A stretch of 64,000 nt of DNA from Streptococcus mutans (GTDB taxonomy: Bacteria > Bacillota > Bacilli > Lactobacillales > Streptococcaceae). A program made the position numbers and the translations under genes. The stretch spans positions 1 to 64,000 of the forward strand of contig NZ_AP019720.1 in assembly GCF_006739205.1 (NCBI RefSeq), given 5' to 3'. The notes below the pieces were generated by a model. It searched no databases. It saw only the letters and a list, made by a program, of their open reading frames with translations, and was not told the origin of the DNA. Below, piece after piece: positions 1 through 64,000 of this stretch; position 1 is the stretch's first letter, and the number at the start of each line of letters is the position of its first letter.

Positions 1-1359
1 ATGACAGAAAATGAACAAATTTTTTGGAATAGGGTTTTAGAACTTGCACAAAGTCAATTAAAGCAAGCGACATTTGATTTTTTCGTTTCAGATGCTAAAT
101 TATTGAAAGTTGAAGGAAATATTGCGACTATCCTTCTTGATGATATGAAAAAATTATTTTGGGAAAAAAATTTACAGCCTGTTGTTCTAACAGCTGGATT
201 CGAGGTCTTTAATACAGAAATTTCAATTGAGTATGTTTTTGAAGAAACTCAATCCACATCAAACAGCCCACAAATTTCTCAGAATAAAACTGCAGAACTT
301 GCAACAGAAACACTTCCTTTTGTGCAAAATGATCTTAATCCAAAATATAGTTTTGATAACTTTGTGATTGGTGATGAAAATCGTTGGGCTTTTACAGCAT
401 CCGTTTCTGTTGCAGACCTTCCTGGAACAACCTATAATCCTCTCTTTATTTATGGAGGACCCGGTTTAGGAAAGACCCACCTTCTAAATGCCATTGGTAA
501 CTCTGTTTTAGCAAGCAATCCTAAAGCTCGTATAAAATATATTTCTGCCGAAAATTTTATTAATGAATTTGTTGTCCACATTAGACTACAAAATATGGAT
601 GAGCTAAAGAAGAAATTTCGAAATTTAGATTTACTATTAATTGATGATATTCAATCTTTAGCCAAGAAAAGTTTAGCTGCCACTCAAGAAGAATTTTTCA
701 ACACCTTTAATGCTTTACATGATAATAATAAGCAGATTGTCCTTACCAGTGATCGAACACCAGATGACCTTAACGATCTTGAGCAACGTTTGGTAACACG
801 TTTTAAATGGGGGTTAACTGTTAACATTACACCTCCTGACTTTGAAACACGAGTAGCTATTTTAAACAATAAAATTCAAGAATATAATTATAGTTTTCTC
901 TCTGAAACAATTGAATACTTAGCTGGACAGTTCGACTCCAACGTCCGTGATCTAGAAGGTGCCCTAAAAGATATCAGTCTTGTGGCTAATTTTAAAAAAC
1001 TTGATGTTATTACTGTTGAAGTTGCAGCAGAAGCTATCAGGGCAAGAAAGCAAGATAGCAGTCCTAAGATGATTGTTATCCCTATTGAAGATATCCAAAA
1101 ACAGGTTGGAAAATTTTATGGCGTAACTGTTAAAGAAATCAAATCAACCAAGAGAACACAAAACATTGTTTTAGCACGCCAAGTTGGCATGTATTTAGCA
1201 CGTGAAATGACAGATAACAGTCTTCCAAAAATCGGAAAGGAATTTGGAGGGCGAGATCATTCAACCGTTCTACATGCCTATAATAAAATCAAAAATATGT
1301 TAGCACAGGATGACAGTCTAAAAATAGAAATGGAAACGATTAAAAATAAGATAAAATAA
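1..1359 (+). CDS. dnaA: Chromosomal replication initiator DnaA
   Basis: DnaA binds DnaA boxes at oriC, oligomerises with ATP and melts the origin. The 452-residue length is normal for the family. The AAA+ Walker A motif GGPGLGKTH is at residues 152-160 and a Walker B-like LLLIDDIQ follows near residue 210. The C-terminal domain IV carries the box-reading signature [12 protein letters not shown]. The window begins exactly at the start codon, so the upstream part of oriC and the dnaA promoter lie outside it. dnaN follows after a gap of about 155 bases that holds DnaA boxes, the usual Gram-positive origin layout. Confidence 0.98.
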
Positions 1360-1363
1360 ATCC

Positions 1364-1464
1364 TGTGTATAAGATAAAGAAAACGTATTATTTATCCACA
1401 AGTTGTGAACAATCTTTAAGACTGATGAAATATAAGATTGTTATACTTATCCTCACTATACACA
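1364..1464. promoter_or_regulatory. DnaA-box cluster in the dnaA-dnaN spacer (part of oriC)
   Basis: A perfect DnaA box TTATCCACA lies at 1392-1400. One-mismatch copies are TGTGTATAA at 1364-1372 (reverse orientation) and TTATCCTCA at 1447-1455; CTATACACA at 1456-1464 is a weaker relative. Clusters in this spacer are a known part of Firmicute origins. The rest of the origin would lie upstream of base 1. Box identity is read directly; activity is inferred. Confidence 0.75.
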
Positions 1465-1514
1465 AAACCTACTACCACTACTAACTTATTACTTATAAAA
1501 TAAAGGAGTTTTCT

Positions 1515-2651
1515 ATGATAAAATTTTCAATTAATAAAGTTTTTTTCTTACAAGCCTTAAATGCTACCAAGCGAGCTATTAGTTCTAAAAATGCTATTCC
1601 TATTCTTTCTAGTTTAAAAATTGAAGTGAATTCTCAGTCCATTACTTTAACAGGCTCTAATGGACAAATTTCTATTGAAAATACGATTTCAGCTGAAGAA
1701 GAAAATGCTGGACTATTGGTTACTTCTTCAGGAGCTATCTTACTTGAAGCTAATTTCTTTATTAATATTGTTTCAAGCCTACCTGATATCACTTTAGATT
1801 TTGAAGAAATTGAACAACATCAAGTTGTTTTAAATAGTGGAAAATCAGAAATCACACTTAAAGGTAAAGATGTGGAACAATATCCTCGTTTGCAGGAAGT
1901 TGGAACAAATAATCCTTTAATTTTAGAAACAAAATTGTTAAAAACAATTATTTCTGAGACAGCTTTTGCTGCTAGTACCCAAGAAAGTCGACCAATTTTA
2001 ACAGGTGTCCATTTGGTATTGACAAATCATAAAGAGTTTAAAGCTGTTGCTACAGACTCTCATCGCATGAGTCAAAGAAAATTAACTCTTGACCATTCAT
2101 CAGATGATTTTGATGTCGTCATTCCAAGCCGTTCTTTACGTGAATTTGCAGCTGTATTTACAGATGATATTGAATCTGTTGAGGTATTTTTCTCTAACAG
2201 TCAAATCCTCTTTAGAAGTGAATATATTAGCTTCTATACGCGCCTGTTAGAAGGAAATTATCCTGATACTGATCGCTTGTTGGGCAATAACTTTGAAACA
2301 GAAGTTGTCTTCAATACTAATGCTCTTCGTTATGCTATGGAGCGTGCTCATTTAATCTCAAATGCTACCCAAAATGGTACTGTTAAATTGGAGATTATCA
2401 ACAATCAAGTAACAGCACATGTTAATTCACCTGAGGTTGGAAAAGTCAATGAAGAACTTGATATTGAAAGCTTATCAGGAAATGATTTAACAATAAGCTT
2501 TAACCCAACTTACTTGATCGAAGCTTTAAAAGCTCTTAAAAGTGAGACTGTCACAATTCGTTTTATTTCCCCAATTCGCCCTTTCACTTTAACACCGAGT
2601 GATAACAGTGAAAACTTCATTCAATTGATTACACCTGTTCGCACAAACTAA
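1515..2651 (+). CDS. dnaN: DNA polymerase III beta subunit (sliding clamp)
   Basis: DnaN is the ring-shaped processivity clamp of the replicative polymerase. The 378-residue length and whole-chain sequence fit the three-domain clamp, with the ending FIQLITPVRT typical of Firmicute clamps. An AAAGGAG ribosome-binding site precedes the ATG. It sits directly after dnaA in the conserved origin-proximal order. A strong hairpin terminator begins 5 bases after the stop codon. Confidence 0.97.
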   Translation: MIKFSINKVFFLQALNATKRAISSKNAIPILSSLKIEVNSQSITLTGSNGQISIENTISAEEENAGLLVTSSGAILLEANFFINIVSSLPDITLDFEEIEQHQVVLNSGKSEITLKGKDVEQYPRLQEVGTNNPLILETKLLKTIISETAFAASTQESRPILTGVHLVLTNHKEFKAVATDSHRMSQRKLTLDHSSDDFDVVIPSRSLREFAAVFTDDIESVEVFFSNSQILFRSEYISFYTRLLEGNYPDTDRLLGNNFETEVVFNTNALRYAMERAHLISNATQNGTVKLEIINNQVTAHVNSPEVGKVNEELDIESLSGNDLTISFNPTYLIEALKALKSETVTIRFISPIRPFTLTPSDNSENFIQLITPVRTN

Positions 2652-2655
2652 AATG

Positions 2656-2680
2656 ACGCCTATTATAGGCGTTGTTTTTT
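2656..2680 (+). terminator. Terminator after dnaN
   Basis: A perfect 7-bp stem (ACGCCTA / TAGGCGT) with a 3-base loop occupies 2656-2672 and is followed by a T-rich run. It sits immediately after the dnaN stop codon. Confidence 0.85.
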
Positions 2681-2777
2681 GTCAATATGATATAATGACC
2701 TATATGCTCTATATTTTTAGTAAATCCCAATTCAAGGGACAAAAACACTCTAAAAAAACAACATTAATTAAAGAAAC

Positions 2778-2786
2778 TTATCCACA
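2778..2786 (+). promoter_or_regulatory. Isolated perfect DnaA box downstream of dnaN
   Basis: TTATCCACA occurs at 2778-2786 in the spacer between the dnaN terminator and the DUF951 gene. It matches the full consensus. A lone box could titrate DnaA, modulate the next promoter (a TATAAT is at 2839-2844), or be chance. Confidence 0.5.
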
Positions 2787-2923
2787 GTTTAAGGCAAAAA
2801 TTGTATAGGACAATTAACTGTTTCAAAAATAGTTATAGTATAATTGATGGAAAAGTGCTTAAACTTTCAACTGAAAAGTTTAGCTGCTATCAAAGAAAAG
2901 TTTATCTGTAAAAAGGAGAATCA

Positions 2924-3115
2924 ATGTACGAATTAGGATCTTTAGTTGAAATGAAAAAGCCCCATGCCTGCACCATTAAGACGACAGGTAAAAAAGCCAA
3001 TTGTTGGGAGGTCGTACGTATCGGTGCTGACATCAAAATCAAATGCACCAACTGTGATCATGTGGTCATGATGAGCCGCCATGATTTTGAACGTAAGATA
3101 AAAAAGGTTTTATAA
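2924..3115 (+). CDS. DUF951 family small protein
   Basis: This is a 63-residue protein of the DUF951 family, which is conserved beside dnaN/ychF in Firmicutes and has no settled function. The sequence shows the family start MYELGSLVEMKKPHAC and a CTNCDH stretch with two closely spaced cysteines followed by VMMSR. Those cysteines plus the earlier ones suggest a small metal or nucleic-acid binding fold, which is inference. An AAAGGAG site lies before the ATG, and a TATAAT -10 box is at 2839-2844. A hairpin terminator lies at 3201-3227. Confidence 0.9.
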   Translation: MYELGSLVEMKKPHACTIKTTGKKANCWEVVRIGADIKIKCTNCDHVVMMSRHDFERKIKKVL

Positions 3116-3200
3116 AAGACTTATGTAGCTGAAAAATTGTTAAATCAGTATTTTTAATAGAAAAGGTAAGTGCTGGTTCAGTATTATTGAATTTTATATT

Positions 3201-3227
3201 AAGCTTGTTAATTGACAAGCTTTTTCT
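3201..3227 (+). terminator. Terminator between the DUF951 gene and ychF
   Basis: An 8-bp perfect stem AAGCTTGT / ACAAGCTT with a 6-base loop is followed by TTTTTCTT. It ends the DUF951 transcript and lies just upstream of the ychF promoter. Confidence 0.75.
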
Positions 3228-3236
3228 TATCTTTTC

Positions 3237-3245
3237 TGCTATAAT
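3237..3245 (+). promoter_or_regulatory. Extended -10 promoter of ychF
   Basis: The sequence TGCTATAAT is a perfect extended -10 element, 33 bases before the ychF start codon. No -35 box stands at standard spacing (the nearest TTGACA is 22 bases upstream), as is common for extended -10 promoters in streptococci. Confidence 0.65.
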
Positions 3246-3278
3246 ATTAATGATTGAATAAAATATTGGAGATTTTAA

Positions 3279-4394
3279 ATGGCTTTAACAGCAGGTATCG
3301 TTGGTTTGCCTAATGTTGGAAAATCAACGCTTTTTAATGCAATAACAAAGGCAGGAGCAGAAGCTGCCAACTATCCTTTTGCAACGATTGATCCTAATGT
3401 GGGTATGGTTGAAGTACCAGATATACGTTTACAGAAGTTGACAGAACTTATTGTACCTAAAAAGACTGTGCCAACAACGTTTGAGTTCACAGATATTGCA
3501 GGTATTGTCAAGGGAGCGTCAAAGGGTGAAGGTCTTGGAAATAAATTTTTAGCTAATATTCGTGAAGTAGATGCTATTGTTCATGTTGTACGTGCTTTCA
3601 ATGATGAAAATGTTATGCGTGAACAAGGACGTGAATCTGATTTTGTTGATCCAATAGCCGATATTGAAACCATTAATTTAGAATTAATTTTGGCAGATCT
3701 TGAGTCTATTAATAAGCGCTATGCGCGTGTAGAAAAAATTGCACGTACGCAAAAAGATAAGGATTCTGTAGCCGAGTTTAACATTCTTCAAAAGATAAAA
3801 CCTGTTCTTGAAGATGGAAAGTCAGCACGTACCATTGATTTTACAGAAGATGAAGCAAAAATTGTCAAAGGCTTGTTCTTATTGACAACTAAACCAGTGC
3901 TTTATGTAGCCAATGTTGATGAAGATAAAGTAGCTGATCCAGATAGTATTGATTATGTTCAACAAATCCGTGAATTTGCAGCAACGGAAAATGCTGAAGT
4001 TGTTGTTATTTCAGCGCGTGCTGAAGAAGAAATTTCTGAACTTGATGATGAAGATAGAGCAGAGTTTTTAGAAGCAATGGGCTTAAATGAATCAGGCGTT
4101 GATAAATTGACACGGGCAGCTTATCATTTGTTGGGTCTTGGAACTTACTTTACAGCTGGTGAAAAAGAAGTGCGTGCTTGGACCTTTAAACGTGGAATCA
4201 AAGCACCACAAGCTGCAGGAATTATCCATTCAGATTTTGAAAAAGGCTTCATCCGTGCTGTAACCATGTCTTATGATGATCTTATAAAATATGGCTCTGA
4301 AAAAGCTGTAAAAGAAGCAGGTCGCCTACGTGAAGAAGGTAAAGATTATATTGTTCAAGATGGTGATATTATGGAATTCCGATTCAATGTTTAA
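3279..4394 (+). CDS. ychF: Redox-regulated ATPase/GTPase YchF (Obg family)
   Basis: YchF (OLA1 family) is a P-loop ATPase that binds ribosomes and modulates stress responses. The G1 motif GLPNVGKS is at residues 9-16, the G3-like [11 protein letters not shown] follows near residue 70, and the C-terminal TGS-like domain ends with the conserved [14 protein letters not shown]. The 371-residue length is standard. The start is supported by TTGGAG just upstream. pth follows 86 bases later, a common streptococcal pairing. Confidence 0.97.
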
Positions 4395-4420
4395 GGAAAT
4401 TAAAGAACAATAACAAAAAA

Positions 4421-4440
4421 GAGGCTGGGACAAAAGTTCG
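4421..4440 (+). repeat. Half-copy of a GGCTGGGACAAAAGT intergenic element
   Basis: Between ychF and pth the sequence GAGGCTGGGACAAAAGTTCG is seen. A closely related block (GAGTCTGGGACTAAAGTC) occurs at 58378-58395 downstream of comS, where it pairs with a complementary partner. I recognise this as a recurrent streptococcal intergenic motif, often near transcript ends; no partner arm is obvious here. Confidence 0.45.
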
Positions 4441-4480
4441 GGCTTCTTAATCTTTACAAATTCATTTTGGAAAGGAAATC

Positions 4481-5050
4481 ATGACTAAATTAATTGTTGG
4501 CCTTGGAAATCCAGGCAGTAAATACCATGAAACGAAACATAATGTTGGCTTTATGGCTCTTGACAGAATTGTCAAGCCTTTGAATGTTCAGTTTACAGAA
4601 AATAAAACATTTAAAGCAGAAACAGTAGCGACTTTTATTAATGGTGAAAAAATTTATTTTATTAAACCAACTACATTTATGAATGCCAGTGGTTTAGCTG
4701 TCAGAGCTTTTCTAGCTTATTATAATTTAACTGTGGAAGATCTAATTGTTATTTATGATGATCTTGATATGGAAGTAGGAAAAATACGTTTTCGTCAAAA
4801 AGGCTCTGCTGGTGGACATAATGGTATAAAAAGCATTATCAAGGAAATTGGGACTCAGGAATTTGATCGTATCAAGATTGGTATTGGCCGTCCAAAGGAT
4901 AAGATGACAGTCGTTAACTATGTTTTAGGAAAATTTGATAAAAAAGATGAAATAACTATTTTTAACACACTTGATAAAGTTGACAAAGCTGTCAATTACT
5001 ATTTACAAACGAAAAATTTTGAACAAACAATGCAAAAATTTAATGGGTAA
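4481..5050 (+). CDS. pth: Peptidyl-tRNA hydrolase
   Basis: Pth cleaves peptidyl-tRNA released from stalled ribosomes and so recycles tRNA. The N-terminus [24 protein letters not shown] carries the signature, including Asn10 and catalytic His20. FMNASG and the GGHNGIKSI loop are also present. The 189-residue length is typical. An AAAGGAAA site precedes the ATG. The mfd start codon lies within 2 bases of the pth stop, so the two are probably translationally coupled. Confidence 0.97.
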
Positions 5051-5051
5051 G

Positions 5052-8000
5052 ATGAATTTAATAGATTTATTTAAACAAAATCAAAAAATTAAAGAGTGGA
5101 CAGAACATCTCTCTGCTCCTACTAGACAATTAGTAATGGGATTTTCAAGCTCTAGTAAAGCTTTGGCAATAGCAGCTGCTTATAAGCAGCAAAAGGGAAA
5201 GATAGTAATTGTGACGTCAACTCAAAATGAGGCTGAAAAACTTGCAACTGATTTAATTAGCTTAATTGGTGAGGAAGAAGTTTATCAATTTTTCGCTGAT
5301 GATGTTGCAGCAGCAGAGTTTATTTTTGCATCGCAAGATAAAACAAATTCTCGTGTAGAAAGCCTTAATTTTCTTTTAGATAAAGAAAAATCAGGAATTT
5401 TAATGACAAGTATTGTTGGTATAAGGATTTTACTTCCAAGTCCCCAAAATTACCAAGCAGCTCAATTTAAATTAAAAGTTGGTGAAGAATATAATCTTGA
5501 CAATATTATCAAGCAACTGTCAAATATTGGTTATCAAAAAGTAGCACAAGTTTATAATCCTGGAGAATTTAGTAAAAGAGGGGATATTTTAGATATTTAT
5601 GAAATCAATCAGCCCTATCCTTATCGTCTTGAATTTTTTGGAGATGAAATAGACGGCATTCGCACTTTTGATCCTGATGATCAAAAATCCCTTAGTAATC
5701 TGGATTCTTTTATTTTGATCCCATCTGATGATATCATCCTGACAGATAGTGATTTTGATCAAGCCTGTTATAATTTAGAAAAAGCACTTATTACTGCAAA
5801 TGATAGTTTACAACCTTATTTAAAAGAGGTTTTATCTGTTACGAAAGATCATTACCGTCATCAAGATGTTAGAAAGTTTTTATCCTTTTTCTATCAAAAA
5901 GAATGGACTCTTTTAAATTATCTACCTGAACAAACACCACTATTTTTTGATGATTTTCAAAGAATTATTGATCGGAATAGTCGTTTTGATTTGGATATTG
6001 CTAACCTTTTGATAGAAGATTTACAAAATAGTAAAGCAGTGTCAAGTTTATCTTATTTTGCTAATAATTACAAAGATTTAAGACACTATCAACCTGCGAC
6101 CTTTTTTTCTAATTTTCATAAAGGTTTAGGAAATCTTAAATTTGATTATCTCTATAACTTTACACAGTATCCAATGCAGGAATTTTTTAATCAATTTCCT
6201 TTATTAATTGATGAAATTAGACGTTATCAAAAATCTGAGATGACTGTTCTTTTACAAACAGATTCACAGCAGAGTCAAGGACATTTACAAAAAGCTTTAC
6301 AGGGATATAATTTCAATTTACCAATTAGTCAAGTTGATAATCTGTTAAAAAAGCAAGCTCAGTTAACAATTGGAAATCTTTCAACTGGTTTTTATTTTGC
6401 TGATGAAAAGCTTGTCTTAATCACTGAAAGAGAAATTTTTCATAAAAAAGTAAAGCATAAACGTCGTCGTTCATATATTAGTAATGCTGAGCGTCTTAAG
6501 GATTACAATGAATTAGAAAAGGGAGACTATGTTGTTCATAATGTGCATGGCATAGGACGTTTTTTAGGGATTGAAACGATTGAAGTGTCAGGTGTTCACC
6601 GAGATTATTTAACCATTCAATATCAAAATGCTGATCGTATTTCCATTCCTATTGAACAAATTGAACTCCTTTCGAAATATGTTGCTAGTGATGGTAAAGA
6701 GCCAAAGATCAATAAGCTTAACGATGGCCGTTTTCAAAGGATTAAACAAAAGGTATCAAAACAAGTTGAAGATATAGCTGATGATCTTTTAAAACTTTAT
6801 GCTGAACGCAGTCAATTAAAAGGTTTTGCTTTTTCTCCTGATGATAAAAATCAGGAAGAATTTGATAATGATTTTGCTTATGTTGAAACTGAAGATCAAT
6901 TAAGATCCATTAAAGAAGTCAAAAAGGATATGGAAAAAGACCAACCAATGGATCGTCTTCTTGTTGGTGATGTTGGTTTTGGAAAAACGGAAGTAGCGAT
7001 GAGAGCTGCTTTTAAAGCAGTTAATGATGATAAACAAGTTGCTGTTTTGGTGCCAACAACAGTTCTTGCTCAACAGCACTATAATACTTTTAAGGAGCGC
7101 TTTGAAAATTTTCCTGTCAATGTTGCCATGATGAGTCGTTTTAAAACCAAGACTGAACAGTCTGAAACGTTAACTAAATTAGCTAAGGGACAGGTTGATA
7201 TCATTATTGGAACACATCGACTACTTTCTAAAGATGTTACGTTTAAAGATCTTGGTTTGCTTGTTATTGATGAAGAGCAACGATTCGGGGTTAAACACAA
7301 GGAAACATTGAAAGAATTAAAAACTAAGGTTGATGTCTTGACCTTGACAGCAACTCCTATTCCACGGACATTACATATGTCTATGCTTGGTATACGAGAT
7401 TTATCAGTTATTGAAACACCTCCAAGTAATCGTTACCCTGTCCAGACTTATGTTATGGAAACAAATGCAAGTGTCATTCGTGAAGCTATTATGCGTGAAA
7501 TTGATCGAGGTGGACAAATCTTTTATATTTACAACAGGGTTGACACAATTGACAAAAAAGTTGCTGAACTAAGAGAATTGATTCCAGAAGCCAACATTGG
7601 TTTTGTTCATGGAAAAATGAGCGAAATTCAACTTGAAAATACTTTACTAGACTTTATCAGTGGTGAATACGATCTCTTAGTAACTACAACAATCATTGAA
7701 ACAGGTATTGATATTTCAAATGTTAATACTCTGTTTATTGAAAATGCTGATTACATGGGCTTGTCAACTTTGTATCAACTTCGGGGACGTGTTGGTCGAT
7801 CAAATCGTATTGCTTATGCTTATCTTATGTATCATCCTGATAAGATTTTAACAGAAGTGTCAGAAAAACGTTTGGAAGCTATTAAAGGGTTTACAGAACT
7901 TGGTTCAGGTTTTAAAATTGCTATGAGAGATTTGTCTATTCGTGGTGCAGGAAATATTCTTGGTTCCTCTCAAAGTGGCTTCATTGATTCTGTAGGTTTT

Positions 8001-8540
8001 GAAATGTATTCACAGTTATTAGAAGAAGCAATTGCAGCAAAACAAGGTCAAAGAAAAACGCGTTCTAAGGGAAATGCTGAAATTAATTTACAAATTGATG
8101 CTTATTTACCAACGGATTATATTAGTGATGAGCGTCAGAAAATTGAAATTTATAAACGTATTCGAGAAATTGAAAGTAAAACAGACTATCAGGCTTTACA
8201 AGATGAACTGATTGATCGTTTTGGTGATTATCCAGATCAGGTTGCTTATCTGATAGAAATTGGTCTTTTAAAAGCTTATCTAGATGATGCCTTTGTAGAA
8301 TCACTTGATCGTAAACAAAATTCAGTAGTAGTGTGTTTTGAAAAGATTTCATTAAAATTTTATCTAACCCAAGATTATTTTGAAGCTTTGTCTAAAACTA
8401 ATTTAAAAGCTCGTATTAGTGAAAATAAAGGAAAAATTGAAATTGTTTTTGATGTGCGAGCTAAAAAGGAATATGAAATTTTAGAAGAATTAATTAAATT
8501 TGGAAAAATTTTGAAGAAACTAAAAGATAAGAAAAAGTAA
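5052..8540 (+). CDS. mfd: Transcription-repair coupling factor
   Basis: Mfd displaces RNA polymerase stalled at DNA lesions and recruits UvrA. The N-terminal UvrB-like region is followed by the RNA-polymerase-interacting domain (GDYVVHNVHGIGRF). The RecG-like motor has Walker A GDVGFGKT at residues 639-646 and DEEQ at 740-743, and the C-terminal TRCF domain is present. I chose the ATG at 5052, giving 1162 residues, the family norm. An in-frame ATG at 5043 overlaps the pth stop, and the open frame extends further upstream inside pth without support. Known in S. mutans as trcF/mfd. Confidence 0.96.
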   Translation: MNLIDLFKQNQKIKEWTEHLSAPTRQLVMGFSSSSKALAIAAAYKQQKGKIVIVTSTQNEAEKLATDLISLIGEEEVYQFFADDVAAAEFIFASQDKTNSRVESLNFLLDKEKSGILMTSIVGIRILLPSPQNYQAAQFKLKVGEEYNLDNIIKQLSNIGYQKVAQVYNPGEFSKRGDILDIYEINQPYPYRLEFFGDEIDGIRTFDPDDQKSLSNLDSFILIPSDDIILTDSDFDQACYNLEKALITANDSLQPYLKEVLSVTKDHYRHQDVRKFLSFFYQKEWTLLNYLPEQTPLFFDDFQRIIDRNSRFDLDIANLLIEDLQNSKAVSSLSYFANNYKDLRHYQPATFFSNFHKGLGNLKFDYLYNFTQYPMQEFFNQFPLLIDEIRRYQKSEMTVLLQTDSQQSQGHLQKALQGYNFNLPISQVDNLLKKQAQLTIGNLSTGFYFADEKLVLITEREIFHKKVKHKRRRSYISNAERLKDYNELEKGDYVVHNVHGIGRFLGIETIEVSGVHRDYLTIQYQNADRISIPIEQIELLSKYVASDGKEPKINKLNDGRFQRIKQKVSKQVEDIADDLLKLYAERSQLKGFAFSPDDKNQEEFDNDFAYVETEDQLRSIKEVKKDMEKDQPMDRLLVGDVGFGKTEVAMRAAFKAVNDDKQVAVLVPTTVLAQQHYNTFKERFENFPVNVAMMSRFKTKTEQSETLTKLAKGQVDIIIGTHRLLSKDVTFKDLGLLVIDEEQRFGVKHKETLKELKTKVDVLTLTATPIPRTLHMSMLGIRDLSVIETPPSNRYPVQTYVMETNASVIREAIMREIDRGGQIFYIYNRVDTIDKKVAELRELIPEANIGFVHGKMSEIQLENTLLDFISGEYDLLVTTTIIETGIDISNVNTLFIENADYMGLSTLYQLRGRVGRSNRIAYAYLMYHPDKILTEVSEKRLEAIKGFTELGSGFKIAMRDLSIRGAGNILGSSQSGFIDSVGFEMYSQLLEEAIAAKQGQRKTRSKGNAEINLQIDAYLPTDYISDERQKIEIYKRIREIESKTDYQALQDELIDRFGDYPDQVAYLIEIGLLKAYLDDAFVESLDRKQNSVVVCFEKISLKFYLTQDYFEALSKTNLKARISENKGKIEIVFDVRAKKEYEILEELIKFGKILKKLKDKKK

Positions 8541-8635
8541 CAATTTATTAAATTACTTTTGAACTTTCTAACTGAGTAGAGGAAACTTATTTGTTGTGAT
8601 ATTTACTATTGTTTCTATCTTTTTATAAAGAAAAA

Positions 8636-8644
8636 TGATAAAAT
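8636..8644 (+). promoter_or_regulatory. Extended -10 promoter of the rqcP-divIC operon
   Basis: TGATAAAAT fits an extended -10 element 25 bases before the rqcP ATG. It is the only promoter-like signal between mfd and ftsH that I can support, so rqcP to ftsH may be one transcript. Confidence 0.45.
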
Positions 8645-8669
8645 AAAAAGGATAAACTGGAGTAATTAA

Positions 8670-8942
8670 ATGAGATTAGATAAATATTTAAAGGTATCAC
8701 GTATTATTAAACGTCGGTCTGTGGCCAAGGAAGTTGCTGATAGAGGACGAATTAAAGTAAATGGCATTCTGGCTAAAAGTTCAACAGACTTAAAAATAAA
8801 TGACACCATTGAAATACGTTTTGGTAATAAATTATTGACTGTTCGTGTTTTAGAAATGAAAGATAGCACCAAAAAAGAAGATGCTGTAAAAATGTATGAA
8901 ATAATAAGTGAGACGAGGATTGACTTAAATGGAGAAACCTAA
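8670..8942 (+). CDS. rqcP: S4-domain RNA-binding protein RqcP (YabO/Hsp15-like)
   Basis: This 90-residue single S4-domain protein starts [20 protein letters not shown], which is the alpha-L RNA-binding fold. The B. subtilis homologue YabO/RqcP works with RqcH in ribosome-associated quality control, helping add alanine tails on stalled 50S subunits; streptococcal annotation often calls it hslR. The last 14 bases overlap divIC, implying coupled translation. The gene neighbourhood rqcP-divIC is conserved in Firmicutes. Confidence 0.9.
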
Positions 8943-9300
8943 CATTGTTCAGCTTAATAACAAATACATTAATGATGAAAAAACTAAAAAACGTTATGAA
9001 GAAGAAGAAACCAAACGTCGCCACCGTTTTATTGGGTGGATTTTGATTTTTATTATTTTATTATTTATTTTACCGGCCTATAACCTTGTAGCTAGTTATA
9101 TGAATTTGCAAAGTAAAAAAGAACAAATTGTAAAACTACAAAATCAACAGAAAAGATTAGATGCTAAAACAGATGCTGAGAAAAAATTTGCTGATCGTTT
9201 AAAAGATGATAATTATGTTGAGAAGTATGCACGTGCTAAATATTATTATTCAATAGATGGTGAAAATATTTACCCTGCTCCAAATTTATTACCTAAATAA
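8929..9300 (+). CDS. divIC: Septum formation initiator DivIC/FtsB family
   Basis: DivIC is a bitopic membrane protein of the divisome that pairs with FtsL and DivIB. The 123-residue sequence has a charged cytoplasmic N-terminus, one transmembrane helix at about residues 35-57 ([19 protein letters not shown]), then an extracytoplasmic heptad-type coiled coil rich in K, Q and L, and the conserved C-terminal [20 protein letters not shown]. It overlaps rqcP upstream and the next small gene downstream, so it lies in a tightly packed operon. Confidence 0.93.
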
Positions 9301-9419
9301 TGAAAAATTTAATTGAAACAGTTGAGAAATTTTTAACTTATTCTGATGAAAAATTAGAAGAATTAGCCAAAAAGAATCAAGCTTTACGAGAAGAAACATC
9401 TCGTCAAAAATCAAAATAG
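9300..9419 (+). CDS. Small conserved coiled-coil protein downstream of divIC
   Basis: A 39-codon gene starts with an ATG that shares one base with the divIC stop (ATGA/TAATG type overlap). The product begins [19 protein letters not shown] and continues as a charged amphipathic helix rich in E, K and L. The same small gene stands at this position in S. pneumoniae, so it is conserved and probably real. Its function is unknown; the position suggests a role with DivIC or the next exported protein. It is easily missed because of its length. Confidence 0.75.
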   Translation: MKNLIETVEKFLTYSDEKLEELAKKNQALREETSRQKSK

Positions 9420-9428
9420 GAGGAAAAA

Positions 9429-10664
9429 ATGAAAAAGCTATTAGCCATAATGTTAATGTTTGTTTTTTCTACTCCTATTTTTGTTATTAGCACAGAAAAA
9501 AAGCCTATAGCATTTTTTGATAAAATACCAACCAACCCGAATCTCTATCATGACGTTTCCAGCTTTTCAACTGCTGATTTAACTGGTAAGGTTCAAAAAA
9601 TAAAACTTGGTTCTAAATTTAAAATTATGTCTCTTATTACCAATAAGGCAAAAACACCAGTCTTTAAGCTATCCAATGGTCGTTTCATTAGGGCAAGTCA
9701 TGATAATGTTTATGAAGATATTGTTCTTCGACGAGAAAATGTTAAGGGAAGCTACTGGTTAAAAAAGACATTTACCGTTTATCAAACACCTTATGTTGCA
9801 GGAACAAAAATAGCTAATACCAAACTAACGAATTATAACAAGGTACATATTTCCCAAAAAGCTATTACTAAGCACGGTATCTATTTAAAAGCTGACGGCC
9901 AGGGTTGGATTAATGAAAAGGATTTAACTGTTCAAGATAACCGAATGGAAAAGGTACAAGCTTTACTGACTAGAAAGTATAATAAACCCAATTATTCTAT
10001 TTATGTAAAACAGTTAAAAACGCGAAAAACAGCTGGAATAAATGAAGATAAATCAATGTATTCTGCTAGTGTAACTAAATTGCCAATTCTATATTTTATT
10101 GAAAAACAGATAAAGGATAGTAGGGTTAAACTAACTGATAAGTTTAAGTATATTGAACAAGTTAACCAGTTTAAAGGAGCTTATAAGGTAGAAGGTAGTG
10201 GTGAAATGCCTAAAAAAGCTGACAATAAATACTATACTGTTGATAGTCTTTTAAAAGCTGTTGCTCAGCATTCAGATAATGTTGCTAGTAATATTTTAGG
10301 TTACTATATTGCCCATCAGTACGATAAAACTTATCAAAAAACGGTTTTAAGGGTTGCAGATGTTAAGTGGAACATGGAAAGCCGTAATGTTTCCTCTAAA
10401 ACAGCAGCAAATGTTATGGAAGCACTTTATTCCCAAAAGTGTCCTGTTATAAGCTACTTAACTTCAACAGAATTTGATAATACACGCATTTCACGTGATA
10501 TTTCAGTTCCTGTAGCTCATAAAATTGGAGACGCTTACGATTATAAGCATGATGTTGCTATTATTTATGCTGACCAACCTTTTATCTTATCAATTTTTAC
10601 AGATAAATCATCTTATGAAGACATATCAGCTATAGCTGATGATGTCTATGGTATTTTAAAATGA
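9429..10664 (+). CDS. Exported serine hydrolase with class A beta-lactamase fold
   Basis: This is a 411-residue exported protein conserved between divIC and tilS in streptococci. An N-terminal hydrophobic segment (about residues 3-21) acts as signal peptide or anchor. SH3-like sequence follows in the first half. The C-terminal half carries beta-lactamase/PBP-type motifs: S214-x-x-K217 (SVTK), S282-D-N284 and K365-I-G367. It is unlikely to be a resistance enzyme; a cell-wall role is more plausible by location. AGGAGG precedes the ATG, and the stop overlaps the tilS start by 4 bases. Confidence 0.85.
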   Translation: MKKLLAIMLMFVFSTPIFVISTEKKPIAFFDKIPTNPNLYHDVSSFSTADLTGKVQKIKLGSKFKIMSLITNKAKTPVFKLSNGRFIRASHDNVYEDIVLRRENVKGSYWLKKTFTVYQTPYVAGTKIANTKLTNYNKVHISQKAITKHGIYLKADGQGWINEKDLTVQDNRMEKVQALLTRKYNKPNYSIYVKQLKTRKTAGINEDKSMYSASVTKLPILYFIEKQIKDSRVKLTDKFKYIEQVNQFKGAYKVEGSGEMPKKADNKYYTVDSLLKAVAQHSDNVASNILGYYIAHQYDKTYQKTVLRVADVKWNMESRNVSSKTAANVMEALYSQKCPVISYLTSTEFDNTRISRDISVPVAHKIGDAYDYKHDVAIIYADQPFILSIFTDKSSYEDISAIADDVYGILK

Positions 10665-11932
10665 CTTATGAAAAAGTGTTAAAGTATGTTCAAGAGAAAA
10701 AATTTTTTGAGACGCATTATAATATTCTAATAGCTGTATCAGGTGGGGTAGATTCGATGAATTTGCTGCACTTTTTGCATATTTACCAGAAAAAACTGCA
10801 AATTAGAATAGCTATAGCTCATGTGAATCACAAACAGAGACCACAAGCTGATGAAGAAGAAATTTATCTTAAAAATTGGGCACGAGACAATCATATTCCT
10901 TTTTATACTGCTGTTTTTAAGGGAATTTTTTCAGAAAAAAAGGCGCGTGATTTTCGTTATACTTTTTTCAAAAATATAATGAAAGAGCATGGATATACAG
11001 CTCTTGTTACGGCTCATCATGCTAATGATCAGGCTGAGACAGTCTTTTTACGTTTACTCAGAGGATCACGCTTACGATATTTGACTGGTATTAAAGAAAT
11101 TCAGGAGTTTGGCAATGGCCAACTGATTCGTCCTTTTTTAAAATTTCACAAGAAGGAACTACCAAATATTTTCCATTTTGATGATGATTCAAATCAAGGA
11201 AATTCTTATCTTAGAAATAGAATCAGAAATCATTACTTGCCTATTTTGACACAGGAAAATCCTAAATTAAGTCAGCATTTAATCCAAATGAGTGAAGAAA
11301 CAAATCTCCTTTTCAAGGCTTTTTCAGATTTAACCTCGCAATTAGATATTCAAGATTGTCAAATTTTTAGAAGTCAAAGTGAGGCAATACAGTACTTTTT
11401 ATTGCAGAACTATCTAAGAAAATTTCCAAATTTAGAAGTCAGCAAAGCTCAATTTGATAATTTGCTTCATATTCTGAAAACAAAAGATTATTACTATGAT
11501 TATTTAAAAAATAATTACTATTTGAAAAAAGACAAAAAAAGGTTCAAAATTTGTAAAATAGGTCCTGAGACGGATAGATTTGAAGGCGAAAAAGTATTAG
11601 AATATGGCAGTATGGTCAAATATGGTCAGTACATTTTCTCTTTTCAAGAGGGTTCAGATTCAAAAAAAGGAATCCCTGTAAAAAATGATTTTCCTATTAT
11701 TATAAGACGCCGTAAGCCTGGGGACAAAATCAAATTAGGAAGTCATTCTAAAAAATTGCGACGTTTATTTATAGATGAAAAAATTCCTATTTTTAAACGT
11801 TCAAATGCTATTATTGTTGAACAAGATAGCGATATTATATTAATTCTTTTAGATGGAGTTACTTATTTGAGAAAAGGTTTTAAAGATGATATAATGAAAG
11901 GCAGACTGTATATTCAAAATAGAAATTGGTGA
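10661..11932 (+). CDS. tilS: tRNA(Ile)-lysidine synthase
   Basis: TilS converts the wobble C of the CAU anticodon of tRNA-Ile2 to lysidine, so that it reads AUA and is charged with Ile. The PP-loop motif SGGVDS is at residues 27-32, with HVNHKQR and TAHHANDQAET further on. The C-terminal TilS substrate-binding domain has RRRKPGDKI and KKLRRLFID. The 423-residue length is normal. It overlaps the serine-hydrolase gene by 4 bases and leaves 3 bases before hpt, so the three are co-transcribed. A probable substrate tRNA is at 22772. Confidence 0.96.
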   Translation: MTYEKVLKYVQEKKFFETHYNILIAVSGGVDSMNLLHFLHIYQKKLQIRIAIAHVNHKQRPQADEEEIYLKNWARDNHIPFYTAVFKGIFSEKKARDFRYTFFKNIMKEHGYTALVTAHHANDQAETVFLRLLRGSRLRYLTGIKEIQEFGNGQLIRPFLKFHKKELPNIFHFDDDSNQGNSYLRNRIRNHYLPILTQENPKLSQHLIQMSEETNLLFKAFSDLTSQLDIQDCQIFRSQSEAIQYFLLQNYLRKFPNLEVSKAQFDNLLHILKTKDYYYDYLKNNYYLKKDKKRFKICKIGPETDRFEGEKVLEYGSMVKYGQYIFSFQEGSDSKKGIPVKNDFPIIIRRRKPGDKIKLGSHSKKLRRLFIDEKIPIFKRSNAIIVEQDSDIILILLDGVTYLRKGFKDDIMKGRLYIQNRNW

Positions 11933-11935
11933 GAA

Positions 11936-12478
11936 ATGCTTGAACAGAATATTAAGAAAGTTCTCTATTCTGAAGAGGAAATCATTGTTAAAACAAAAGA
12001 ATTAGGTGCTCAGTTAACCAAAGATTATGCTGGTAAAAATCCGCTTTTAGTGGGTGTTTTAAAAGGTTCTGTCCCTTTTATGGCTGAGTTAATGAAACAT
12101 ATTGATACTCATATTGAGATTGATTTCATGGTCGTATCAAGTTACCATGGCGGAACCACGAGTAGTGGTGAAGTGAAGATTTTAAAAGATGTTGATACTA
12201 ACATTGAAAATCGCGATGTTATCTTTATTGAAGACATTATTGATACAGGCCGAACCTTGAAATATCTACGTGATATGTTCAAGTATCGTCAAGCAAATTC
12301 TGTGAGGATTGCCACATTATTTGACAAACCAGAAGGTCGTGTTGTTGATATTGACGCGGATTATGTTTGTTATAAAGTGCCTAATGAATTTATTGTTGGT
12401 TTTGGATTAGATTATGCTGAAAACTATCGTAATCTTCCTTATGTAGGAGTCTTAAAAGAAGACGTTTATTCAAAATAA
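11936..12478 (+). CDS. hpt: Hypoxanthine-guanine phosphoribosyltransferase
   Basis: Hpt salvages hypoxanthine and guanine with PRPP to give IMP and GMP. The PRPP-binding loop EDIIDTGRT is at residues 99-107, and [11 protein letters not shown] supplies the N-terminal PPi loop. The 180-residue size is standard. It sits between tilS and ftsH, as in many Firmicutes. It is functionally connected to the de novo purine cluster from 31.6 kb and to prs at 26.3 kb. Confidence 0.97.
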
Positions 12479-12499
12479 GAAAAAGGTTTTAATTAATAT

Positions 12500-14470
12500 A
12501 TGAAAAATAATCGAAATAATGGATTTGTTAGAAATTCTCTTGTTTATATCATATTGATTTTAGCTATTGTGACAGGTTTTCAATATTTTTTTAGAGGAAC
12601 AGGTTCACAAAGTGAAAAAATTAGTTATACAACTCTCGTTAAACGCGTCAAATCGGGTGATATAAAATCAATTACTTACCAACCAAGTGGCAGTATCGTC
12701 CAAGTAACAGGTGATTACACAAAGTCTCGGGAAATTAAAACTAACAGTGACTTAGCTTTTTTCAACGGGACAACAACAAAAGTTAAAAAGTTTACCTCAA
12801 TTGTCCTTCCTAATAGTACTTCTATTGAAAAAATTGAAAAATTAGCAGAAGATAAAGGAACTAAAATTTCTGTTAAACAAGAGAGTTCAAGCGGAGCTTG
12901 GATCTCCTTCTTAATGAGCTTCTTGCCAATTCTCATAATGATCTTCTTCTTCACTATGATGTTAAATCAAAGTGGCGGCGGTGCCCGTGGTGCCATGAGT
13001 TTTGGTAAAAATAAAGCTCGTTCTTCTTCTAAAAGTGATGTTAAGGTTCGATTCTCAGATGTTGCTGGTGCAGAAGAAGAAAAACAAGAACTTATTGAAG
13101 TTGTTGATTTTCTAAAAGATCCTAAACGTTATAAGGCTTTAGGTGCTCGTATTCCAGCCGGTGTTCTGCTTGAAGGCCCTCCAGGAACAGGAAAAACACT
13201 TCTTGCTAAAGCAGTAGCCGGTGAAGCTGGTGTTCCGTTCTTCTCTATTTCTGGTTCTGACTTTGTTGAAATGTTTGTTGGGGTTGGTGCTAGCCGCGTT
13301 CGTTCATTATTTGAAGATGCTAAGAAAGCAGAGCGTGCCATTATCTTTATTGATGAAATTGATGCGGTCGGTCGTCGCCGTGGCGCTGGTATGGGCGGCG
13401 GAAATGATGAACGCGAACAAACACTTAACCAACTGTTGATTGAAATGGATGGTTTTGAAGGTAATGAAAATATTATTGTTATTGCAGCAACCAACCGTAG
13501 TGATGTCTTGGATCCAGCCCTTCTTCGTCCAGGTCGTTTTGACCGTAAAGTTCTTGTTGGTCAACCAGATGTTAAAGGTCGTGAAGCGATTTTACGTGTT
13601 CATGCTAAAAACAAACCTCTAGCTAGTGATGTTAATCTAAAAGTTGTTGCGCAACAAACACCAGGTTTTGTAGGTGCTGATTTAGAAAATGTTCTGAATG
13701 AAGCTGCTCTTGTTGCTGCCCGTCGCAGTAAAAAAATTATTGATGCCAGTGATATTGATGAAGCAGAAGATCGCGTTATTGCAGGCCCGTCTAAGAAAGA
13801 TAAGACTGTTTCTGAACATGAACGTCAGATGATTGCCTACCACGAAGCTGGACATACCATTGTAGGACTTGTTTTATCGAATGCACGAGTTGTTCATAAA
13901 GTTACTATTGTTCCTCGTGGTCGAGCTGGCGGTTACATGATTGCTCTTCCAAAAGAAGATCAAAATCTCTTATCAAAAAGTGATTTGAAGGAACAGTTAG
14001 CTGGACTGATGGGAGGACGTGTCGCAGAAGAAATTATCTTCAATGCTCAAACAACAGGTGCTTCAAATGACTTTGAACAAGCCACTCAATTGGCACGATC
14101 AATGGTAACAGAATATGGTATGAGTGAAAAGCTCGGTCCAGTTCAATATGAAGGTAATCATTCAATGATGCCAGGACAATTTGCATCAGAAAAGACTTAT
14201 TCAGCACAAACAGCCCTTCTTATTGATGAAGAAGTTCGTGAACTTCTTAATGAAGCTCGCAATAAGGCAGCTGGAATTATCAATGATAATCGTGAAACGC
14301 ATAAATTAATTGCAGAAGCGCTTCTTAAATATGAAACTTTGGATGCAGCGCAAATTAAATCTATTTATGAGACTGGTAAGATGCCTGAAAAATCAGAGGA
14401 TTCAAAGGATGCACATGCGCTTTCTTATGATGAAATAAAAGAAAAAATGTCTGAAGATAATACTGATTAA
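12500..14470 (+). CDS. ftsH: ATP-dependent zinc metalloprotease FtsH
   Basis: FtsH is a membrane-anchored hexameric AAA+ protease that degrades damaged membrane proteins and regulators. Two membrane segments are visible (about residues 12-28 and 132-153). The AAA domain has Walker A GPPGTGKT at 226-233, Walker [12 protein letters not shown], and the second region of homology [20 protein letters not shown]. The zinc site HEAGH is at 448-452. The 656-residue length is typical. A 19-bp-stem terminator lies about 130 bases downstream. Confidence 0.98.
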
Positions 14471-14598
14471 TGGGTCTTGTTAAAAACCAACCAATAAGGA
14501 TTGGAATAGGAATATTAGAGCTTATCAAACACTCAGCTTAATATTTATTAACCATAGAGGGTTACCATTCATTGATTGGCATAACTAACAATATTAAT

Positions 14599-14648
14599 AA
14601 GGGGATTTGGTTTTATACTATTATAAAACCAAATCCCCTTTAATTTTG
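14599..14648 (+). terminator. Strong terminator downstream of ftsH
   Basis: A perfect 19-bp inverted repeat, AAGGGGATTTGGTTTTATA at 14599-14617 and its complement at 14622-14640, has a 4-base loop and is followed by TTAATTTTGTTG. It closes the rqcP-ftsH operon. The flanking 14471-14957 stretch holds no convincing gene; the frame open from 14769 into the permease is probably non-coding at its 5' end. Confidence 0.85.
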
Positions 14649-14957
14649 TTGTAATTTATCGGATGTTATAGAAAGATAAAATTTTAAGATTCTAGGAGGG
14701 TTCCTTTTTTGACACAATCCACGCCCGTGTTTAATTAAGATTTGAAATTTTAAACTCAAATATTCCGAATGGTAGAAAGTTTCATTCAAGGTTTGAGTCG
14801 CTCGCCAATGCCAATAAAAGAAATAATCTTTAATTTGCAGGGTTTAAAAAAGTTTACCTACATTTTACACAATTTCCCAACTGTTTTTTGCCGTTTAAAT
14901 TTACAGAGGTCTACTGACTATGGTAAACTAATAAGGCTGTTAATAAAGTTAGGAGAA

Positions 14958-16373
14958 ATGATGACTATTTTCAGAAAGAAGAATACTAATTTAGATAAAA
15001 CAGAAATGAAACGTCACTTTAAAGTAATTGATCTAATTTTTCTTGGATTAGGATCAATGGTTGGAACAGGAATTTTTACAATTACTGGTATTGGTGCAGC
15101 TAAGTATGCGGGTCCTGCTTTGATTATTTCAATTATTGTTTCGGCAATTGCCGTTGGAATTTCTGCACTTTTCTATGCTGAATTTACTTCTCGAATACCT
15201 GCAAATGGTGGAGCTTACAGCTACTTATATGCTACTTTGGGAGAATTTCCCGCTTGGTTAGCTGGTTGGTACATTATTATGGAATTTCTTACTGCAATTT
15301 CAAGTGTAGCATCTGGTTGGGGAAGTTATTTCAAGGGATTGTTATCAAGCTATGGTATTGAATTACCATCTTTGCTTAATGGTACTTTTAATCCAGCTAA
15401 AAATAATTACATTGACTTGCTTCCTGCCTTAGTCATTTTTTTAGTCACAGGAATCGTGTTATTAAATTCTAAAATTGCCTTACGCTTTAATAGTAGTTTA
15501 GTTGTAATGAAATTTTCTGCCTTAGCCCTTTTTATAATTATTGGATTGTTTTATATAAAACCTGAAAATTGGTCTAATTTTGCACCTTTTGGTTTTGGAA
15601 AAATTTATGGTGGACAAACTGGAATAATGGCTGGCGCTTCTTTGATGTTTTTTGCATTTTTGGGGTTTGAATCTATTTCAATGGCAGTGGATGAAGTTCA
15701 AAAACCACAAAAAAATATTCCCAAAGGTATTATTGCTTCTTTAACGATTGTTACCATTCTTTATGTTAGTGTTACTCTTGTATTAACTGGTATTGTTCAT
15801 TATTCTAAATTAAATGTTGCCGATGCAGTTGCCTTTGCACTTCGTCAAGCGGGTTTGGTATGGGCAGCAAACTATATTTCAGTTGTTGCGATTCTGACTC
15901 TTATAACAGTTTGCATTTCTATGACTTTTGCTTTAGCTAGAACCGTTTATAGTATTAGTCGTGATGGATTATTGCCAAAACAACTCGGCATTGTTACCAA
16001 ACATAGCAAGGTTCCGAAAAATGCTACTCTTCTTGTTGGTTTTGCTTCTATGATTTGTGCTGGAGTTTTTCCGCTTTCTAGCATTGCAGAATTTTTAAAT
16101 ATTTGTACCCTAGCTTATCTTATTATGTTGGCCATTGCTATTATCAAGCTCAGAAAAGATCAGGGACAACCTAAAATTGGAGAATTCAAAACACCATTTA
16201 TCCCATTTTTACCTATTGTTTCTATAGTTATATGCTTATCTCTTATGAGTCAATATAAGTCTGTCACTTGGATTGCATTTGGAATCAGTACATCTATAGG
16301 TTTCTTAATTTACTTTGCATATGGCTATAGACATTCAACTATTTTCATAAAAAATAATCCAAAAATTAGATAG
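14958..16373 (+). CDS. APC-family amino acid permease
   Basis: This is a polytopic cytoplasmic-membrane amino acid transporter of the APC superfamily. The N-terminal signature GLGSMVGTGIFTITGIGA marks the first helix, and about 12 hydrophobic segments follow. The class resembles the cationic amino acid/basic permease group (YfnA-like); the substrate is not deducible. The frame is open from 14769, but I chose 14958 (or the adjacent ATG at 14961) because AGGAG lies at 14951-14955 and family homology starts only after it. It stands alone between ftsH and the rRNA operon. Confidence 0.9.
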   Translation: MMTIFRKKNTNLDKTEMKRHFKVIDLIFLGLGSMVGTGIFTITGIGAAKYAGPALIISIIVSAIAVGISALFYAEFTSRIPANGGAYSYLYATLGEFPAWLAGWYIIMEFLTAISSVASGWGSYFKGLLSSYGIELPSLLNGTFNPAKNNYIDLLPALVIFLVTGIVLLNSKIALRFNSSLVVMKFSALALFIIIGLFYIKPENWSNFAPFGFGKIYGGQTGIMAGASLMFFAFLGFESISMAVDEVQKPQKNIPKGIIASLTIVTILYVSVTLVLTGIVHYSKLNVADAVAFALRQAGLVWAANYISVVAILTLITVCISMTFALARTVYSISRDGLLPKQLGIVTKHSKVPKNATLLVGFASMICAGVFPLSSIAEFLNICTLAYLIMLAIAIIKLRKDQGQPKIGEFKTPFIPFLPIVSIVICLSLMSQYKSVTWIAFGISTSIGFLIYFAYGYRHSTIFIKNNPKIR

Positions 16374-16508
16374 ACCTTTTGGTAAATAGTCATAGGTAAT
16401 GCCGAGTTTTCTGCTAGATTTGGTATTATTTTTAACCAAAAATGAAACCTTGTCTATCTCTTTACCAAATGATCTCAGTTAAAACAGAAAAAAAGCGAGA
16501 AAAGCTAT

Positions 16509-16537
16509 TGACAAAGGGGGGAAGAGCTGGTAGAATA
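16509..16537 (+). promoter_or_regulatory. rRNA operon promoter
   Basis: A consensus TTGACA (-35) at 16509-16514 and TAGAAT (-10) at 16532-16537 are separated by exactly 17 bases, about 150 bases before the 16S gene. The leader between holds TGAAAACTGAACA, which resembles the boxA antitermination region. This is the only strong promoter before the rRNA genes. Confidence 0.85.
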
Positions 16538-16689
16538 AAGAAGTTGTCTCAGAAAGAGGCAGAGCCCTTTGAAAACTGAACAAGAAGACGAACCAACCAA
16601 AGTGCAGGGTGACATAAAGAAATGTGACCTGTCAAAGAACGAAACATAAATCTGTCAGTGGACAGTAATGAGAAAGAACTCAAACGATT

Positions 16690-18250
<1,561 letters not shown>

Positions 18251-18304
18251 AAAAACGCAAAGCACATTAGGGGGAACTTCTTGTTTAGTTTTGAGAGGGT
18301 AAGT

Positions 18305-18377
18305 GGGGCCTTAGCTCAGCTGGGAGAGCGCCTGCTTTGCACGCAGGAGGTCAGCGGTTCGATCCCGCTAGGCTCCA
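18305..18377 (+). tRNA. tRNA-Ala (TGC) in the 16S-23S spacer
   Basis: A 73-nt cloverleaf with anticodon TGC (CTTTGCACG loop), acceptor GGGGCCT/AGGCTCC and discriminator A. A single tRNA-Ala in the internal spacer is the streptococcal arrangement. Confidence 0.97.
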
Positions 18378-18633
18378 TTAAAACAGGATACTAACAGACG
18401 GTTCGCTTGCGAATACTTCTGTAGAAGATTATCTATTTTTCTAAGAAGTCAGTCTGGAGTTCAACTTCATATCTTGTTTAAGACAAGGAAGTCTATAAAA
18501 TCCACTTAGGATATGTTAAGTATCCTAGAGATGGTTCATTGACAATTGAATAGCTAGTAAAAGCCCTATAGCGCAGCTATAGGGAAACAAAAAAGAAACC
18601 GAGACGCTGAAAAGCCAGAGAAACGAGAAATAA

Positions 18634-21536
<2,903 letters not shown>

Positions 21537-21716
21537 ATAAGTGACTAAGGGCGTAAAATCCGCCTGAAAAATAGGAAATGGGTGCAGTGTTTGATGGACA
21601 CCAGACCATTTCTCTTTTTTCCAAGGATTTAGCCCGAGTACCATTTTTTAAAGAAAGCAGGCGCAGCGTCGGTTTCAGTGGCTAGCTATTCAATCGTGAG
21701 TGAGCGATCACGCTTG

Positions 21717-21832
21717 TTAAGTGATGATAGCCTAGGGGAGACACCTGTACCCATGCCGAACACAGCAGTTAAGCCCTAGCACGCCTGAAGTAGTTGGGGG
21801 TTGCCCCCTGTGAGATAGGGTCATCGCTTAGC
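21717..21832 (+). rRNA. rrf: 5S ribosomal RNA
   Basis: A 116-nt gene starts TTAAGTGATGATAGCC and ends GGTCATCGCTTAGC, with the conserved CCGAACACAGCAGTTAAG core. It closes the rRNA operon and leads directly into a tRNA array. Confidence 0.96.
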
Positions 21833-21836
21833 AAGA

Positions 21837-21909
21837 GGGAGTTTAGCTCAGTTGGGAGAGCATCTGCCTTACAAGCAGAGGGTCAGCGGTTCGAGCCCGT
21901 TAACTCCCA
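21837..21909 (+). tRNA. tRNA-Val (TAC)
   Basis: A 73-nt cloverleaf with anticodon TAC, first of the array behind 5S rRNA. CCA is not encoded. Confidence 0.97.
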
Positions 21910-21938
21910 TAACTAAGTAACTAAAGTGATTAGTTAGA

Positions 21939-22011
21939 GGTCCCGTGGTGTAGCGGTTATCACGTCGCCCTGTCACGGCGAAGATCGCGGGTTCGATTCC
22001 CGTCGGGACCG
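21939..22011 (+). tRNA. tRNA-Asp (GTC)
   Basis: A 73-nt cloverleaf with anticodon GTC; discriminator G, as expected for Asp. Confidence 0.97.
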
Positions 22012-22038
22012 TCTTTTTCTGAAAAGAGAGGGATCATC

Positions 22039-22111
22039 GACTCGTTAGCTCAGTTGGTAGAGCATTTGACTTTTAATCAAAGGGTCACTGGTTCGAGCCC
22101 AGTACGGGTCA
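22039..22111 (+). tRNA. tRNA-Lys (TTT)
   Basis: A 73-nt cloverleaf with anticodon TTT (ACTTTTAAT loop). Confidence 0.97.
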
Positions 22112-22120
22112 TCAAGAGAT

Positions 22121-22202
22121 GCGGGTGTGGCGGAATTGGCAGACGCACCAGATTTAGGATCTGGCGCTTAAGGGCGTGGGGGTTCAAGTCCCTTCACCCG
22201 CA
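22121..22202 (+). tRNA. tRNA-Leu (TAG)
   Basis: An 82-nt class II tRNA with long variable arm and anticodon TAG. Confidence 0.96.
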
Positions 22203-22216
22203 TATAGAGGAGATAG

Positions 22217-22289
22217 GCCGGCTTAGCTCAGTTGGTAGAGCATCTGATTTGTAATCAGAGGGTCGCGTGTTCAAGTCATGTAGCCGGCA
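22217..22289 (+). tRNA. tRNA-Thr (TGT)
   Basis: A 73-nt cloverleaf with anticodon TGT; acceptor GCCGGCT/AGCCGGC. Confidence 0.97.
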
Positions 22290-22291
22290 TT

Positions 22292-22363
22292 GCGAACGTA
22301 GTTCAGTGGTAGAACATCACCTTGCCAAGGTGGGGGTCGCGGGTTCGAATCCCGTCGTTCGCT
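22292..22363 (+). tRNA. tRNA-Gly (GCC)
   Basis: A 72-nt cloverleaf with anticodon GCC; only 2 bases separate it from tRNA-Thr. Confidence 0.97.
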
Positions 22364-22370
22364 TTAGGAG

Positions 22371-22456
22371 GCCGGGGTGGCGGAACTGGCAGACGCACAG
22401 GACTTAAAATCCTGCGAAGGGGAACCTTCGTACCGGTTCGATTCCGGTCCTCGGCA
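22371..22456 (+). tRNA. tRNA-Leu (TAA)
   Basis: An 86-nt class II tRNA with anticodon TAA and a GAAGGGGAACCTTC variable arm. Confidence 0.96.
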
Positions 22457-22469
22457 TAAATAAGAAGGA

Positions 22470-22543
22470 GCACCCTTGGCTCAACTGGATAGAGTACCTG
22501 ACTACGAATCAGGCGGTTGCAGGTTCGAATCCTGCAGGGTGCA
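22470..22543 (+). tRNA. tRNA-Arg (ACG)
   Basis: A 74-nt cloverleaf with anticodon ACG, whose A34 is normally deaminated to inosine by TadA. Confidence 0.97.
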
Positions 22544-22595
22544 TGAGTGGGGTTAGTAAAGGACTAGCACACTTTAATGATGAGGAGAGGTTTTA

Positions 22596-22669
22596 CGGGA
22601 AGTAGCTCAGCTTGGTAGAGTACTTGGTTTGGGACCAAGGGGTCGCAGGTTCGAATCCTGTCTTCCCGA
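22596..22669 (+). tRNA. tRNA-Pro (TGG)
   Basis: A 74-nt cloverleaf with anticodon TGG. Confidence 0.97.
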
Positions 22670-22674
22670 TTATT

Positions 22675-22748
22675 GGCGGTGTAGCTCAGCTGGCTAGAGC
22701 GTCCGGTTCATACCCGGGAGGTCGGGGGTTCGATCCCCTTCGCCGCTA
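22675..22748 (+). tRNA. tRNA with CAT anticodon, probably elongator Met
   Basis: A 74-nt cloverleaf with anticodon CAT. The acceptor begins GGCGGTG, like the elongator tRNA-Met of B. subtilis as I remember it, and lacks the C4-G69/C5-G68 pairs used by TilS. Confidence 0.85.
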
Positions 22749-22771
22749 TAAATTAATTATGTGGGTGTTTT

Positions 22772-22845
22772 GGACCTTTAGCTCAGCTGGTTAGAGCACT
22801 CGGCTCATAACCGAGCGGTCGTAGGTTCGAGTCCTACAAGGTCCA
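22772..22845 (+). tRNA. tRNA with CAT anticodon, probably tRNA-Ile2 (TilS substrate)
   Basis: A 74-nt cloverleaf with anticodon CAT. The acceptor stem GGACCTT/AAGGTCC gives C4-G69 and C5-G68, pairs known as TilS recognition elements in E. coli, so this copy is likely tRNA-Ile2 reading AUA after lysidine modification. A plain gene finder would call it Met. The assignment is inference. Confidence 0.75.
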
Positions 22846-22859
22846 TATTATATCTCTGC

Positions 22860-22949
22860 GGAGGATTACCCAAGTCCGGCTGAAGGGAACGGTCTTGAAA
22901 ACCGTCAGGCGTGTAAAAGCGTGCGTGGGTTCGAATCCCACATCCTCCT
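22860..22949 (+). tRNA. tRNA-Ser (TGA)
   Basis: A 90-nt class II tRNA with anticodon TGA and a long variable arm. Confidence 0.95.
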
Positions 22950-22961
22950 TTATAGACATAT

Positions 22962-23035
<74 letters not shown>

Positions 23036-23044
23036 TAAGAGGAA

Positions 23045-23117
23045 GGCTCGGTAGCTCAGTTGGTAGAGCAATGGATTGAAGCTCCATGTGTCGGCGGTTC
23101 GATTCCGTCTCGCGCCA
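23045..23117 (+). tRNA. tRNA-Phe (GAA)
   Basis: A 73-nt cloverleaf with anticodon GAA. The acceptor stem GGCTCGG pairs with TCGCGCC with a U4-C69 mismatch and a G7-U66 wobble. I believe this form is common in streptococci, so it is probably functional. Confidence 0.93.
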
Positions 23118-23123
23118 TTTTTA

Positions 23124-23194
23124 GCGGGTGTAGTTTAGTGGTAAAACTACAGCCTTCCAAGCTGTTGTCGCGAGTTCGATTCTCGTCACCCGCT
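23124..23194 (+). tRNA. tRNA-Gly (TCC)
   Basis: A 71-nt cloverleaf with anticodon TCC. Confidence 0.96.
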
Positions 23195-23228
23195 TTTCTT
23201 TTATAAAAGATAAACCAAGCATAGGCTT

Positions 23229-23302
<74 letters not shown>

Positions 23303-23311
23303 TATATATTT

Positions 23312-23399
23312 GGAGAATTACTCAAGAGGCTGAAGAGGACGGTTTGCTAAATCGTTAGGTCGGGAAACCGGCGCGGGGGTTCGAATCCCCCATTCTCCG
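23312..23399 (+). tRNA. tRNA-Ser (GCT)
   Basis: An 88-nt class II tRNA with anticodon GCT, last of the array, followed at once by a terminator hairpin. Confidence 0.96.
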
Positions 23400-23404
23400 T
23401 AGTG

Positions 23405-23433
23405 AACGAGATTATCTATTGATATCTCGTTTT
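23405..23433 (+). terminator. Terminator of the rRNA/tRNA operon
   Basis: An 8-bp perfect stem AACGAGAT / ATCTCGTT with an 11-base loop continues into TTTAATTATA. It lies 5 bases after the last tRNA. Confidence 0.8.
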
Positions 23434-23463
23434 AATTATACGTTTGTGTGCGGGTGGGATGAG

Positions 23464-24282
23464 ATGAAAAAAATGAGATTGTCACGTTTTATTGTTTTTG
23501 TTATCACGGTATTATTAACAATTTCAATAGGACTTTTTTTTATTTTCCAAGATTCTGTTATTATAAAATCGGTATCAAAGCCTGTTAATTTAGTTGTTTC
23601 TAGCGCTGATGAGATCGTACATTGGCCTTTTCAAGTAATTGATAATACTAAGCATTTGTTTAAAACTAATTCAGAAAATAAAACATTAAAGCGTAAGTTA
23701 GAAAAATTTGAGGGGCAAAAAGGTGATTTAGAGAGATTAAAAGAAGAAAACACAGCACTTCGTAAGACTTTAAAAATAAAAGAAAATTTCCCTGATCTAA
23801 CTGTTTTGTCATCTAAAGTCATTGTTCGTTCCCCGGTTTCTTGGTTAGATATATTAACTATAGATTTAGGAAAAAATGATGGGGTGACAAAAAATATGTT
23901 AGTCCTTTCAAATGGTAATTTAGTGGGGAAAATTACTCAAGTTACTGCTACCTCTAGTTCTGTAAAACTGCTTTCCAATACTAAAAGCATTGATGAAATT
24001 CCAGTCAAAATTGCAACCCAAAAGGGGGATGTTTTTGGCATTTTAACACATTATGATCCTAAAACCAGTACTTTTGAAATTACTCAATTAACCTCCTCCT
24101 TAGATGTTAAGAAAGGGGATAGTGTTACAACAAGTGGCTTAGATGGACAAAGTGTTGAAGGTGTGTCTGTTGGTAAGGTTGTATCTGAAGAAAATAATTC
24201 AAACAATCTTTCTCGGAAAATTTTCGTTAAACCAGCGGTAGATTTATCTGATATCTCCCATGTAACTTTAGTAGGTGATTAA
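23464..24282 (+). CDS. mreC: Cell shape-determining protein MreC
   Basis: MreC organises peripheral peptidoglycan synthesis in the divisome/elongasome of ovococci. One transmembrane segment (about residues 8-30) is followed by a coiled coil (about 65-100) and the beta-rich MreC core. I chose the ATG at 23464 (MKKMRLSRFIVF), giving 272 residues, over the frame opening at 23419. It is the first gene after the tRNA array, and mreD follows after one base. Confidence 0.93.
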   Translation: MKKMRLSRFIVFVITVLLTISIGLFFIFQDSVIIKSVSKPVNLVVSSADEIVHWPFQVIDNTKHLFKTNSENKTLKRKLEKFEGQKGDLERLKEENTALRKTLKIKENFPDLTVLSSKVIVRSPVSWLDILTIDLGKNDGVTKNMLVLSNGNLVGKITQVTATSSSVKLLSNTKSIDEIPVKIATQKGDVFGILTHYDPKTSTFEITQLTSSLDVKKGDSVTTSGLDGQSVEGVSVGKVVSEENNSNNLSRKIFVKPAVDLSDISHVTLVGD

Positions 24283-24283
24283 T

Positions 24284-24790
24284 ATGTCTATCTTTAAAAA
24301 TAAATTATTTGTCATTTTATTTGCCTTTCTTATGTTACTTGTAGATGGGCATTTATCTTTATTATCACGAATCTTATTTCAAAATCAGTTTATTGTGTCA
24401 AGTCATTTTTTATTCATTGTGTTATTGTTTTATACTCTTGTATTCAATCCTTATTTTATTTTTGGACTTGCCTGTGTTTTAGGAATTATTTATGATTTTT
24501 ATTATTTAGGGGTATATAATTTGGGAATTGCAACTATGTTGTATCCTTTAACAATTGTTATTATGTTTAAATTATGGAAACATATTCCAAATGGTCCTGT
24601 TCAACGCTTTCTAGTTTTTTTTATCCTAATCTTTTTTCTTGATTTTGCTAGTATTGGTATGGCCTATTTATATCAATTGACAGCTTATCCTTTAAATGAT
24701 TTTATCACTTATAATTTAGCACCTTCCTTAATTTTTAATATACTGGCTTTTCTCTTCTTTCAAAAACTTTTAGAAAGGATTTACCTATGA
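24284..24790 (+). CDS. mreD: Rod shape-determining protein MreD
   Basis: This is a very hydrophobic 168-residue protein with about five membrane helices, matching MreD in position after mreC and in character. An alternative GTG start at 24275 would overlap mreC; the ATG at 24284 is preferred. MreC/MreD form a membrane complex that interacts with the cell-wall machinery. pcsB follows but has its own regulated promoter. Confidence 0.9.
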   Translation: MSIFKNKLFVILFAFLMLLVDGHLSLLSRILFQNQFIVSSHFLFIVLLFYTLVFNPYFIFGLACVLGIIYDFYYLGVYNLGIATMLYPLTIVIMFKLWKHIPNGPVQRFLVFFILIFFLDFASIGMAYLYQLTAYPLNDFITYNLAPSLIFNILAFLFFQKLLERIYL

Positions 24791-24820
24791 AAGGTGATGT
24801 TAAAGCATTTTAAATAAAAA

Positions 24821-24837
24821 TGTAATAATGACGTAAT
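24821..24837 (+). promoter_or_regulatory. WalR (VicR) binding site upstream of pcsB/gbpB
   Basis: TGTAAT, five bases, CGTAAT matches the WalR direct repeat TGTWAH-N5-TGTWAH with one mismatch. It lies 22 bases before a TATAAT -10 at 24859-24864, and the -35 position is non-consensus (ATATAT), as expected for an activator-dependent promoter. VicRK control of gbpB is reported in S. mutans; here I read the site directly. Confidence 0.8.
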
Positions 24838-24899
24838 ATATGAAAAGGTTTTTTTTGATATAATTATAAAGTCTTATCGAAAAAGGAGTTATATTTGTA

Positions 24900-26189
24900 A
24901 TGAAAAAAAGAATTTTATCAGCAGTTTTAGTGAGTGGTGTAACTCTTAGTTCTGCGACAACATTATCAGCTGTAAAAGCTGATGACTTTGATGCGCAGAT
25001 TGCGTCACAAGATTCTAAAATCAACAACTTGACCGCACAACAGCAAGCAGCACAAGCACAAGTTAATACGATTCAAGGACAAGTAAGTGCTTTACAGACA
25101 CAACAAGCTGAATTACAAGCTGAAAATCAAAGACTTGAAGCTCAGTCTGCTACTTTGGGTCAACAAATTCAAACACTTTCAAGCAAAATTGTTGCACGTA
25201 ATGAATCTTTGAAGCAACAAGCTCGTAGTGCTCAAAAAAGTAACGCAGCTACCAGCTATATTAATGCTATCATTAATTCAAAATCAGTTTCTGATGCTAT
25301 TAATCGTGTTTCGGCTATTCGTGAAGTTGTATCTGCTAATGAAAAAATGCTTCAACAACAAGAGCAAGATAAAGCAGCTGTTGAGCAAAAGCAACAAGAA
25401 AATCAAGCAGCAATTAATACTGTTGCAGCTAATCAGGAGACAATTGCTCAAAATACAAATGCTTTAAATACACAGCAAGCTCAATTAGAAGCAGCACAAC
25501 TAAACTTGCAAGCTGAATTGACTACTGCACAAGATCAAAAAGCTACTTTAGTTGCTCAAAAAGCGGCAGCAGAGGAAGCTGCACGCCAAGCAGCAGCAGC
25601 ACAAGCGGCAGCAGAAGCTAAGGCCGCAGCAGAAGCGAAAGCTTTACAAGAACAAGCAGCGCAAGCAGCAGCAAATAATAATACTCAAGCTACAGATGCT
25701 TCTGACCAACAAGCAGCGGCAGCTGATAACACTCAAGCAGCACAAACAGGTGATTCAACTGAGCAGTCAGCAGCACAAGCAGTAAATAATTCTGATCAAG
25801 AAAGTACTACAGCAACAGAAGCACAACCATCAGCTTCTAGTGCTTCGACAGCTGCTGTAGCAGCTAATACTTCTTCTGCTAATACATATCCAGCAGGGCA
25901 ATGTACTTGGGGTGTTAAATCATTAGCTCCTTGGGTAGGAAACTACTGGGGTAATGGTGGACAATGGGCAGCAAGTGCAGCAGCGGCAGGATATAGAGTT
26001 GGTTCTACACCTTCAGCTGGAGCTGTAGCTGTATGGAATGATGGCGGTTATGGACACGTTGCTTATGTTACAGGTGTTCAAGGTGGCCAAATTCAAGTTC
26101 AAGAAGCTAACTATGCAGGTAACCAATCTATTGGTAACTACCGTGGTTGGTTTAATCCAGGTAGTGTAAGCTATATCTATCCAAACTAA
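24900..26189 (+). CDS. pcsB: Secreted peptidoglycan hydrolase PcsB / glucan-binding protein GbpB
   Basis: PcsB/GbpB is an essential or near-essential exported protein needed for daughter-cell separation and in S. mutans for biofilm formation. A signal peptide ends near residue 27 (SAVKADDF). Residues 30-230 form a long Q/A-rich coiled coil, then an Ala/Gln/Ser-rich linker. The C-terminal CHAP amidase domain has Cys335 (QCTWGVKS) and His386 (GHVAYVTG). Domain order and the 429-residue length fit. The coiled coil is thought to receive activation from FtsEX. A WalR site lies upstream and a hairpin terminator downstream. Confidence 0.96.
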   Translation: MKKRILSAVLVSGVTLSSATTLSAVKADDFDAQIASQDSKINNLTAQQQAAQAQVNTIQGQVSALQTQQAELQAENQRLEAQSATLGQQIQTLSSKIVARNESLKQQARSAQKSNAATSYINAIINSKSVSDAINRVSAIREVVSANEKMLQQQEQDKAAVEQKQQENQAAINTVAANQETIAQNTNALNTQQAQLEAAQLNLQAELTTAQDQKATLVAQKAAAEEAARQAAAAQAAAEAKAAAEAKALQEQAAQAAANNNTQATDASDQQAAAADNTQAAQTGDSTEQSAAQAVNNSDQESTTATEAQPSASSASTAAVAANTSSANTYPAGQCTWGVKSLAPWVGNYWGNGGQWAASAAAAGYRVGSTPSAGAVAVWNDGGYGHVAYVTGVQGGQIQVQEANYAGNQSIGNYRGWFNPGSVSYIYPN

Positions 26190-26200
26190 TTTAATATTAT

Positions 26201-26228
26201 AAAAAGGTAAGATTTATCTTATCTTTTT
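26201..26228 (+). terminator. Terminator after pcsB
   Basis: A stem of about 13 bp, AAAAAGGTAAGAT with ATCTTATCTTTTT (one G-U pair), sits 11 bases after the stop codon and ends in T residues. Confidence 0.8.
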
Positions 26229-26313
26229 ATTTTTCCTTATATTCATCATAATTGGATTGAAAAATTATTCTAAAAACGTTAAAATGAAAGAGGATTAAAA
26301 CTTTGGAGGATTT

Positions 26314-27282
26314 ATGTCTTATTCTAATTTAAAATTGTTTGCTTTATCTTCAAACAAAGAATTAGCAGAGAAAGTGGCTAAGACTATTGGTATTAGTCTT
26401 GGAAAATCAACTGTTCGTCAATTTTCTGATGGAGAAATTCAAGTTAATATTGAAGAATCTATTCGCGGAAACCATGTTTTTATTTTACAGTCAACAAGTT
26501 CACCTGTAAATGATAACTTAATGGAAATTTTGATTATGGTTGATGCTCTTAAACGTGCTAGTGCTGAGACTGTCAGTGTTGTCATGCCTTATTATGGTTA
26601 TGCTCGTCAAGATCGAAAAGCACGTTCGCGTGAACCCATCACCTCCAAGTTAGTTGCTAATATGCTTGCTGTGGCGGGAGTTGATCGTCTTTTGACTGTT
26701 GACTTGCATGCAGCACAAATTCAAGGTTTTTTTGATATTCCTGTTGATCATTTGATGGGAGCCCCTTTAATTGCGGATTATTTTGTTCGTCGTGGTATGT
26801 GTGGCAGCGACTATGTCGTTGTTAGTCCTGACCATGGAGGCGTGACACGTGCGCGTAAATTAGCCCAATTTCTTCAAACTCCGATAGCAATTATTGATAA
26901 ACGACGAAATGTTAACAAAATGAATACAAGTGAAGTCATGAATATCATTGGCAATGTTTCTGGGAAAACGTGTATTTTAATTGATGATATGATTGATACT
27001 GCAGGAACAATTGCTCATGCAGCTGACGCCCTTGCTGAAGCAGGTGCTACTGCAGTTTATGCTTCATGTACACATCCAGTTCTGTCTGGTTCTGCTTTAG
27101 ATAATATTCAAAATTCGGCTATTGAAAAATTAGTTGTTTTGGATACAATTGACCTTCCTGAAGAAAAATTGATAGATAAAATTGAACAAATTTCAATTAC
27201 TGATTTGATTTCTGAGGCTATTATTCGTATTCATGAAAAACGACCGCTATCACCTTTATTTGAATTTACAACTTTTAACTAG
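26314..27282 (+). CDS. prs: Ribose-phosphate pyrophosphokinase (PRPP synthetase)
   Basis: Prs makes PRPP from ribose-5-phosphate and ATP, the entry metabolite for the purine operon that starts 5 kb downstream. Conserved segments include the flexible-loop [23 protein letters not shown], and the PRPP loop [11 protein letters not shown]. The 322-residue length is normal. GGAGG precedes the ATG. A terminator follows two bases after the stop, so it is probably monocistronic. Confidence 0.97.
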
Positions 27283-27283
27283 G

Positions 27284-27307
27284 AATCGCTGAAATAGCGA
27301 TTTTTTT
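27284..27307 (+). terminator. Terminator after prs
   Basis: A perfect 7-bp stem AATCGCT / AGCGATT with a 5-base loop leads into seven T residues, starting just after the prs stop. Confidence 0.85.
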
Positions 27308-27370
27308 ATAGGATGAAAAACCTGCTTTTTTTTTGTATAATAGTGTTAATCTATTTGTAAGGGGTATTTT

Positions 27371-28546
27371 ATGGATTTGAGTAAACGTTTTAATAAAAAT
27401 TTAAATAAGATTGAAGTCTCTATGATTCGTCAGTTTGATCAATCTATTTCAGATATTCCAGATGTTTTGAAATTGACTTTGGGTGAACCAGATTTTGCAA
27501 CTCCAAAACATATTAAGGAGGCTGCTAAAAGGGCAATTGATGCTGATGAAAGTCATTACACAGGAATGGCAGGACTTTTGGCATTAAGGCAGGCAGCTAG
27601 TGCTTTTGTAAAAGAAAAATATCATCTTACCTATAATCCTGATAATGAAATTTTAGTAACAATTGGAGCTACAGAAGCTTTATCAGCTAGTTTAACAGCT
27701 ATTTTGGAACCTGGTGATAAAGTGCTTTTGCCTGCACCAGCTTATCCCGGTTATGAGCCTGTTGTTAATTTGGTTGGGGCTGAAGTAGTTGAGATTGATA
27801 CCAGATCTAATGATTTTGTCCTAACACCAGAGATGCTTGAAGAGGCTATTTTAAAAGAGGGAGAGGCTCTTAAGGCTGTTATTCTCAACTATCCAACCAA
27901 CCCAACAGGAGTAACTTATTCGCGCCAGCAAATCAAAAATTTGGCTGAGGTTCTTAAAAAATATCCTATCTTTGTCATCAGTGATGAAGTTTATGCTGAA
28001 CTGACTTATACAGGAGAATCACACGTTTCTATTGCTGAATATTTACCTGACCAAACGATTTTGATTTCTGGTTTATCGAAATCACATGCCATGACAGGTT
28101 GGCGTTTGGGCTTGATTTTTGCACCAGCTGTTTTGACAGCACAGTTGATTAAGAGTCATCAGTATTTGGTAACTGCAGCGACCACCAGTGTACAATTTGC
28201 TGCTATAGAAGCTTTGACCAATGGTAAAGATGATGCTCTGCCAATGAAAGAAGAATATATTAAGCGCCGTGATTATATCATTGAAAAAATGGAAGCAATG
28301 AAGTTTAAAATCATCAAACCTGATGGTGCTTTTTATATCTTTGCTAAAATACCAGTTGCGCAAGGACAAGATTCCTTTAAGTTCCTACAAGATTTTGCTA
28401 AAGAGAAGGCAGTAGCTTTTATTCCTGGTGTTGCTTTTGGAAAATATGGAGAAGGTTACTTACGAATTTCTTATGCAGCAAGCATGGAGACTATAAAAGA
28501 AGCGATGAAACGCCTTAAAGAATTTATGGAGCAATATGCAGACTAA
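27371..28546 (+). CDS. PLP-dependent aminotransferase (class I; AraT/PatA-like)
   Basis: This is a fold-type I aminotransferase. The Schiff-base lysine is K237 in [15 protein letters not shown], and NYPTNPTG and [10 protein letters not shown] are present. The 391-residue length and streptococcal position (prs, aminotransferase, recO) match proteins annotated as aromatic amino acid aminotransferase (araT). Substrate range cannot be told from sequence. TATAAT at 27336-27341 is a likely -10. The 3' end overlaps recO by 11 bases. Confidence 0.92.
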
Positions 28547-29291
28547 AGAAACAAGAGGTTTAGTGCTTTATAATCGGCCATTTAGAGAGGATGATAAGCT
28601 GGTTAAAATTTTTACGGAAACTTCCGGCAAACACATGTTTTTTGTGCGTCATGCTACTAATTCAAAATTGTCTTCTGTCATTCAACCATTGATTCTAGCT
28701 AATTTTATTTTAAAAATTAATAATCATGGACTTTCTTATATTGAAGATTATAAGGGAGTCTCTCTTTTTAAGGAAATTAATGCAGATATTTATAAATTAG
28801 CTTATGCTACTTACCTTGTGTCTTTGGCTGATGCTGCTATTTCAGATGCTGTCTATGATGCCCCTCTTTTTGCTTTTTTAATTAAGACCCTAGAATTGAT
28901 GGATGAAGGTCTTGATTATGAAATATTGACCAATATTTTTGAAATCCAAATTCTAGATCGCTTTGGCGTTCAACTTAATTTTCATGACTGTGTTTTTTGC
29001 CATCGTGTCGGTTTAGCTTTTGATTTTTCACATCGCTATTCAGGTCTTTTGTGTCCTGAACATTATGAAAAAGATCTTTATCGTAGTCACTTAGATCCTA
29101 ATGTCCCTTACCTTTTGAACCAATTTCAAACTTTACATTTTGATAGCTTAAAGACCATTTCAGTTAAACCTGACATGAAACAAAAGCTGAGAAAATTTAT
29201 TGATGAAGTTTATGAGGACTATATTGGTCTTCGTCTCAAAAGTAAAAAATTTATTGATGATTTAGATCACTGGGGACAAGTTATGAAATAA
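28536..29291 (+). CDS. recO: DNA repair protein RecO
   Basis: RecO anneals ssDNA and loads RecA with RecF and RecR. The 251-residue sequence shows the N-terminal OB fold ([20 protein letters not shown]) and a C-terminal zinc site formed by C-x-x-C (CVFC) and C-x-x-H (CPEHY). The overlap with the aminotransferase implies coupled translation. Confidence 0.94.
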
Positions 29292-29460
29292 AGGAAAATT
29301 TCAAAAAAGAGACACTTTTGATGATAGGCATTTAAAATCACTAAGTTTGTCATGAAAAAAATGATATGCTAAAATAATTGATTATTAGTAAAAAGTAGCC
29401 TTAATTTTGCTGAATTGTTTATTTGTTATTTTTTTGTAACGTTTAAGATTCTTTTATTCA

Positions 29461-29469
29461 TGGTATAAT
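29461..29469 (+). promoter_or_regulatory. Extended -10 promoter of plsX-acpP
   Basis: TGGTATAAT is a perfect extended -10, 30 bases before the plsX ATG. The 200-base recO-plsX gap holds no other clear feature. Confidence 0.7.
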
Positions 29470-29498
29470 TAAGAATAACTATAACGAGGAGTTGGATT

Positions 29499-30497
29499 AT
29501 GAAGAAAATTGCAGTTGATGCTATGGGTGGAGACAATGCCCCTCAAGCTATTGTCGAAGGAGTTAATCAGGCTTTAGCAGATTTTTCAGATATTGAAATT
29601 CAACTCTATGGTGATGAAGCAAAAATAAAGACTTATTTAAAAGCAAATGATCGTGTGTCTATTATCCATACGGATGAAAAAATTAATTCAGATGATGAAC
29701 CTGTAAAGGCTATTCGGAAGAAAAAACAGGCTTCAATGGTTTTAGGAGCACAGGCTGTTAAAGATGGTAAGGCTGATGCAGTTCTTTCTGCTGGGAATAC
29801 AGGAGCTTTGTTAGCTGCTGGACTTCTTGTTGTTGGACGTATCAAAGATATTGACCGTCCTGGTTTGATGTCATCACTTCCTACGATTGATGGTAAAGGA
29901 TTTAATATGCTTGATTTAGGAGCTAATGCTGAAAATACAGCTCATCATTTGCATCAATATGCTATTCTTGGCTCTTTTTATGCTAAGAATGTCAGAGGCG
30001 TTGCTCATCCGCGGATTGGTCTACTTAATAACGGTACAGAAACAACTAAGGGAGATCCACTGCGTAAAGAAACCTTTGCTCTTTTAGCAGCAGATGAAAC
30101 CCTCAATTTTATAGGAAATGTTGAAGCACGCGATTTGATGAACGGTGTCGCAGATGTTGTTGTAACAGATGGTTTCACGGGAAACGCTGTTTTGAAATCC
30201 ATTGAAGGAACAGCGCTTGGCATTATGGAACAGCTGAAAACATCCATTAAGCAAGCTGGTTTAAGAGCAAAATTAGGAGCTCTTTTACTCAAAAATAGTC
30301 TTTATGATTTGAAAGATTCTTTGGATTATTCAGGTGCAGGCGGGGCTGTACTTTTTGGACTTAAGGCTCCTGTTGTTAAATGTCATGGTTCAAGTGATGC
30401 TAAATCTGTTTACTACACTATTAAGCAAATCCGAATCATGCTTGAAACTGATGTTGTTGGTCAATTAGTAGAAGAATTTTCAAACAGGGGGGACTAA
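29499..30497 (+). CDS. plsX: Phosphate acyltransferase PlsX
   Basis: PlsX converts acyl-ACP to acyl-phosphate for PlsY in phosphatidic acid synthesis. The start [20 protein letters not shown] is diagnostic, and [10 protein letters not shown] plus [11 protein letters not shown] are conserved. The 332-residue length is typical. AGGAG precedes the ATG. acpP follows after one base. Confidence 0.97.
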
Positions 30498-30498
30498 G

Positions 30499-30747
30499 AT
30501 GACTAATGAAGAGATTTTTGACAGGATTTCTAATCTCATTAAAGAACAGCTGCACAATGAAAAAATAGAAGTTACTGTGAAGACCAATATTCAAGAGGAC
30601 TTAGGAATTGATTCCATTGCACTTATGGAGTTTATCATTACGCTTGAAGATGAATTTAATCTGAACATTCCTGATGAAGATGTGGAAGATATTCAGACCA
30701 TGGGAGAATTAGTCGTCTATCTTTCTAGGCGTTTAAAGAGTTCTTAG
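30499..30747 (+). CDS. acpP: Acyl carrier protein
   Basis: This 82-residue acidic four-helix protein carries the phosphopantetheine attachment serine S39 in DLGIDSIALMEF. Note DSI rather than the canonical DSL. It pairs with plsX in an operon. Streptococci usually carry a second acpP in the fab cluster, so this copy probably serves PlsX or a special pathway. Confidence 0.95.
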   Translation: MTNEEIFDRISNLIKEQLHNEKIEVTVKTNIQEDLGIDSIALMEFIITLEDEFNLNIPDEDVEDIQTMGELVVYLSRRLKSS

Positions 30748-30821
30748 ATAAATAATACTAATATTGTTAATAATGGAGGGTTTAGTTATATGAAAGCTAA
30801 ATCCTTTTTTTAAATTTCTCA

Positions 30822-30848
30822 GGTGACATTTTTGTCACTACTTTTTTT
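30822..30848 (+). terminator. Terminator between acpP and the exporter remnant
   Basis: GTGACA / TGTCAC with a 4-base T loop (30823-30838) precedes TACTTTTTTT. Just upstream, GGAGGG and ATG at 30790 open only a 7-codon frame (MKAKSFF), perhaps the decayed start of a lost gene. Confidence 0.65.
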
Positions 30849-30890
30849 GCATTGCCACTTTTATAATAATATCATAGCTTGAAGGAGTAG

Positions 30891-31556
30891 ACATCTAGAC
30901 ATCGTTTTGGCTATCAGCAGGAAACGCTACGCAATTTAGACTTATCTATTCGATGTGGTGAAAAGATCGCTGTTATGGGGAAAAGTGGTTCTGGAAAGAC
31001 AACTTTGGCAAAAATTCTTGCAGGCTATTATACTGTTAGTAGCGGTGACTCTTTCTTAGATGGAGAAAAGATAAATTATTCCCAGCTGCGCCAATTAGTA
31101 ACTTATGTGCCACAGCAGTCTTATGTTTTTACAGGAACAATCTTAGATAATCTGCTTCTTGGTGCTGAAGAGGAAGTAACGGATGATCGCTTAATGGAAG
31201 TTTGTTCAATTGCTGAAATTTTAGACAATATCAAGGCAATGCCTTTAGGTTTTCAAACACAGATTTCAGAAGACGGAGGTTTATCTGGTGGTCAAAAACA
31301 GCGTTTAGCTATTGCACGTGCTCTCTTAACCAGACAGCCTGTGTTGATTTTTGATGAGGCAACTAGTGGTTTAGATCGTGATACCGAAGAAAAAGTTATT
31401 GCCAATTTATCTAAATTGAATCGCACGATTATTTTTATTGCTCACCGAGGCAGTGTTTCTTATTATGCTGATCGAATTGTTGAGATTGACTCTGGAGAGA
31501 AAATTAAGGACAGAATAAATCATCGTCCTTTCTCATTTTTGATGACGACTCTTTGA
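30891..31556 (+). pseudogene. Remnant of a ComA/bacteriocin-type ABC exporter (ATPase domain only)
   Basis: An ABC ATPase domain without its peptidase and membrane domains. Homology already begins at FGYQQETLRNLDLSIRCGEK, upstream of the first ATG at 30975, so the 5' part of the gene is missing; a stop codon lies at 30888. Walker A is GKSGSGKTT, the Q-loop region is YVPQQSYVFTGTI, the signature is LSGGQKQR and Walker B is LIFDEATSGLD. The order acpP / exporter / purC matches the comA-comB site of other streptococci, so this is probably the relic of that exporter. The intact ATG-initiated frame (193 codons) could still be translated, but a lone exporter ATPase is unlikely to function. Confidence 0.8.
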
Positions 31557-31590
31557 AAGATTGTTCGTTAAATGCGAACAATCTTTTTTA
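31556..31590 (+). terminator. Hairpin between exporter remnant and purC (overlaps paired PurBoxes)
   Basis: A perfect 12-bp stem AAAGATTGTTCG / CGAACAATCTTT with a 7-base loop is followed by T residues: a classic terminator. The arms also contain two PurBox-like sequences, so the element may serve two roles. Confidence 0.75.
31560..31582. promoter_or_regulatory. PurR operator (paired PurBoxes) upstream of purC
   Basis: AAATGCGAACAAT at 31570-31582 matches the PurBox AWWWCCGAACWWT in 12 of 13 positions; the opposite strand 31572-31560 matches 11 of 13. The CGAAC core begins about 76 bases before the predicted purC transcription start, which is the spacing known for PurR-activated promoters in Lactococcus. 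Location and core are seen; function is inferred. Confidence 0.6.
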
Positions 31591-31615
31591 GTTTTATTAT
31601 AAAGTTTGTATATTG

Positions 31616-31644
31616 TTGAATTTGAAGTGAAGGTATGTTAAAAT
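31616..31644 (+). promoter_or_regulatory. purC promoter
   Basis: TTGAAT (-35) at 31616-31621 and TAAAAT (-10) at 31639-31644 are 17 bases apart, with an upstream TG making an extended -10. The predicted start is near 31651, ahead of the purC ribosome-binding site. Confidence 0.7.
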
Positions 31645-31677
31645 AAGATGAATACTTTATGAAAGGCGAACGATTTG

Positions 31678-32385
31678 ATGGCAAAAGAACTTATTTATTC
31701 GGGTAAAGCTAAGGATATTTTGACGACAGAAGACGAAAATGTGATTATTGCACAATATAAAGACCAAGCGACAGCTCTTAACGGAGTGAAAAAAGAACAA
31801 ATCGCAGGTAAGGGGCAGCTTAATAATCAGATTTCGTCTTTAATTTTTCAAAAACTAAATGCGGCTGGGGTTGCAACGCATTTTATTAAAAAGATTTCAG
31901 AAACAGAACAATTGAATAAAAAAGTTAAGATTATTCCGCTTGAAGTTGTTTTGCGTAATGTGACAGCAGGCTCTTTTTCCAAACGTTTTGGCGTTAAGGA
32001 AGGTATTCAGTTGGAAAAGCCAATTGTTGAATTTTACTATAAAAATGATGATTTGGATGATCCTTTTATTAATGATGAACATGTGAAATTTTTAAAGCTT
32101 GCTAACGATGAAGATATTGCCTATATTAAAGCTGAAACACGTCGGATAAACAAACTCTTGTCAGATTGGTTCCATCAAATCGGACTTAAATTAATTGATT
32201 TTAAATTGGAATTCGGTTTTGATAAAGATGGTAAAATTATCCTAGCAGATGAGTTTTCACCAGATAACTGTCGTCTTTGGGATGCGCAAGGGCATCACAT
32301 GGACAAAGATGTCTTCCGAAGAGGGTTAGGAGAATTAACGGATGTTTACGAAGTGGTATGGGAAAAATTGCAAGAACTTAAGTAA
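31678..32385 (+). CDS. purC: SAICAR synthetase
   Basis: PurC joins CAIR with aspartate to give SAICAR in IMP synthesis. The 235-residue sequence has YSGKAKDI at the start, [13 protein letters not shown] and [12 protein letters not shown]. The ATG at 31678 follows GAAAGG; a TTG one codon upstream is less likely. It is the first gene of the cluster, and purL starts 10 bases later. Confidence 0.97.
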
Positions 32386-32394
32386 GGATTGAAC

Positions 32395-35300
32395 ATGGAT
32401 AGACGTATTTTTGTTGAGAAAAAAGCTAACTTTAGCATTAAATCGGAGTCACTGGTCAAAGAACTAACACATAATTTGCAGTTAACCTCCTTAAAAATTT
32501 TACGTATTGTGCAGGTTTATGATATCTTTAATTTAGAAGAAAGCCTGTTTGCGCGTGCGCAAAAGCATGTCTTTTCTGAGCAGGTGACAGATACAATTTT
32601 AGATGAAGCAACTGTGCAGGCGGATCTTAACAGCCATGCTTTTTTTGCTATTGAAGCTTTGCCGGGTCAGTTTGACCAGCGGGCAGCAAGTTCACAAGAG
32701 GCTTTGCTCTTACTTGGTAGTGACAGCAACGTAACGGTTAATACTGCCCAGCTTTATCTGGTTAATAAGGATATTGATGCATATGAGTTGGAAGCGGTGA
32801 AACATTATCTTTTGAATCCAGTTGATTCGCGTTTCAAAGATATCACCTTGCCTATTCGTCCACAGGAATTTTCAAATTCTGACAAAACAATTCCAAATTT
32901 GGATTTCTTTAAGACTTATACAGCTGAAGATTTTGCGGCTTACAAGGCGGAACAAGGTTTGGCTATGGAAGTGGATGATCTTGTTTTTATTCAAGATTAT
33001 TTTAAATCAATTGGGCGTGTGCCAACAGAAACGGAATTGAAAGTTTTGGATACCTACTGGTCTGACCACTGCCGTCACACGACTTTTGAGACAGAATTGA
33101 AAAATATTAACTTTTCAGCTTCTAAGTTCCAAAAACAATTGCAGGCAACTTACGATAAATATATTGCCCTGCGTGACGAATTGGGACGTTCTGAAAAGCC
33201 ACAGACGCTTATGGATATGGCGACAATCTTTGGTCGTTATGAGCGTGCTAACGGTCGTTTGAACGACATGGAAGTGTCGGACGAAATCAATGCCTGCTCG
33301 GTTGAAATTGAGGTAGATGTAGATGGCATCAAAGAACCTTGGCTGCTCATGTTCAAAAATGAAACCCACAATCACCCAACGGAAATTGAGCCTTTCGGTG
33401 GAGCTGCAACTTGTATTGGTGGTGCTATTCGTGACCCATTGTCAGGTCGTTCTTATGTTTACCAAGCTATGCGTATATCAGGTGCAGGTGATATTACCGC
33501 ACCAATAGCAGAAACACGCTCTGGTAAATTGCCACAACAAGTCATCTCTAAAACGGCGGCGCACGGCTATTCGTCATACGGGAACCAAATAGGACTTGCG
33601 ACTACCTATGTCAAAGAGTACTTCCATCCAGGCTTCGTTGCTAAGCGTATGGAGCTAGGTGCTGTTGTCGGTGCAGCACCAAAAGAAAATGTCGTGCGTG
33701 AAAAACCAGAAGCTGGTGATGTGGTCATCCTTCTTGGTGGAAAAACAGGACGTGACGGTGTCGGTGGTGCTACAGGCTCATCTAAGGTTCAAACGGTTGA
33801 ATCGGTTGAGACAGCAGGTGCCGAAGTGCAAAAAGGGAATGCTATTGAAGAACGTAAGATTCAACGTCTTTTCCGCAATGGCAATGTCACTCGTCTCATC
33901 AAGAAATCAAATGACTTTGGTGCTGGCGGCGTCTGTGTGGCTATTGGTGAATTGGCAGATGGTCTTGAAATTGACTTGGACAAAGTGCCACTAAAATACC
34001 AAGGTCTTAACGGTACCGAAATTGCCATTTCTGAGTCACAAGAACGCATGGCTGTTGTTGTTCGTCCAAGTGATGTGGACGCCTTTATTGCAGCATGTCA
34101 TAAAGAGAACATTGATGCAGTTGTTGTCGCGACTGTTACTGAAAAACCAAACCTTGTCATGACTTGGAATGGTGAAACCATCGTTGACTTGGAACGTGCT
34201 TTCCTTGATACTAACGGTGTGCGTGTGGTTGTTGATGCAAACGTTGTGGATAAGGATGTTGCCCTTCCTGAGGTGCGTACAACATCAGCAGCAACACTTG
34301 AAGCAGACACAGTGAAAGTTCTGTCTGATCTTAACCACGCTAGTCAAAAAGGGTTGCAAACTATCTTTGACAGCTCGGTTGGGCGTTCAACAGTTAATCA
34401 TCCAATCGGCGGTCGTTATCAAATTACGCCTACTGAAAGTTCTGTGCAAAAATTGCCAGTACAAAATGGTGTCACAATGACAGCTTCTGTCATGGCACAG
34501 GGATTCAATCCTTATATTGCGGAGTGGTCACCTTATCATGGTGCAGCTTACGCTGTTATTGAAGCAACAGCTCGCTTGGTAGCAACAGGTGCTGATTGGT
34601 CTCGTGCGCGTTTCTCTTACCAAGAATACTTTGAACGCATGGATAAACAAGCGGATCGCTTTGGTCAGCCAGTAGCTGCTCTGCTTGGTTCGATCGAGGC
34701 ACAAATCCAACTTGGTTTGCCATCAATCGGTGGTAAGGACTCCATGTCAGGGACCTTTGAAGAATTGACGGTACCGCCAACCTTGGTTGCCTTTGGTGTG
34801 ACAACAGTAGATAGTCGTCAGGTTCTTTCACCAGAATTCAAGACTGTTGGTGAGAACATTTACTACATCTCAGGACAGGCTATTTCAGAAGACATTGATT
34901 TTGATTATATCAAGGCTAACTTTGCACAATTTGAAGCCATTCAAGCTAAGCATAAAGTAACAGCAGCTTCAGCTATTAAATACGGCGGTGTTCTTGAAAG
35001 CCTAGCACTCATGAGCTTTGGTAATCATATTGGTGCTTCTGTAGAATTGACAGAGCTTGACAGCAGCTTGACAGCGCAGCTTGGTGGTTTTGTCTTTACA
35101 TCTGATGAAGCCATTGCTGACGCAGTGAAAATTGGTCAAACTGTGGCAGACTTTACAGTAACTGTCAATGGTGTCAACCTGTCTGCTGCGAAATTACTTG
35201 CAGCTTTTGAGGGCAGGTTAGAGGAGGTTTACCCAACCGAATTTGAACAGTCAACAGCTCTTGAAGAAATACCTGCTGTGGTATCTGATGCTGTTATTAA

Positions 35301-36120
35301 AGCTAAAGAAAGAATTGCACAGCCTCTGGTTTATATCCCAGTTTTCCCTGGTTCCAATTCAGAGTACGATTCAGCTAAGGCCTTTGAACAAGCTGGTGCC
35401 AAAGTCAACTCAGTGCCATTTGTGACTCTTAATGAAGCAGCGATTGAGGCTTCTGTTGACACCATGGTTGACAACATTGTTAAAGCCAATATTATCTTCT
35501 TTGTCGGCGGCTTCTCAGCGGCAGATGAGCCAGACGGTTCGGCTAAGTTTATCGTCAATATCTTACTTAATGAAAAAGTTCGCTCTGCTATTGACAGCTT
35601 CATTGAAAGGGGTGGCCTCATCATCGGTATCTGTAATGGGTTTCAAGCTCTTGTCAAATCCGGTCTTCTGCCTTATGGTGACTTTGAAGAAGTTGGTGAG
35701 ACAAGCCCAACCCTCTTCTACAATGATGCCAATCAGCACGTGGCTAAGATGGTGGAAACCCGTATCACTAATACTAACTCTCCATGGTTGGCAGGTGTTA
35801 AGATCGGTGATATCCATGCGATTCCAGTCTCTCACGGTGAAGGGAAATTTGTCGTGACAGCTGAAGAATTTGCGGAACTGCGTGACAATGGTCAAATCTG
35901 GAGCCAATACGTGGACTTTGATGGTAAGCCTTCTATGGATTCTAAATACAATCCAAACGGTTCGCTCAACGCTATCGAAGGGATTACGAGCAAGAACGGT
36001 CAAATCATTGGTAAGATGGGACACTCGGAACGCTATGAAAATGGGCTCTTTCAAAACATCCCAGGTAACAAAGACCAAGGCCTATTTGAAAGTGCAGTGA
36101 AATACTTTACTGGGAAATAG
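32395..36120 (+). CDS. purL: Phosphoribosylformylglycinamidine synthase (single-chain)
   Basis: This is the large one-chain PurL (1241 residues from the ATG at 32395), making FGAM from FGAR, glutamine and ATP. The synthetase half contains YWSDHCRHTTF and FKNETHNHPTEIEPFGGAATCIGG. The C-terminal glutamine amidotransferase has the nucleophile Cys in GICNGFQAL and the later HGEGKF histidine. Most Firmicutes use split PurL/PurQ/PurS, but streptococci use this proteobacterial-like form. Confidence 0.97.
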   Translation: MDRRIFVEKKANFSIKSESLVKELTHNLQLTSLKILRIVQVYDIFNLEESLFARAQKHVFSEQVTDTILDEATVQADLNSHAFFAIEALPGQFDQRAASSQEALLLLGSDSNVTVNTAQLYLVNKDIDAYELEAVKHYLLNPVDSRFKDITLPIRPQEFSNSDKTIPNLDFFKTYTAEDFAAYKAEQGLAMEVDDLVFIQDYFKSIGRVPTETELKVLDTYWSDHCRHTTFETELKNINFSASKFQKQLQATYDKYIALRDELGRSEKPQTLMDMATIFGRYERANGRLNDMEVSDEINACSVEIEVDVDGIKEPWLLMFKNETHNHPTEIEPFGGAATCIGGAIRDPLSGRSYVYQAMRISGAGDITAPIAETRSGKLPQQVISKTAAHGYSSYGNQIGLATTYVKEYFHPGFVAKRMELGAVVGAAPKENVVREKPEAGDVVILLGGKTGRDGVGGATGSSKVQTVESVETAGAEVQKGNAIEERKIQRLFRNGNVTRLIKKSNDFGAGGVCVAIGELADGLEIDLDKVPLKYQGLNGTEIAISESQERMAVVVRPSDVDAFIAACHKENIDAVVVATVTEKPNLVMTWNGETIVDLERAFLDTNGVRVVVDANVVDKDVALPEVRTTSAATLEADTVKVLSDLNHASQKGLQTIFDSSVGRSTVNHPIGGRYQITPTESSVQKLPVQNGVTMTASVMAQGFNPYIAEWSPYHGAAYAVIEATARLVATGADWSRARFSYQEYFERMDKQADRFGQPVAALLGSIEAQIQLGLPSIGGKDSMSGTFEELTVPPTLVAFGVTTVDSRQVLSPEFKTVGENIYYISGQAISEDIDFDYIKANFAQFEAIQAKHKVTAASAIKYGGVLESLALMSFGNHIGASVELTELDSSLTAQLGGFVFTSDEAIADAVKIGQTVADFTVTVNGVNLSAAKLLAAFEGRLEEVYPTEFEQSTALEEIPAVVSDAVIKAKERIAQPLVYIPVFPGSNSEYDSAKAFEQAGAKVNSVPFVTLNEAAIEASVDTMVDNIVKANIIFFVGGFSAADEPDGSAKFIVNILLNEKVRSAIDSFIERGGLIIGICNGFQALVKSGLLPYGDFEEVGETSPTLFYNDANQHVAKMVETRITNTNSPWLAGVKIGDIHAIPVSHGEGKFVVTAEEFAELRDNGQIWSQYVDFDGKPSMDSKYNPNGSLNAIEGITSKNGQIIGKMGHSERYENGLFQNIPGNKDQGLFESAVKYFTGK

Positions 36121-36142
36121 CCTATTTAATAGAAGGGATATT

Positions 36143-36763
36143 ATGAAACAGTATGTTGCAAGGCTAGAAAAAGATTTTTCACTCATAGAACACGGATTTA
36201 AAGAGGAAGAACAAAGAGCCTTAACTGATTATAAATCCAACGATGGTGAGTATATCAAGAAATTAGCATTTTTAGCTTATCAATCTGATGTTTACCAAGT
36301 AAGAATGTACGCTGTATTCCTTTTCGGATACTTATCAAAAGATAAAGAAATTTTAATATTCATGAGAGATGAAGTTTCTAAAGATAATAACTGGAGAGTT
36401 CAAGAAGTGTTAGCAAAGGCGTTTGATGAATTTTGTAAGAAAATAGGATATAAAAAAGCACTTCCAATTATTGATGAATGGTTAAAAAGTAGCAATCTCC
36501 ATACGAGGAGAGCTGCTACAGAAGGGTTAAGAATATGGACAAATAGACCATACTTTAAAGAGAACCCTAATGAAGCTATCAGAAGAATAGCTGACTTAAA
36601 AGAGGATGTAAGCGAATATGTTAGAAAATCAGTAGGGAATGCTTTAAGAGACATTAGCAAAAAATTTCCAGATTTAGTTAAAATTGAGTTGAAAAATTGG
36701 AAATTAGAAAGTAAAGAAATTAACCAAGTTTATAAATTGGCAAGTAAATTTATTGATGCCTAG
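36143..36763 (+). CDS. HEAT-repeat protein related to DNA alkylation repair enzymes
   Basis: A 206-residue all-helical protein resembling the COG4335 (AlkC/AlkD-like) HEAT-repeat family; the segment SEYVRKSVGNALRDISKKFPDL and RRAATEGLRIW are typical. AlkC/AlkD glycosylases excise alkylated bases by a non-base-flipping HEAT scaffold, but I cannot confirm catalytic residues here. It is inserted between purL and purF and is visibly more AT-rich than either, suggesting later acquisition. A second, different HEAT repair-like gene lies after purB. Confidence 0.7.
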   Translation: MKQYVARLEKDFSLIEHGFKEEEQRALTDYKSNDGEYIKKLAFLAYQSDVYQVRMYAVFLFGYLSKDKEILIFMRDEVSKDNNWRVQEVLAKAFDEFCKKIGYKKALPIIDEWLKSSNLHTRRAATEGLRIWTNRPYFKENPNEAIRRIADLKEDVSEYVRKSVGNALRDISKKFPDLVKIELKNWKLESKEINQVYKLASKFIDA

Positions 36764-36788
36764 AATTTAAGTACAAAAGGTATATAAA

Positions 36789-38228
36789 ATGACATACGAA
36801 GTAAAATCTCTCAACGAAGAATGTGGGGTCTTCGGTATCTGGGGACATCCTCAAGCAGCTCAAGTCACTTATTTTGGACTGCATAGTCTGCAACACCGTG
36901 GTCAAGAAGGTGCTGGCATTCTGACAAATGATGCTGGCAAATTGATACGACATCGTGATACAGGATTAATTTCAGAAGTTTTCAAAAATCCAGCTAATTT
37001 GGAAAAATTAACAGGTCAGGCTGCTATTGGGCATGTCCGTTATGCAACGGCTGGAGAAGCCTCCATTGATAATATCCAGCCTTTCCATTTTAAGTTTTAC
37101 GATATGGAATTTGGTCTGGCACATAACGGTAACCTGACTAATACGAAAACTCTGAAGAAAGAATTAGAACATAACGGCGCTATCTTCTCTTCTTCATCTG
37201 ATACGGAAATTCTGGCTCATCTTATTCGCCGCAGCCATAATCCAAGCTTTATGGGCAAGGTTAAGGAAGCGCTCAATACGGTCAAAGGTGGTTTTGCCTA
37301 TCTTCTGATGATGGAAGATAAGCTGATTGCAGCTCTTGATCCAAACGGTTTTCGTCCGCTTTCTATTGGTAAAATGGCAAATGGTGCCATCGTTGTTTCC
37401 AGTGAAACCTGTGCCTTTGAAGTGGTGGGTGCCGAGTGGATTCGTGATGTCAAGCCGGGTGAAGTGGTTATCATTGATAACAGTGGTATCCAGTACGACA
37501 CTTACACGACAGATACGCAGCTGGCTATTTGTTCAATGGAATACATCTACTTTGCCCGTCCTGACTCAAATATTCACGGGGTCAATGTCCACACTGCTCG
37601 TAAACGTATGGGAGCACAGTTGGCGCGTGAGTTCAAACATGAGGCAGACATTGTGGTCGGTGTACCTAATTCCTCACTCAGCGCAGCTATGGGCTTCGCC
37701 GAAGAATCAGGACTGCCAAATGAAATGGGGCTCATCAAAAATCAATACACCCAACGAACCTTTATCCAGCCGACGCAGGAACTGCGTGAGCAAGGGGTTC
37801 GCATGAAACTTTCTGCCGTATCTGGAGTGGTTAAAGGCAAACGTGTCGTCATGATTGATGACTCCATCGTGCGTGGGACAACCTCACGTCGTATCGTTCA
37901 GCTCTTGAAAGAAGCTGGTGCTACAGAGGTTCACGTGGCTATCGGTAGCCCAGCGCTGGCCTATCCATGTTTCTATGGGATTGATATTCAAACACGGCGT
38001 GAATTGATTGCGGCTAATCATTCTGTTGAAGAAACACGCCAGATTATCGGTGCGGATAGCCTAACTTACTTGTCTATTGACGGTTTGATTGACTCTATCG
38101 GACTTGAAACAGATGCCCCAAACGGCGGTCTCTGTGTTGCTTACTTTGATGGCAAGTACCCAACACCGCTTTACGATTACGAAGAAGAGTATCGTAGAAG
38201 CTTGGATGAGAAGGTTAGCTTTTATTGA
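36789..38228 (+). CDS. purF: Amidophosphoribosyltransferase
   Basis: PurF catalyses the committed step, PRPP plus glutamine to phosphoribosylamine. The short propeptide precedes the catalytic Cys12 (EECGVFGIWG). The PRPP-binding motif is VVMIDDSIVRGTTS near residues 355-368. The 479-residue length is standard. It follows the HEAT-repeat gene and precedes purM. Confidence 0.97.
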   Translation: MTYEVKSLNEECGVFGIWGHPQAAQVTYFGLHSLQHRGQEGAGILTNDAGKLIRHRDTGLISEVFKNPANLEKLTGQAAIGHVRYATAGEASIDNIQPFHFKFYDMEFGLAHNGNLTNTKTLKKELEHNGAIFSSSSDTEILAHLIRRSHNPSFMGKVKEALNTVKGGFAYLLMMEDKLIAALDPNGFRPLSIGKMANGAIVVSSETCAFEVVGAEWIRDVKPGEVVIIDNSGIQYDTYTTDTQLAICSMEYIYFARPDSNIHGVNVHTARKRMGAQLAREFKHEADIVVGVPNSSLSAAMGFAEESGLPNEMGLIKNQYTQRTFIQPTQELREQGVRMKLSAVSGVVKGKRVVMIDDSIVRGTTSRRIVQLLKEAGATEVHVAIGSPALAYPCFYGIDIQTRRELIAANHSVEETRQIIGADSLTYLSIDGLIDSIGLETDAPNGGLCVAYFDGKYPTPLYDYEEEYRRSLDEKVSFY

Positions 38229-38285
38229 TAGACCGAACTCAATAGCAGCTCTGCTATTTCCAAAGAAAAAAGAAGGAAAAATATT

Positions 38286-39308
38286 ATGACAGAAAAAAAT
38301 GCTTACGCTCAATCTGGTGTTGATGTTGAGGCGGGATACGAGGTTGTTGCTCGGATTAAGAAACACGTGGCGCGTACGGAGCGTCTTGGGGTTATGGGAG
38401 CTCTCGGTGGCTTCGGTGGGATGTTTGATTTGTCCCAGCTGGACGTCAAAGAGCCTGTCTTGATTTCAGGAACGGACGGTGTCGGAACCAAGCTCATGCT
38501 TGCGATTAAATATGACAAGCACAACACTATTGGCCAAGACTGTGTAGCCATGTGTGTTAATGACATCATTGCAGCGGGGGCTGAACCTCTTTATTTCCTA
38601 GACTACATTGCAACGGGTAAGAATGAACCTGCTAAACTGGAGCAGGTGGTTGCTGGTGTGGCTGAAGGCTGTGTCCAAGCTGGTGCTGGTCTGATTGGCG
38701 GCGAAACAGCCGAAATGCCCGGTATGTATGGCGAAGACGATTACGACTTGGCTGGTTTTGCGGTCGGTGTGGCTGAAAAATCACAAATCATCGACGGCTC
38801 AAAAGTCAAAGAAGGTGATATGCTTTTAGGTCTGGCTTCCAGCGGTATTCATTCAAACGGTTATTCGCTTGTCCGCCGTGTCTTTGCAGACTATACTGGT
38901 GAGGAAGAACTGCCAGAATTGGAAGGTAAAAAACTCAAAGATGTCTTACTTGAACCTACTCGTATCTATGTCAAAGCAGCTCTGCCATTGATTAAGGAAG
39001 AATTAGTCAACGGTATTGCCCACATCACAGGTGGCGGCTTTATCGAAAATGTCCCACGTATGTTTGGGGACGATTTGGCAGCCGAAATCGAAGAAGACAA
39101 GGTGCCAGTTCTGCCAATCTTCAAGGCGCTTGAAAAATATGGTGAGCTGAAGCACGACGAAATGTTTGAAATCTTCAACATGGGTATCGGGCTCATGCTG
39201 GCTGTCAGTCCTGAAAAGGTTGACCGTGTCAAGGAAGTCCTTGATGAGCCTGTTTATGAGCTTGGGCGTATCGTGAAAAAAGCTGACGCAAGTGTGGTGA
39301 TCAAATAA
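38286..39308 (+). CDS. purM: AIR synthetase
   Basis: PurM closes the imidazole ring, converting FGAM to AIR. The 340-residue sequence shows [10 protein letters not shown], the glycine-rich [14 protein letters not shown] and [15 protein letters not shown]. Its last base overlaps the first base of purN (TAATG), so the two are coupled. Confidence 0.97.
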
Positions 39309-39862
39309 TGAGCAAAAAAATTGCTGTTTTCGCTTCTGGTAATGGGTCAAATTTTCAGGTCATCGGCGAGCAATTCCCAGTAGAATTTGTTTTCTCTGAC
39401 CATCGTGATGCCTATGTCTTGGAGCGTGCTAAAAATCTCGGTATCAAAAGTTACGCATTTGAACTCAAGGAATTTGACAACAAAATTGCCTATGAGCAGG
39501 CTATCATTGACCTCTTGGAAAAATATGCTATTGATCTTGTTTGCCTAGCTGGTTACATGAAAATCGTTGGCCCAACCTTGCTGGCTGCCTATCAAGGTCG
39601 CATTATCAATATCCATCCAGCCTATTTGCCAGAATTTCCAGGTGCTCATGGTATCGAAGATGCCTGGAATGCCGGTGTCACTGAGAGCGGAGTGACCATT
39701 CACTGGGTGGACTCAGGTGTGGATACTGGCAAGGTCATTAAACAAGTCCGTGTCCCACGGCTAGTTCATGACACGATTGAAAGTTTTGAAGAACGCATTC
39801 ATGCTGCTGAGTATCAGCTCTATCCTCAAGTGCTGGAGAGTTTAGGGATCGAGAGAAGATAA
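39308..39862 (+). CDS. purN: Glycinamide ribonucleotide formyltransferase
   Basis: PurN transfers a formyl group from 10-formyl-THF to GAR. The 184-residue sequence has the N-terminal ASGNGSNFQ and the catalytic segment INIHPAYLPEFPGAHG with its Asn-His pair and a downstream Asp (WVDSGVDTG). It overlaps purM by one base. Confidence 0.96.
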   Translation: MSKKIAVFASGNGSNFQVIGEQFPVEFVFSDHRDAYVLERAKNLGIKSYAFELKEFDNKIAYEQAIIDLLEKYAIDLVCLAGYMKIVGPTLLAAYQGRIINIHPAYLPEFPGAHGIEDAWNAGVTESGVTIHWVDSGVDTGKVIKQVRVPRLVHDTIESFEERIHAAEYQLYPQVLESLGIERR

Positions 39863-39968
39863 GAAGGTAGTGAGAGATGATTTTATGGTAAAGGTAAAGA
39901 CCTGTTCATAAACTATTTCTATCAGGGTTGGTAAATCATGAGTAGGGGCGTTAGCTAAGGAGAATTTT

Positions 39969-40676
39969 ATGGGTCTATTTGATTTTTTTAAGAAGAAATC
40001 TTCCAGTGAAGAGACACCAATTGAAGATGGAGATAAGACTGTTGTTAAATCTGAAGATACAGATGATAGCGCTCCAGGATGGGAAGCGATTGATGCAGAA
40101 TTTGATCGTTTATATCCTGATCAGCCCAATCCTCTTCATTATGGGACGGTTGTCAAGTATATGTTTGGGGGTCCAGATCCGCTTGACGGTATAAGTGTCT
40201 ACGATGCGGGAGATTTTTGGCATTTTGTCAGCTATGGCCTGTCGGAGTTATATACAAAAGAAAGCACCGACTCAGAATACAGTGGTTATGGGATTGAATT
40301 GACTTTTAAGTTAAAGAAATCTACTAATGACGAAGAAGAAATCAAAAATGGCTGTGGTTTATTGCAGTATGTTGCAAGATATATTTTTAAAACAGGAAAA
40401 GTAGTTTTACCAGAAGAATATATTTATATGAAGCAAACGGTAGGAATCGATATCCAGCAGAAATCTAAACTGACAGGTTTTCTGACCGCTAGTGACAATC
40501 TAGCTAAGCCTCTAGATACTCCTCATGGAAAAGTAGAATTTGTCACTCTGATTGGTGCGACAGATGCAGAACTGCGAAGTGTTTATGAAAGTGAAACAAG
40601 TAAGCTTGAGGTAAGGAAATTGTTGCAAGAGCTTGGAAATCAGATTACAGACTATAATCGCCAGTCCTTAGTTTAG
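39969..40676 (+). CDS. SUFU (suppressor of fused) domain protein
   Basis: A 235-residue soluble protein. The SUFU-type signature [17 protein letters not shown] is clear near residue 76. The N-terminus is short, charged and low-complexity ([17 protein letters not shown]). Bacterial SUFU proteins have no settled biochemical role; some act as immunity proteins against polymorphic toxins. No toxin neighbour is present. It lies between purN and purH, with AAGGAG before its ATG. Confidence 0.8.
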
Positions 40677-40717
40677 ATAATTTGAAGGAATCTATTGATA
40701 AAATGAAAGGAAAAAAC

Positions 40718-42265
40718 ATGACTAAACGCGCACTTATCAGCGTCTCAGACAAATCGGGCATTGTTGACTTTGCTCAAGAATTGAAAAACTTGGGTTGGGA
40801 AATTGTCTCAACCGGTGGAACTAAGGTTGCCCTTGACAAGGCAGGGATTGACACCATCGCTATTGACGACGTGACTGGCTTTCCTGAAATGATGGATGGT
40901 CGTGTCAAGACTCTTCACCCAAACATTCATGGCGGTCTATTGGCGCGCCGCGACCTTGATAGTCATGTTAATGCTATGAAGGAACATGGAATCACACCGA
41001 TTAATTTGGTCGTTGTCAACCTCTACCCATTCAAGGAGACAATCCTCAAACCAGATGCGACCTATGCGGATGCGGTTGAAAATATTGATATCGGCGGACC
41101 ATCTATGCTGCGCTCAGCAGCTAAAAACCATGCCAGTGTGACGGTTGTGGTTGACCCTGCTGACTACGCTGAGGTTCTTGACGAATTGTCAGCGAACGGA
41201 GAAACAACTTATGAAACTCGTAAGCGTCTGGCAGCAAAAGTTTTCCGTCACACCGCAGCTTATGATGCCCTCATCGCTGAATATTTCACTGCTCAAGTGG
41301 GTGAAGAAAAACCTGAAAAACTAACGCTGACTTATGACCTCAAGCAGCCAATGCGTTACGGTGAAAATCCACAGCAGGATGCGGATTTCTACCAAAAAGC
41401 TTTGCCAACTGCTTATTCTATTGCCTCTGCTCAGCAGCTCAACGGTAAGGAATTGTCCTTCAACAATATTCGCGATGCTGATGCGGCTATCCGTGTCATT
41501 CGTGACTTTAAAGACCGTCCAACCGTTGTGGCGCTCAAGCACATGAATCCATGTGGTATCGGTCAGGCTGATGACATTGAAACAGCTTGGGATTACGCTT
41601 ATGAGGCTGATTCAGTTTCGATCTTCGGCGGCATTGTTGTCCTAAACCGTGAGGTTGATGCAGCGACAGCTGAGAAGATGCACGCTATCTTCCTAGAAAT
41701 CATCATTGCGCCATCTTATACAGACGAAGCGCTAGCTATTCTCACAACCAAAAAGAAAAATCTGCGTATTCTGCAACTTCCCTTTGACGCTCAAGAAGCT
41801 AGCGAGGCTGAAAAAGAGTATACTGGCGTGGTTGGTGGCCTCCTTGTGCAAAATCAAGACGTGGTCAAGGAAAGTCCAGCCAATTGGCAGGTCGTTACCA
41901 AGCGCCAGCCAACTAAAACGGAAGAAACTGCTCTTGAATTTGCTTGGAAAGCTATCAAGTATGTCAAGTCTAATGGCATTATCGTGACCAATGACCACAT
42001 GACACTTGGTGTCGGTCCGGGTCAGACCAATCGTGTCGCTTCTGTTCGCATCGCCATTGACCAAGCTAAAGATCGCCTTGACGGGGCTGTTCTTGCTTCT
42101 GACGCTTTCTTCCCGTTTGCTGATAACGTTGAAGAAATTGCAGCTGCTGGTATCAAAGCTATCATCCAACCCGGCGGTTCCGTCCGTGACCAAGAGTCTA
42201 TCGATATGGCTGATAAATACGGCATTGCTATGGTATTTACGGGTGTGAGACATTTTAGACATTGA
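40718..42265 (+). CDS. purH: Bifunctional AICAR transformylase / IMP cyclohydrolase
   Basis: PurH performs the last two steps to IMP. The N-terminal MGS-like cyclohydrolase domain starts [19 protein letters not shown], and the AICAR transformylase domain includes the KHMNPCG motif. I chose the ATG at 40718, preceded by AAAGG, for 515 residues; the frame opens at 40682 without family support. Confidence 0.97.
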
Positions 42266-42322
42266 TGGGTATTTAAAAATTAGCTCATTATTAACTGTGA
42301 TGAATGACTTATCACTAACAAC

Positions 42323-42352
42323 GAGAGGAGATGCAAGTCGTCTTCTCTTTTT
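42323..42352 (+). terminator. Terminator after purH
   Basis: AGAGGAGA / TCTTCTCT (one G-U pair) with a 9-base loop is followed by TTTTT. The remaining space to the TetR gene shows nothing else. Confidence 0.65.
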
Positions 42353-42447
42353 GTATGTCTAAAACAATGAGTACTTTAGTTTTAGAAATGATTAAAACGA
42401 TTTGTTTAAGCTGCTCATGCTTAATCTCGAAAAACTCAGCTTCTCGC

Positions 42448-42990
42448 TTAACTATCTTTCATACGTTTTATGGTGTTTAAGGCTGTAGTGACCAGTTCAT
42501 TAACAGGCATTGTTTGGTGATCTGTTTTTAACCATTCATCAAAAATACTGTAGAGACCGCCGATAATGAATCTACTATCATAGGTGATTTGTCTTTGTTC
42601 ACTGTTTGTGATGTGCCAAGGTGCCATGACAGTGGTATAAGCATCAGGGAGCTTATCATAATACCTTTGCAAGATAAGCACTAGCAGGTTTGCATCCTGC
42701 AAAATTTTTAATGACTCAGTGTACTGGCTCCAATACTGAAAGAAAAGGTTCACTAAATCGTCAAAATTAATCAGTTTTTCTGTTTGAAGCTCAATAATGT
42801 AGTCTTGGATTAAGCGGTCTAAATAGTTCGTAAGGACTTGCTCTTTTGAATGGTAATAACGATAAAACGTTCGTCTAGCAATCTGGGCATGCTCGCTGAG
42901 TTCTGCAATGCTGATATTATGCAGGGATTTCTTAGTTGCTAATAAATCGAACAAGGCTTCCTCCAGCCATTGCCGTGTTTGATATTCCAT
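42448..42990 (-). CDS. TetR/AcrR family transcriptional regulator
   Basis: A 180-residue TetR-type repressor. The N-terminal helix-turn-helix reads SIAELSEHAQIARRTFYRYYHSK (residues 24-46), the signature of the family. The ligand domain is not recognisable by eye. It is one of only two minus-strand genes in the window and is divergent from the HXXEE membrane protein, which it probably controls together with itself. Confidence 0.9.
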   Translation of the reverse strand: MEYQTRQWLEEALFDLLATKKSLHNISIAELSEHAQIARRTFYRYYHSKEQVLTNYLDRLIQDYIIELQTEKLINFDDLVNLFFQYWSQYTESLKILQDANLLVLILQRYYDKLPDAYTTVMAPWHITNSEQRQITYDSRFIIGGLYSIFDEWLKTDHQTMPVNELVTTALNTIKRMKDS

Positions 42991-43115
42991 GGTAGCTCTC
43001 CTTTCCTGTCACACTTCTGGTCAAACTGTGCCAATTTCACTTAGTCTCTTGTTTTTGTAACAGTTTGTCTTTATACTAAAAGTGTTGCGCGTGATATATT
43101 ATTATCATTTATCCT

Positions 43116-43134
43116 TAACATTGTACAATTGTTA
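43116..43134. promoter_or_regulatory. Candidate TetR operator
   Basis: TAACATTGTACAATTGTTA is a near-perfect palindrome (core ATTGTACAAT at 43120-43129) just upstream of the AAGGAGG of the HXXEE gene. A second, wider inverted pair CAAACTGT (43022) / ACAGTTTG (43060) lies nearer the regulator. Either could be the operator. Confidence 0.4.
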
Positions 43135-43157
43135 GTTGTTATTAAGGAGGTAAAAAT

Positions 43158-43667
43158 ATGAGCATTCTTTTTAATGTTTGGATGCTGCCTATTTTATTTA
43201 TTTTACATGATTTTGAAGAAATGATCTTTATGCCCTTGTGGAAAAAACGGCATCATCAAAAGTTAGTGACTTTTAAAAAACCGTTCTTTGGCTCTGTTAC
43301 GCAGGGTTCTGCCTTTGCAGTAGGCGTTTTAGAGGAATTTGTCATCTTGCTGCTTATTTCTGGTCTTTGTCAAATGACCCACAATACCTTACTCTATTTA
43401 TCTTTTGTAATAGCTTATACATCTCATTTCACGATCCATTATATCATGTGCCTGCGATTTAAGGGCTATGTTCCCGGAGTCGTCACGGCAAGCTTAGAAT
43501 TGCCAATTGTTTTAATGATTATTTTCTGCTATTGGCCTTCTGACATTTCCCTGCTGTCAGTCATTGTCTATCTTTTCATAGCTATGGCAATAGCTTATAC
43601 TAATCTTAAAGTCATGCACCAAATCATGCCAAAAATTCAATTAAGCCTAGAAAAATACATGAAATAA
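43158..43667 (+). CDS. HXXEE domain membrane protein
   Basis: A 169-residue membrane protein with about five hydrophobic segments and the family motif HDFEE at residues 16-20, followed by other paired acidic residues (LEEF). The HXXEE family is of unknown function; conserved His/Glu in a membrane context may bind metal. It is divergent from a TetR regulator, as is common for this family, suggesting a substrate-inducible module. AAGGAGG precedes the ATG. Confidence 0.85.
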   Translation: MSILFNVWMLPILFILHDFEEMIFMPLWKKRHHQKLVTFKKPFFGSVTQGSAFAVGVLEEFVILLLISGLCQMTHNTLLYLSFVIAYTSHFTIHYIMCLRFKGYVPGVVTASLELPIVLMIIFCYWPSDISLLSVIVYLFIAMAIAYTNLKVMHQIMPKIQLSLEKYMK

Positions 43668-43797
43668 AAAATGATTAATTGAGAACTATTTTAAGCTTTC
43701 TGAAAGAAAAGTTTAAGGAGCGGTTAAGAAAGTTCTTATATACTATAGTCATCCTAGCAATAGGAATCCTAAAACTTTTCTTTTTCATAAATCTCCT

Positions 43798-43823
43798 AAA
43801 AAGCCCGCTTCAAGCGGGTTTTT
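43798..43823 (+). terminator. Terminator after the HXXEE gene
   Basis: AAGCCCGC / GCGGGTTT with a 5-base loop continues into T residues. The open frame spanning this region from 43679 lacks a ribosome-binding site and runs through the hairpin, so I do not treat it as a gene. Confidence 0.8.
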
Positions 43824-43885
43824 CATTTTGGTTTGAGAAATTGATGGTACTGACAATACAAGACAGCAAGGCATTAATTGGCAAT

Positions 43886-44005
43886 ATCAAAGTTTTCTGA
43901 CGTTACCGCGTCGGACACTATCGCATCATCAGCCGTATTGAAGATGAGGGGCTGATTATTGTAGCTGTCAACGGCGGACATAGGAAAGATGTTTATAAGA
44001 AGTAA
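43886..44005 (+). pseudogene. C-terminal remnant of a RelE/ParE-family toxin
   Basis: A short in-frame stretch ends ...IRIISRIEDEGLIIVAV then NGGHRKDVYKK and stops at 44005. This is the C-terminal beta-sheet and HRKDVY ending of RelE-type mRNA interferases. No start codon, N-terminal half or antitoxin is found, so it is a relic. A terminator hairpin (44000-44025) follows it. Confidence 0.7.
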
Positions 44006-44025
44006 GCTGAGAGGCTTGCTTTTTT
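44000..44025 (+). terminator. Terminator after the RelE remnant
   Basis: AAGTAAGC / GCTTGCTT (one G-U) with a 6-base loop runs into TTTTTT. Confidence 0.65.
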
Positions 44026-44150
44026 GTTGCTGTAAGAGAATAAACTTAACTATTTAGAGTTATAATAGGAAATATAGAAAAGTTGAATTTATTGTTTTTA
44101 AAGCTAATTTCCTCAAAACGTAAGAAAGAAATTATAATTAGGAGCCATGT

Positions 44151-45191
44151 ATGAGAAATAAAATTGGTAGGAATGAAAAATGTCCATGTGGAAGTGGAAA
44201 AAAATATAAAAAATGTTGTTTGAAAAAATCATCTCAAGAATTGTATTTTGAAAAAATGCATAAATTGATTGGAGAGTCACGTGGTGAGGCCTATATTAAG
44301 CAGTGTTTACATCCCAATACGGAAGAGTGCGATGAAAAAATTATAAAAGCACATTCAATCCAAAATAATAGAATATTAAAGAGGATTTCAACTAATGGTG
44401 AAGTATATATGCCCTTGTCGAAAAATAATTTGCCATTTGTAACAATTGATAGATACGGTAGAAAGGTTGCTAGTGTTTTTACTGGATTTTGTAAAAAACA
44501 TGATAAAATCCTCTTTCAACCAATTGAAGATAGGAAGTTTACTAAAACAGAAGAACAAACTTTTTTGTATACTTATAGAACATTTGCTTATGAGTATCAT
44601 AGAAAGTTAGAAGTTAATAATTTTTTGGAGATAATGTCCCAAAAGACTAACCATAGGCATGATAATCAATTAGGCTTTGAGTTAGCAATTAAGGATTTTT
44701 TACTAGATAAAAAAGAATTTGATAACTTAATCCAAAATAAATGTTTTAATTTCCTTATCAACAGAGTGTGGGAATTCGAGGGTGAAGTGAAATTTGCAGG
44801 GAGCTGTTTTTATTCTCCGAAAAAAGATTTTGAGGGAAAAAGAATTCAAAATGCAGAGAATGTTAATGAACCACTAAGCCATGTTTTCTTAACAGTCTTT
44901 CCACAAGAGGGAAAGACTTATGCCATAATATCGTGGTTAAAGAAAGATGAATTATTGTTTAAGTCTTATGGCTTTTCCCTAGATAAACTAAACAATAATG
45001 AAAGGCGAAATTTTATATCAAATGAACTGCTGCGTTCTGGAGAAAATATAGCAATAAATCCTGAATCATGGGATTCTCTTTCTAAGGAAAAGAAAGAGCT
45101 CTTTTTGCAACAACTTGACCCTTTTTTGGAAGTATTAATTGGTGGAAGTGATCCAAGAGAAGACATTGGGGCAAATTTGTTTGAGTTATAA
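44151..45191 (+). CDS. SEC-C motif protein of unknown function
   Basis: A 346-residue protein with a zinc-binding SEC-C motif at the extreme N-terminus (NEKCPCGSGKKYKKCC, about residues 8-23). The rest is not a family I recognise; it contains a further CKKH stretch near residue 115 and charged helices. N-terminal SEC-C motifs usually mediate ribosome, SecB or partner contacts. A TATAAT at 44061-44066 is a plausible promoter, and AGGAG precedes the ATG. AT-rich and strain-variable in appearance. Confidence 0.7.
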   Translation: MRNKIGRNEKCPCGSGKKYKKCCLKKSSQELYFEKMHKLIGESRGEAYIKQCLHPNTEECDEKIIKAHSIQNNRILKRISTNGEVYMPLSKNNLPFVTIDRYGRKVASVFTGFCKKHDKILFQPIEDRKFTKTEEQTFLYTYRTFAYEYHRKLEVNNFLEIMSQKTNHRHDNQLGFELAIKDFLLDKKEFDNLIQNKCFNFLINRVWEFEGEVKFAGSCFYSPKKDFEGKRIQNAENVNEPLSHVFLTVFPQEGKTYAIISWLKKDELLFKSYGFSLDKLNNNERRNFISNELLRSGENIAINPESWDSLSKEKKELFLQQLDPFLEVLIGGSDPREDIGANLFEL

Positions 45192-45350
45192 TCAGTTAAT
45201 TTGTTGTTACATTTATAATTCTTATAAACTTCCTAGAAGTTTAATATCTCTTAGAATTTTTTTAGTATACTAATGCTGATAAAAGAAAATGAGGTGAGAT
45301 AAGTAATGGAATTTTTGACACTTTCAAAAACTTCATAATGTCTTTTTTAT

Positions 45351-45818
45351 GTGACTTTTTCTACACTAATTCAGTATTTTTTTCCGAATAAAAATAGTGG
45401 GGGAATTGCTAATTCTAAGAATCAAATATCTGTTGGAATTAAGAGTACTAAGTCTGATTTAAAAAATGAAATCAAGCATATGGAGCGAGAATATATTTCG
45501 ATATTAGGGATATTCTCAGGAGTTATCTTGGCGTTTATAGGGAATTTGGTGTTAACAACTTCTGTGTTAGCGAATATGAAAGATGTAAGCATATATAGAT
45601 TGATTGCTGTAATCATCTTAATCATGATGTTATTACTAAATTCATTGCACTATATGTTCCGATTTATACTTAAAATTAATGAAAGTGAAGAAAGGTTTGG
45701 AGATAAAGTTTTCTGGCTTAACATACTTTTTCTATTGATTCTAATACTGGTTTTTTTAGGCTGGTTTGTTGACATAGGAAATACTGATATAAGAGAATTC
45801 TTTAGAAGATTATTATAA
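45351..45818 (+). CDS. Hypothetical membrane protein, possibly 5'-disrupted
   Basis: A 155-residue product from a GTG start with three hydrophobic segments (about residues 50-74, 81-103, 121-142) and a charged N-terminal part. No ribosome-binding site lies before this GTG. The only good one (GAGGTGAG near 45291) serves ATG 45306, which opens a 10-codon frame ending in TAA, and a third frame starts at ATG 45338. The real gene may therefore be frameshifted near its 5' end. Function unknown. Confidence 0.5.
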   Translation: MTFSTLIQYFFPNKNSGGIANSKNQISVGIKSTKSDLKNEIKHMEREYISILGIFSGVILAFIGNLVLTTSVLANMKDVSIYRLIAVIILIMMLLLNSLHYMFRFILKINESEERFGDKVFWLNILFLLILILVFLGWFVDIGNTDIREFFRRLL

Positions 45819-45867
45819 AAAATTATAATTACCCCAAAAAATAAAATTTCATATTTTGTTTCCCCCC

Positions 45868-45893
45868 GCACCACATCAGTGGTGCTTTTCTTT
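45868..45893 (+). terminator. Terminator before purD
   Basis: A perfect 7-bp stem GCACCAC / GTGGTGC with an ATCA loop is followed by TTTTCTTTT. Confidence 0.8.
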
Positions 45894-45924
45894 TCCGAAT
45901 AAATGGGATTAGAAATTCAAACTC

Positions 45925-45944
45925 CCGAACAAATATGTTATAAT
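45925..45944 (+). promoter_or_regulatory. purD promoter region with CCGAAC core
   Basis: An extended -10 TGTTATAAT is at 45936-45944. CCGAAC at 45925-45930 lies where a -35 would be, and CCGAAT is at 45895-45900. These resemble PurBox cores, but the flanks match poorly and spacing differs from purC. Confidence 0.4.
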
Positions 45945-46042
45945 AGTCCTGTATAATTCGTGAAAAGTTGTTAGTTTTTGCGAAAATGTTTGGTTTTGGG
46001 CATATGCCCCTGTGATTGTTTTATATTGAGGTATCTTGCATT

Positions 46043-47302
46043 ATGAAACTTTTGGTTGTTGGTTCTGGTGGTCGTGAGCATGCGATTGCCAAGAAGTTGT
46101 TGGCATCTCGGGATGTTGAGCAGGTCTTTGTTGCTCCCGGCAATGATGGCATGACTCTGGATGGTTTGGATTTGGTGAATATCGGAATTTCCGAACATTC
46201 CAAGTTGATTGACTTTGCCAAAGCAAATGCTATTGCTTGGACCTTTATTGGTCCTGATGATGCACTAGCAGCTGGTATCGTTGATGATTTTAACCAAGCT
46301 GGGCTTGAGGCGTTTGGTCCAACTAAGTTAGCAGCAGAGCTGGAGTGGTCTAAGGATTTTGCTAAGGAAATCATGGTCAAATACGGCGTTCCGACAGCAG
46401 CCTATGGCACATTTTCCGACTTCGAGAAAGCTAAAGCCTACATCGAAAAGCAGGGCGCTCCAATCGTGGTCAAGGCGGATGGCTTGGCATTGGGTAAGGG
46501 AGTAGTCGTGGCTGAAACCGTGGAGCAGGCGGTCGAGGCGGTGCATGAAATGCTGCTGGACAATAAGTTCGGCGACTCGGGTGCGCGCGTGGTTATTGAG
46601 GAGTTCCTTGATGGCGAAGAATTCTCTCTCTTTGCCTTTGTCAATGGGGACAAGTTTTACATTATGCCTGCGGCGCAGGATCACAAGCGTGCCTATGATG
46701 GTGACAAGGGACCAAACACAGGCGGTATGGGGGCCTACGCTCCTGTTCCTCACCTGGCGAAAAGCGTGATTGACCAGTCGGTTGATACCATTGTCAAGCC
46801 AGTGCTTGAGGGTATGATTGCTGAGGGCCGCCCTTATCTTGGCGTGCTCTACGCGGGGCTTATCTTGACTAAGGACGGTCCTAAGGTTATCGAGTTCAAC
46901 TCTCGCTTTGGCGATCCCGAGACCCAAGTTATCTTGCCGCGCCTGACTTCTGACTTTGCACAGAATATCACGGACATTTTGGCTGGCAGGAACCCTGACA
47001 TCACTTGGCTGGATTCGGGCGTGACCCTAGGCGTGGTGGTTGCTTCAAATGGCTATCCGCTCGCCTACGAAAAAGGGGTGCTTCTGCCAGAAAAGACCGG
47101 TGGCGACATAATCACCTATTATGCAGGGGCTAAGTTTGATGGCAATAGCCAGCTGCTCTTGTCAAACGGCGGCCGCGTCTACATGCTGGTTACTACAGCC
47201 GACAGCGTCAAGGCTGTGCAGGACAAAATTTACACCCAGTTGAATAAACAAAACACAACAGGCCTCTTTTATCGTACGGACATCGGAAGCAAGGCTTTGT
47301 AA
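46043..47302 (+). CDS. purD: Phosphoribosylamine-glycine ligase (GAR synthetase)
   Basis: PurD joins phosphoribosylamine and glycine. The ATP-grasp enzyme starts MKLLVVGSGGREHAIAKKL and has KADGLALGKGVVVA, DHKRAYDGDKGPNTGGMGAY and VIEFNSRFGDPETQV. The ATG at 46043 gives 419 residues; the frame opens 9 codons earlier without support. Base composition is clearly more GC-rich than neighbouring accessory genes. Confidence 0.97.
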   Translation: MKLLVVGSGGREHAIAKKLLASRDVEQVFVAPGNDGMTLDGLDLVNIGISEHSKLIDFAKANAIAWTFIGPDDALAAGIVDDFNQAGLEAFGPTKLAAELEWSKDFAKEIMVKYGVPTAAYGTFSDFEKAKAYIEKQGAPIVVKADGLALGKGVVVAETVEQAVEAVHEMLLDNKFGDSGARVVIEEFLDGEEFSLFAFVNGDKFYIMPAAQDHKRAYDGDKGPNTGGMGAYAPVPHLAKSVIDQSVDTIVKPVLEGMIAEGRPYLGVLYAGLILTKDGPKVIEFNSRFGDPETQVILPRLTSDFAQNITDILAGRNPDITWLDSGVTLGVVVASNGYPLAYEKGVLLPEKTGGDIITYYAGAKFDGNSQLLLSNGGRVYMLVTTADSVKAVQDKIYTQLNKQNTTGLFYRTDIGSKAL

Positions 47303-47361
47303 ATCAAATGTATTAAACTTTGAGCCGTGAGGCTTGAATATAGAATTCTGGTGTTTGAAAA

Positions 47362-48543
47362 ATGAAAAACAGACTGCTATTTTTAGAAGGTTCTAGCTTA
47401 ACTTCAAGAGAGACTCTAACAGTATTGCTAAAAGAAGGCTACAAAGTTGATGTCCTGTCTCCTGATAAGTTTTCTATTGCAACATTCAGTCGACTCACTC
47501 ATAGAATTCCGACAGTTGATGTAAATCGTTTTCCTTTAGATTACTTGAAACAAGTTAATCAGTTGCTTCATCAAAAAAATTATGCAGCTATTTTGCCGAC
47601 ACATGAGGAAGGCTGGTTATTGGCAAATGGGGAAAAATTTTTACCAACTCGTTTGCCAGTAGCGCTTGCTGATAAGGAACAAATTGAAAAGCTGGCTGGG
47701 AAGATTGCGTTTGCTGAAATTTCGGATCAGTTAAATCTGCCAATTCCTAAATGGGAGCGTGTGGAAAATTTAGAATCTGTTTCTCTTTCTTATCCTTATT
47801 GGCTAAAGGCAGACTATGGTACTGCCGGTCGTTCAGTTTATAAAATCACAAGTAAGGAAGATTTGGCGGAAGCTGCGAGCAGATTAACAGCGAGTGATGA
47901 AAAATGGATGGTTCAGCAAGACATAGTCGGAGACTATGGTCAGGTTCAAGCAGTATTTCATCATGGTCAGTTACTTGCGGTTCATTCTAGTGTTAAAGTG
48001 GGTTCTGGTGCCGGTGGTTCAGCTGCTGCTAGATTAAGTATAGAATCTGAGAAAACGAGAGAGCATGTCGAAAAATTAGGTCAATTTTTACAATGGCATG
48101 GTGCTTTAACTTTAGATTTTATACGTACCGACGGTCATTTTTATTACATAGAATGCAATCCTAGAATGGTTGAACCTGCTAATGCCTATAAAGCAGGAGT
48201 TAACTTCCCAAAAATCATGATAGAGTTAGCCAATGGCTGCTATTCCAAATCTGATGTTAGTGTTGGGCAAGCAGGGGTAGGGACGCATAGCCTGATGGCT
48301 TTGCTTATCGGTACTGCTGAGCGAACGAAGAGTAGAAAGAAGATTGTACGGACAATGAGGAAGTGGCTTTTTAACAGTGACAGTGAAGAGGTGTTAACAC
48401 CTATTTGGAAGGATCCTCTAAGTTTTATACCTCTTGCGATTATTATCGGTCGCTTATTGATAAATCCTAGAAGTGTCACCAAGTTGGTTGATAAGACCGT
48501 TAAACATTATAGTGTGGAACCGACCACTCTAAAAAATATTTGA
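47362..48543 (+). CDS. ATP-grasp domain carboxylate-amine ligase-like protein
   Basis: A 393-residue ATP-grasp enzyme. Typical elements are the Lys of YWLKADYGTAGRSVY, the WMVQQDIVGDYG hinge segment and the metal-binding YYIECNPRMVEPANAY. The N-terminus has a Rossmann-like pre-ATP-grasp fold. The substrate is unknown; it does not match PurD, PurK or PurT closely. The C-terminal 60 residues are hydrophobic/basic. It sits between purD and purE, where S. mutans and relatives carry a hypothetical gene. Confidence 0.75.
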   Translation: MKNRLLFLEGSSLTSRETLTVLLKEGYKVDVLSPDKFSIATFSRLTHRIPTVDVNRFPLDYLKQVNQLLHQKNYAAILPTHEEGWLLANGEKFLPTRLPVALADKEQIEKLAGKIAFAEISDQLNLPIPKWERVENLESVSLSYPYWLKADYGTAGRSVYKITSKEDLAEAASRLTASDEKWMVQQDIVGDYGQVQAVFHHGQLLAVHSSVKVGSGAGGSAAARLSIESEKTREHVEKLGQFLQWHGALTLDFIRTDGHFYYIECNPRMVEPANAYKAGVNFPKIMIELANGCYSKSDVSVGQAGVGTHSLMALLIGTAERTKSRKKIVRTMRKWLFNSDSEEVLTPIWKDPLSFIPLAIIIGRLLINPRSVTKLVDKTVKHYSVEPTTLKNI

Positions 48544-48610
48544 GCAAAAGATTCCGTTTATTCAAAGGAACATTCTGTTAGTTTTCCTATTTTTCTATGA
48601 AAATTTTGCA

Positions 48611-48846
48611 AGCGACAAAAAGTCGCTATAAAATAAAAAACGAAAGGAATTAAACACGCCTACGACAACAACACTGGGCAAAAAGATGAGTCTGACGACG
48701 AGGCACAAGCCTCTAGGAAAGACTTATGCTGTAGATGTCTGAACTTTCTACGCCAGTAGGCTAAGAAAGTCCTAGTCGTCCTGATGGGGTGCATCAGCGG
48801 AATCAAAGTTTTCTGATTTACCGCCCATTTTGTTGGAGGTCGCTTT
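48611..48846 (+). ncRNA. Structured leader of purE (candidate regulatory RNA)
   Basis: About 240 bases without a long reading frame but with many hairpins: AGCGAC/GTCGCT at 48611-48627 beside a possible TATAAA, a long-range GACGACGAGG (48698) with CCTAGTCGTC, nested CTAGGA/TCCTAG, TGATG/CATCA, and GCGG-AATCA/TGATT-TACCGC. I do not recognise a known riboswitch class. It could also include remains of a gene, since one frame is open for about 37 codons. Confidence 0.4.
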
Positions 48847-48945
48847 ATGGCGTTTGTATCTTATTATGAAACCACTTATTTCTATTATCATGGGCTCCAA
48901 ATCCGACTGGAGCACTATGCAAAAAACCGCTCAAGTTTTGGATAA
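48847..48945 (+). CDS. Candidate 32-codon ORF overlapping the purE start
   Basis: ATG at 48847 has the best Shine-Dalgarno in the region, TTGGAGG at 48833-48839, at ideal spacing. It encodes a 32-residue peptide (start [16 protein letters not shown]) in another frame and runs over the first 27 codons of purE. It may be a leader ORF tuning purE translation, or the Shine-Dalgarno may simply serve purE through an alternative in-frame TTG at 48854. Confidence 0.3.
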
Positions 48946-49354
48946 CTTCGGCGTGGCTTATGAAAAGAAAGTCGTCTCAGCCCACCGCACACCAGACCTC
49001 ATGTTCAAACATGCAGAAAAAGCCCGCAGCCGCGGCATCAAGGTCATCATTGCAGGCGCAGGCGGTGCCGCGCATTTACCGGGTATGGTGGCAGCTAAAA
49101 CAACACTGCCTGTTATCGGTGTACCTGTTAAATCACGCGCACTCAGCGGCTTGGACTCACTCTATTCCATTGTGCAGATGCCGGGCGGTGTGCCTGTGGC
49201 AACTATGGCCATTGGTGAAGCGGGAGCGACCAACGCTGCCCTGACAGCCCTGCGTATCTTGGCCATTGAAGACCAAAACTTGGCAGCCGCGTTAGCAGAT
49301 TTCGCAGAGGAACAAGGAAAAATCGCAGAGGAGTCAACGAATGAACTCAACTAA
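48866..49354 (+). CDS. purE: N5-carboxyaminoimidazole ribonucleotide mutase
   Basis: Class I PurE converts N5-CAIR to CAIR. The 162-residue sequence has [17 protein letters not shown] and the catalytic-site [12 protein letters not shown] chose the ATG at 48866 ([15 protein letters not shown]) from the family start, although the nearest ribosome-binding site fits better for ATG 48847 in another frame. The last 14 bases overlap purK. Confidence 0.95.
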
Positions 49355-50432
49355 AACCATTGGCATAATCGGCGGCGGTCAGCTGGGTCAGATGATGGCT
49401 ATCGCGGCGGTTTACATGGGGCACAAGGTGGTAACGCTGGATCCGACGGCGGACTGTCCTGCCTCGCGCGTGTCTGAGATGATTGTGGCGCCTTACGATG
49501 ATGTGGATGTTTTGCGAGAAATGGCTGTGCGTTGCGACCTGCTGACCTATGAGTTTGAAAATGTCGACGCTGACGGCCTTGATGCGGTCGTAGGAGACGC
49601 TCAGCTGCCGCAGGGGACTGATTTGCTGCGCATTTCGCAAAACCGTATTTTTGAAAAGAACTTCCTCGCCAACAAGGCTGGCGTGACGGTCGCTCCATAT
49701 AAGGTGGTGACCTCTAGTTTGGACTTGGAGGATTTGGATTTGGGCAAGACTTACGTCTTGAAAACGGCCACAGGCGGTTATGATGGTCACGGTCAAGTCG
49801 TTATTAAATCACACGACGATTTAGCTGCCGCGAACCAATTAGCAAACTCTGCTGAGTGTGTCTTGGAAGAGTTTGTAGACTTTGACCTTGAAATCTCGGT
49901 CATTATCTCAGGAAACGGCAAGGACGTGACGGTCTTCCCCGTTCAGGAAAATATCCACCGCAACAATATCCTCTCAAAAACCATTGTCCCAGCCCGCATT
50001 TCAGACCAGCTAGCCGAGAAGGCCAAAGCCATGGCGGTGACCATTGCTCAAAAGCTCCAGCTGTCAGGAACGCTCTGCGTGGAAATGTTTGCGACAGCAG
50101 ACGATATCATTGTCAACGAAATCGCCCCACGCCCCCACAACTCAGGCCACTACTCCATCGAAGCCTGTGACTTCTCACAATTTGACACCCATATCCTAGG
50201 CGTCCTCGGCCAACCCCTCCCAGCCATCAAACTCCACGCCCCAGCCGTCATGCTCAACGTTCTCGGCCAGCACATTCAACAAGCTCAAGAATATGTCTCC
50301 AAAAACTCTAGCGCCCACCTCCACCTTTATGGCAAGGCAGAAGCCAAACACAACCGCAAAATGGGCCACGTGACCCTGTTTAGTGATAAGCCTGATGAGG
50401 TGAGAGAGTTTGGGGAAGGAAAGGAATTTTAG
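49341..50432 (+). CDS. purK: N5-carboxyaminoimidazole ribonucleotide synthase
   Basis: PurK carboxylates AIR at N5 with ATP and bicarbonate, feeding PurE. The 363-residue ATP-grasp protein starts with [18 protein letters not shown] and has [16 protein letters not shown] and [18 protein letters not shown]. It overlaps purE. The 3' half is notably rich in C (many CCC and GCC codons) compared with the flanking AT-rich genes. Confidence 0.97.
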
Positions 50433-50443
50433 GAGGTCTTCTA

Positions 50444-51124
50444 ATGCCGTTAAAGTATTTTGAAATCAAAAAATTATTAAGAAGTCAGATAGGTTTGATT
50501 GACTCTCTTATGAATAAGTTATTAAAGTATATGTTATTGTATGGGTTCTTGCTTGTATTTTTTGCAATTGGAAAAACTCAAAATACTGATGGTGATTCAG
50601 TAAAGCTCTTTATTTTGCTATTAATTATGGGAGGACTTTATCGATTTACTGTTCTTTTTGAGAAAATTAATATAAAAAATTTGACGATAGCTTTTAGAAA
50701 AGGAAATTTTCTAGATGATAAGCGCACGAAGATGTTGATTTCTGACATAGAATTATCACTAAATAAAATAAATAGTTTTGCAAATTGGAGCTGTGGTATT
50801 CTAGCTACTATTTCAATATTTATTACTACAACATATCTTAATTTCTTTAATCATCTTATTACTAAAAAAGAACTTTCAGAACTGCTAATTAGTGAAGGTA
50901 GCAGTTTACAAAATAGTTTTATTGGCCTTTTAGGACAGTTAATGTTGATAATAATTCTATTTTTATTAGTTTACTATCTCACTGTTCAAGCTTTTACTTA
51001 TGATAGACGATTTGTAGCGACTATTTTAAAAAGTAGTCTTTATATTGGTGAAGATGATAGAAGTATTGTTGGTTTCAAGAAAAAATTGGAGTATAGTTTG
51101 TTCCATTTTACATCAGGAGTTTGA
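50444..51124 (+). CDS. Hypothetical membrane protein
   Basis: A 226-residue protein with four hydrophobic segments (about residues 26-44, 50-66, 104-124 and 160-185) separated by charged loops. I do not recognise a family. It starts 12 bases after purK with AGGAGG in front, so it is probably co-transcribed. AT-rich composition suggests that it joined the purine cluster later. Confidence 0.65.
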   Translation: MPLKYFEIKKLLRSQIGLIDSLMNKLLKYMLLYGFLLVFFAIGKTQNTDGDSVKLFILLLIMGGLYRFTVLFEKINIKNLTIAFRKGNFLDDKRTKMLISDIELSLNKINSFANWSCGILATISIFITTTYLNFFNHLITKKELSELLISEGSSLQNSFIGLLGQLMLIIILFLLVYYLTVQAFTYDRRFVATILKSSLYIGEDDRSIVGFKKKLEYSLFHFTSGV

Positions 51125-51127
51125 TAA

Positions 51128-51829
51128 ATGAACACTATGAAAACAATCGGCCTTATTGGTGGCATGAGCTGGGAGAGTACGACTTCCTATTATCAGCTTA
51201 TCAACGAGACAATTAAAAAAGAGCTTGGCGGACTGCATTCGGCTAAAATTCTGCTTTACAGTGTTGATTTTGCGGAGATTGAGCACTATCAGGCCAGCGG
51301 TGACTGGGCTAAGAGTGCGGAAGTCCTGAGCCAAATTGCCCAGAAACTGGAGCAGGCTGGTGCGGACTTTATTGTTATCTGCACCAACACCATGCACAAG
51401 GTGGCTCCGCAGATTCAAAAGCAAATCGCGATTCCAATTTTGCACATTGCGCAGGCAACTGCTGAGGCTCTTCTTGAAAATGGCATTCAAAAAGTTGGTC
51501 TCTTGGGCACCAAGTATACCATGACTCAAGACTTTTACAAGGAAAAGCTGCTTGAAGCAGGGCTTGAGGTGCTGATTCCAGACCAAGCTGGCATTACTGA
51601 AGTCAACCGAATCATCTATGATGAGCTGTGCTTGGGAGACATCAAAGACAGCTCAAAGCAGACTTACCTTACCATTATTGATGATTTGAAAAATGCTGGC
51701 GCTAAAGCCGTTATCCTAGGCTGTACAGAGATTGGCCTTTTAGTCAAACAGGCAGACACAGCCCTTCCGCTCTATGATACAACAACTATCCATGCTCAAA
51801 AAGCGGCGGAATTAGCAATAAATGGGTGA
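51128..51829 (+). CDS. Aspartate/glutamate racemase family protein
   Basis: A 233-residue cofactor-independent amino-acid racemase family protein. The start KTIGLIGGMSWESTTSYY is typical of the aspartate racemase branch. The two catalytic cysteines are in ICTNTMHKV (near residue 83) and LGCTEIGLL (near residue 197). Substrate is probably D/L-aspartate or a related amino acid. It follows the membrane protein by 3 bases. Confidence 0.88.
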   Translation: MNTMKTIGLIGGMSWESTTSYYQLINETIKKELGGLHSAKILLYSVDFAEIEHYQASGDWAKSAEVLSQIAQKLEQAGADFIVICTNTMHKVAPQIQKQIAIPILHIAQATAEALLENGIQKVGLLGTKYTMTQDFYKEKLLEAGLEVLIPDQAGITEVNRIIYDELCLGDIKDSSKQTYLTIIDDLKNAGAKAVILGCTEIGLLVKQADTALPLYDTTTIHAQKAAELAING

Positions 51830-51841
51830 TTATTGTGTTAA

Positions 51842-51919
51842 ACTAGAAGTGTAACTACAAAAGGCTATGCAATTGGGTTTGTAAAAGATGCTGAAGTGGT
51901 ATGGATATCAGGAGGTTAA
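51842..51919 (+). pseudogene. Possible short gene remnant
   Basis: In the 93-base gap an open stretch reads VTTKGYAIGFVKDAEVVWIS then GG and a stop at 51917, with no start codon. The residue pattern looks protein-like but I cannot name a family. Confidence 0.25.
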
Positions 51920-51922
51920 CAC

Positions 51923-52534
51923 ATGGAACTATTCATCGCAAAGATAGTCAGTAGCTTTTTAGAAATAATATTAGCTGTTGCAATTCCGTTTCTCTACTGG
52001 ATTTTCACAGAAAGAAAACAGTCTACTTTTCTAAACTGGTTAGGATTTAAGAAAGTTAGTAAACATGATTTTAAACGATTCTTTGTACCCGTGTTGGGAA
52101 TGATTCTATTATTTTCATTGGCTTCCTTTTTTATCTTACTTCGCTTAAAGGGAGTGTCAACGGCAACAACAGTTTTTCGAGGTGGTGGTTATACAGTCTT
52201 GCCGGCTATTCTCATTTATGGGATATTTAATACCGCTTTGCCAGAAGAATTATTTTTTAGAGGATTCTTATTAAAACGTCTTATGTCAAAGATGGCATTT
52301 CCTTTGGCTAACTTCATTCAGTCATTATGTTTTGCTTTAATACACAGTTTTATGTTTTTCAAGCTACTGGATATTGGTTCAACAATAATGATTACAATGT
52401 TTATATTTGGAATTGCTTATGGAATGGGGTACATCAATGAAAAAAAGACGCAAGGATCCATTGTTCCGAGTTGGCTTATCCATGCAGCAGCTAATATTTT
52501 TTCAGGCATATGTACCGCATTTATGTTGATTTAG
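51923..52534 (+). CDS. CPBP-family intramembrane glutamic endopeptidase (CAAX protease-like)
   Basis: A 203-residue protein with six or so membrane helices. Motif 1 is EELFFRGFLLKRL (near residues 111-123) with the paired Glu and the Arg; motif 2 is the FALIHSF histidine. The third motif is less distinct. In streptococci, members act as bacteriocin self-immunity or in membrane-protein processing. No bacteriocin gene is visible nearby. AGGAGG precedes the ATG. Confidence 0.85.
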   Translation: MELFIAKIVSSFLEIILAVAIPFLYWIFTERKQSTFLNWLGFKKVSKHDFKRFFVPVLGMILLFSLASFFILLRLKGVSTATTVFRGGGYTVLPAILIYGIFNTALPEELFFRGFLLKRLMSKMAFPLANFIQSLCFALIHSFMFFKLLDIGSTIMITMFIFGIAYGMGYINEKKTQGSIVPSWLIHAAANIFSGICTAFMLI

Positions 52535-52577
52535 TGTCAACTCAGTCGTTGAAAGATTGTAATATAGGAGCAGATTT

Positions 52578-52997
52578 ATGGTGAAATCGAGTATAAAAGC
52601 GAGTTTTTCTTATCCGATTGATCAGGTCTGGAAACTTGTAACCGACTTGTCCAATCAAACTTGGAGAAGTGAACTTGGTCAGTTTGAAAAAGTAGACGAC
52701 AATCATTTTCTTGAATACACTCAAAATGGTCTTCAGACGAACTTTAAGGTGACAAAAGTCAATTTGCATAAGCTCTGGGAGCTTGAATTTGAAAATAAAA
52801 ATCTCCAAGGTACTTGGATAGGTCGTTTTGATTATCAGGATGGACAAACCATTCTAGATTTTACAGAAAATATCACTGTTAAAAATGCCCTCCTGACACC
52901 ATTTGTGTGGCTTTATTTAAGAAAGCAGCAAAAGCAGTATTTTCGAGATTTAGAAAAAGCGCTGCCGAAAAACAAAACTGTAAAAAGAGATATATGA
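52578..52997 (+). CDS. SRPBCC-domain (START-like) protein
   Basis: A 139-residue protein fitting the polyketide cyclase/SRPBCC fold: SSIKASFSYPIDQVWKLVTD at the start, then alternating strands (WELEFENKNLQGTWIGRF) and a C-terminal helix. These bind hydrophobic ligands; the substrate is unknown. It follows the CPBP gene by 43 bases. Confidence 0.75.
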   Translation: MVKSSIKASFSYPIDQVWKLVTDLSNQTWRSELGQFEKVDDNHFLEYTQNGLQTNFKVTKVNLHKLWELEFENKNLQGTWIGRFDYQDGQTILDFTENITVKNALLTPFVWLYLRKQQKQYFRDLEKALPKNKTVKRDI

Positions 52998-53100
52998 CGG
53001 TGTTTAGTGCTGAGGTGCAGGAGTTTTGGAAAAGTTTATGGATCTTGTCTTTATCAATAGAGGTTGCTATAAATTTTCTATAGAAATGTGAGGTAAATTT

Positions 53101-53697
53101 ATGACTGAATATAAAGGAGTCCTTGAGATAACAGATAATGCTCAAGAATTAATTAATAAAGGTCAGGCTCGTATAGAAGGTGCAAATGTAGTATGGAATC
53201 CAGATTCGGGAAATACAGGTGTTGTTGAATGGGGAAAATTTCATCTGATTAATCTTGAAGATAGCAAGAATTTAGAAAATATGGCGGTGTTGATCGGCGG
53301 TATTACGATTGGAGTTGTGACTGTAGGAGCTCTTATCTATAGGGGTTCAAAAGCACGTCAAGATAAGGCAAATAGAATAAATAATAATTTAATTAGTTGC
53401 CTATCATTATATATTTTAGAAGTTAACAAAAATACTGTACAATCATCAACAAAGTTAGATTTAAAGTTAGCTATTAAAGAATATATTGACAATGCAAAAC
53501 TATTTAAAAATAAAGTTGATATGAATTTACTAAAAAGTATAGATATTATTTTGAATGATTTAGAAGTTGGTGATAAGGATGGTAAGTTCGAGTTGAATGA
53601 TAATATTATTCAATTAAAAAATTTTATAGAAAAAAATAATCAAAAAAAGAATAAAAGAGAGCTAAATAATTCTTCGCTTATTAGAAAAATAGACTAG
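53101..53697 (+). CDS. Hypothetical protein with one membrane segment
   Basis: A 198-residue product. Residues 1-58 are soluble (start MTEYKGVLEITDNAQELI), residues 62-82 form a Gly/Val-rich membrane segment (VLIGGITIGVVTVGALIY), and the remainder is a charged, helical, lysine-rich tail. No family recognised. GTGAGG precedes the ATG. With the following coiled-coil gene it makes an AT-rich pair of unknown function. Confidence 0.6.
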   Translation: MTEYKGVLEITDNAQELINKGQARIEGANVVWNPDSGNTGVVEWGKFHLINLEDSKNLENMAVLIGGITIGVVTVGALIYRGSKARQDKANRINNNLISCLSLYILEVNKNTVQSSTKLDLKLAIKEYIDNAKLFKNKVDMNLLKSIDIILNDLEVGDKDGKFELNDNIIQLKNFIEKNNQKKNKRELNNSSLIRKID

Positions 53698-53718
53698 GTT
53701 GAAGACAGATATAATCTC

Positions 53719-54450
53719 ATGAAAAATGAAAATCTTATTAGTGAGTTGGAGTTATTTTTAAAAGTAATAGAAGACTACGAAAATGCAACTGATCGACAAA
53801 AAGAGATAAATAATGACATTGAAGCATTGAATATCTCTAAAAATAGTTTACTTGAAGCATTTGATAAAGAATATTTGTCGAAATATATAAAAGATAAAAT
53901 TGGTGATGGTCCAAAAGATTTTGCTTTGTATAATCCAATGAAACTTATTAAACCGCTTGCAGATAAAAAAAGTACTGAACTTCAAAAATATAATGAGAAT
54001 AAAAGAAAAGTAATTAAACAATATTACATAGATTTTGCTGATCAAAGAAGTAAAATTGAACAAGAGGAACAGATAGTTTTTAATCAAAAATTATCAGTTT
54101 TGAATGCAGAAGATAATGAGTTACATTTAAAGATTGAAAATCTTAAAGAACAAATTAGCGATAAAAGATTATTGCCTCAAAAATTTATAAGTAGCGATTC
54201 TGTAAAAAAAATAATAACTTATTTGGAGGAGTGGAGAGCAGACAATATTAAAGAAGCAATCGCTATTCTATGTTTTGAGGAGGAATTAAAACAGTATGCT
54301 CAAGAAATAGATTCAAAATTGATGAAATTAGAAAAAGATATTCACAATTTCAACAAATTGACAAAGGAAGAGATAGAAATAAAATTTGATGATATCAATT
54401 CATCTCTAAAAGATTTGAATGATAGACTCTACGATTTAAAAAGTGATTAA
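53719..54450 (+). CDS. Hypothetical coiled-coil protein
   Basis: A 243-residue, highly charged, predominantly helical protein with heptad-like E/K/L/I patterns through residues 1-50, 80-150 and 195-243. No catalytic motif is visible. It begins 21 bases after the preceding membrane-segment protein, so both are likely expressed together. No family recognised. Confidence 0.6.
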   Translation: MKNENLISELELFLKVIEDYENATDRQKEINNDIEALNISKNSLLEAFDKEYLSKYIKDKIGDGPKDFALYNPMKLIKPLADKKSTELQKYNENKRKVIKQYYIDFADQRSKIEQEEQIVFNQKLSVLNAEDNELHLKIENLKEQISDKRLLPQKFISSDSVKKIITYLEEWRADNIKEAIAILCFEEELKQYAQEIDSKLMKLEKDIHNFNKLTKEEIEIKFDDINSSLKDLNDRLYDLKSD

Positions 54451-54479
54451 ATCGGCTATAAATTGTAAAAACAGAAAGG

Positions 54480-54720
54480 AATATAGGGTAACGCGATTAT
54501 TGAACTGAACCCGGACGGAAAGCTCGGAATTTAGATAAACTGCCTAGGACGCAAGCGTCCGTCGTTGGTTTCCTAAAATTCAGTCGCTTTCTGGTCGCCC
54601 CCCAATGTTTCACGCCGTGGGGAGAGCGTAAGCGACGGAAATCTTAAGACCTTAGGCTCAAGATTTAGTCATGAGATTCCGAAGGAAGCTGCTGACGTCC
54701 ACCCCACTTAAGTGAAACAT
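54480..54720 (+). ncRNA. Structured leader of purB (candidate regulatory RNA)
   Basis: This 240-base stretch contrasts in GC content with its AT-rich surroundings and is packed with complementarity: a perfect GGACGC-AA-GCGTCC hairpin at 54547-54560, GTCGCTT ... AAGCGAC enclosing CCCC/GGGG (about 54580-54635), ATCTT/AAGAT, GAATTTAG/CCTAAAATTC, and palindrome CACTTAAGTG. It runs almost up to the purB ribosome-binding site. No known class recognised. The first 50 bases end a short open frame (GNAIIELNPDGKLGI then stop), perhaps a gene tail. Confidence 0.45.
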
Positions 54721-54743
54721 AAAAAAGAAAGGAAAAATAAAAA

Positions 54744-56042
54744 ATGATCAACCGTTATTCACGCCCTGAGATGGCGAACATTTGGAGTGAAGAAAACAAG
54801 TACCGTGCTTGGTTGGAAGTGGAAATTTTGGCTGACGAGGCTTGGGCTGAGTTGGGTGAGATTCCTAAGGAAGATGTGGTCAAGATTCGCGAGAAGGCGG
54901 ATTTTGATATTGATCGCATTTTGGAGATTGAGCAGCAAACCCGTCACGATGTGGTGGCCTTTACTCGTGCGGTTTCTGAGACGTTGGGTGAGGAGCGCAA
55001 GTGGGTACACTTTGGGCTGACCTCAACAGACGTGGTGGACACGGCCTACGGCTACCTATACAAGCAGGCTAACGTCATCATTCGTAAGGACTTGGATAAT
55101 TTCCTTACTATCATCGCTGATAAGGCTAAGGAGCACAAATTTACCATCATGATGGGGCGCACGCACGGTGTCCATGCGGAGCCAACGACTTTTGGTCTCA
55201 AGCTTGCGACTTGGTACAGTGAAATGAAGCGTAATATTGAGCGTTTTGAACATGCTGCCGCTGGTGTAGAAGCTGGGAAAATCTCTGGTGCTGTTGGGAA
55301 CTTTGCCAACATTCCGCCATTTGTGGAAAAATATGTTTGTGACAAATTAGGTATTCGAGCTCAGGAAATTTCGACTCAAGTCTTACCGCGTGATTTGCAC
55401 GCCGAGTATTTTGCAGTACTGGCAAGCATTGCCACATCAATCGAGCGCATGGCGACTGAAATCCGTGGTCTGCAAAAATCCGAACAGCGTGAAGTAGAGG
55501 AATTCTTTGCCAAGGGGCAAAAAGGCAGCTCTGCTATGCCCCATAAACGCAATCCTATTGGCTCTGAAAACATGACTGGTCTTGCGCGTGTGATTCGCGG
55601 ACACATGGTGACAGCCTATGAAAATGTGTCCCTCTGGCACGAACGCGATATTTCCCACTCATCAGCTGAGCGCATTATCGCGCCTGATACGACCATTCTC
55701 ATTGACTACATGCTCAATCGCTTTGGTAATATCGTGAAAAACTTGACCGTTTTCCCAGAAAATATGAAGCGCAACATGGGCTCTACCTTTGGTCTCATTT
55801 TCAGCCAGCGTGCTATGCTGACCTTGATTGAAAAAGGCATGACCCGCGAGCAGGCTTACGACCTTGTTCAGCCTAAGACTGCGCAGTCTTGGGACAACCA
55901 AGTGGACTTCAAACCGTTGCTGGAAGCAGATCCAGAGATCACGTCTCGCTTGAGCCAAGAAGAAATCGACGAAATCTTTAATCCAGTCTACTACACCAAG
56001 CGTGTGGATGAAATCTTTGACCGGATTGGATTGGGAGACTAA
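54744..56042 (+). CDS. purB: Adenylosuccinate lyase
   Basis: PurB acts twice in purine synthesis, on SAICAR and on adenylosuccinate. The 432-residue fumarase/aspartase-family enzyme has [23 protein letters not shown] and the signature [16 protein letters not shown] (near residues 262-277). AAAGG precedes the ATG. A terminator starts 12 bases after the stop. Confidence 0.97.
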
Positions 56043-56053
56043 ATACAAAACAA

Positions 56054-56075
56054 GGCGGCCGATGGGCTGCCTTTT
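56054..56075 (+). terminator. Terminator after purB
   Basis: GGCGGCC / GGCTGCC (one G-U) with a GATG loop runs into TTTT, only 2-3 bases before the promoter of the next gene. Confidence 0.75.
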
Positions 56076-56076
56076 A

Positions 56077-56085
56077 TGCTATAAT
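56077..56085 (+). promoter_or_regulatory. Extended -10 promoter giving a probably leaderless mRNA
   Basis: TGCTATAAT at 56077-56085 is a perfect extended -10. The start codon of the next gene is at 56092, about where transcription should begin, and no Shine-Dalgarno stands between. Confidence 0.6.
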
Positions 56086-56091
56086 CAAGCT

Positions 56092-56748
56092 ATGGACAAG
56101 AAAACACTTATTCAAACTTTTTATGATCATGCAGACCAAGAGCGGGCGCATGCTATGGCAGCCTATATGCGTGACCAGTTTCCTTTTCTAGGTCTTTCCA
56201 CTCCGCTTCGCCGTCAGTTGGAGAAGGACTTTGTTAAAGAATCTAAGGCGTCTAAGGCGGTTGATTGGGTTTTTGTGGAAGAGTTGTGGGAACTGCATGA
56301 GCGGGAATTTCAGTACGCTGCTTGTGATTATTTACGGGCTATGCAGATCTTTTTAACGGAAGCAGATCTGCCTCGTCTCAAACAGCTGGTTGTAACCAAG
56401 TCTTGGTGGGATACAACGGACAGTTTGGACAGAACCATTGGCAAGATCAACTTTCCCAGTAATATAGTTGATGCAACTATGTTAGAGTGGTCCTCTGATG
56501 ATAACTTTTGGCTGCGGCGCGTGGCAATTGACCACCAGCTTTTACGAAAAGATAAGATGAAGACAAATCTTTTGGAGAAGATTCTCATTAACAATCTCAA
56601 TCAAAGCGAATTTTTCATCAATAAAGCTATTGGCTGGATCTTGCGAGACTACTCTAAGACCAATCCAGATTGGGTTAGAACTTTTATTGAAAAGCATAAA
56701 AATCAGATGGCAAATTTATCGATTAAAGAAGCTAGCAAATATTTATGA
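56092..56748 (+). CDS. DNA alkylation repair protein (AlkD-like)
   Basis: A 218-residue HEAT-repeat protein of the COG4912 AlkD-like family, which removes N3/N7-alkylated purines. Typical features are the N-terminal PFLGLSTPLRR, the middle WWDTTDSLDRTIGKI containing the conserved Trp-Asp, NFWLRRVAIDHQLL, and FINKAIGWILRDYSKTNPDWV. The frame is open from 56002 inside purB, but family homology and the promoter position support ATG 56092. It is the second alkylation-repair-like gene in the purine cluster. Confidence 0.88.
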   Translation: MDKKTLIQTFYDHADQERAHAMAAYMRDQFPFLGLSTPLRRQLEKDFVKESKASKAVDWVFVEELWELHEREFQYAACDYLRAMQIFLTEADLPRLKQLVVTKSWWDTTDSLDRTIGKINFPSNIVDATMLEWSSDDNFWLRRVAIDHQLLRKDKMKTNLLEKILINNLNQSEFFINKAIGWILRDYSKTNPDWVRTFIEKHKNQMANLSIKEASKYL

Positions 56749-56775
56749 TAAGTCGCTTATCATATTTTATATCAC

Positions 56776-56837
56776 ACGAAAAACAACCGCTGGGCAAGTA
56801 GGATAAGCTGAAGTTTTGCTAGCCAGTCGTTTTTAAG
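56776..56837 (+). terminator. Imperfect terminator after the AlkD-like gene
   Basis: AAAAACAACCGCTGG pairs imperfectly with CCAGTCGTTTTT across a long loop. The remaining 56838-57133 gap shows a small AATAAGC/GCTTATT hairpin at 56884-56901 and the comR promoter region, but no gene. Confidence 0.4.
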
Positions 56838-57133
56838 AGCCTGTATTCATAAGTTATTTTATTGCGGCCTTGCAATCACTTTTAATAAGCTAACGCTTAT
56901 TTATAACTAAAATGATTTCTGTAAGTATAGGTTCTAAGTATAAAGAATAAGAAAACAAAGATTAATCGTTTGCTGCAAGACTACGCTTATGTCTTATGCT
57001 TCCTTTTTGAAACTCACTGAATGTGTTCCCAAAAGATGTCAGAAAAAATATATAGAAGTCTAGTAAATTTACTATATTATAGAGTTATGATAAAATAGTA
57101 AAAGTTTAGACAGAGATTATAGGAAAAGGTTTT

Positions 57134-58048
57134 ATGTTAAAAGATTTTGGGAAGAAAATTAAGAGCCTGAGGTTAGAAAAGGGGCTGACCAAAGAGGCTG
57201 TCTGCCTTGATGAATCGCAGTTGTCAACACGGCAGCTGACTAGAATTGAATCAGGACAGTCTATGCCAACTCTTAATAAAGCTATTTATATTGTAGGACG
57301 TTTAGGAGTAACGCTTGGCTATTTAACGGACGGAGAAAATGTCGAGTTACCCAGTCGTTATAAAGAACTAAAGTATTTATTATTACGAACGCCAACCTAT
57401 GGTGACCAACAAAGATTAACTGAAAAAGAAACCTATTTTGACGAGATTTTTAGTCAGTTTTATGATGATTTGCCTGAAGAAGAACAATTGATTATTGATG
57501 GTTTACAATCGAAACTAGATATTCATTTTAGTGACAATATCGATTTTGGCGTTGGTATTTTAAATGACTATTTTGATCAGATTTTAAGAAAAACCAATTA
57601 TCAGGTCAATGATTTGATTCTGATTGATCTCTATTTTTCCTGCTTAACTGTTAGTGGTTTGGATTCAGCTATTTTTGATTCAAGAAAATATAATCAATTA
57701 TTGGAGACATTGCTTAAGCAGGTAGACTGCCTTCCATTGGAAGATCTTTTCGTTTTAAATAATGTTTTATTGAATAATTTTGGACTCCTTTTAGAATTGA
57801 AAAAATATGATTTTGTTAAGCAGCTTATTGCTGTTAGCAATAAAATCATGGCTAGAACTCATGATTTTCAAAAAAAGCCTATTGTTAATCTTCTGACATG
57901 GAAGCATCATTTATTTGTTGAAAAAGATTATGCGAAAGCTAAAAAGAGCTATGATGCTGCTATCTTATTTGCCCAGTTAACAGAAAACATTAATTTAAGA
58001 GAAAATTTGGAGAAAGAATGGCAAAAAGATTCTCAGAACGGGACATAA
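57134..58048 (+). CDS. comR: Competence regulator ComR (Rgg/RNPP family)
   Basis: ComR is the cytoplasmic pheromone receptor that binds the imported XIP peptide and activates comS and comX (sigX). The N-terminal XRE helix-turn-helix spans about residues 5-60 (KIKSLRLEKGLTKEAVCLDE...QLTRIESGQS), followed by TPR-like helical repeats to residue 304. It is identified with confidence because comS follows immediately and encodes the known XIP of S. mutans. The comR stop codon TAA lies inside the dyad operator of comS. Confidence 0.97.
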   Translation: MLKDFGKKIKSLRLEKGLTKEAVCLDESQLSTRQLTRIESGQSMPTLNKAIYIVGRLGVTLGYLTDGENVELPSRYKELKYLLLRTPTYGDQQRLTEKETYFDEIFSQFYDDLPEEEQLIIDGLQSKLDIHFSDNIDFGVGILNDYFDQILRKTNYQVNDLILIDLYFSCLTVSGLDSAIFDSRKYNQLLETLLKQVDCLPLEDLFVLNNVLLNNFGLLLELKKYDFVKQLIAVSNKIMARTHDFQKKPIVNLLTWKHHLFVEKDYAKAKKSYDAAILFAQLTENINLRENLEKEWQKDSQNGT

Positions 58049-58083
58049 ATGTCCTGTTCTTTTTTTGAAGGATCATTTATAAT
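58035..58083 (+). promoter_or_regulatory. ComR-box (ECom box) and promoter of comS
   Basis: The dyad AGAACGGGACAT-AA-ATGTCCTGTTCT (58035-58060) with the GGGACAT/ATGTCC core is the ComR-XIP binding site. It is followed by a T-tract and TATAAT at 58078-58083. The stem plus T-run would also work as a comR terminator, so comS needs activated initiation downstream of it. Confidence 0.9.
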
Positions 58084-58116
58084 GAATGATATCAAAAAAG
58101 AAAGGAGAATAACAGG

Positions 58117-58170
58117 ATGTTTTCAATTTTAACAAGTATTTTGATGGGTCTTGACTGGTGGAGCTTATAA
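58117..58170 (+). CDS. comS: ComS pheromone precursor (XIP)
   Basis: A 17-codon gene encoding MFSILTSILMGLDWWSL. The C-terminal GLDWWSL is the mature sigX-inducing peptide XIP. After export and processing it is reimported by Opp/Ami and binds ComR. AAAGGAG lies at 58102-58107 ahead of the ATG. It sits 68 bases after comR, the standard comRS layout, and is too short for most gene finders. Confidence 0.97.
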   Translation: MFSILTSILMGLDWWSL

Positions 58171-58182
58171 TAGACAGCCCTT

Positions 58183-58404
58183 ATGTCAGATGATGATTTT
58201 GAGATAGTGTTAACTCTTGTATTTGCTAACACGACACAGTAATAAAAAGAGAAGCAAATTCAATAGACATATCACATTTGACTCAAGATAGAATCAACGA
58301 AGTCTTCGGCATCAGCTGCTGCATTAAACTTGTGGTATCTTGCTCAGATAGGAAGACTGGATGAACAAAAGTTAAATGAGTCTGGGACTAAAGTCACTAA
58401 CTAA
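58183..58404 (+). pseudogene. Frame-disrupted gene remnant downstream of comS
   Basis: Three frames can be chained into one plausible small protein: MSDDDFEIVLTLVFANTTQ from ATG 58183, then REANSIDISHLTQDRINEVF from the next frame, then AAALNLWYLAQIGRLDEQK from a third. Stops block each piece. The last part runs into the GAGTCTGGGACTAAAG repeat. No family recognised. It may be the decayed gene that once followed comRS. Confidence 0.45.
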
Positions 58405-58484
58405 AACAGAGACTCACATCACAATCACACGTGAATCTCTGTTTTTCTTAGCTGAGAAATCTTTTTGTCTCAGACTCATTTGAT
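58375..58484 (+). repeat. Nested inverted repeat with GTCTGGGAC motif
   Basis: An outer pair TGAGTCTGGGAC (58377) / GTCTCAGACTCA (58468) encloses an inner hairpin CAGAGACTCAC / GTGAATCTCTG with T5 (about 58409-58448). The inner hairpin looks like a rho-independent terminator. The GGGAC half resembles the element at 4421-4440. Confidence 0.55.
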
Positions 58485-58507
58485 TGAGTAAATCTATTAA
58501 TGGCATG

Positions 58508-58545
58508 CTAAAAGGTGTGATTTCTAATAAATACACACCTTTTAG
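58508..58545. terminator. Bidirectional terminator for the secreted protein gene
   Basis: A perfect 12-bp stem CTAAAAGGTGTG / CACACCTTTTAG with a 14-base loop lies just past the stop codon of the minus-strand gene and separates it from the comRS side. Confidence 0.8.
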
Positions 58546-58579
58546 TATATCTTATTTTTAGAGAATTTAAATTAACTTA

Positions 58580-60424
58580 TCAGTTCTTATCATTTGGAGG
58601 GGTTCCGTTTCCAGGAAAGGCTGGATGGTGGCCATTTGGAAGGAGCGGAACAGTATCTTTTGATACATGCCTGCCTGAAGGATGAGTGGTTGTGTCTTTT
58701 GTTGCTTTGATAACTGCTTTATGACCATCAGATGTTGTAACCGTGTAGGTTTTGCCTGCCTTGATGGTTTTATTTGAAAAGACAACATGGTCAAAGTCTA
58801 CATCTGCCTTTGTTTTTGCAACGATATGTCCTTTTGAGTCAGTTATAGTAATGGTATCACCGGCTAATCCTGAAACAATCGCAGCAATATAAGCTTGTTT
58901 GGTTCCCTTTGAGAAGCCCTGAGCAAATCCCATATGGCCAATTGCCCAAGTTGTTCCTCCGGAAGCAAACCCTGTACCATCATAATCAATGGCTGAGCTG
59001 TAATCAGTGATTGATTGAATTTTGAGACTACCATCGGTAATATAGAGATTTCCATTTGAATCCACACCGTCATCTTTGCCAATACCGCTGATATTAGCAC
59101 CAGAAATAACAATAGCAACCTCATTTTCGATATCTTTCTTGCTGTTTTTCAAATGCGATAGGTCAGCATCGTCTTTTGTTGTCCATTCAGTCGCGTTGAT
59201 AGCATCATCACCAGCATTGATCGTTATTTGACCTTTTTTCAAATTCACATAGCGGCCTTCGATTCCTTCAGAGCCAGATGTAATTGTTATGAAAGTTGAC
59301 CCTTTAACGGTTATCTCGTCGTTCGCTGTAATTCCTTTACTTGTAGAGGTGATTTTTACAATAGAATCTTTGATCTGGATATCACCTGAATTGACATCGG
59401 TATTATCTTCAGCTTGAATCCCATCATCTTCTGCCGAAATGGTAACATTTGACTTTTTAATGGAGACGTTTGATGTGGCATTAATCCCATCTTTAGCAGT
59501 AGAAGACAGCTCTAAGGTTACTTTATCAGCTTCTAAACTGTTTGCTTTGATAGCGTGACCAGCTGTACTTGTGACTTTCAAACCGCTTTTCTTTTTGCTT
59601 GAAATGTAGAGTGCTCCTCCTGTTTCGATTGTATTCTTCAAAGAAGACGAAATAGAGCTATCAGATAGGACTTTAATATCTAAATCTCTTGATGAATAAA
59701 GAGTGGAGTCAGTCAAATTCACTGCATCGAGTTTGAGTTTCACTGTATCAGTCACTTTATCTGCTACTGATATGCTGTAGCCGCTGGCAGACCCTGTAAG
59801 GGTATAAGTTCCTGCTGATGTAATGGTAATGTTTTTTCCATCAATGTTCACACCAGATGAAGTTGTTTTTACGCCTGTGTTGTCAAATTTAATATCTGCT
59901 TTTTCAGATTTGTCATCTTCTTTGTATTCGTTGACTTCTTCTTCCTCTTCATCATCATCATCTTTATCATATTTTGCTGATTTTAAAGCATTGACTGATT
60001 GAGACTTAACTTGAGCTTCATTACTTGTTGTTTCATCGGAAAGTTCATCATCACTTTGATCGGCTGACTCAGAAGCTGTTGCGTCATTGTTTGTCTCAGC
60101 TTCATTGCTTTCAGAAGCAGCCTCACTGCTTGCTGTGCTATTTTCTGATGAGACAGTCTCAGAAGTAACTTGGCTGTTGTCACTATCAGTGCTGTCAACT
60201 GTCTGAGAGTTTGCAGTGTCTGTGTCAGCTGCAGTTGAGGATGTGGTTGTGTTGTTTCCTGAAGCAGTAACGTTATCAGCAGAAGCAATTTGGCTGCCTC
60301 CAAGTAAAACAATAGCTCCTGCTAAGGCAATGCCTGTTACGAGACCTTTGGAGGATTTACGTTTGACATCATGTCCCTTAGCATTTGAGAAAACAGAGCG
60401 ATTAAAAAGAAATTTTTTACTCAT
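58580..60424 (-). CDS. Secreted carbohydrate-binding domain protein (SMU_63c-like)
   Basis: A 614-residue exported protein. The long signal peptide has a basic start and hydrophobic core ending at GGSQIASADN. Residues 50-170 are Ser/Thr/Glu/Asp-rich low-complexity sequence with an acidic DDDDEEEEE run near residue 152. The rest is a repetitive beta-solenoid-like region (ITITSAGTYTLTGSASGY and many SIKKSNVTISAEDDGIQAE-like turns) typical of the DUF4353 carbohydrate-binding family. No LPXTG anchor is visible; the C-terminus is Pro/Gly/His-rich. In S. mutans UA159 this protein is reported as an amyloid-forming negative regulator of competence, which fits its convergent position to comRS. Confidence 0.88.
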   Translation of the reverse strand: MSKKFLFNRSVFSNAKGHDVKRKSSKGLVTGIALAGAIVLLGGSQIASADNVTASGNNTTTSSTAADTDTANSQTVDSTDSDNSQVTSETVSSENSTASSEAASESNEAETNNDATASESADQSDDELSDETTSNEAQVKSQSVNALKSAKYDKDDDDEEEEEVNEYKEDDKSEKADIKFDNTGVKTTSSGVNIDGKNITITSAGTYTLTGSASGYSISVADKVTDTVKLKLDAVNLTDSTLYSSRDLDIKVLSDSSISSSLKNTIETGGALYISSKKKSGLKVTSTAGHAIKANSLEADKVTLELSSTAKDGINATSNVSIKKSNVTISAEDDGIQAEDNTDVNSGDIQIKDSIVKITSTSKGITANDEITVKGSTFITITSGSEGIEGRYVNLKKGQITINAGDDAINATEWTTKDDADLSHLKNSKKDIENEVAIVISGANISGIGKDDGVDSNGNLYITDGSLKIQSITDYSSAIDYDGTGFASGGTTWAIGHMGFAQGFSKGTKQAYIAAIVSGLAGDTITITDSKGHIVAKTKADVDFDHVVFSNKTIKAGKTYTVTTSDGHKAVIKATKDTTTHPSGRHVSKDTVPLLPNGHHPAFPGNGTPPNDKN

Positions 60425-60500
60425 TATAGTTTCTAACCCTTCTAAAAAGTATGAATAGCAGTTTTCTTAAAAACTTATTCAACTTTAAAAATATAATAAA

Positions 60501-60649
60501 AAAGAATGATAACTTGATCATTCTTTTTTACCACCGTTCTATTATATCAAAATTCAGAAAATTCACAAGGGCGCTGTCAAAACCTGAATTCCGAACTTTT
60601 TTAACGGTTTCCTTAGATGATAGAAACGGCAGGATGGCGCGCCGCCGTT
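60501..60649. promoter_or_regulatory. Upstream region of the SMU_63c-like gene
   Basis: On the minus strand TGATATAAT (60549-60541) is an extended -10 with TTGTGA (60568-60563) as a weak -35. The transcript would begin with a perfect 10-bp hairpin AAAGAATGAT/ATCATTCTTT (60501-60526), an attenuator-like element. Further upstream AACGGC ... GCCGTT (60625-60649) encloses the GC palindrome GGCGCGCC. Confidence 0.5.
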
Positions 60650-60785
60650 AGGGCTCTTTAGCTAGTGCTTATCTCATAACTAAACTATTTTTCTGCGAAT
60701 GCAGATTCCTAGAAAGTTATATATTCCAATCAGTAAGTGGTAATCCACAAAATCTTTGAACCCCTTGTAGTTTTAGGCGTAAGAA

Positions 60786-60825
60786 AAGCTATTCTACCGA
60801 AAATAAGGTAAAATAGCTTATTTTT
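60786..60825 (+). terminator. Terminator before the restriction-modification island
   Basis: A stem of about 14 bp, AAAGCTATTCTACC with GGTAAAATAGCTTA (one mismatch), is followed by TTTTTG. No gene upstream uses it now, so it may mark the old end of a deleted gene. Confidence 0.6.
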
Positions 60826-60886
60826 GTTATTTTCACTTTGAGAATCAGAAAATTTTTCTGATGTAGTTTGATTTGCTGCACTTTAA

Positions 60887-60903
60887 TTATGATATAATCA
60901 TAA
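60887..60903. promoter_or_regulatory. Palindromic operator over the -10 of the winged-helix regulator
   Basis: TTATGAT-ATA-ATCATAA is a perfect palindrome that contains the extended -10 TGATATAAT (60890-60898). A second perfect palindrome TCAGAAAA-T-TTTTCTGA lies at 60845-60861. This suits autorepression by the downstream winged-helix protein. Confidence 0.55.
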
Positions 60904-60921
60904 CTGTAAAGGGGGATTTTT

Positions 60922-61197
60922 ATGGAATTTACTCTTGAATCTTTTGCTAATGATTCCTTTAAAGTATTAAAATCTTTGAAGGAACATCAAATTGAAGTAA
61001 AAGGTCACTGGTACGTTACTCTATCTCAGCAGGAGATAGCTGATATGAACCACATGTCTAAATTAAAAACCAATCGTATCATGCGAGAGTTACGAGAAGG
61101 AAATTTTGTGGTTCCTTACCAAAATAAACGTGGAAAATACAAGATTACTGAGCAAGGTCATAAAGTTCTACGACTTATGCTTAAAAATAACATTTGA
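60922..61197 (+). CDS. Winged-helix DNA-binding regulator
   Basis: A 91-residue protein with a winged helix: SQQEIADMNHMSKLKTNRIMRELRE forms the helix-turn-helix (about residues 34-58), followed by the wing NFVVPYQNKRGKYKITEQGHKVL. It precedes the restriction-modification genes, so it is probably a control protein that times their expression. AAAGGGGGA precedes the ATG. The binding palindrome lies over its own -10 box. Confidence 0.75.
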   Translation: MEFTLESFANDSFKVLKSLKEHQIEVKGHWYVTLSQQEIADMNHMSKLKTNRIMRELREGNFVVPYQNKRGKYKITEQGHKVLRLMLKNNI

Positions 61198-61210
61198 TAA
61201 GGAGAAAACG

Positions 61211-61300
61211 ATGTTATACCTATTAGCGCAGCACAGGTACTACTGCCTTTTTTCAGTGTATTCAAAAATACTGAAAATGGAGGTGTTTTTGAATGCTTAA
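61211..61300 (+). CDS. Candidate 29-residue ORF between regulator and methyltransferase
   Basis: ATG 61211 follows AAGGAG at 61200-61205 and encodes 29 residues (start MLYLLAQHRYYCLFSVYSKI), overlapping the methyltransferase start by 8 bases. An alternative frame through the same bases reads ISAAQVLLPFFSVFKNTENG, which looks more protein-like but lacks a start. It may be a translational-coupling leader or a remnant. Confidence 0.3.
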   Translation: MLYLLAQHRYYCLFSVYSKILKMEVFLNA

Positions 61301-63218
61301 ACATAAAACAGAAGATGAAGTTAGAGATTTAGCAAAAGAAATTCTAGGATTTAAAAGAAGCACTAAAAATGTGGTTATGGGAACAGGTCAGCTAACGACT
61401 TTTAACAAATTAGATGAGAAAATCGGAAATCCTAATATTTGGAAAGGAGTCGCCGATAAACCAGATGGGTGGTATCTTCCTAAGGATAGAACACAGCCAG
61501 CTTTGGTGCTAGAAGTTAAAAATTCAAGTGAGAAACTAACTAAAAAACACAAAGATGAAGTCAAGAAAAACATGAAAATAATCATGGAAGGCTACAAAGA
61601 TGTCGTCGGAATATTGTATAATTCTAAAGAAATTATAGCTTACAAAAATGAAGGTAATTTCATATCTGAGATAAAGGTGGCGGATGAACTTCAAGACAAA
61701 GATTATTACCTAAAAGTTTTTAAAGAGAATAAAATTGATAAGGACAAAATTTACAAACTCACCAAAACGATTAACGAATTGTTACACAATCAATTTGGGA
61801 TAAAAAATCTATATCATAGGATGATTTTTACGGCCTGTGCATTAGTGGCTCAAAAAGTAAGTACGGTAATAATATTGCAAAAAGGAATGGATTTTGATTA
61901 CATGCACACTTCTATCCTCAATGCAATCAGCAAATCTCTTGAAGAAGATAAAAACAAAAATCAAAAAGTTCATATACTTGCTGAGGTTTATAGTGAAATA
62001 AAAATGAATTCAAAAGGAAGTCAAAGAGCTATTGACACCTTTATTGATTGCGTAGATGAAATTTCTCAATCAATAAATTCTGAGTATTGGAGTGGTGAAG
62101 ATGTCATGGGGATTTTCTTTAACGAATTTAATCGCTATAAAGCAAAATCAGATAGTGGACAGGTGTTCACACCAGAACACATTACCTCACTAATGTATCG
62201 TCTGATTGATGTTGACAAAGATTCAGTTGTTTTTGACGGAGCATGTGGCTCTGGTGGATTTCTAGCAAAATCAATGAGTAATATGATAAAAGAATCAGGT
62301 GGTAATTCTAAAAAAATTAAACATATTAAGCAGAAACAGTTGTATGGAATTGAATTTGATAGGGAAATCTATGCACTGGCTTGCGCCAACATGCTAATTC
62401 ACAAAGATGGTAAAAGTAATTTTGAACAGTTAGATACTCGTACACCAGAAGCTTGTGAATGGATTTACGATATTAGTTTCAAAGTAACTCAAAAGGTTGT
62501 TGAAGGAGATGGCGAAGAGGAGGAAGCTACAATTGAGAAAGAGGTGATTCTTAAAAAAAATCACATTACAAAAGTCTTAATGAACCCTCCGTTTGAAACT
62601 AAATATGGTTGTTTAGATATTGTAAATAATGTCTTGTCTAATGTGCCAAAAGGAATACAAGCGGCCTTTATTCTCCCAGACCATAAATTAGAAAAAGGAA
62701 AGCCTTCTTTAACTAAAGAAATATTAAAAAATAATACAATAACCAATATTATTAAACTTCCAGAAGAAACTTTTAAAGAAGGTGTTTCAACCTCAATATT
62801 TATTTTTGAAACAGGTAAACCACACCACCTAAAACCAATTAAAACTTTTTGGATAAGATATGATGGGCTAGAGACAGTTAAAAATCAGGGAAGACAAGAC
62901 ACTAAGCAAAGATGACAACAAATAGAAGATGAATGGGTTGGGATTATAAAAGAGGGTGAAAATAACTCCCTATACTTAAATGAAATGATAGAGGTTTATC
63001 CAGATTTAGATAAGATGGTTGGCTTAAGTTATCCTAAACCTAAAGAATATTTTGAGGTAACGATGTCTGATTTTAATAAGACGGCTATGGAATATGAGTT
63101 TTATAAAGAGAAAAAAGATATTATTGCATTTCAAAATATGCTAACAGAGAATGTGATGTATTCAAGCGATATTTCAGAAAGTCAGGATAAAATTGTTATT
63201 AAATTAGATAAGGAGTAA
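61293..63218 (+). pseudogene. Restriction nuclease/N6-adenine methyltransferase fusion with internal stop
   Basis: The fused protein has an N-terminal nuclease-like part (QPALVLEVKNSSEKL gives a PD-(D/E)xK-type ExK), then an HsdM-like methyltransferase with SAM motif I DGACGSGGFL (near residue 314) and catalytic motif IV NPPF. The frame is broken by TGA at 62913-62915 after 540 codons; the same frame continues for 100 more codons (QQIEDEWVGIIKEGENNSLY ...) to a TAA at 63216. The part after the stop completes the usual C-terminal region. Organisation with a separate specificity gene resembles BcgI-type (type IIB) systems. The 540-residue product retains both catalytic motifs and may still have some activity. 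GGAGG precedes the ATG. Confidence 0.8.
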
Positions 63219-63221
63219 TTT

Positions 63222-64000
63222 GTGATCACAAATAATTGGTCTTTTTTCAAAATTGGTGGAAAGGGTGGACTATTTAAGATTTATAATTCCATACCCTATC
63301 ACCAAAAAGATGTAATTTATGCTACTAATAATGGGCCTAAAACAATAAACTACATTACACGCACAAAATTTGATAATGGATTAAAAGGTAGAGTAATAAA
63401 AGAGGATCATTTTCAAGTAAATCCCAAAGGAACAATATCATTTGGGGCTGAAAATGCAGATTTCTTTTATCAAGAAGAGGAATATATTACAGGAAATAAG
63501 ATGTATTATATTGATACAAGGCATCTCAACAAGAATCAAAATTTATTTTTAAGGACTGTCTTACAGTCAACTTTTACTAAGAATTTTGATTTTAAGGATG
63601 GAATGATACCTTCGCGTATTATAAACGAAGTTATTAAGTTACCTTCAAAATGTGGTAAACCTGATTGGGAATTTATTGATAAGTTCATGGAAGAATGTTT
63701 GAATAGTACGAGGGTTAGTGTAGCTCTACTTGGTAAAGTAAAAAAATACTCAGCACCCATCGATCTCTCTTTGTGGAAAGACTTTAAAATTTCAGAATTA
63801 TTCGAAGTAAAAAAAGGAAAAAGATTAACCAAAAAGAATATGATTGAAGGCGACATAAATTATATTGGATCATCAAAATTCAATAATGGTGTTACTGCTA
63901 AAATTGCAAATATAGAACATTTACATGACCCTAACACAATAACAGTCTGCTATAATGGTTCAGTTGGAGCTTCATTTTTTCAAGAAGAAAAATTTTGGGC
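63222..64000 (+). CDS. Restriction-modification specificity subunit (HsdS-like), 3' end outside window
   Basis: A GTG-initiated frame (ITNNWSFFKIGGKGGLF...) is open from 63222 to the end of the window, at least 259 codons. AAGGAG lies 8 bases upstream of the GTG. The second domain begins at LWKDFKISELFEVKKGKRLT, the classic start of a type I/IIB target-recognition domain, and continues with YIGSSKFNNGVTAKI. The first half is the C-terminal part of TRD1 logic with an IDKFMEECLNST helix. It would set DNA target choice for the upstream methyltransferase/nuclease. Confidence 0.8.
   Translation, partial: MITNNWSFFKIGGKGGLFKIYNSIPYHQKDVIYATNNGPKTINYITRTKFDNGLKGRVIKEDHFQVNPKGTISFGAENADFFYQEEEYITGNKMYYIDTRHLNKNQNLFLRTVLQSTFTKNFDFKDGMIPSRIINEVIKLPSKCGKPDWEFIDKFMEECLNSTRVSVALLGKVKKYSAPIDLSLWKDFKISELFEVKKGKRLTKKNMIEGDINYIGSSKFNNGVTAKIANIEHLHDPNTITVCYNGSVGASFFQEEKFW

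Follow-up and report, generated by a model that had tools for sequence, protein, structure and literature searches.

The comR-comS region of the window (the whole stretch of 64,000 nucleotides that was analyzed), taken as a whole, is very probably the canonical type II ComRS competence circuit of Streptococcus mutans, in which a single dyad is put to two uses: it is the ComR box of the comS promoter and, together with a T-run, a terminator-like hairpin at the end of comR. The assignment follows from the ComR_TPR domain, the XIP, the SigX box and the P1 palindrome together. That termination takes place at the hairpin is less sure than the circuit and the double use taken together. S. mutans is a tooth-decay bacterium in which this gene pair decides when DNA uptake happens, and ComRS, as the control of that uptake, is a model for bistable peptide signalling. 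The observation is correct and its main points, including the shared stem-loop, are already in print: passages of PMC6753979, PMC4072589, PMC6703854 and PMC6211226 cover the main idea. The comparative counts presented here are a modest addition to a known locus.

The comR product was assigned by domain and structure searches. It matched PF18710 (ComR_TPR) over positions 73-296 (7.9e-83, 277.9 bits against a cut-off of 26.5) and HTH_3 with a score of 26.0 (cut-off 23), while HTH_19 scored 27.0, under its cut-off of 30.2; NCBIfam gave weak HTH matches alone, with nothing above cut-off. The structure match was PDB 5fd4 (ComR; E 2.1e-73), and further matches were 7n1n and 7n10, two chains named ComR that are just 68 and 69 residues long. 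A tblastn search of phage records with ComR returned zero matches. The locus thus combines an HTH and a ComR-type TPR domain in ComR with a short ComS ORF closely 3′ of comR that carries a WW motif near its C-terminus, as in type II ComRS systems.

The initial annotation had placed a 17-codon gene at 58117, encoding a precursor that ends in the XIP GLDWWSL. The translation agrees, as does a passage of PMC6753979 that gives this heptapeptide as the S. mutans XIP and describes the comS sequence as invariant in 34 sequenced strains and 78 further genomes. The remark that comS is easily missed because of its length is matched by a statement in PMC4072589 that small size often leaves comS ORFs unannotated. 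The pair had also been taken to confirm the species. This is reasonable within our sample of 147 genomes: in the nearest other genome among the matches listed ComR is 96% identical and ComS ends in GLDWWGL, not GLDWWSL, so the S. mutans call is sound within the sampled genomes.

Analysis of the intergenic region bore out the earlier description of a ComR dyad that overlaps the comR stop codon and forms a terminator-like stem with a T-run. The loop of the hairpin consists of bases 58046-58049 and contains the comR stop codon entirely. Folding of the dyad with the T-run gave -15.2 kcal/mol (z -5.8), and none of 200 shuffled sequences folded as well. A scan of 56700-58600 for terminator-like sites found two, with 11 and 5 pairs, of which the dyad is the longer stem. 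It has the shape of an intrinsic terminator, with a GC-bearing stem, a short loop and a T-run directly after it; termination at this putative terminator is a prediction from the sequence.

The same DNA has the form of a ComR-dependent promoter. GACA-N4-TGTC with a -10 box is found at both comS and comX, and at comS the promoter scan found no -35: among the 11 two-hexamer promoters that it listed none ended at 58083. The sequence GACANNNNTGTCNTGT occurred once in the window against 0.02 expected. When it was combined with TANNNT at the fixed spacing, two matches were found in the genome of 2,018,796 bp, at comS and comX and both on the + strand, and a reversed control of the combined pattern gave 0 matches genome-wide. 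These window and genome counts reject a chance origin of the box and a false comS. Transcription of comS would start about 7 nt past 58083, and a passage of PMC5069739 has the comS and sigX transcripts starting close to the box. According to parts of PMC6703854, ComR-type promoters have in common a dyad and a T-rich spacer, and their -10 boxes lie at similar distances. Of the earlier proposal that the same DNA may end comR and start comS, a possible dual use stands, on the sequence and in print; the dyad is an activator site and not the start point.

Upstream of comR the sequence also resembles what has been described for S. mutans. A passage of PMC5519730 names both the P1 palindrome and the SigX box within SMU.60, and reports that the latter drives comR. 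The published variant TACGAAAA matches in SMU.60; it was also present in 27 of 200 shuffled versions of the 3-kb locus, so its meaning here rests on the part of PMC5519730 that reports it. Scanning of the window with TNCGAATA, which we take to be the general SigX-box pattern, gave 6 matches, below the 8.45 expected, and none within the SMU.60 gene.

Table 1. Positions of the features of the comR-comS region in the window
Feature	Position	Strand	Basis
SMU.60 (assigned by position), gene of the DNA alkylation repair family that contains the SigX box	56002..56748	+	PF08713, 4.8e-69; longest ORF
Intragenic SigX box TACGAAAA inside SMU.60	56543..56550	+	Sequence match; motif named in a passage of PMC5519730
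P1 palindrome TAGTAAATTTACTA, proximal comR promoter	57061..57074	+	Sequence match; motif named in a passage of PMC5519730
comR, Rgg/RRNPP-type regulator gene	57134..58048	+	ORF translation, 304 aa; stop TAA 58046-58048
ComR-box dyad AGAACGGGACATAAATGTCCTGTTCT, also an 11-pair stem with a 4-nt loop	58035..58060	+	Terminator scan, folding, pattern count
Seven-T run, first T closing the stem; terminator-like U-tract / T-rich comS promoter spacer	58060..58066	+	Sequence
comS -10 box TATAAT	58078..58083	+	Sequence, promoter scan, genome pattern count
Putative comS ribosome-binding site AAAGGAG, 9 nt 5′ of the ATG	58101..58107	+	Read in the sequence
comS, XIP precursor gene	58117..58170	+	Translation MFSILTSILMGLDWWSL, 17 codons plus stop
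Hairpin followed by a T-run; candidate end point of comS transcription or candidate internal terminator of SmsR1	58404..58447	+	Folding, -14.2 kcal/mol, z -4.5

In the circuit as we picture it, ComR bound to XIP or ComS would bind the dyad and bring RNA polymerase to the comS -10 box, and the resulting start of comS would close a positive feedback loop. The same box at comX (genome position 220973) would likewise give the start of the competence sigma factor. Parts of PMC6211226 report in vitro binding of ComR to probes of PcomS and of PcomX with similar affinity, and activation of comS and comX by XIP through ComR is reported for UA159 in passages of PMC6211226 and PMC5069739. The dyad and T-run, when transcribed from comR, would form a hairpin shaped like an intrinsic terminator, at which many comR transcripts most likely end, and termination there would keep basal comS low. 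That the hairpin terminates, its efficiency and the importance of leakage past it are points that we infer. If basal ComS is set by leakage past the comR hairpin, this would be relevant to how the all-or-none response arises.

The arrangement was compared across the sample of 147 Streptococcus genomes, at least 131 of which have a ComR-like match. Downstream regions were read for 110 comR-like matches drawn from a longer list, the window's own genome included. An exact GACA-N4-TGTC lay within -60 to +200 of the stop in 83 of the 110 and was absent in 27. Boxes within -20 to +60 of the stop and with an NTGT right arm were kept, giving 52 boxes from 52 genomes (own included); the 31 of 83 that were dropped were mostly GAGTGACATTTCTGTCATT-type or distant boxes. 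The distance from GACA to TANNNT was exactly 36 nt in 51 of the 52, and 35 nt in the remaining one. A ComS-like ORF was present 3′ of 41 boxes. Loci in named species were collected in addition: a single-protein scan of genome contigs with ComR found no relative, and an alignment-based contig scan gave 79 named loci, of which 52 were read and 27 left out (oralis, mitis, pneumoniae and similar, with 36-38% identity). Among these 52 named loci a box near the stop was present in 40 and absent in 12, and 38 had a ComS-like ORF.

Several of the loci examined depart from this arrangement. Eleven of the 52 comR-linked loci (L091, L098, L102, L103, L108, L111, L132, L139, L141, L145 and L147) had no ORF passing the filter for ComS of the WW/WG type; the -10 lies at +36 in ten of them and at +35 in L091, and these loci may have another peptide type. 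ComR-like genes of 37-38% identity (L104, L106, L109, L112, L120 and others) are followed by a different box, GAGTGACATTTCTGTCATT, 18-19 nt past the stop, then by a T-run and, further downstream, TANNNT. In S. devriesei (L189) the box is intact with the stop in the loop, and the T-run and a filter-passing ComS-like ORF are absent, unlike in its relatives. Three ComR-like matches among those listed (G110:C1:73060-73950, G022:C1:55422-56312 and G078:C1:1921417-1922307) contain one in-frame TAA each.

Boxes were scored as terminator-like when the 26-nt dyad folded at -8 kcal/mol or lower and at least five of the next eight bases were T. By this rule 26 of the 52 comR-linked boxes were terminator-like, and none of eight named S. 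suis boxes that were read had five consecutive T after the stem. The counts therefore indicate that a working system need not have the terminator shape and that the terminator role is optional rather than a fixed part of the system; they do not support a T-run present as a rule for ending comR. A testable statement can be drawn from them: the spacing of the activator is fixed, while the same DNA need not serve as a terminator.

The absence, by rule, of terminator potential in half of the comR-linked boxes favors another reading of the locus, in which the circuit is the same and the dyad and T-run are pure promoter parts; the terminator shape would then be a by-product of T bases following a palindrome, with little termination, and comR and comS would be largely co-transcribed. 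The generality of a T-rich spacer in ComR-type promoters (passages of PMC6703854) points the same way, as do the counts in the 31 genomes with both sites, where comX was terminator-like in 11, close to the 14 of 31 at comS. Against it, in the four genomes nearest to that of the window (G000, G127, G042 and G043) a T-run follows the stem at comS and not at comX, the former being terminator-like in 4/4 and the latter in 0/4, counts that depend on kinship. The comX promoter of the window's genome (L002) has the same box and the same 36-nt spacing to TATAAT as comS, and its box folds at -11.8 kcal/mol; unlike at comS, the box is then followed by TTCTTAAAG, with no T-run, and is not terminator-like by rule.

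Further evidence came from the genes upstream of comX. Matches to comX were found in 121 genomes; one locus was read in each of 70 genomes, and the exact box was present in 36 of these loci. Transfer RNA genes were looked up over as much as 340 nt upstream, and over as little as about 130 nt for some loci. The boxes were terminator-like in 9 of 13 loci with an upstream tRNA on the same strand versus 3 of 23 without one (Fisher p 0.001, uncorrected for kinship), and in 4/4 where the tRNA ends 18-21 nt off. Four of the 13 tRNA-linked boxes fail the rule, among them that of G043, a genome of the mutans-like group with the tRNA 54 nt upstream, which argues against upstream genes bringing the shape about. 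For the window's genome, about 540 nt separate the comX box from the end of the upstream tRNA-Asn. Since the species are related, the association of tRNA and terminator shape, as read from these sequences, is suggestive only. A passage of PMC4072589 describes part of the bovis and pyogenic comX box as the stem of a tRNA terminator. The pattern at comX fits recruitment of the box to end upstream units that need a terminator and, with the same dependence on kinship, speaks against the T-run as a promoter part alone, without settling the matter. On balance we regard the purely promoter-based reading as possible but unlikely.

The position of the comR stop codon was examined in the same set of boxes. 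In 39 of the 52 it falls at least partly within the 22-nt dyad, in three of these by one base (offset -16), and of the 41 boxes followed by a ComS-like ORF 31 show the overlap. Relative to GACA the stop registers were -16, -4, +1, +3, +5, +6 and +7, and the stop often comes from the motif itself, as TGA in TGACA, TAA in TAACA or TAG in TAGGACA. The register that puts the stop in the loop (-4) was found in 4 of the 52 sample genomes, all in the group nearest to the window's genome (G000, G127, G042 and G043), and in named S. ratti, S. macacae, S. orisasini, S. sp. 'caviae' and S. devriesei, which are partly the same genomes; in S. ferus the register is +6. For calibration, a simple ORF rule (at least 80 aa) was applied to the window and predicted 55 genes. 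Thirteen had a terminator-like hairpin near the stop, and in two of the 13 it overlapped the stop codon: comR, with the deeper overlap, and the gene at 30975-31556. The latter, on the + strand, has a terminator-like hairpin of -17.5 kcal/mol across its stop codon. In B. subtilis, according to a source that does not cover streptococci, terminators lie a short way past stop codons. Overlap of stop and hairpin is uncommon in this small window sample and, given these counts and the B. subtilis comparison, implies no new mechanism by itself.

Overlap in several registers, and the stop within the loop in the genomes just named, could be read as a sign of translation-sensitive termination, in which the ribosome ending comR covers the hairpin, the polymerase runs on into comS, and basal comS is tied to comR translation. 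Ribosomes ending comR would then set the leakage of polymerase, and hence a basal pheromone level that seeds bistability. Compaction, however, explains the overlap easily, the motif itself giving the stop codon, and we consider this reading improbable. The same low standing applies to its general form, that the operator is a translation-sensitive comR terminator whose leakage seeds bistability, having repeatedly given the activator gene its stop and become a terminator mainly where something upstream needs ending. An unrelated Rgg regulator beside a chance short ORF, rather than a comRS pair, can practically be dismissed: nothing in the analysis favored it, and the exact XIP, the ComR_TPR domain, the box with its fixed -10 spacing and the matching box at comX speak against it.

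No Rfam family matched at gathering score within 56000-60500. Downstream of comS, the hairpin listed last in Table 1 may be where the comS transcript ends, or may be the internal terminator of SmsR1. Readthrough past comS, antisense to SMU.63, is described in part of PMC5069739. The segment 58370-58490 folds into a highly stable hairpin, with GAGTCTGGGAC as part of it (-49.2 kcal/mol, z -7.3). With at most one mismatch allowed, the genome has 7 occurrences of the 16-nt pattern GAGTCTGGGACNAAAG versus one of the reversed control, and the hairpin may be a repeated streptococcal element. Convergent to comS, positions 58580-60424 of the - strand encode a protein of 614 aa that has a carbohydrate-binding domain of the Cthe_2159 type (PF14262, 6.2e-24).

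The canonical ComRS circuit with a doubly used dyad has its closest known counterpart in the type II ComRS system of S. mutans UA159 (comR = SMU.61). The XIP, the 17-residue ComS and the -10 are the same, and the SigX box in SMU.60 and the P1 palindrome are present as here; in the features reported in the passages compared no difference was noticed. One adenine between the -10 and comS is optional according to part of PMC6753979. The stem-loop has the same two roles in a passage of that paper, which describes it, as a prediction, as the terminator of comR with a presumed part in the comS promoter. According to its legend, the promoter alignment of PMC4072589 marks the ComR stop triplet by underlining and the stem-loop pairing of the box by color. 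SmsR1 of S. mutans, described in part of PMC11045139, is a 357-nt RNA that lies between comR and SMU.63, includes comS and has a predicted promoter and an internal Rho-independent terminator, to which the hairpin at 58404-58447 may correspond. Beyond the passages of PMC6753979 and PMC4072589, the present analysis gives the energy of the hairpin, the genome-wide uniqueness of the pattern and the cross-species counts.
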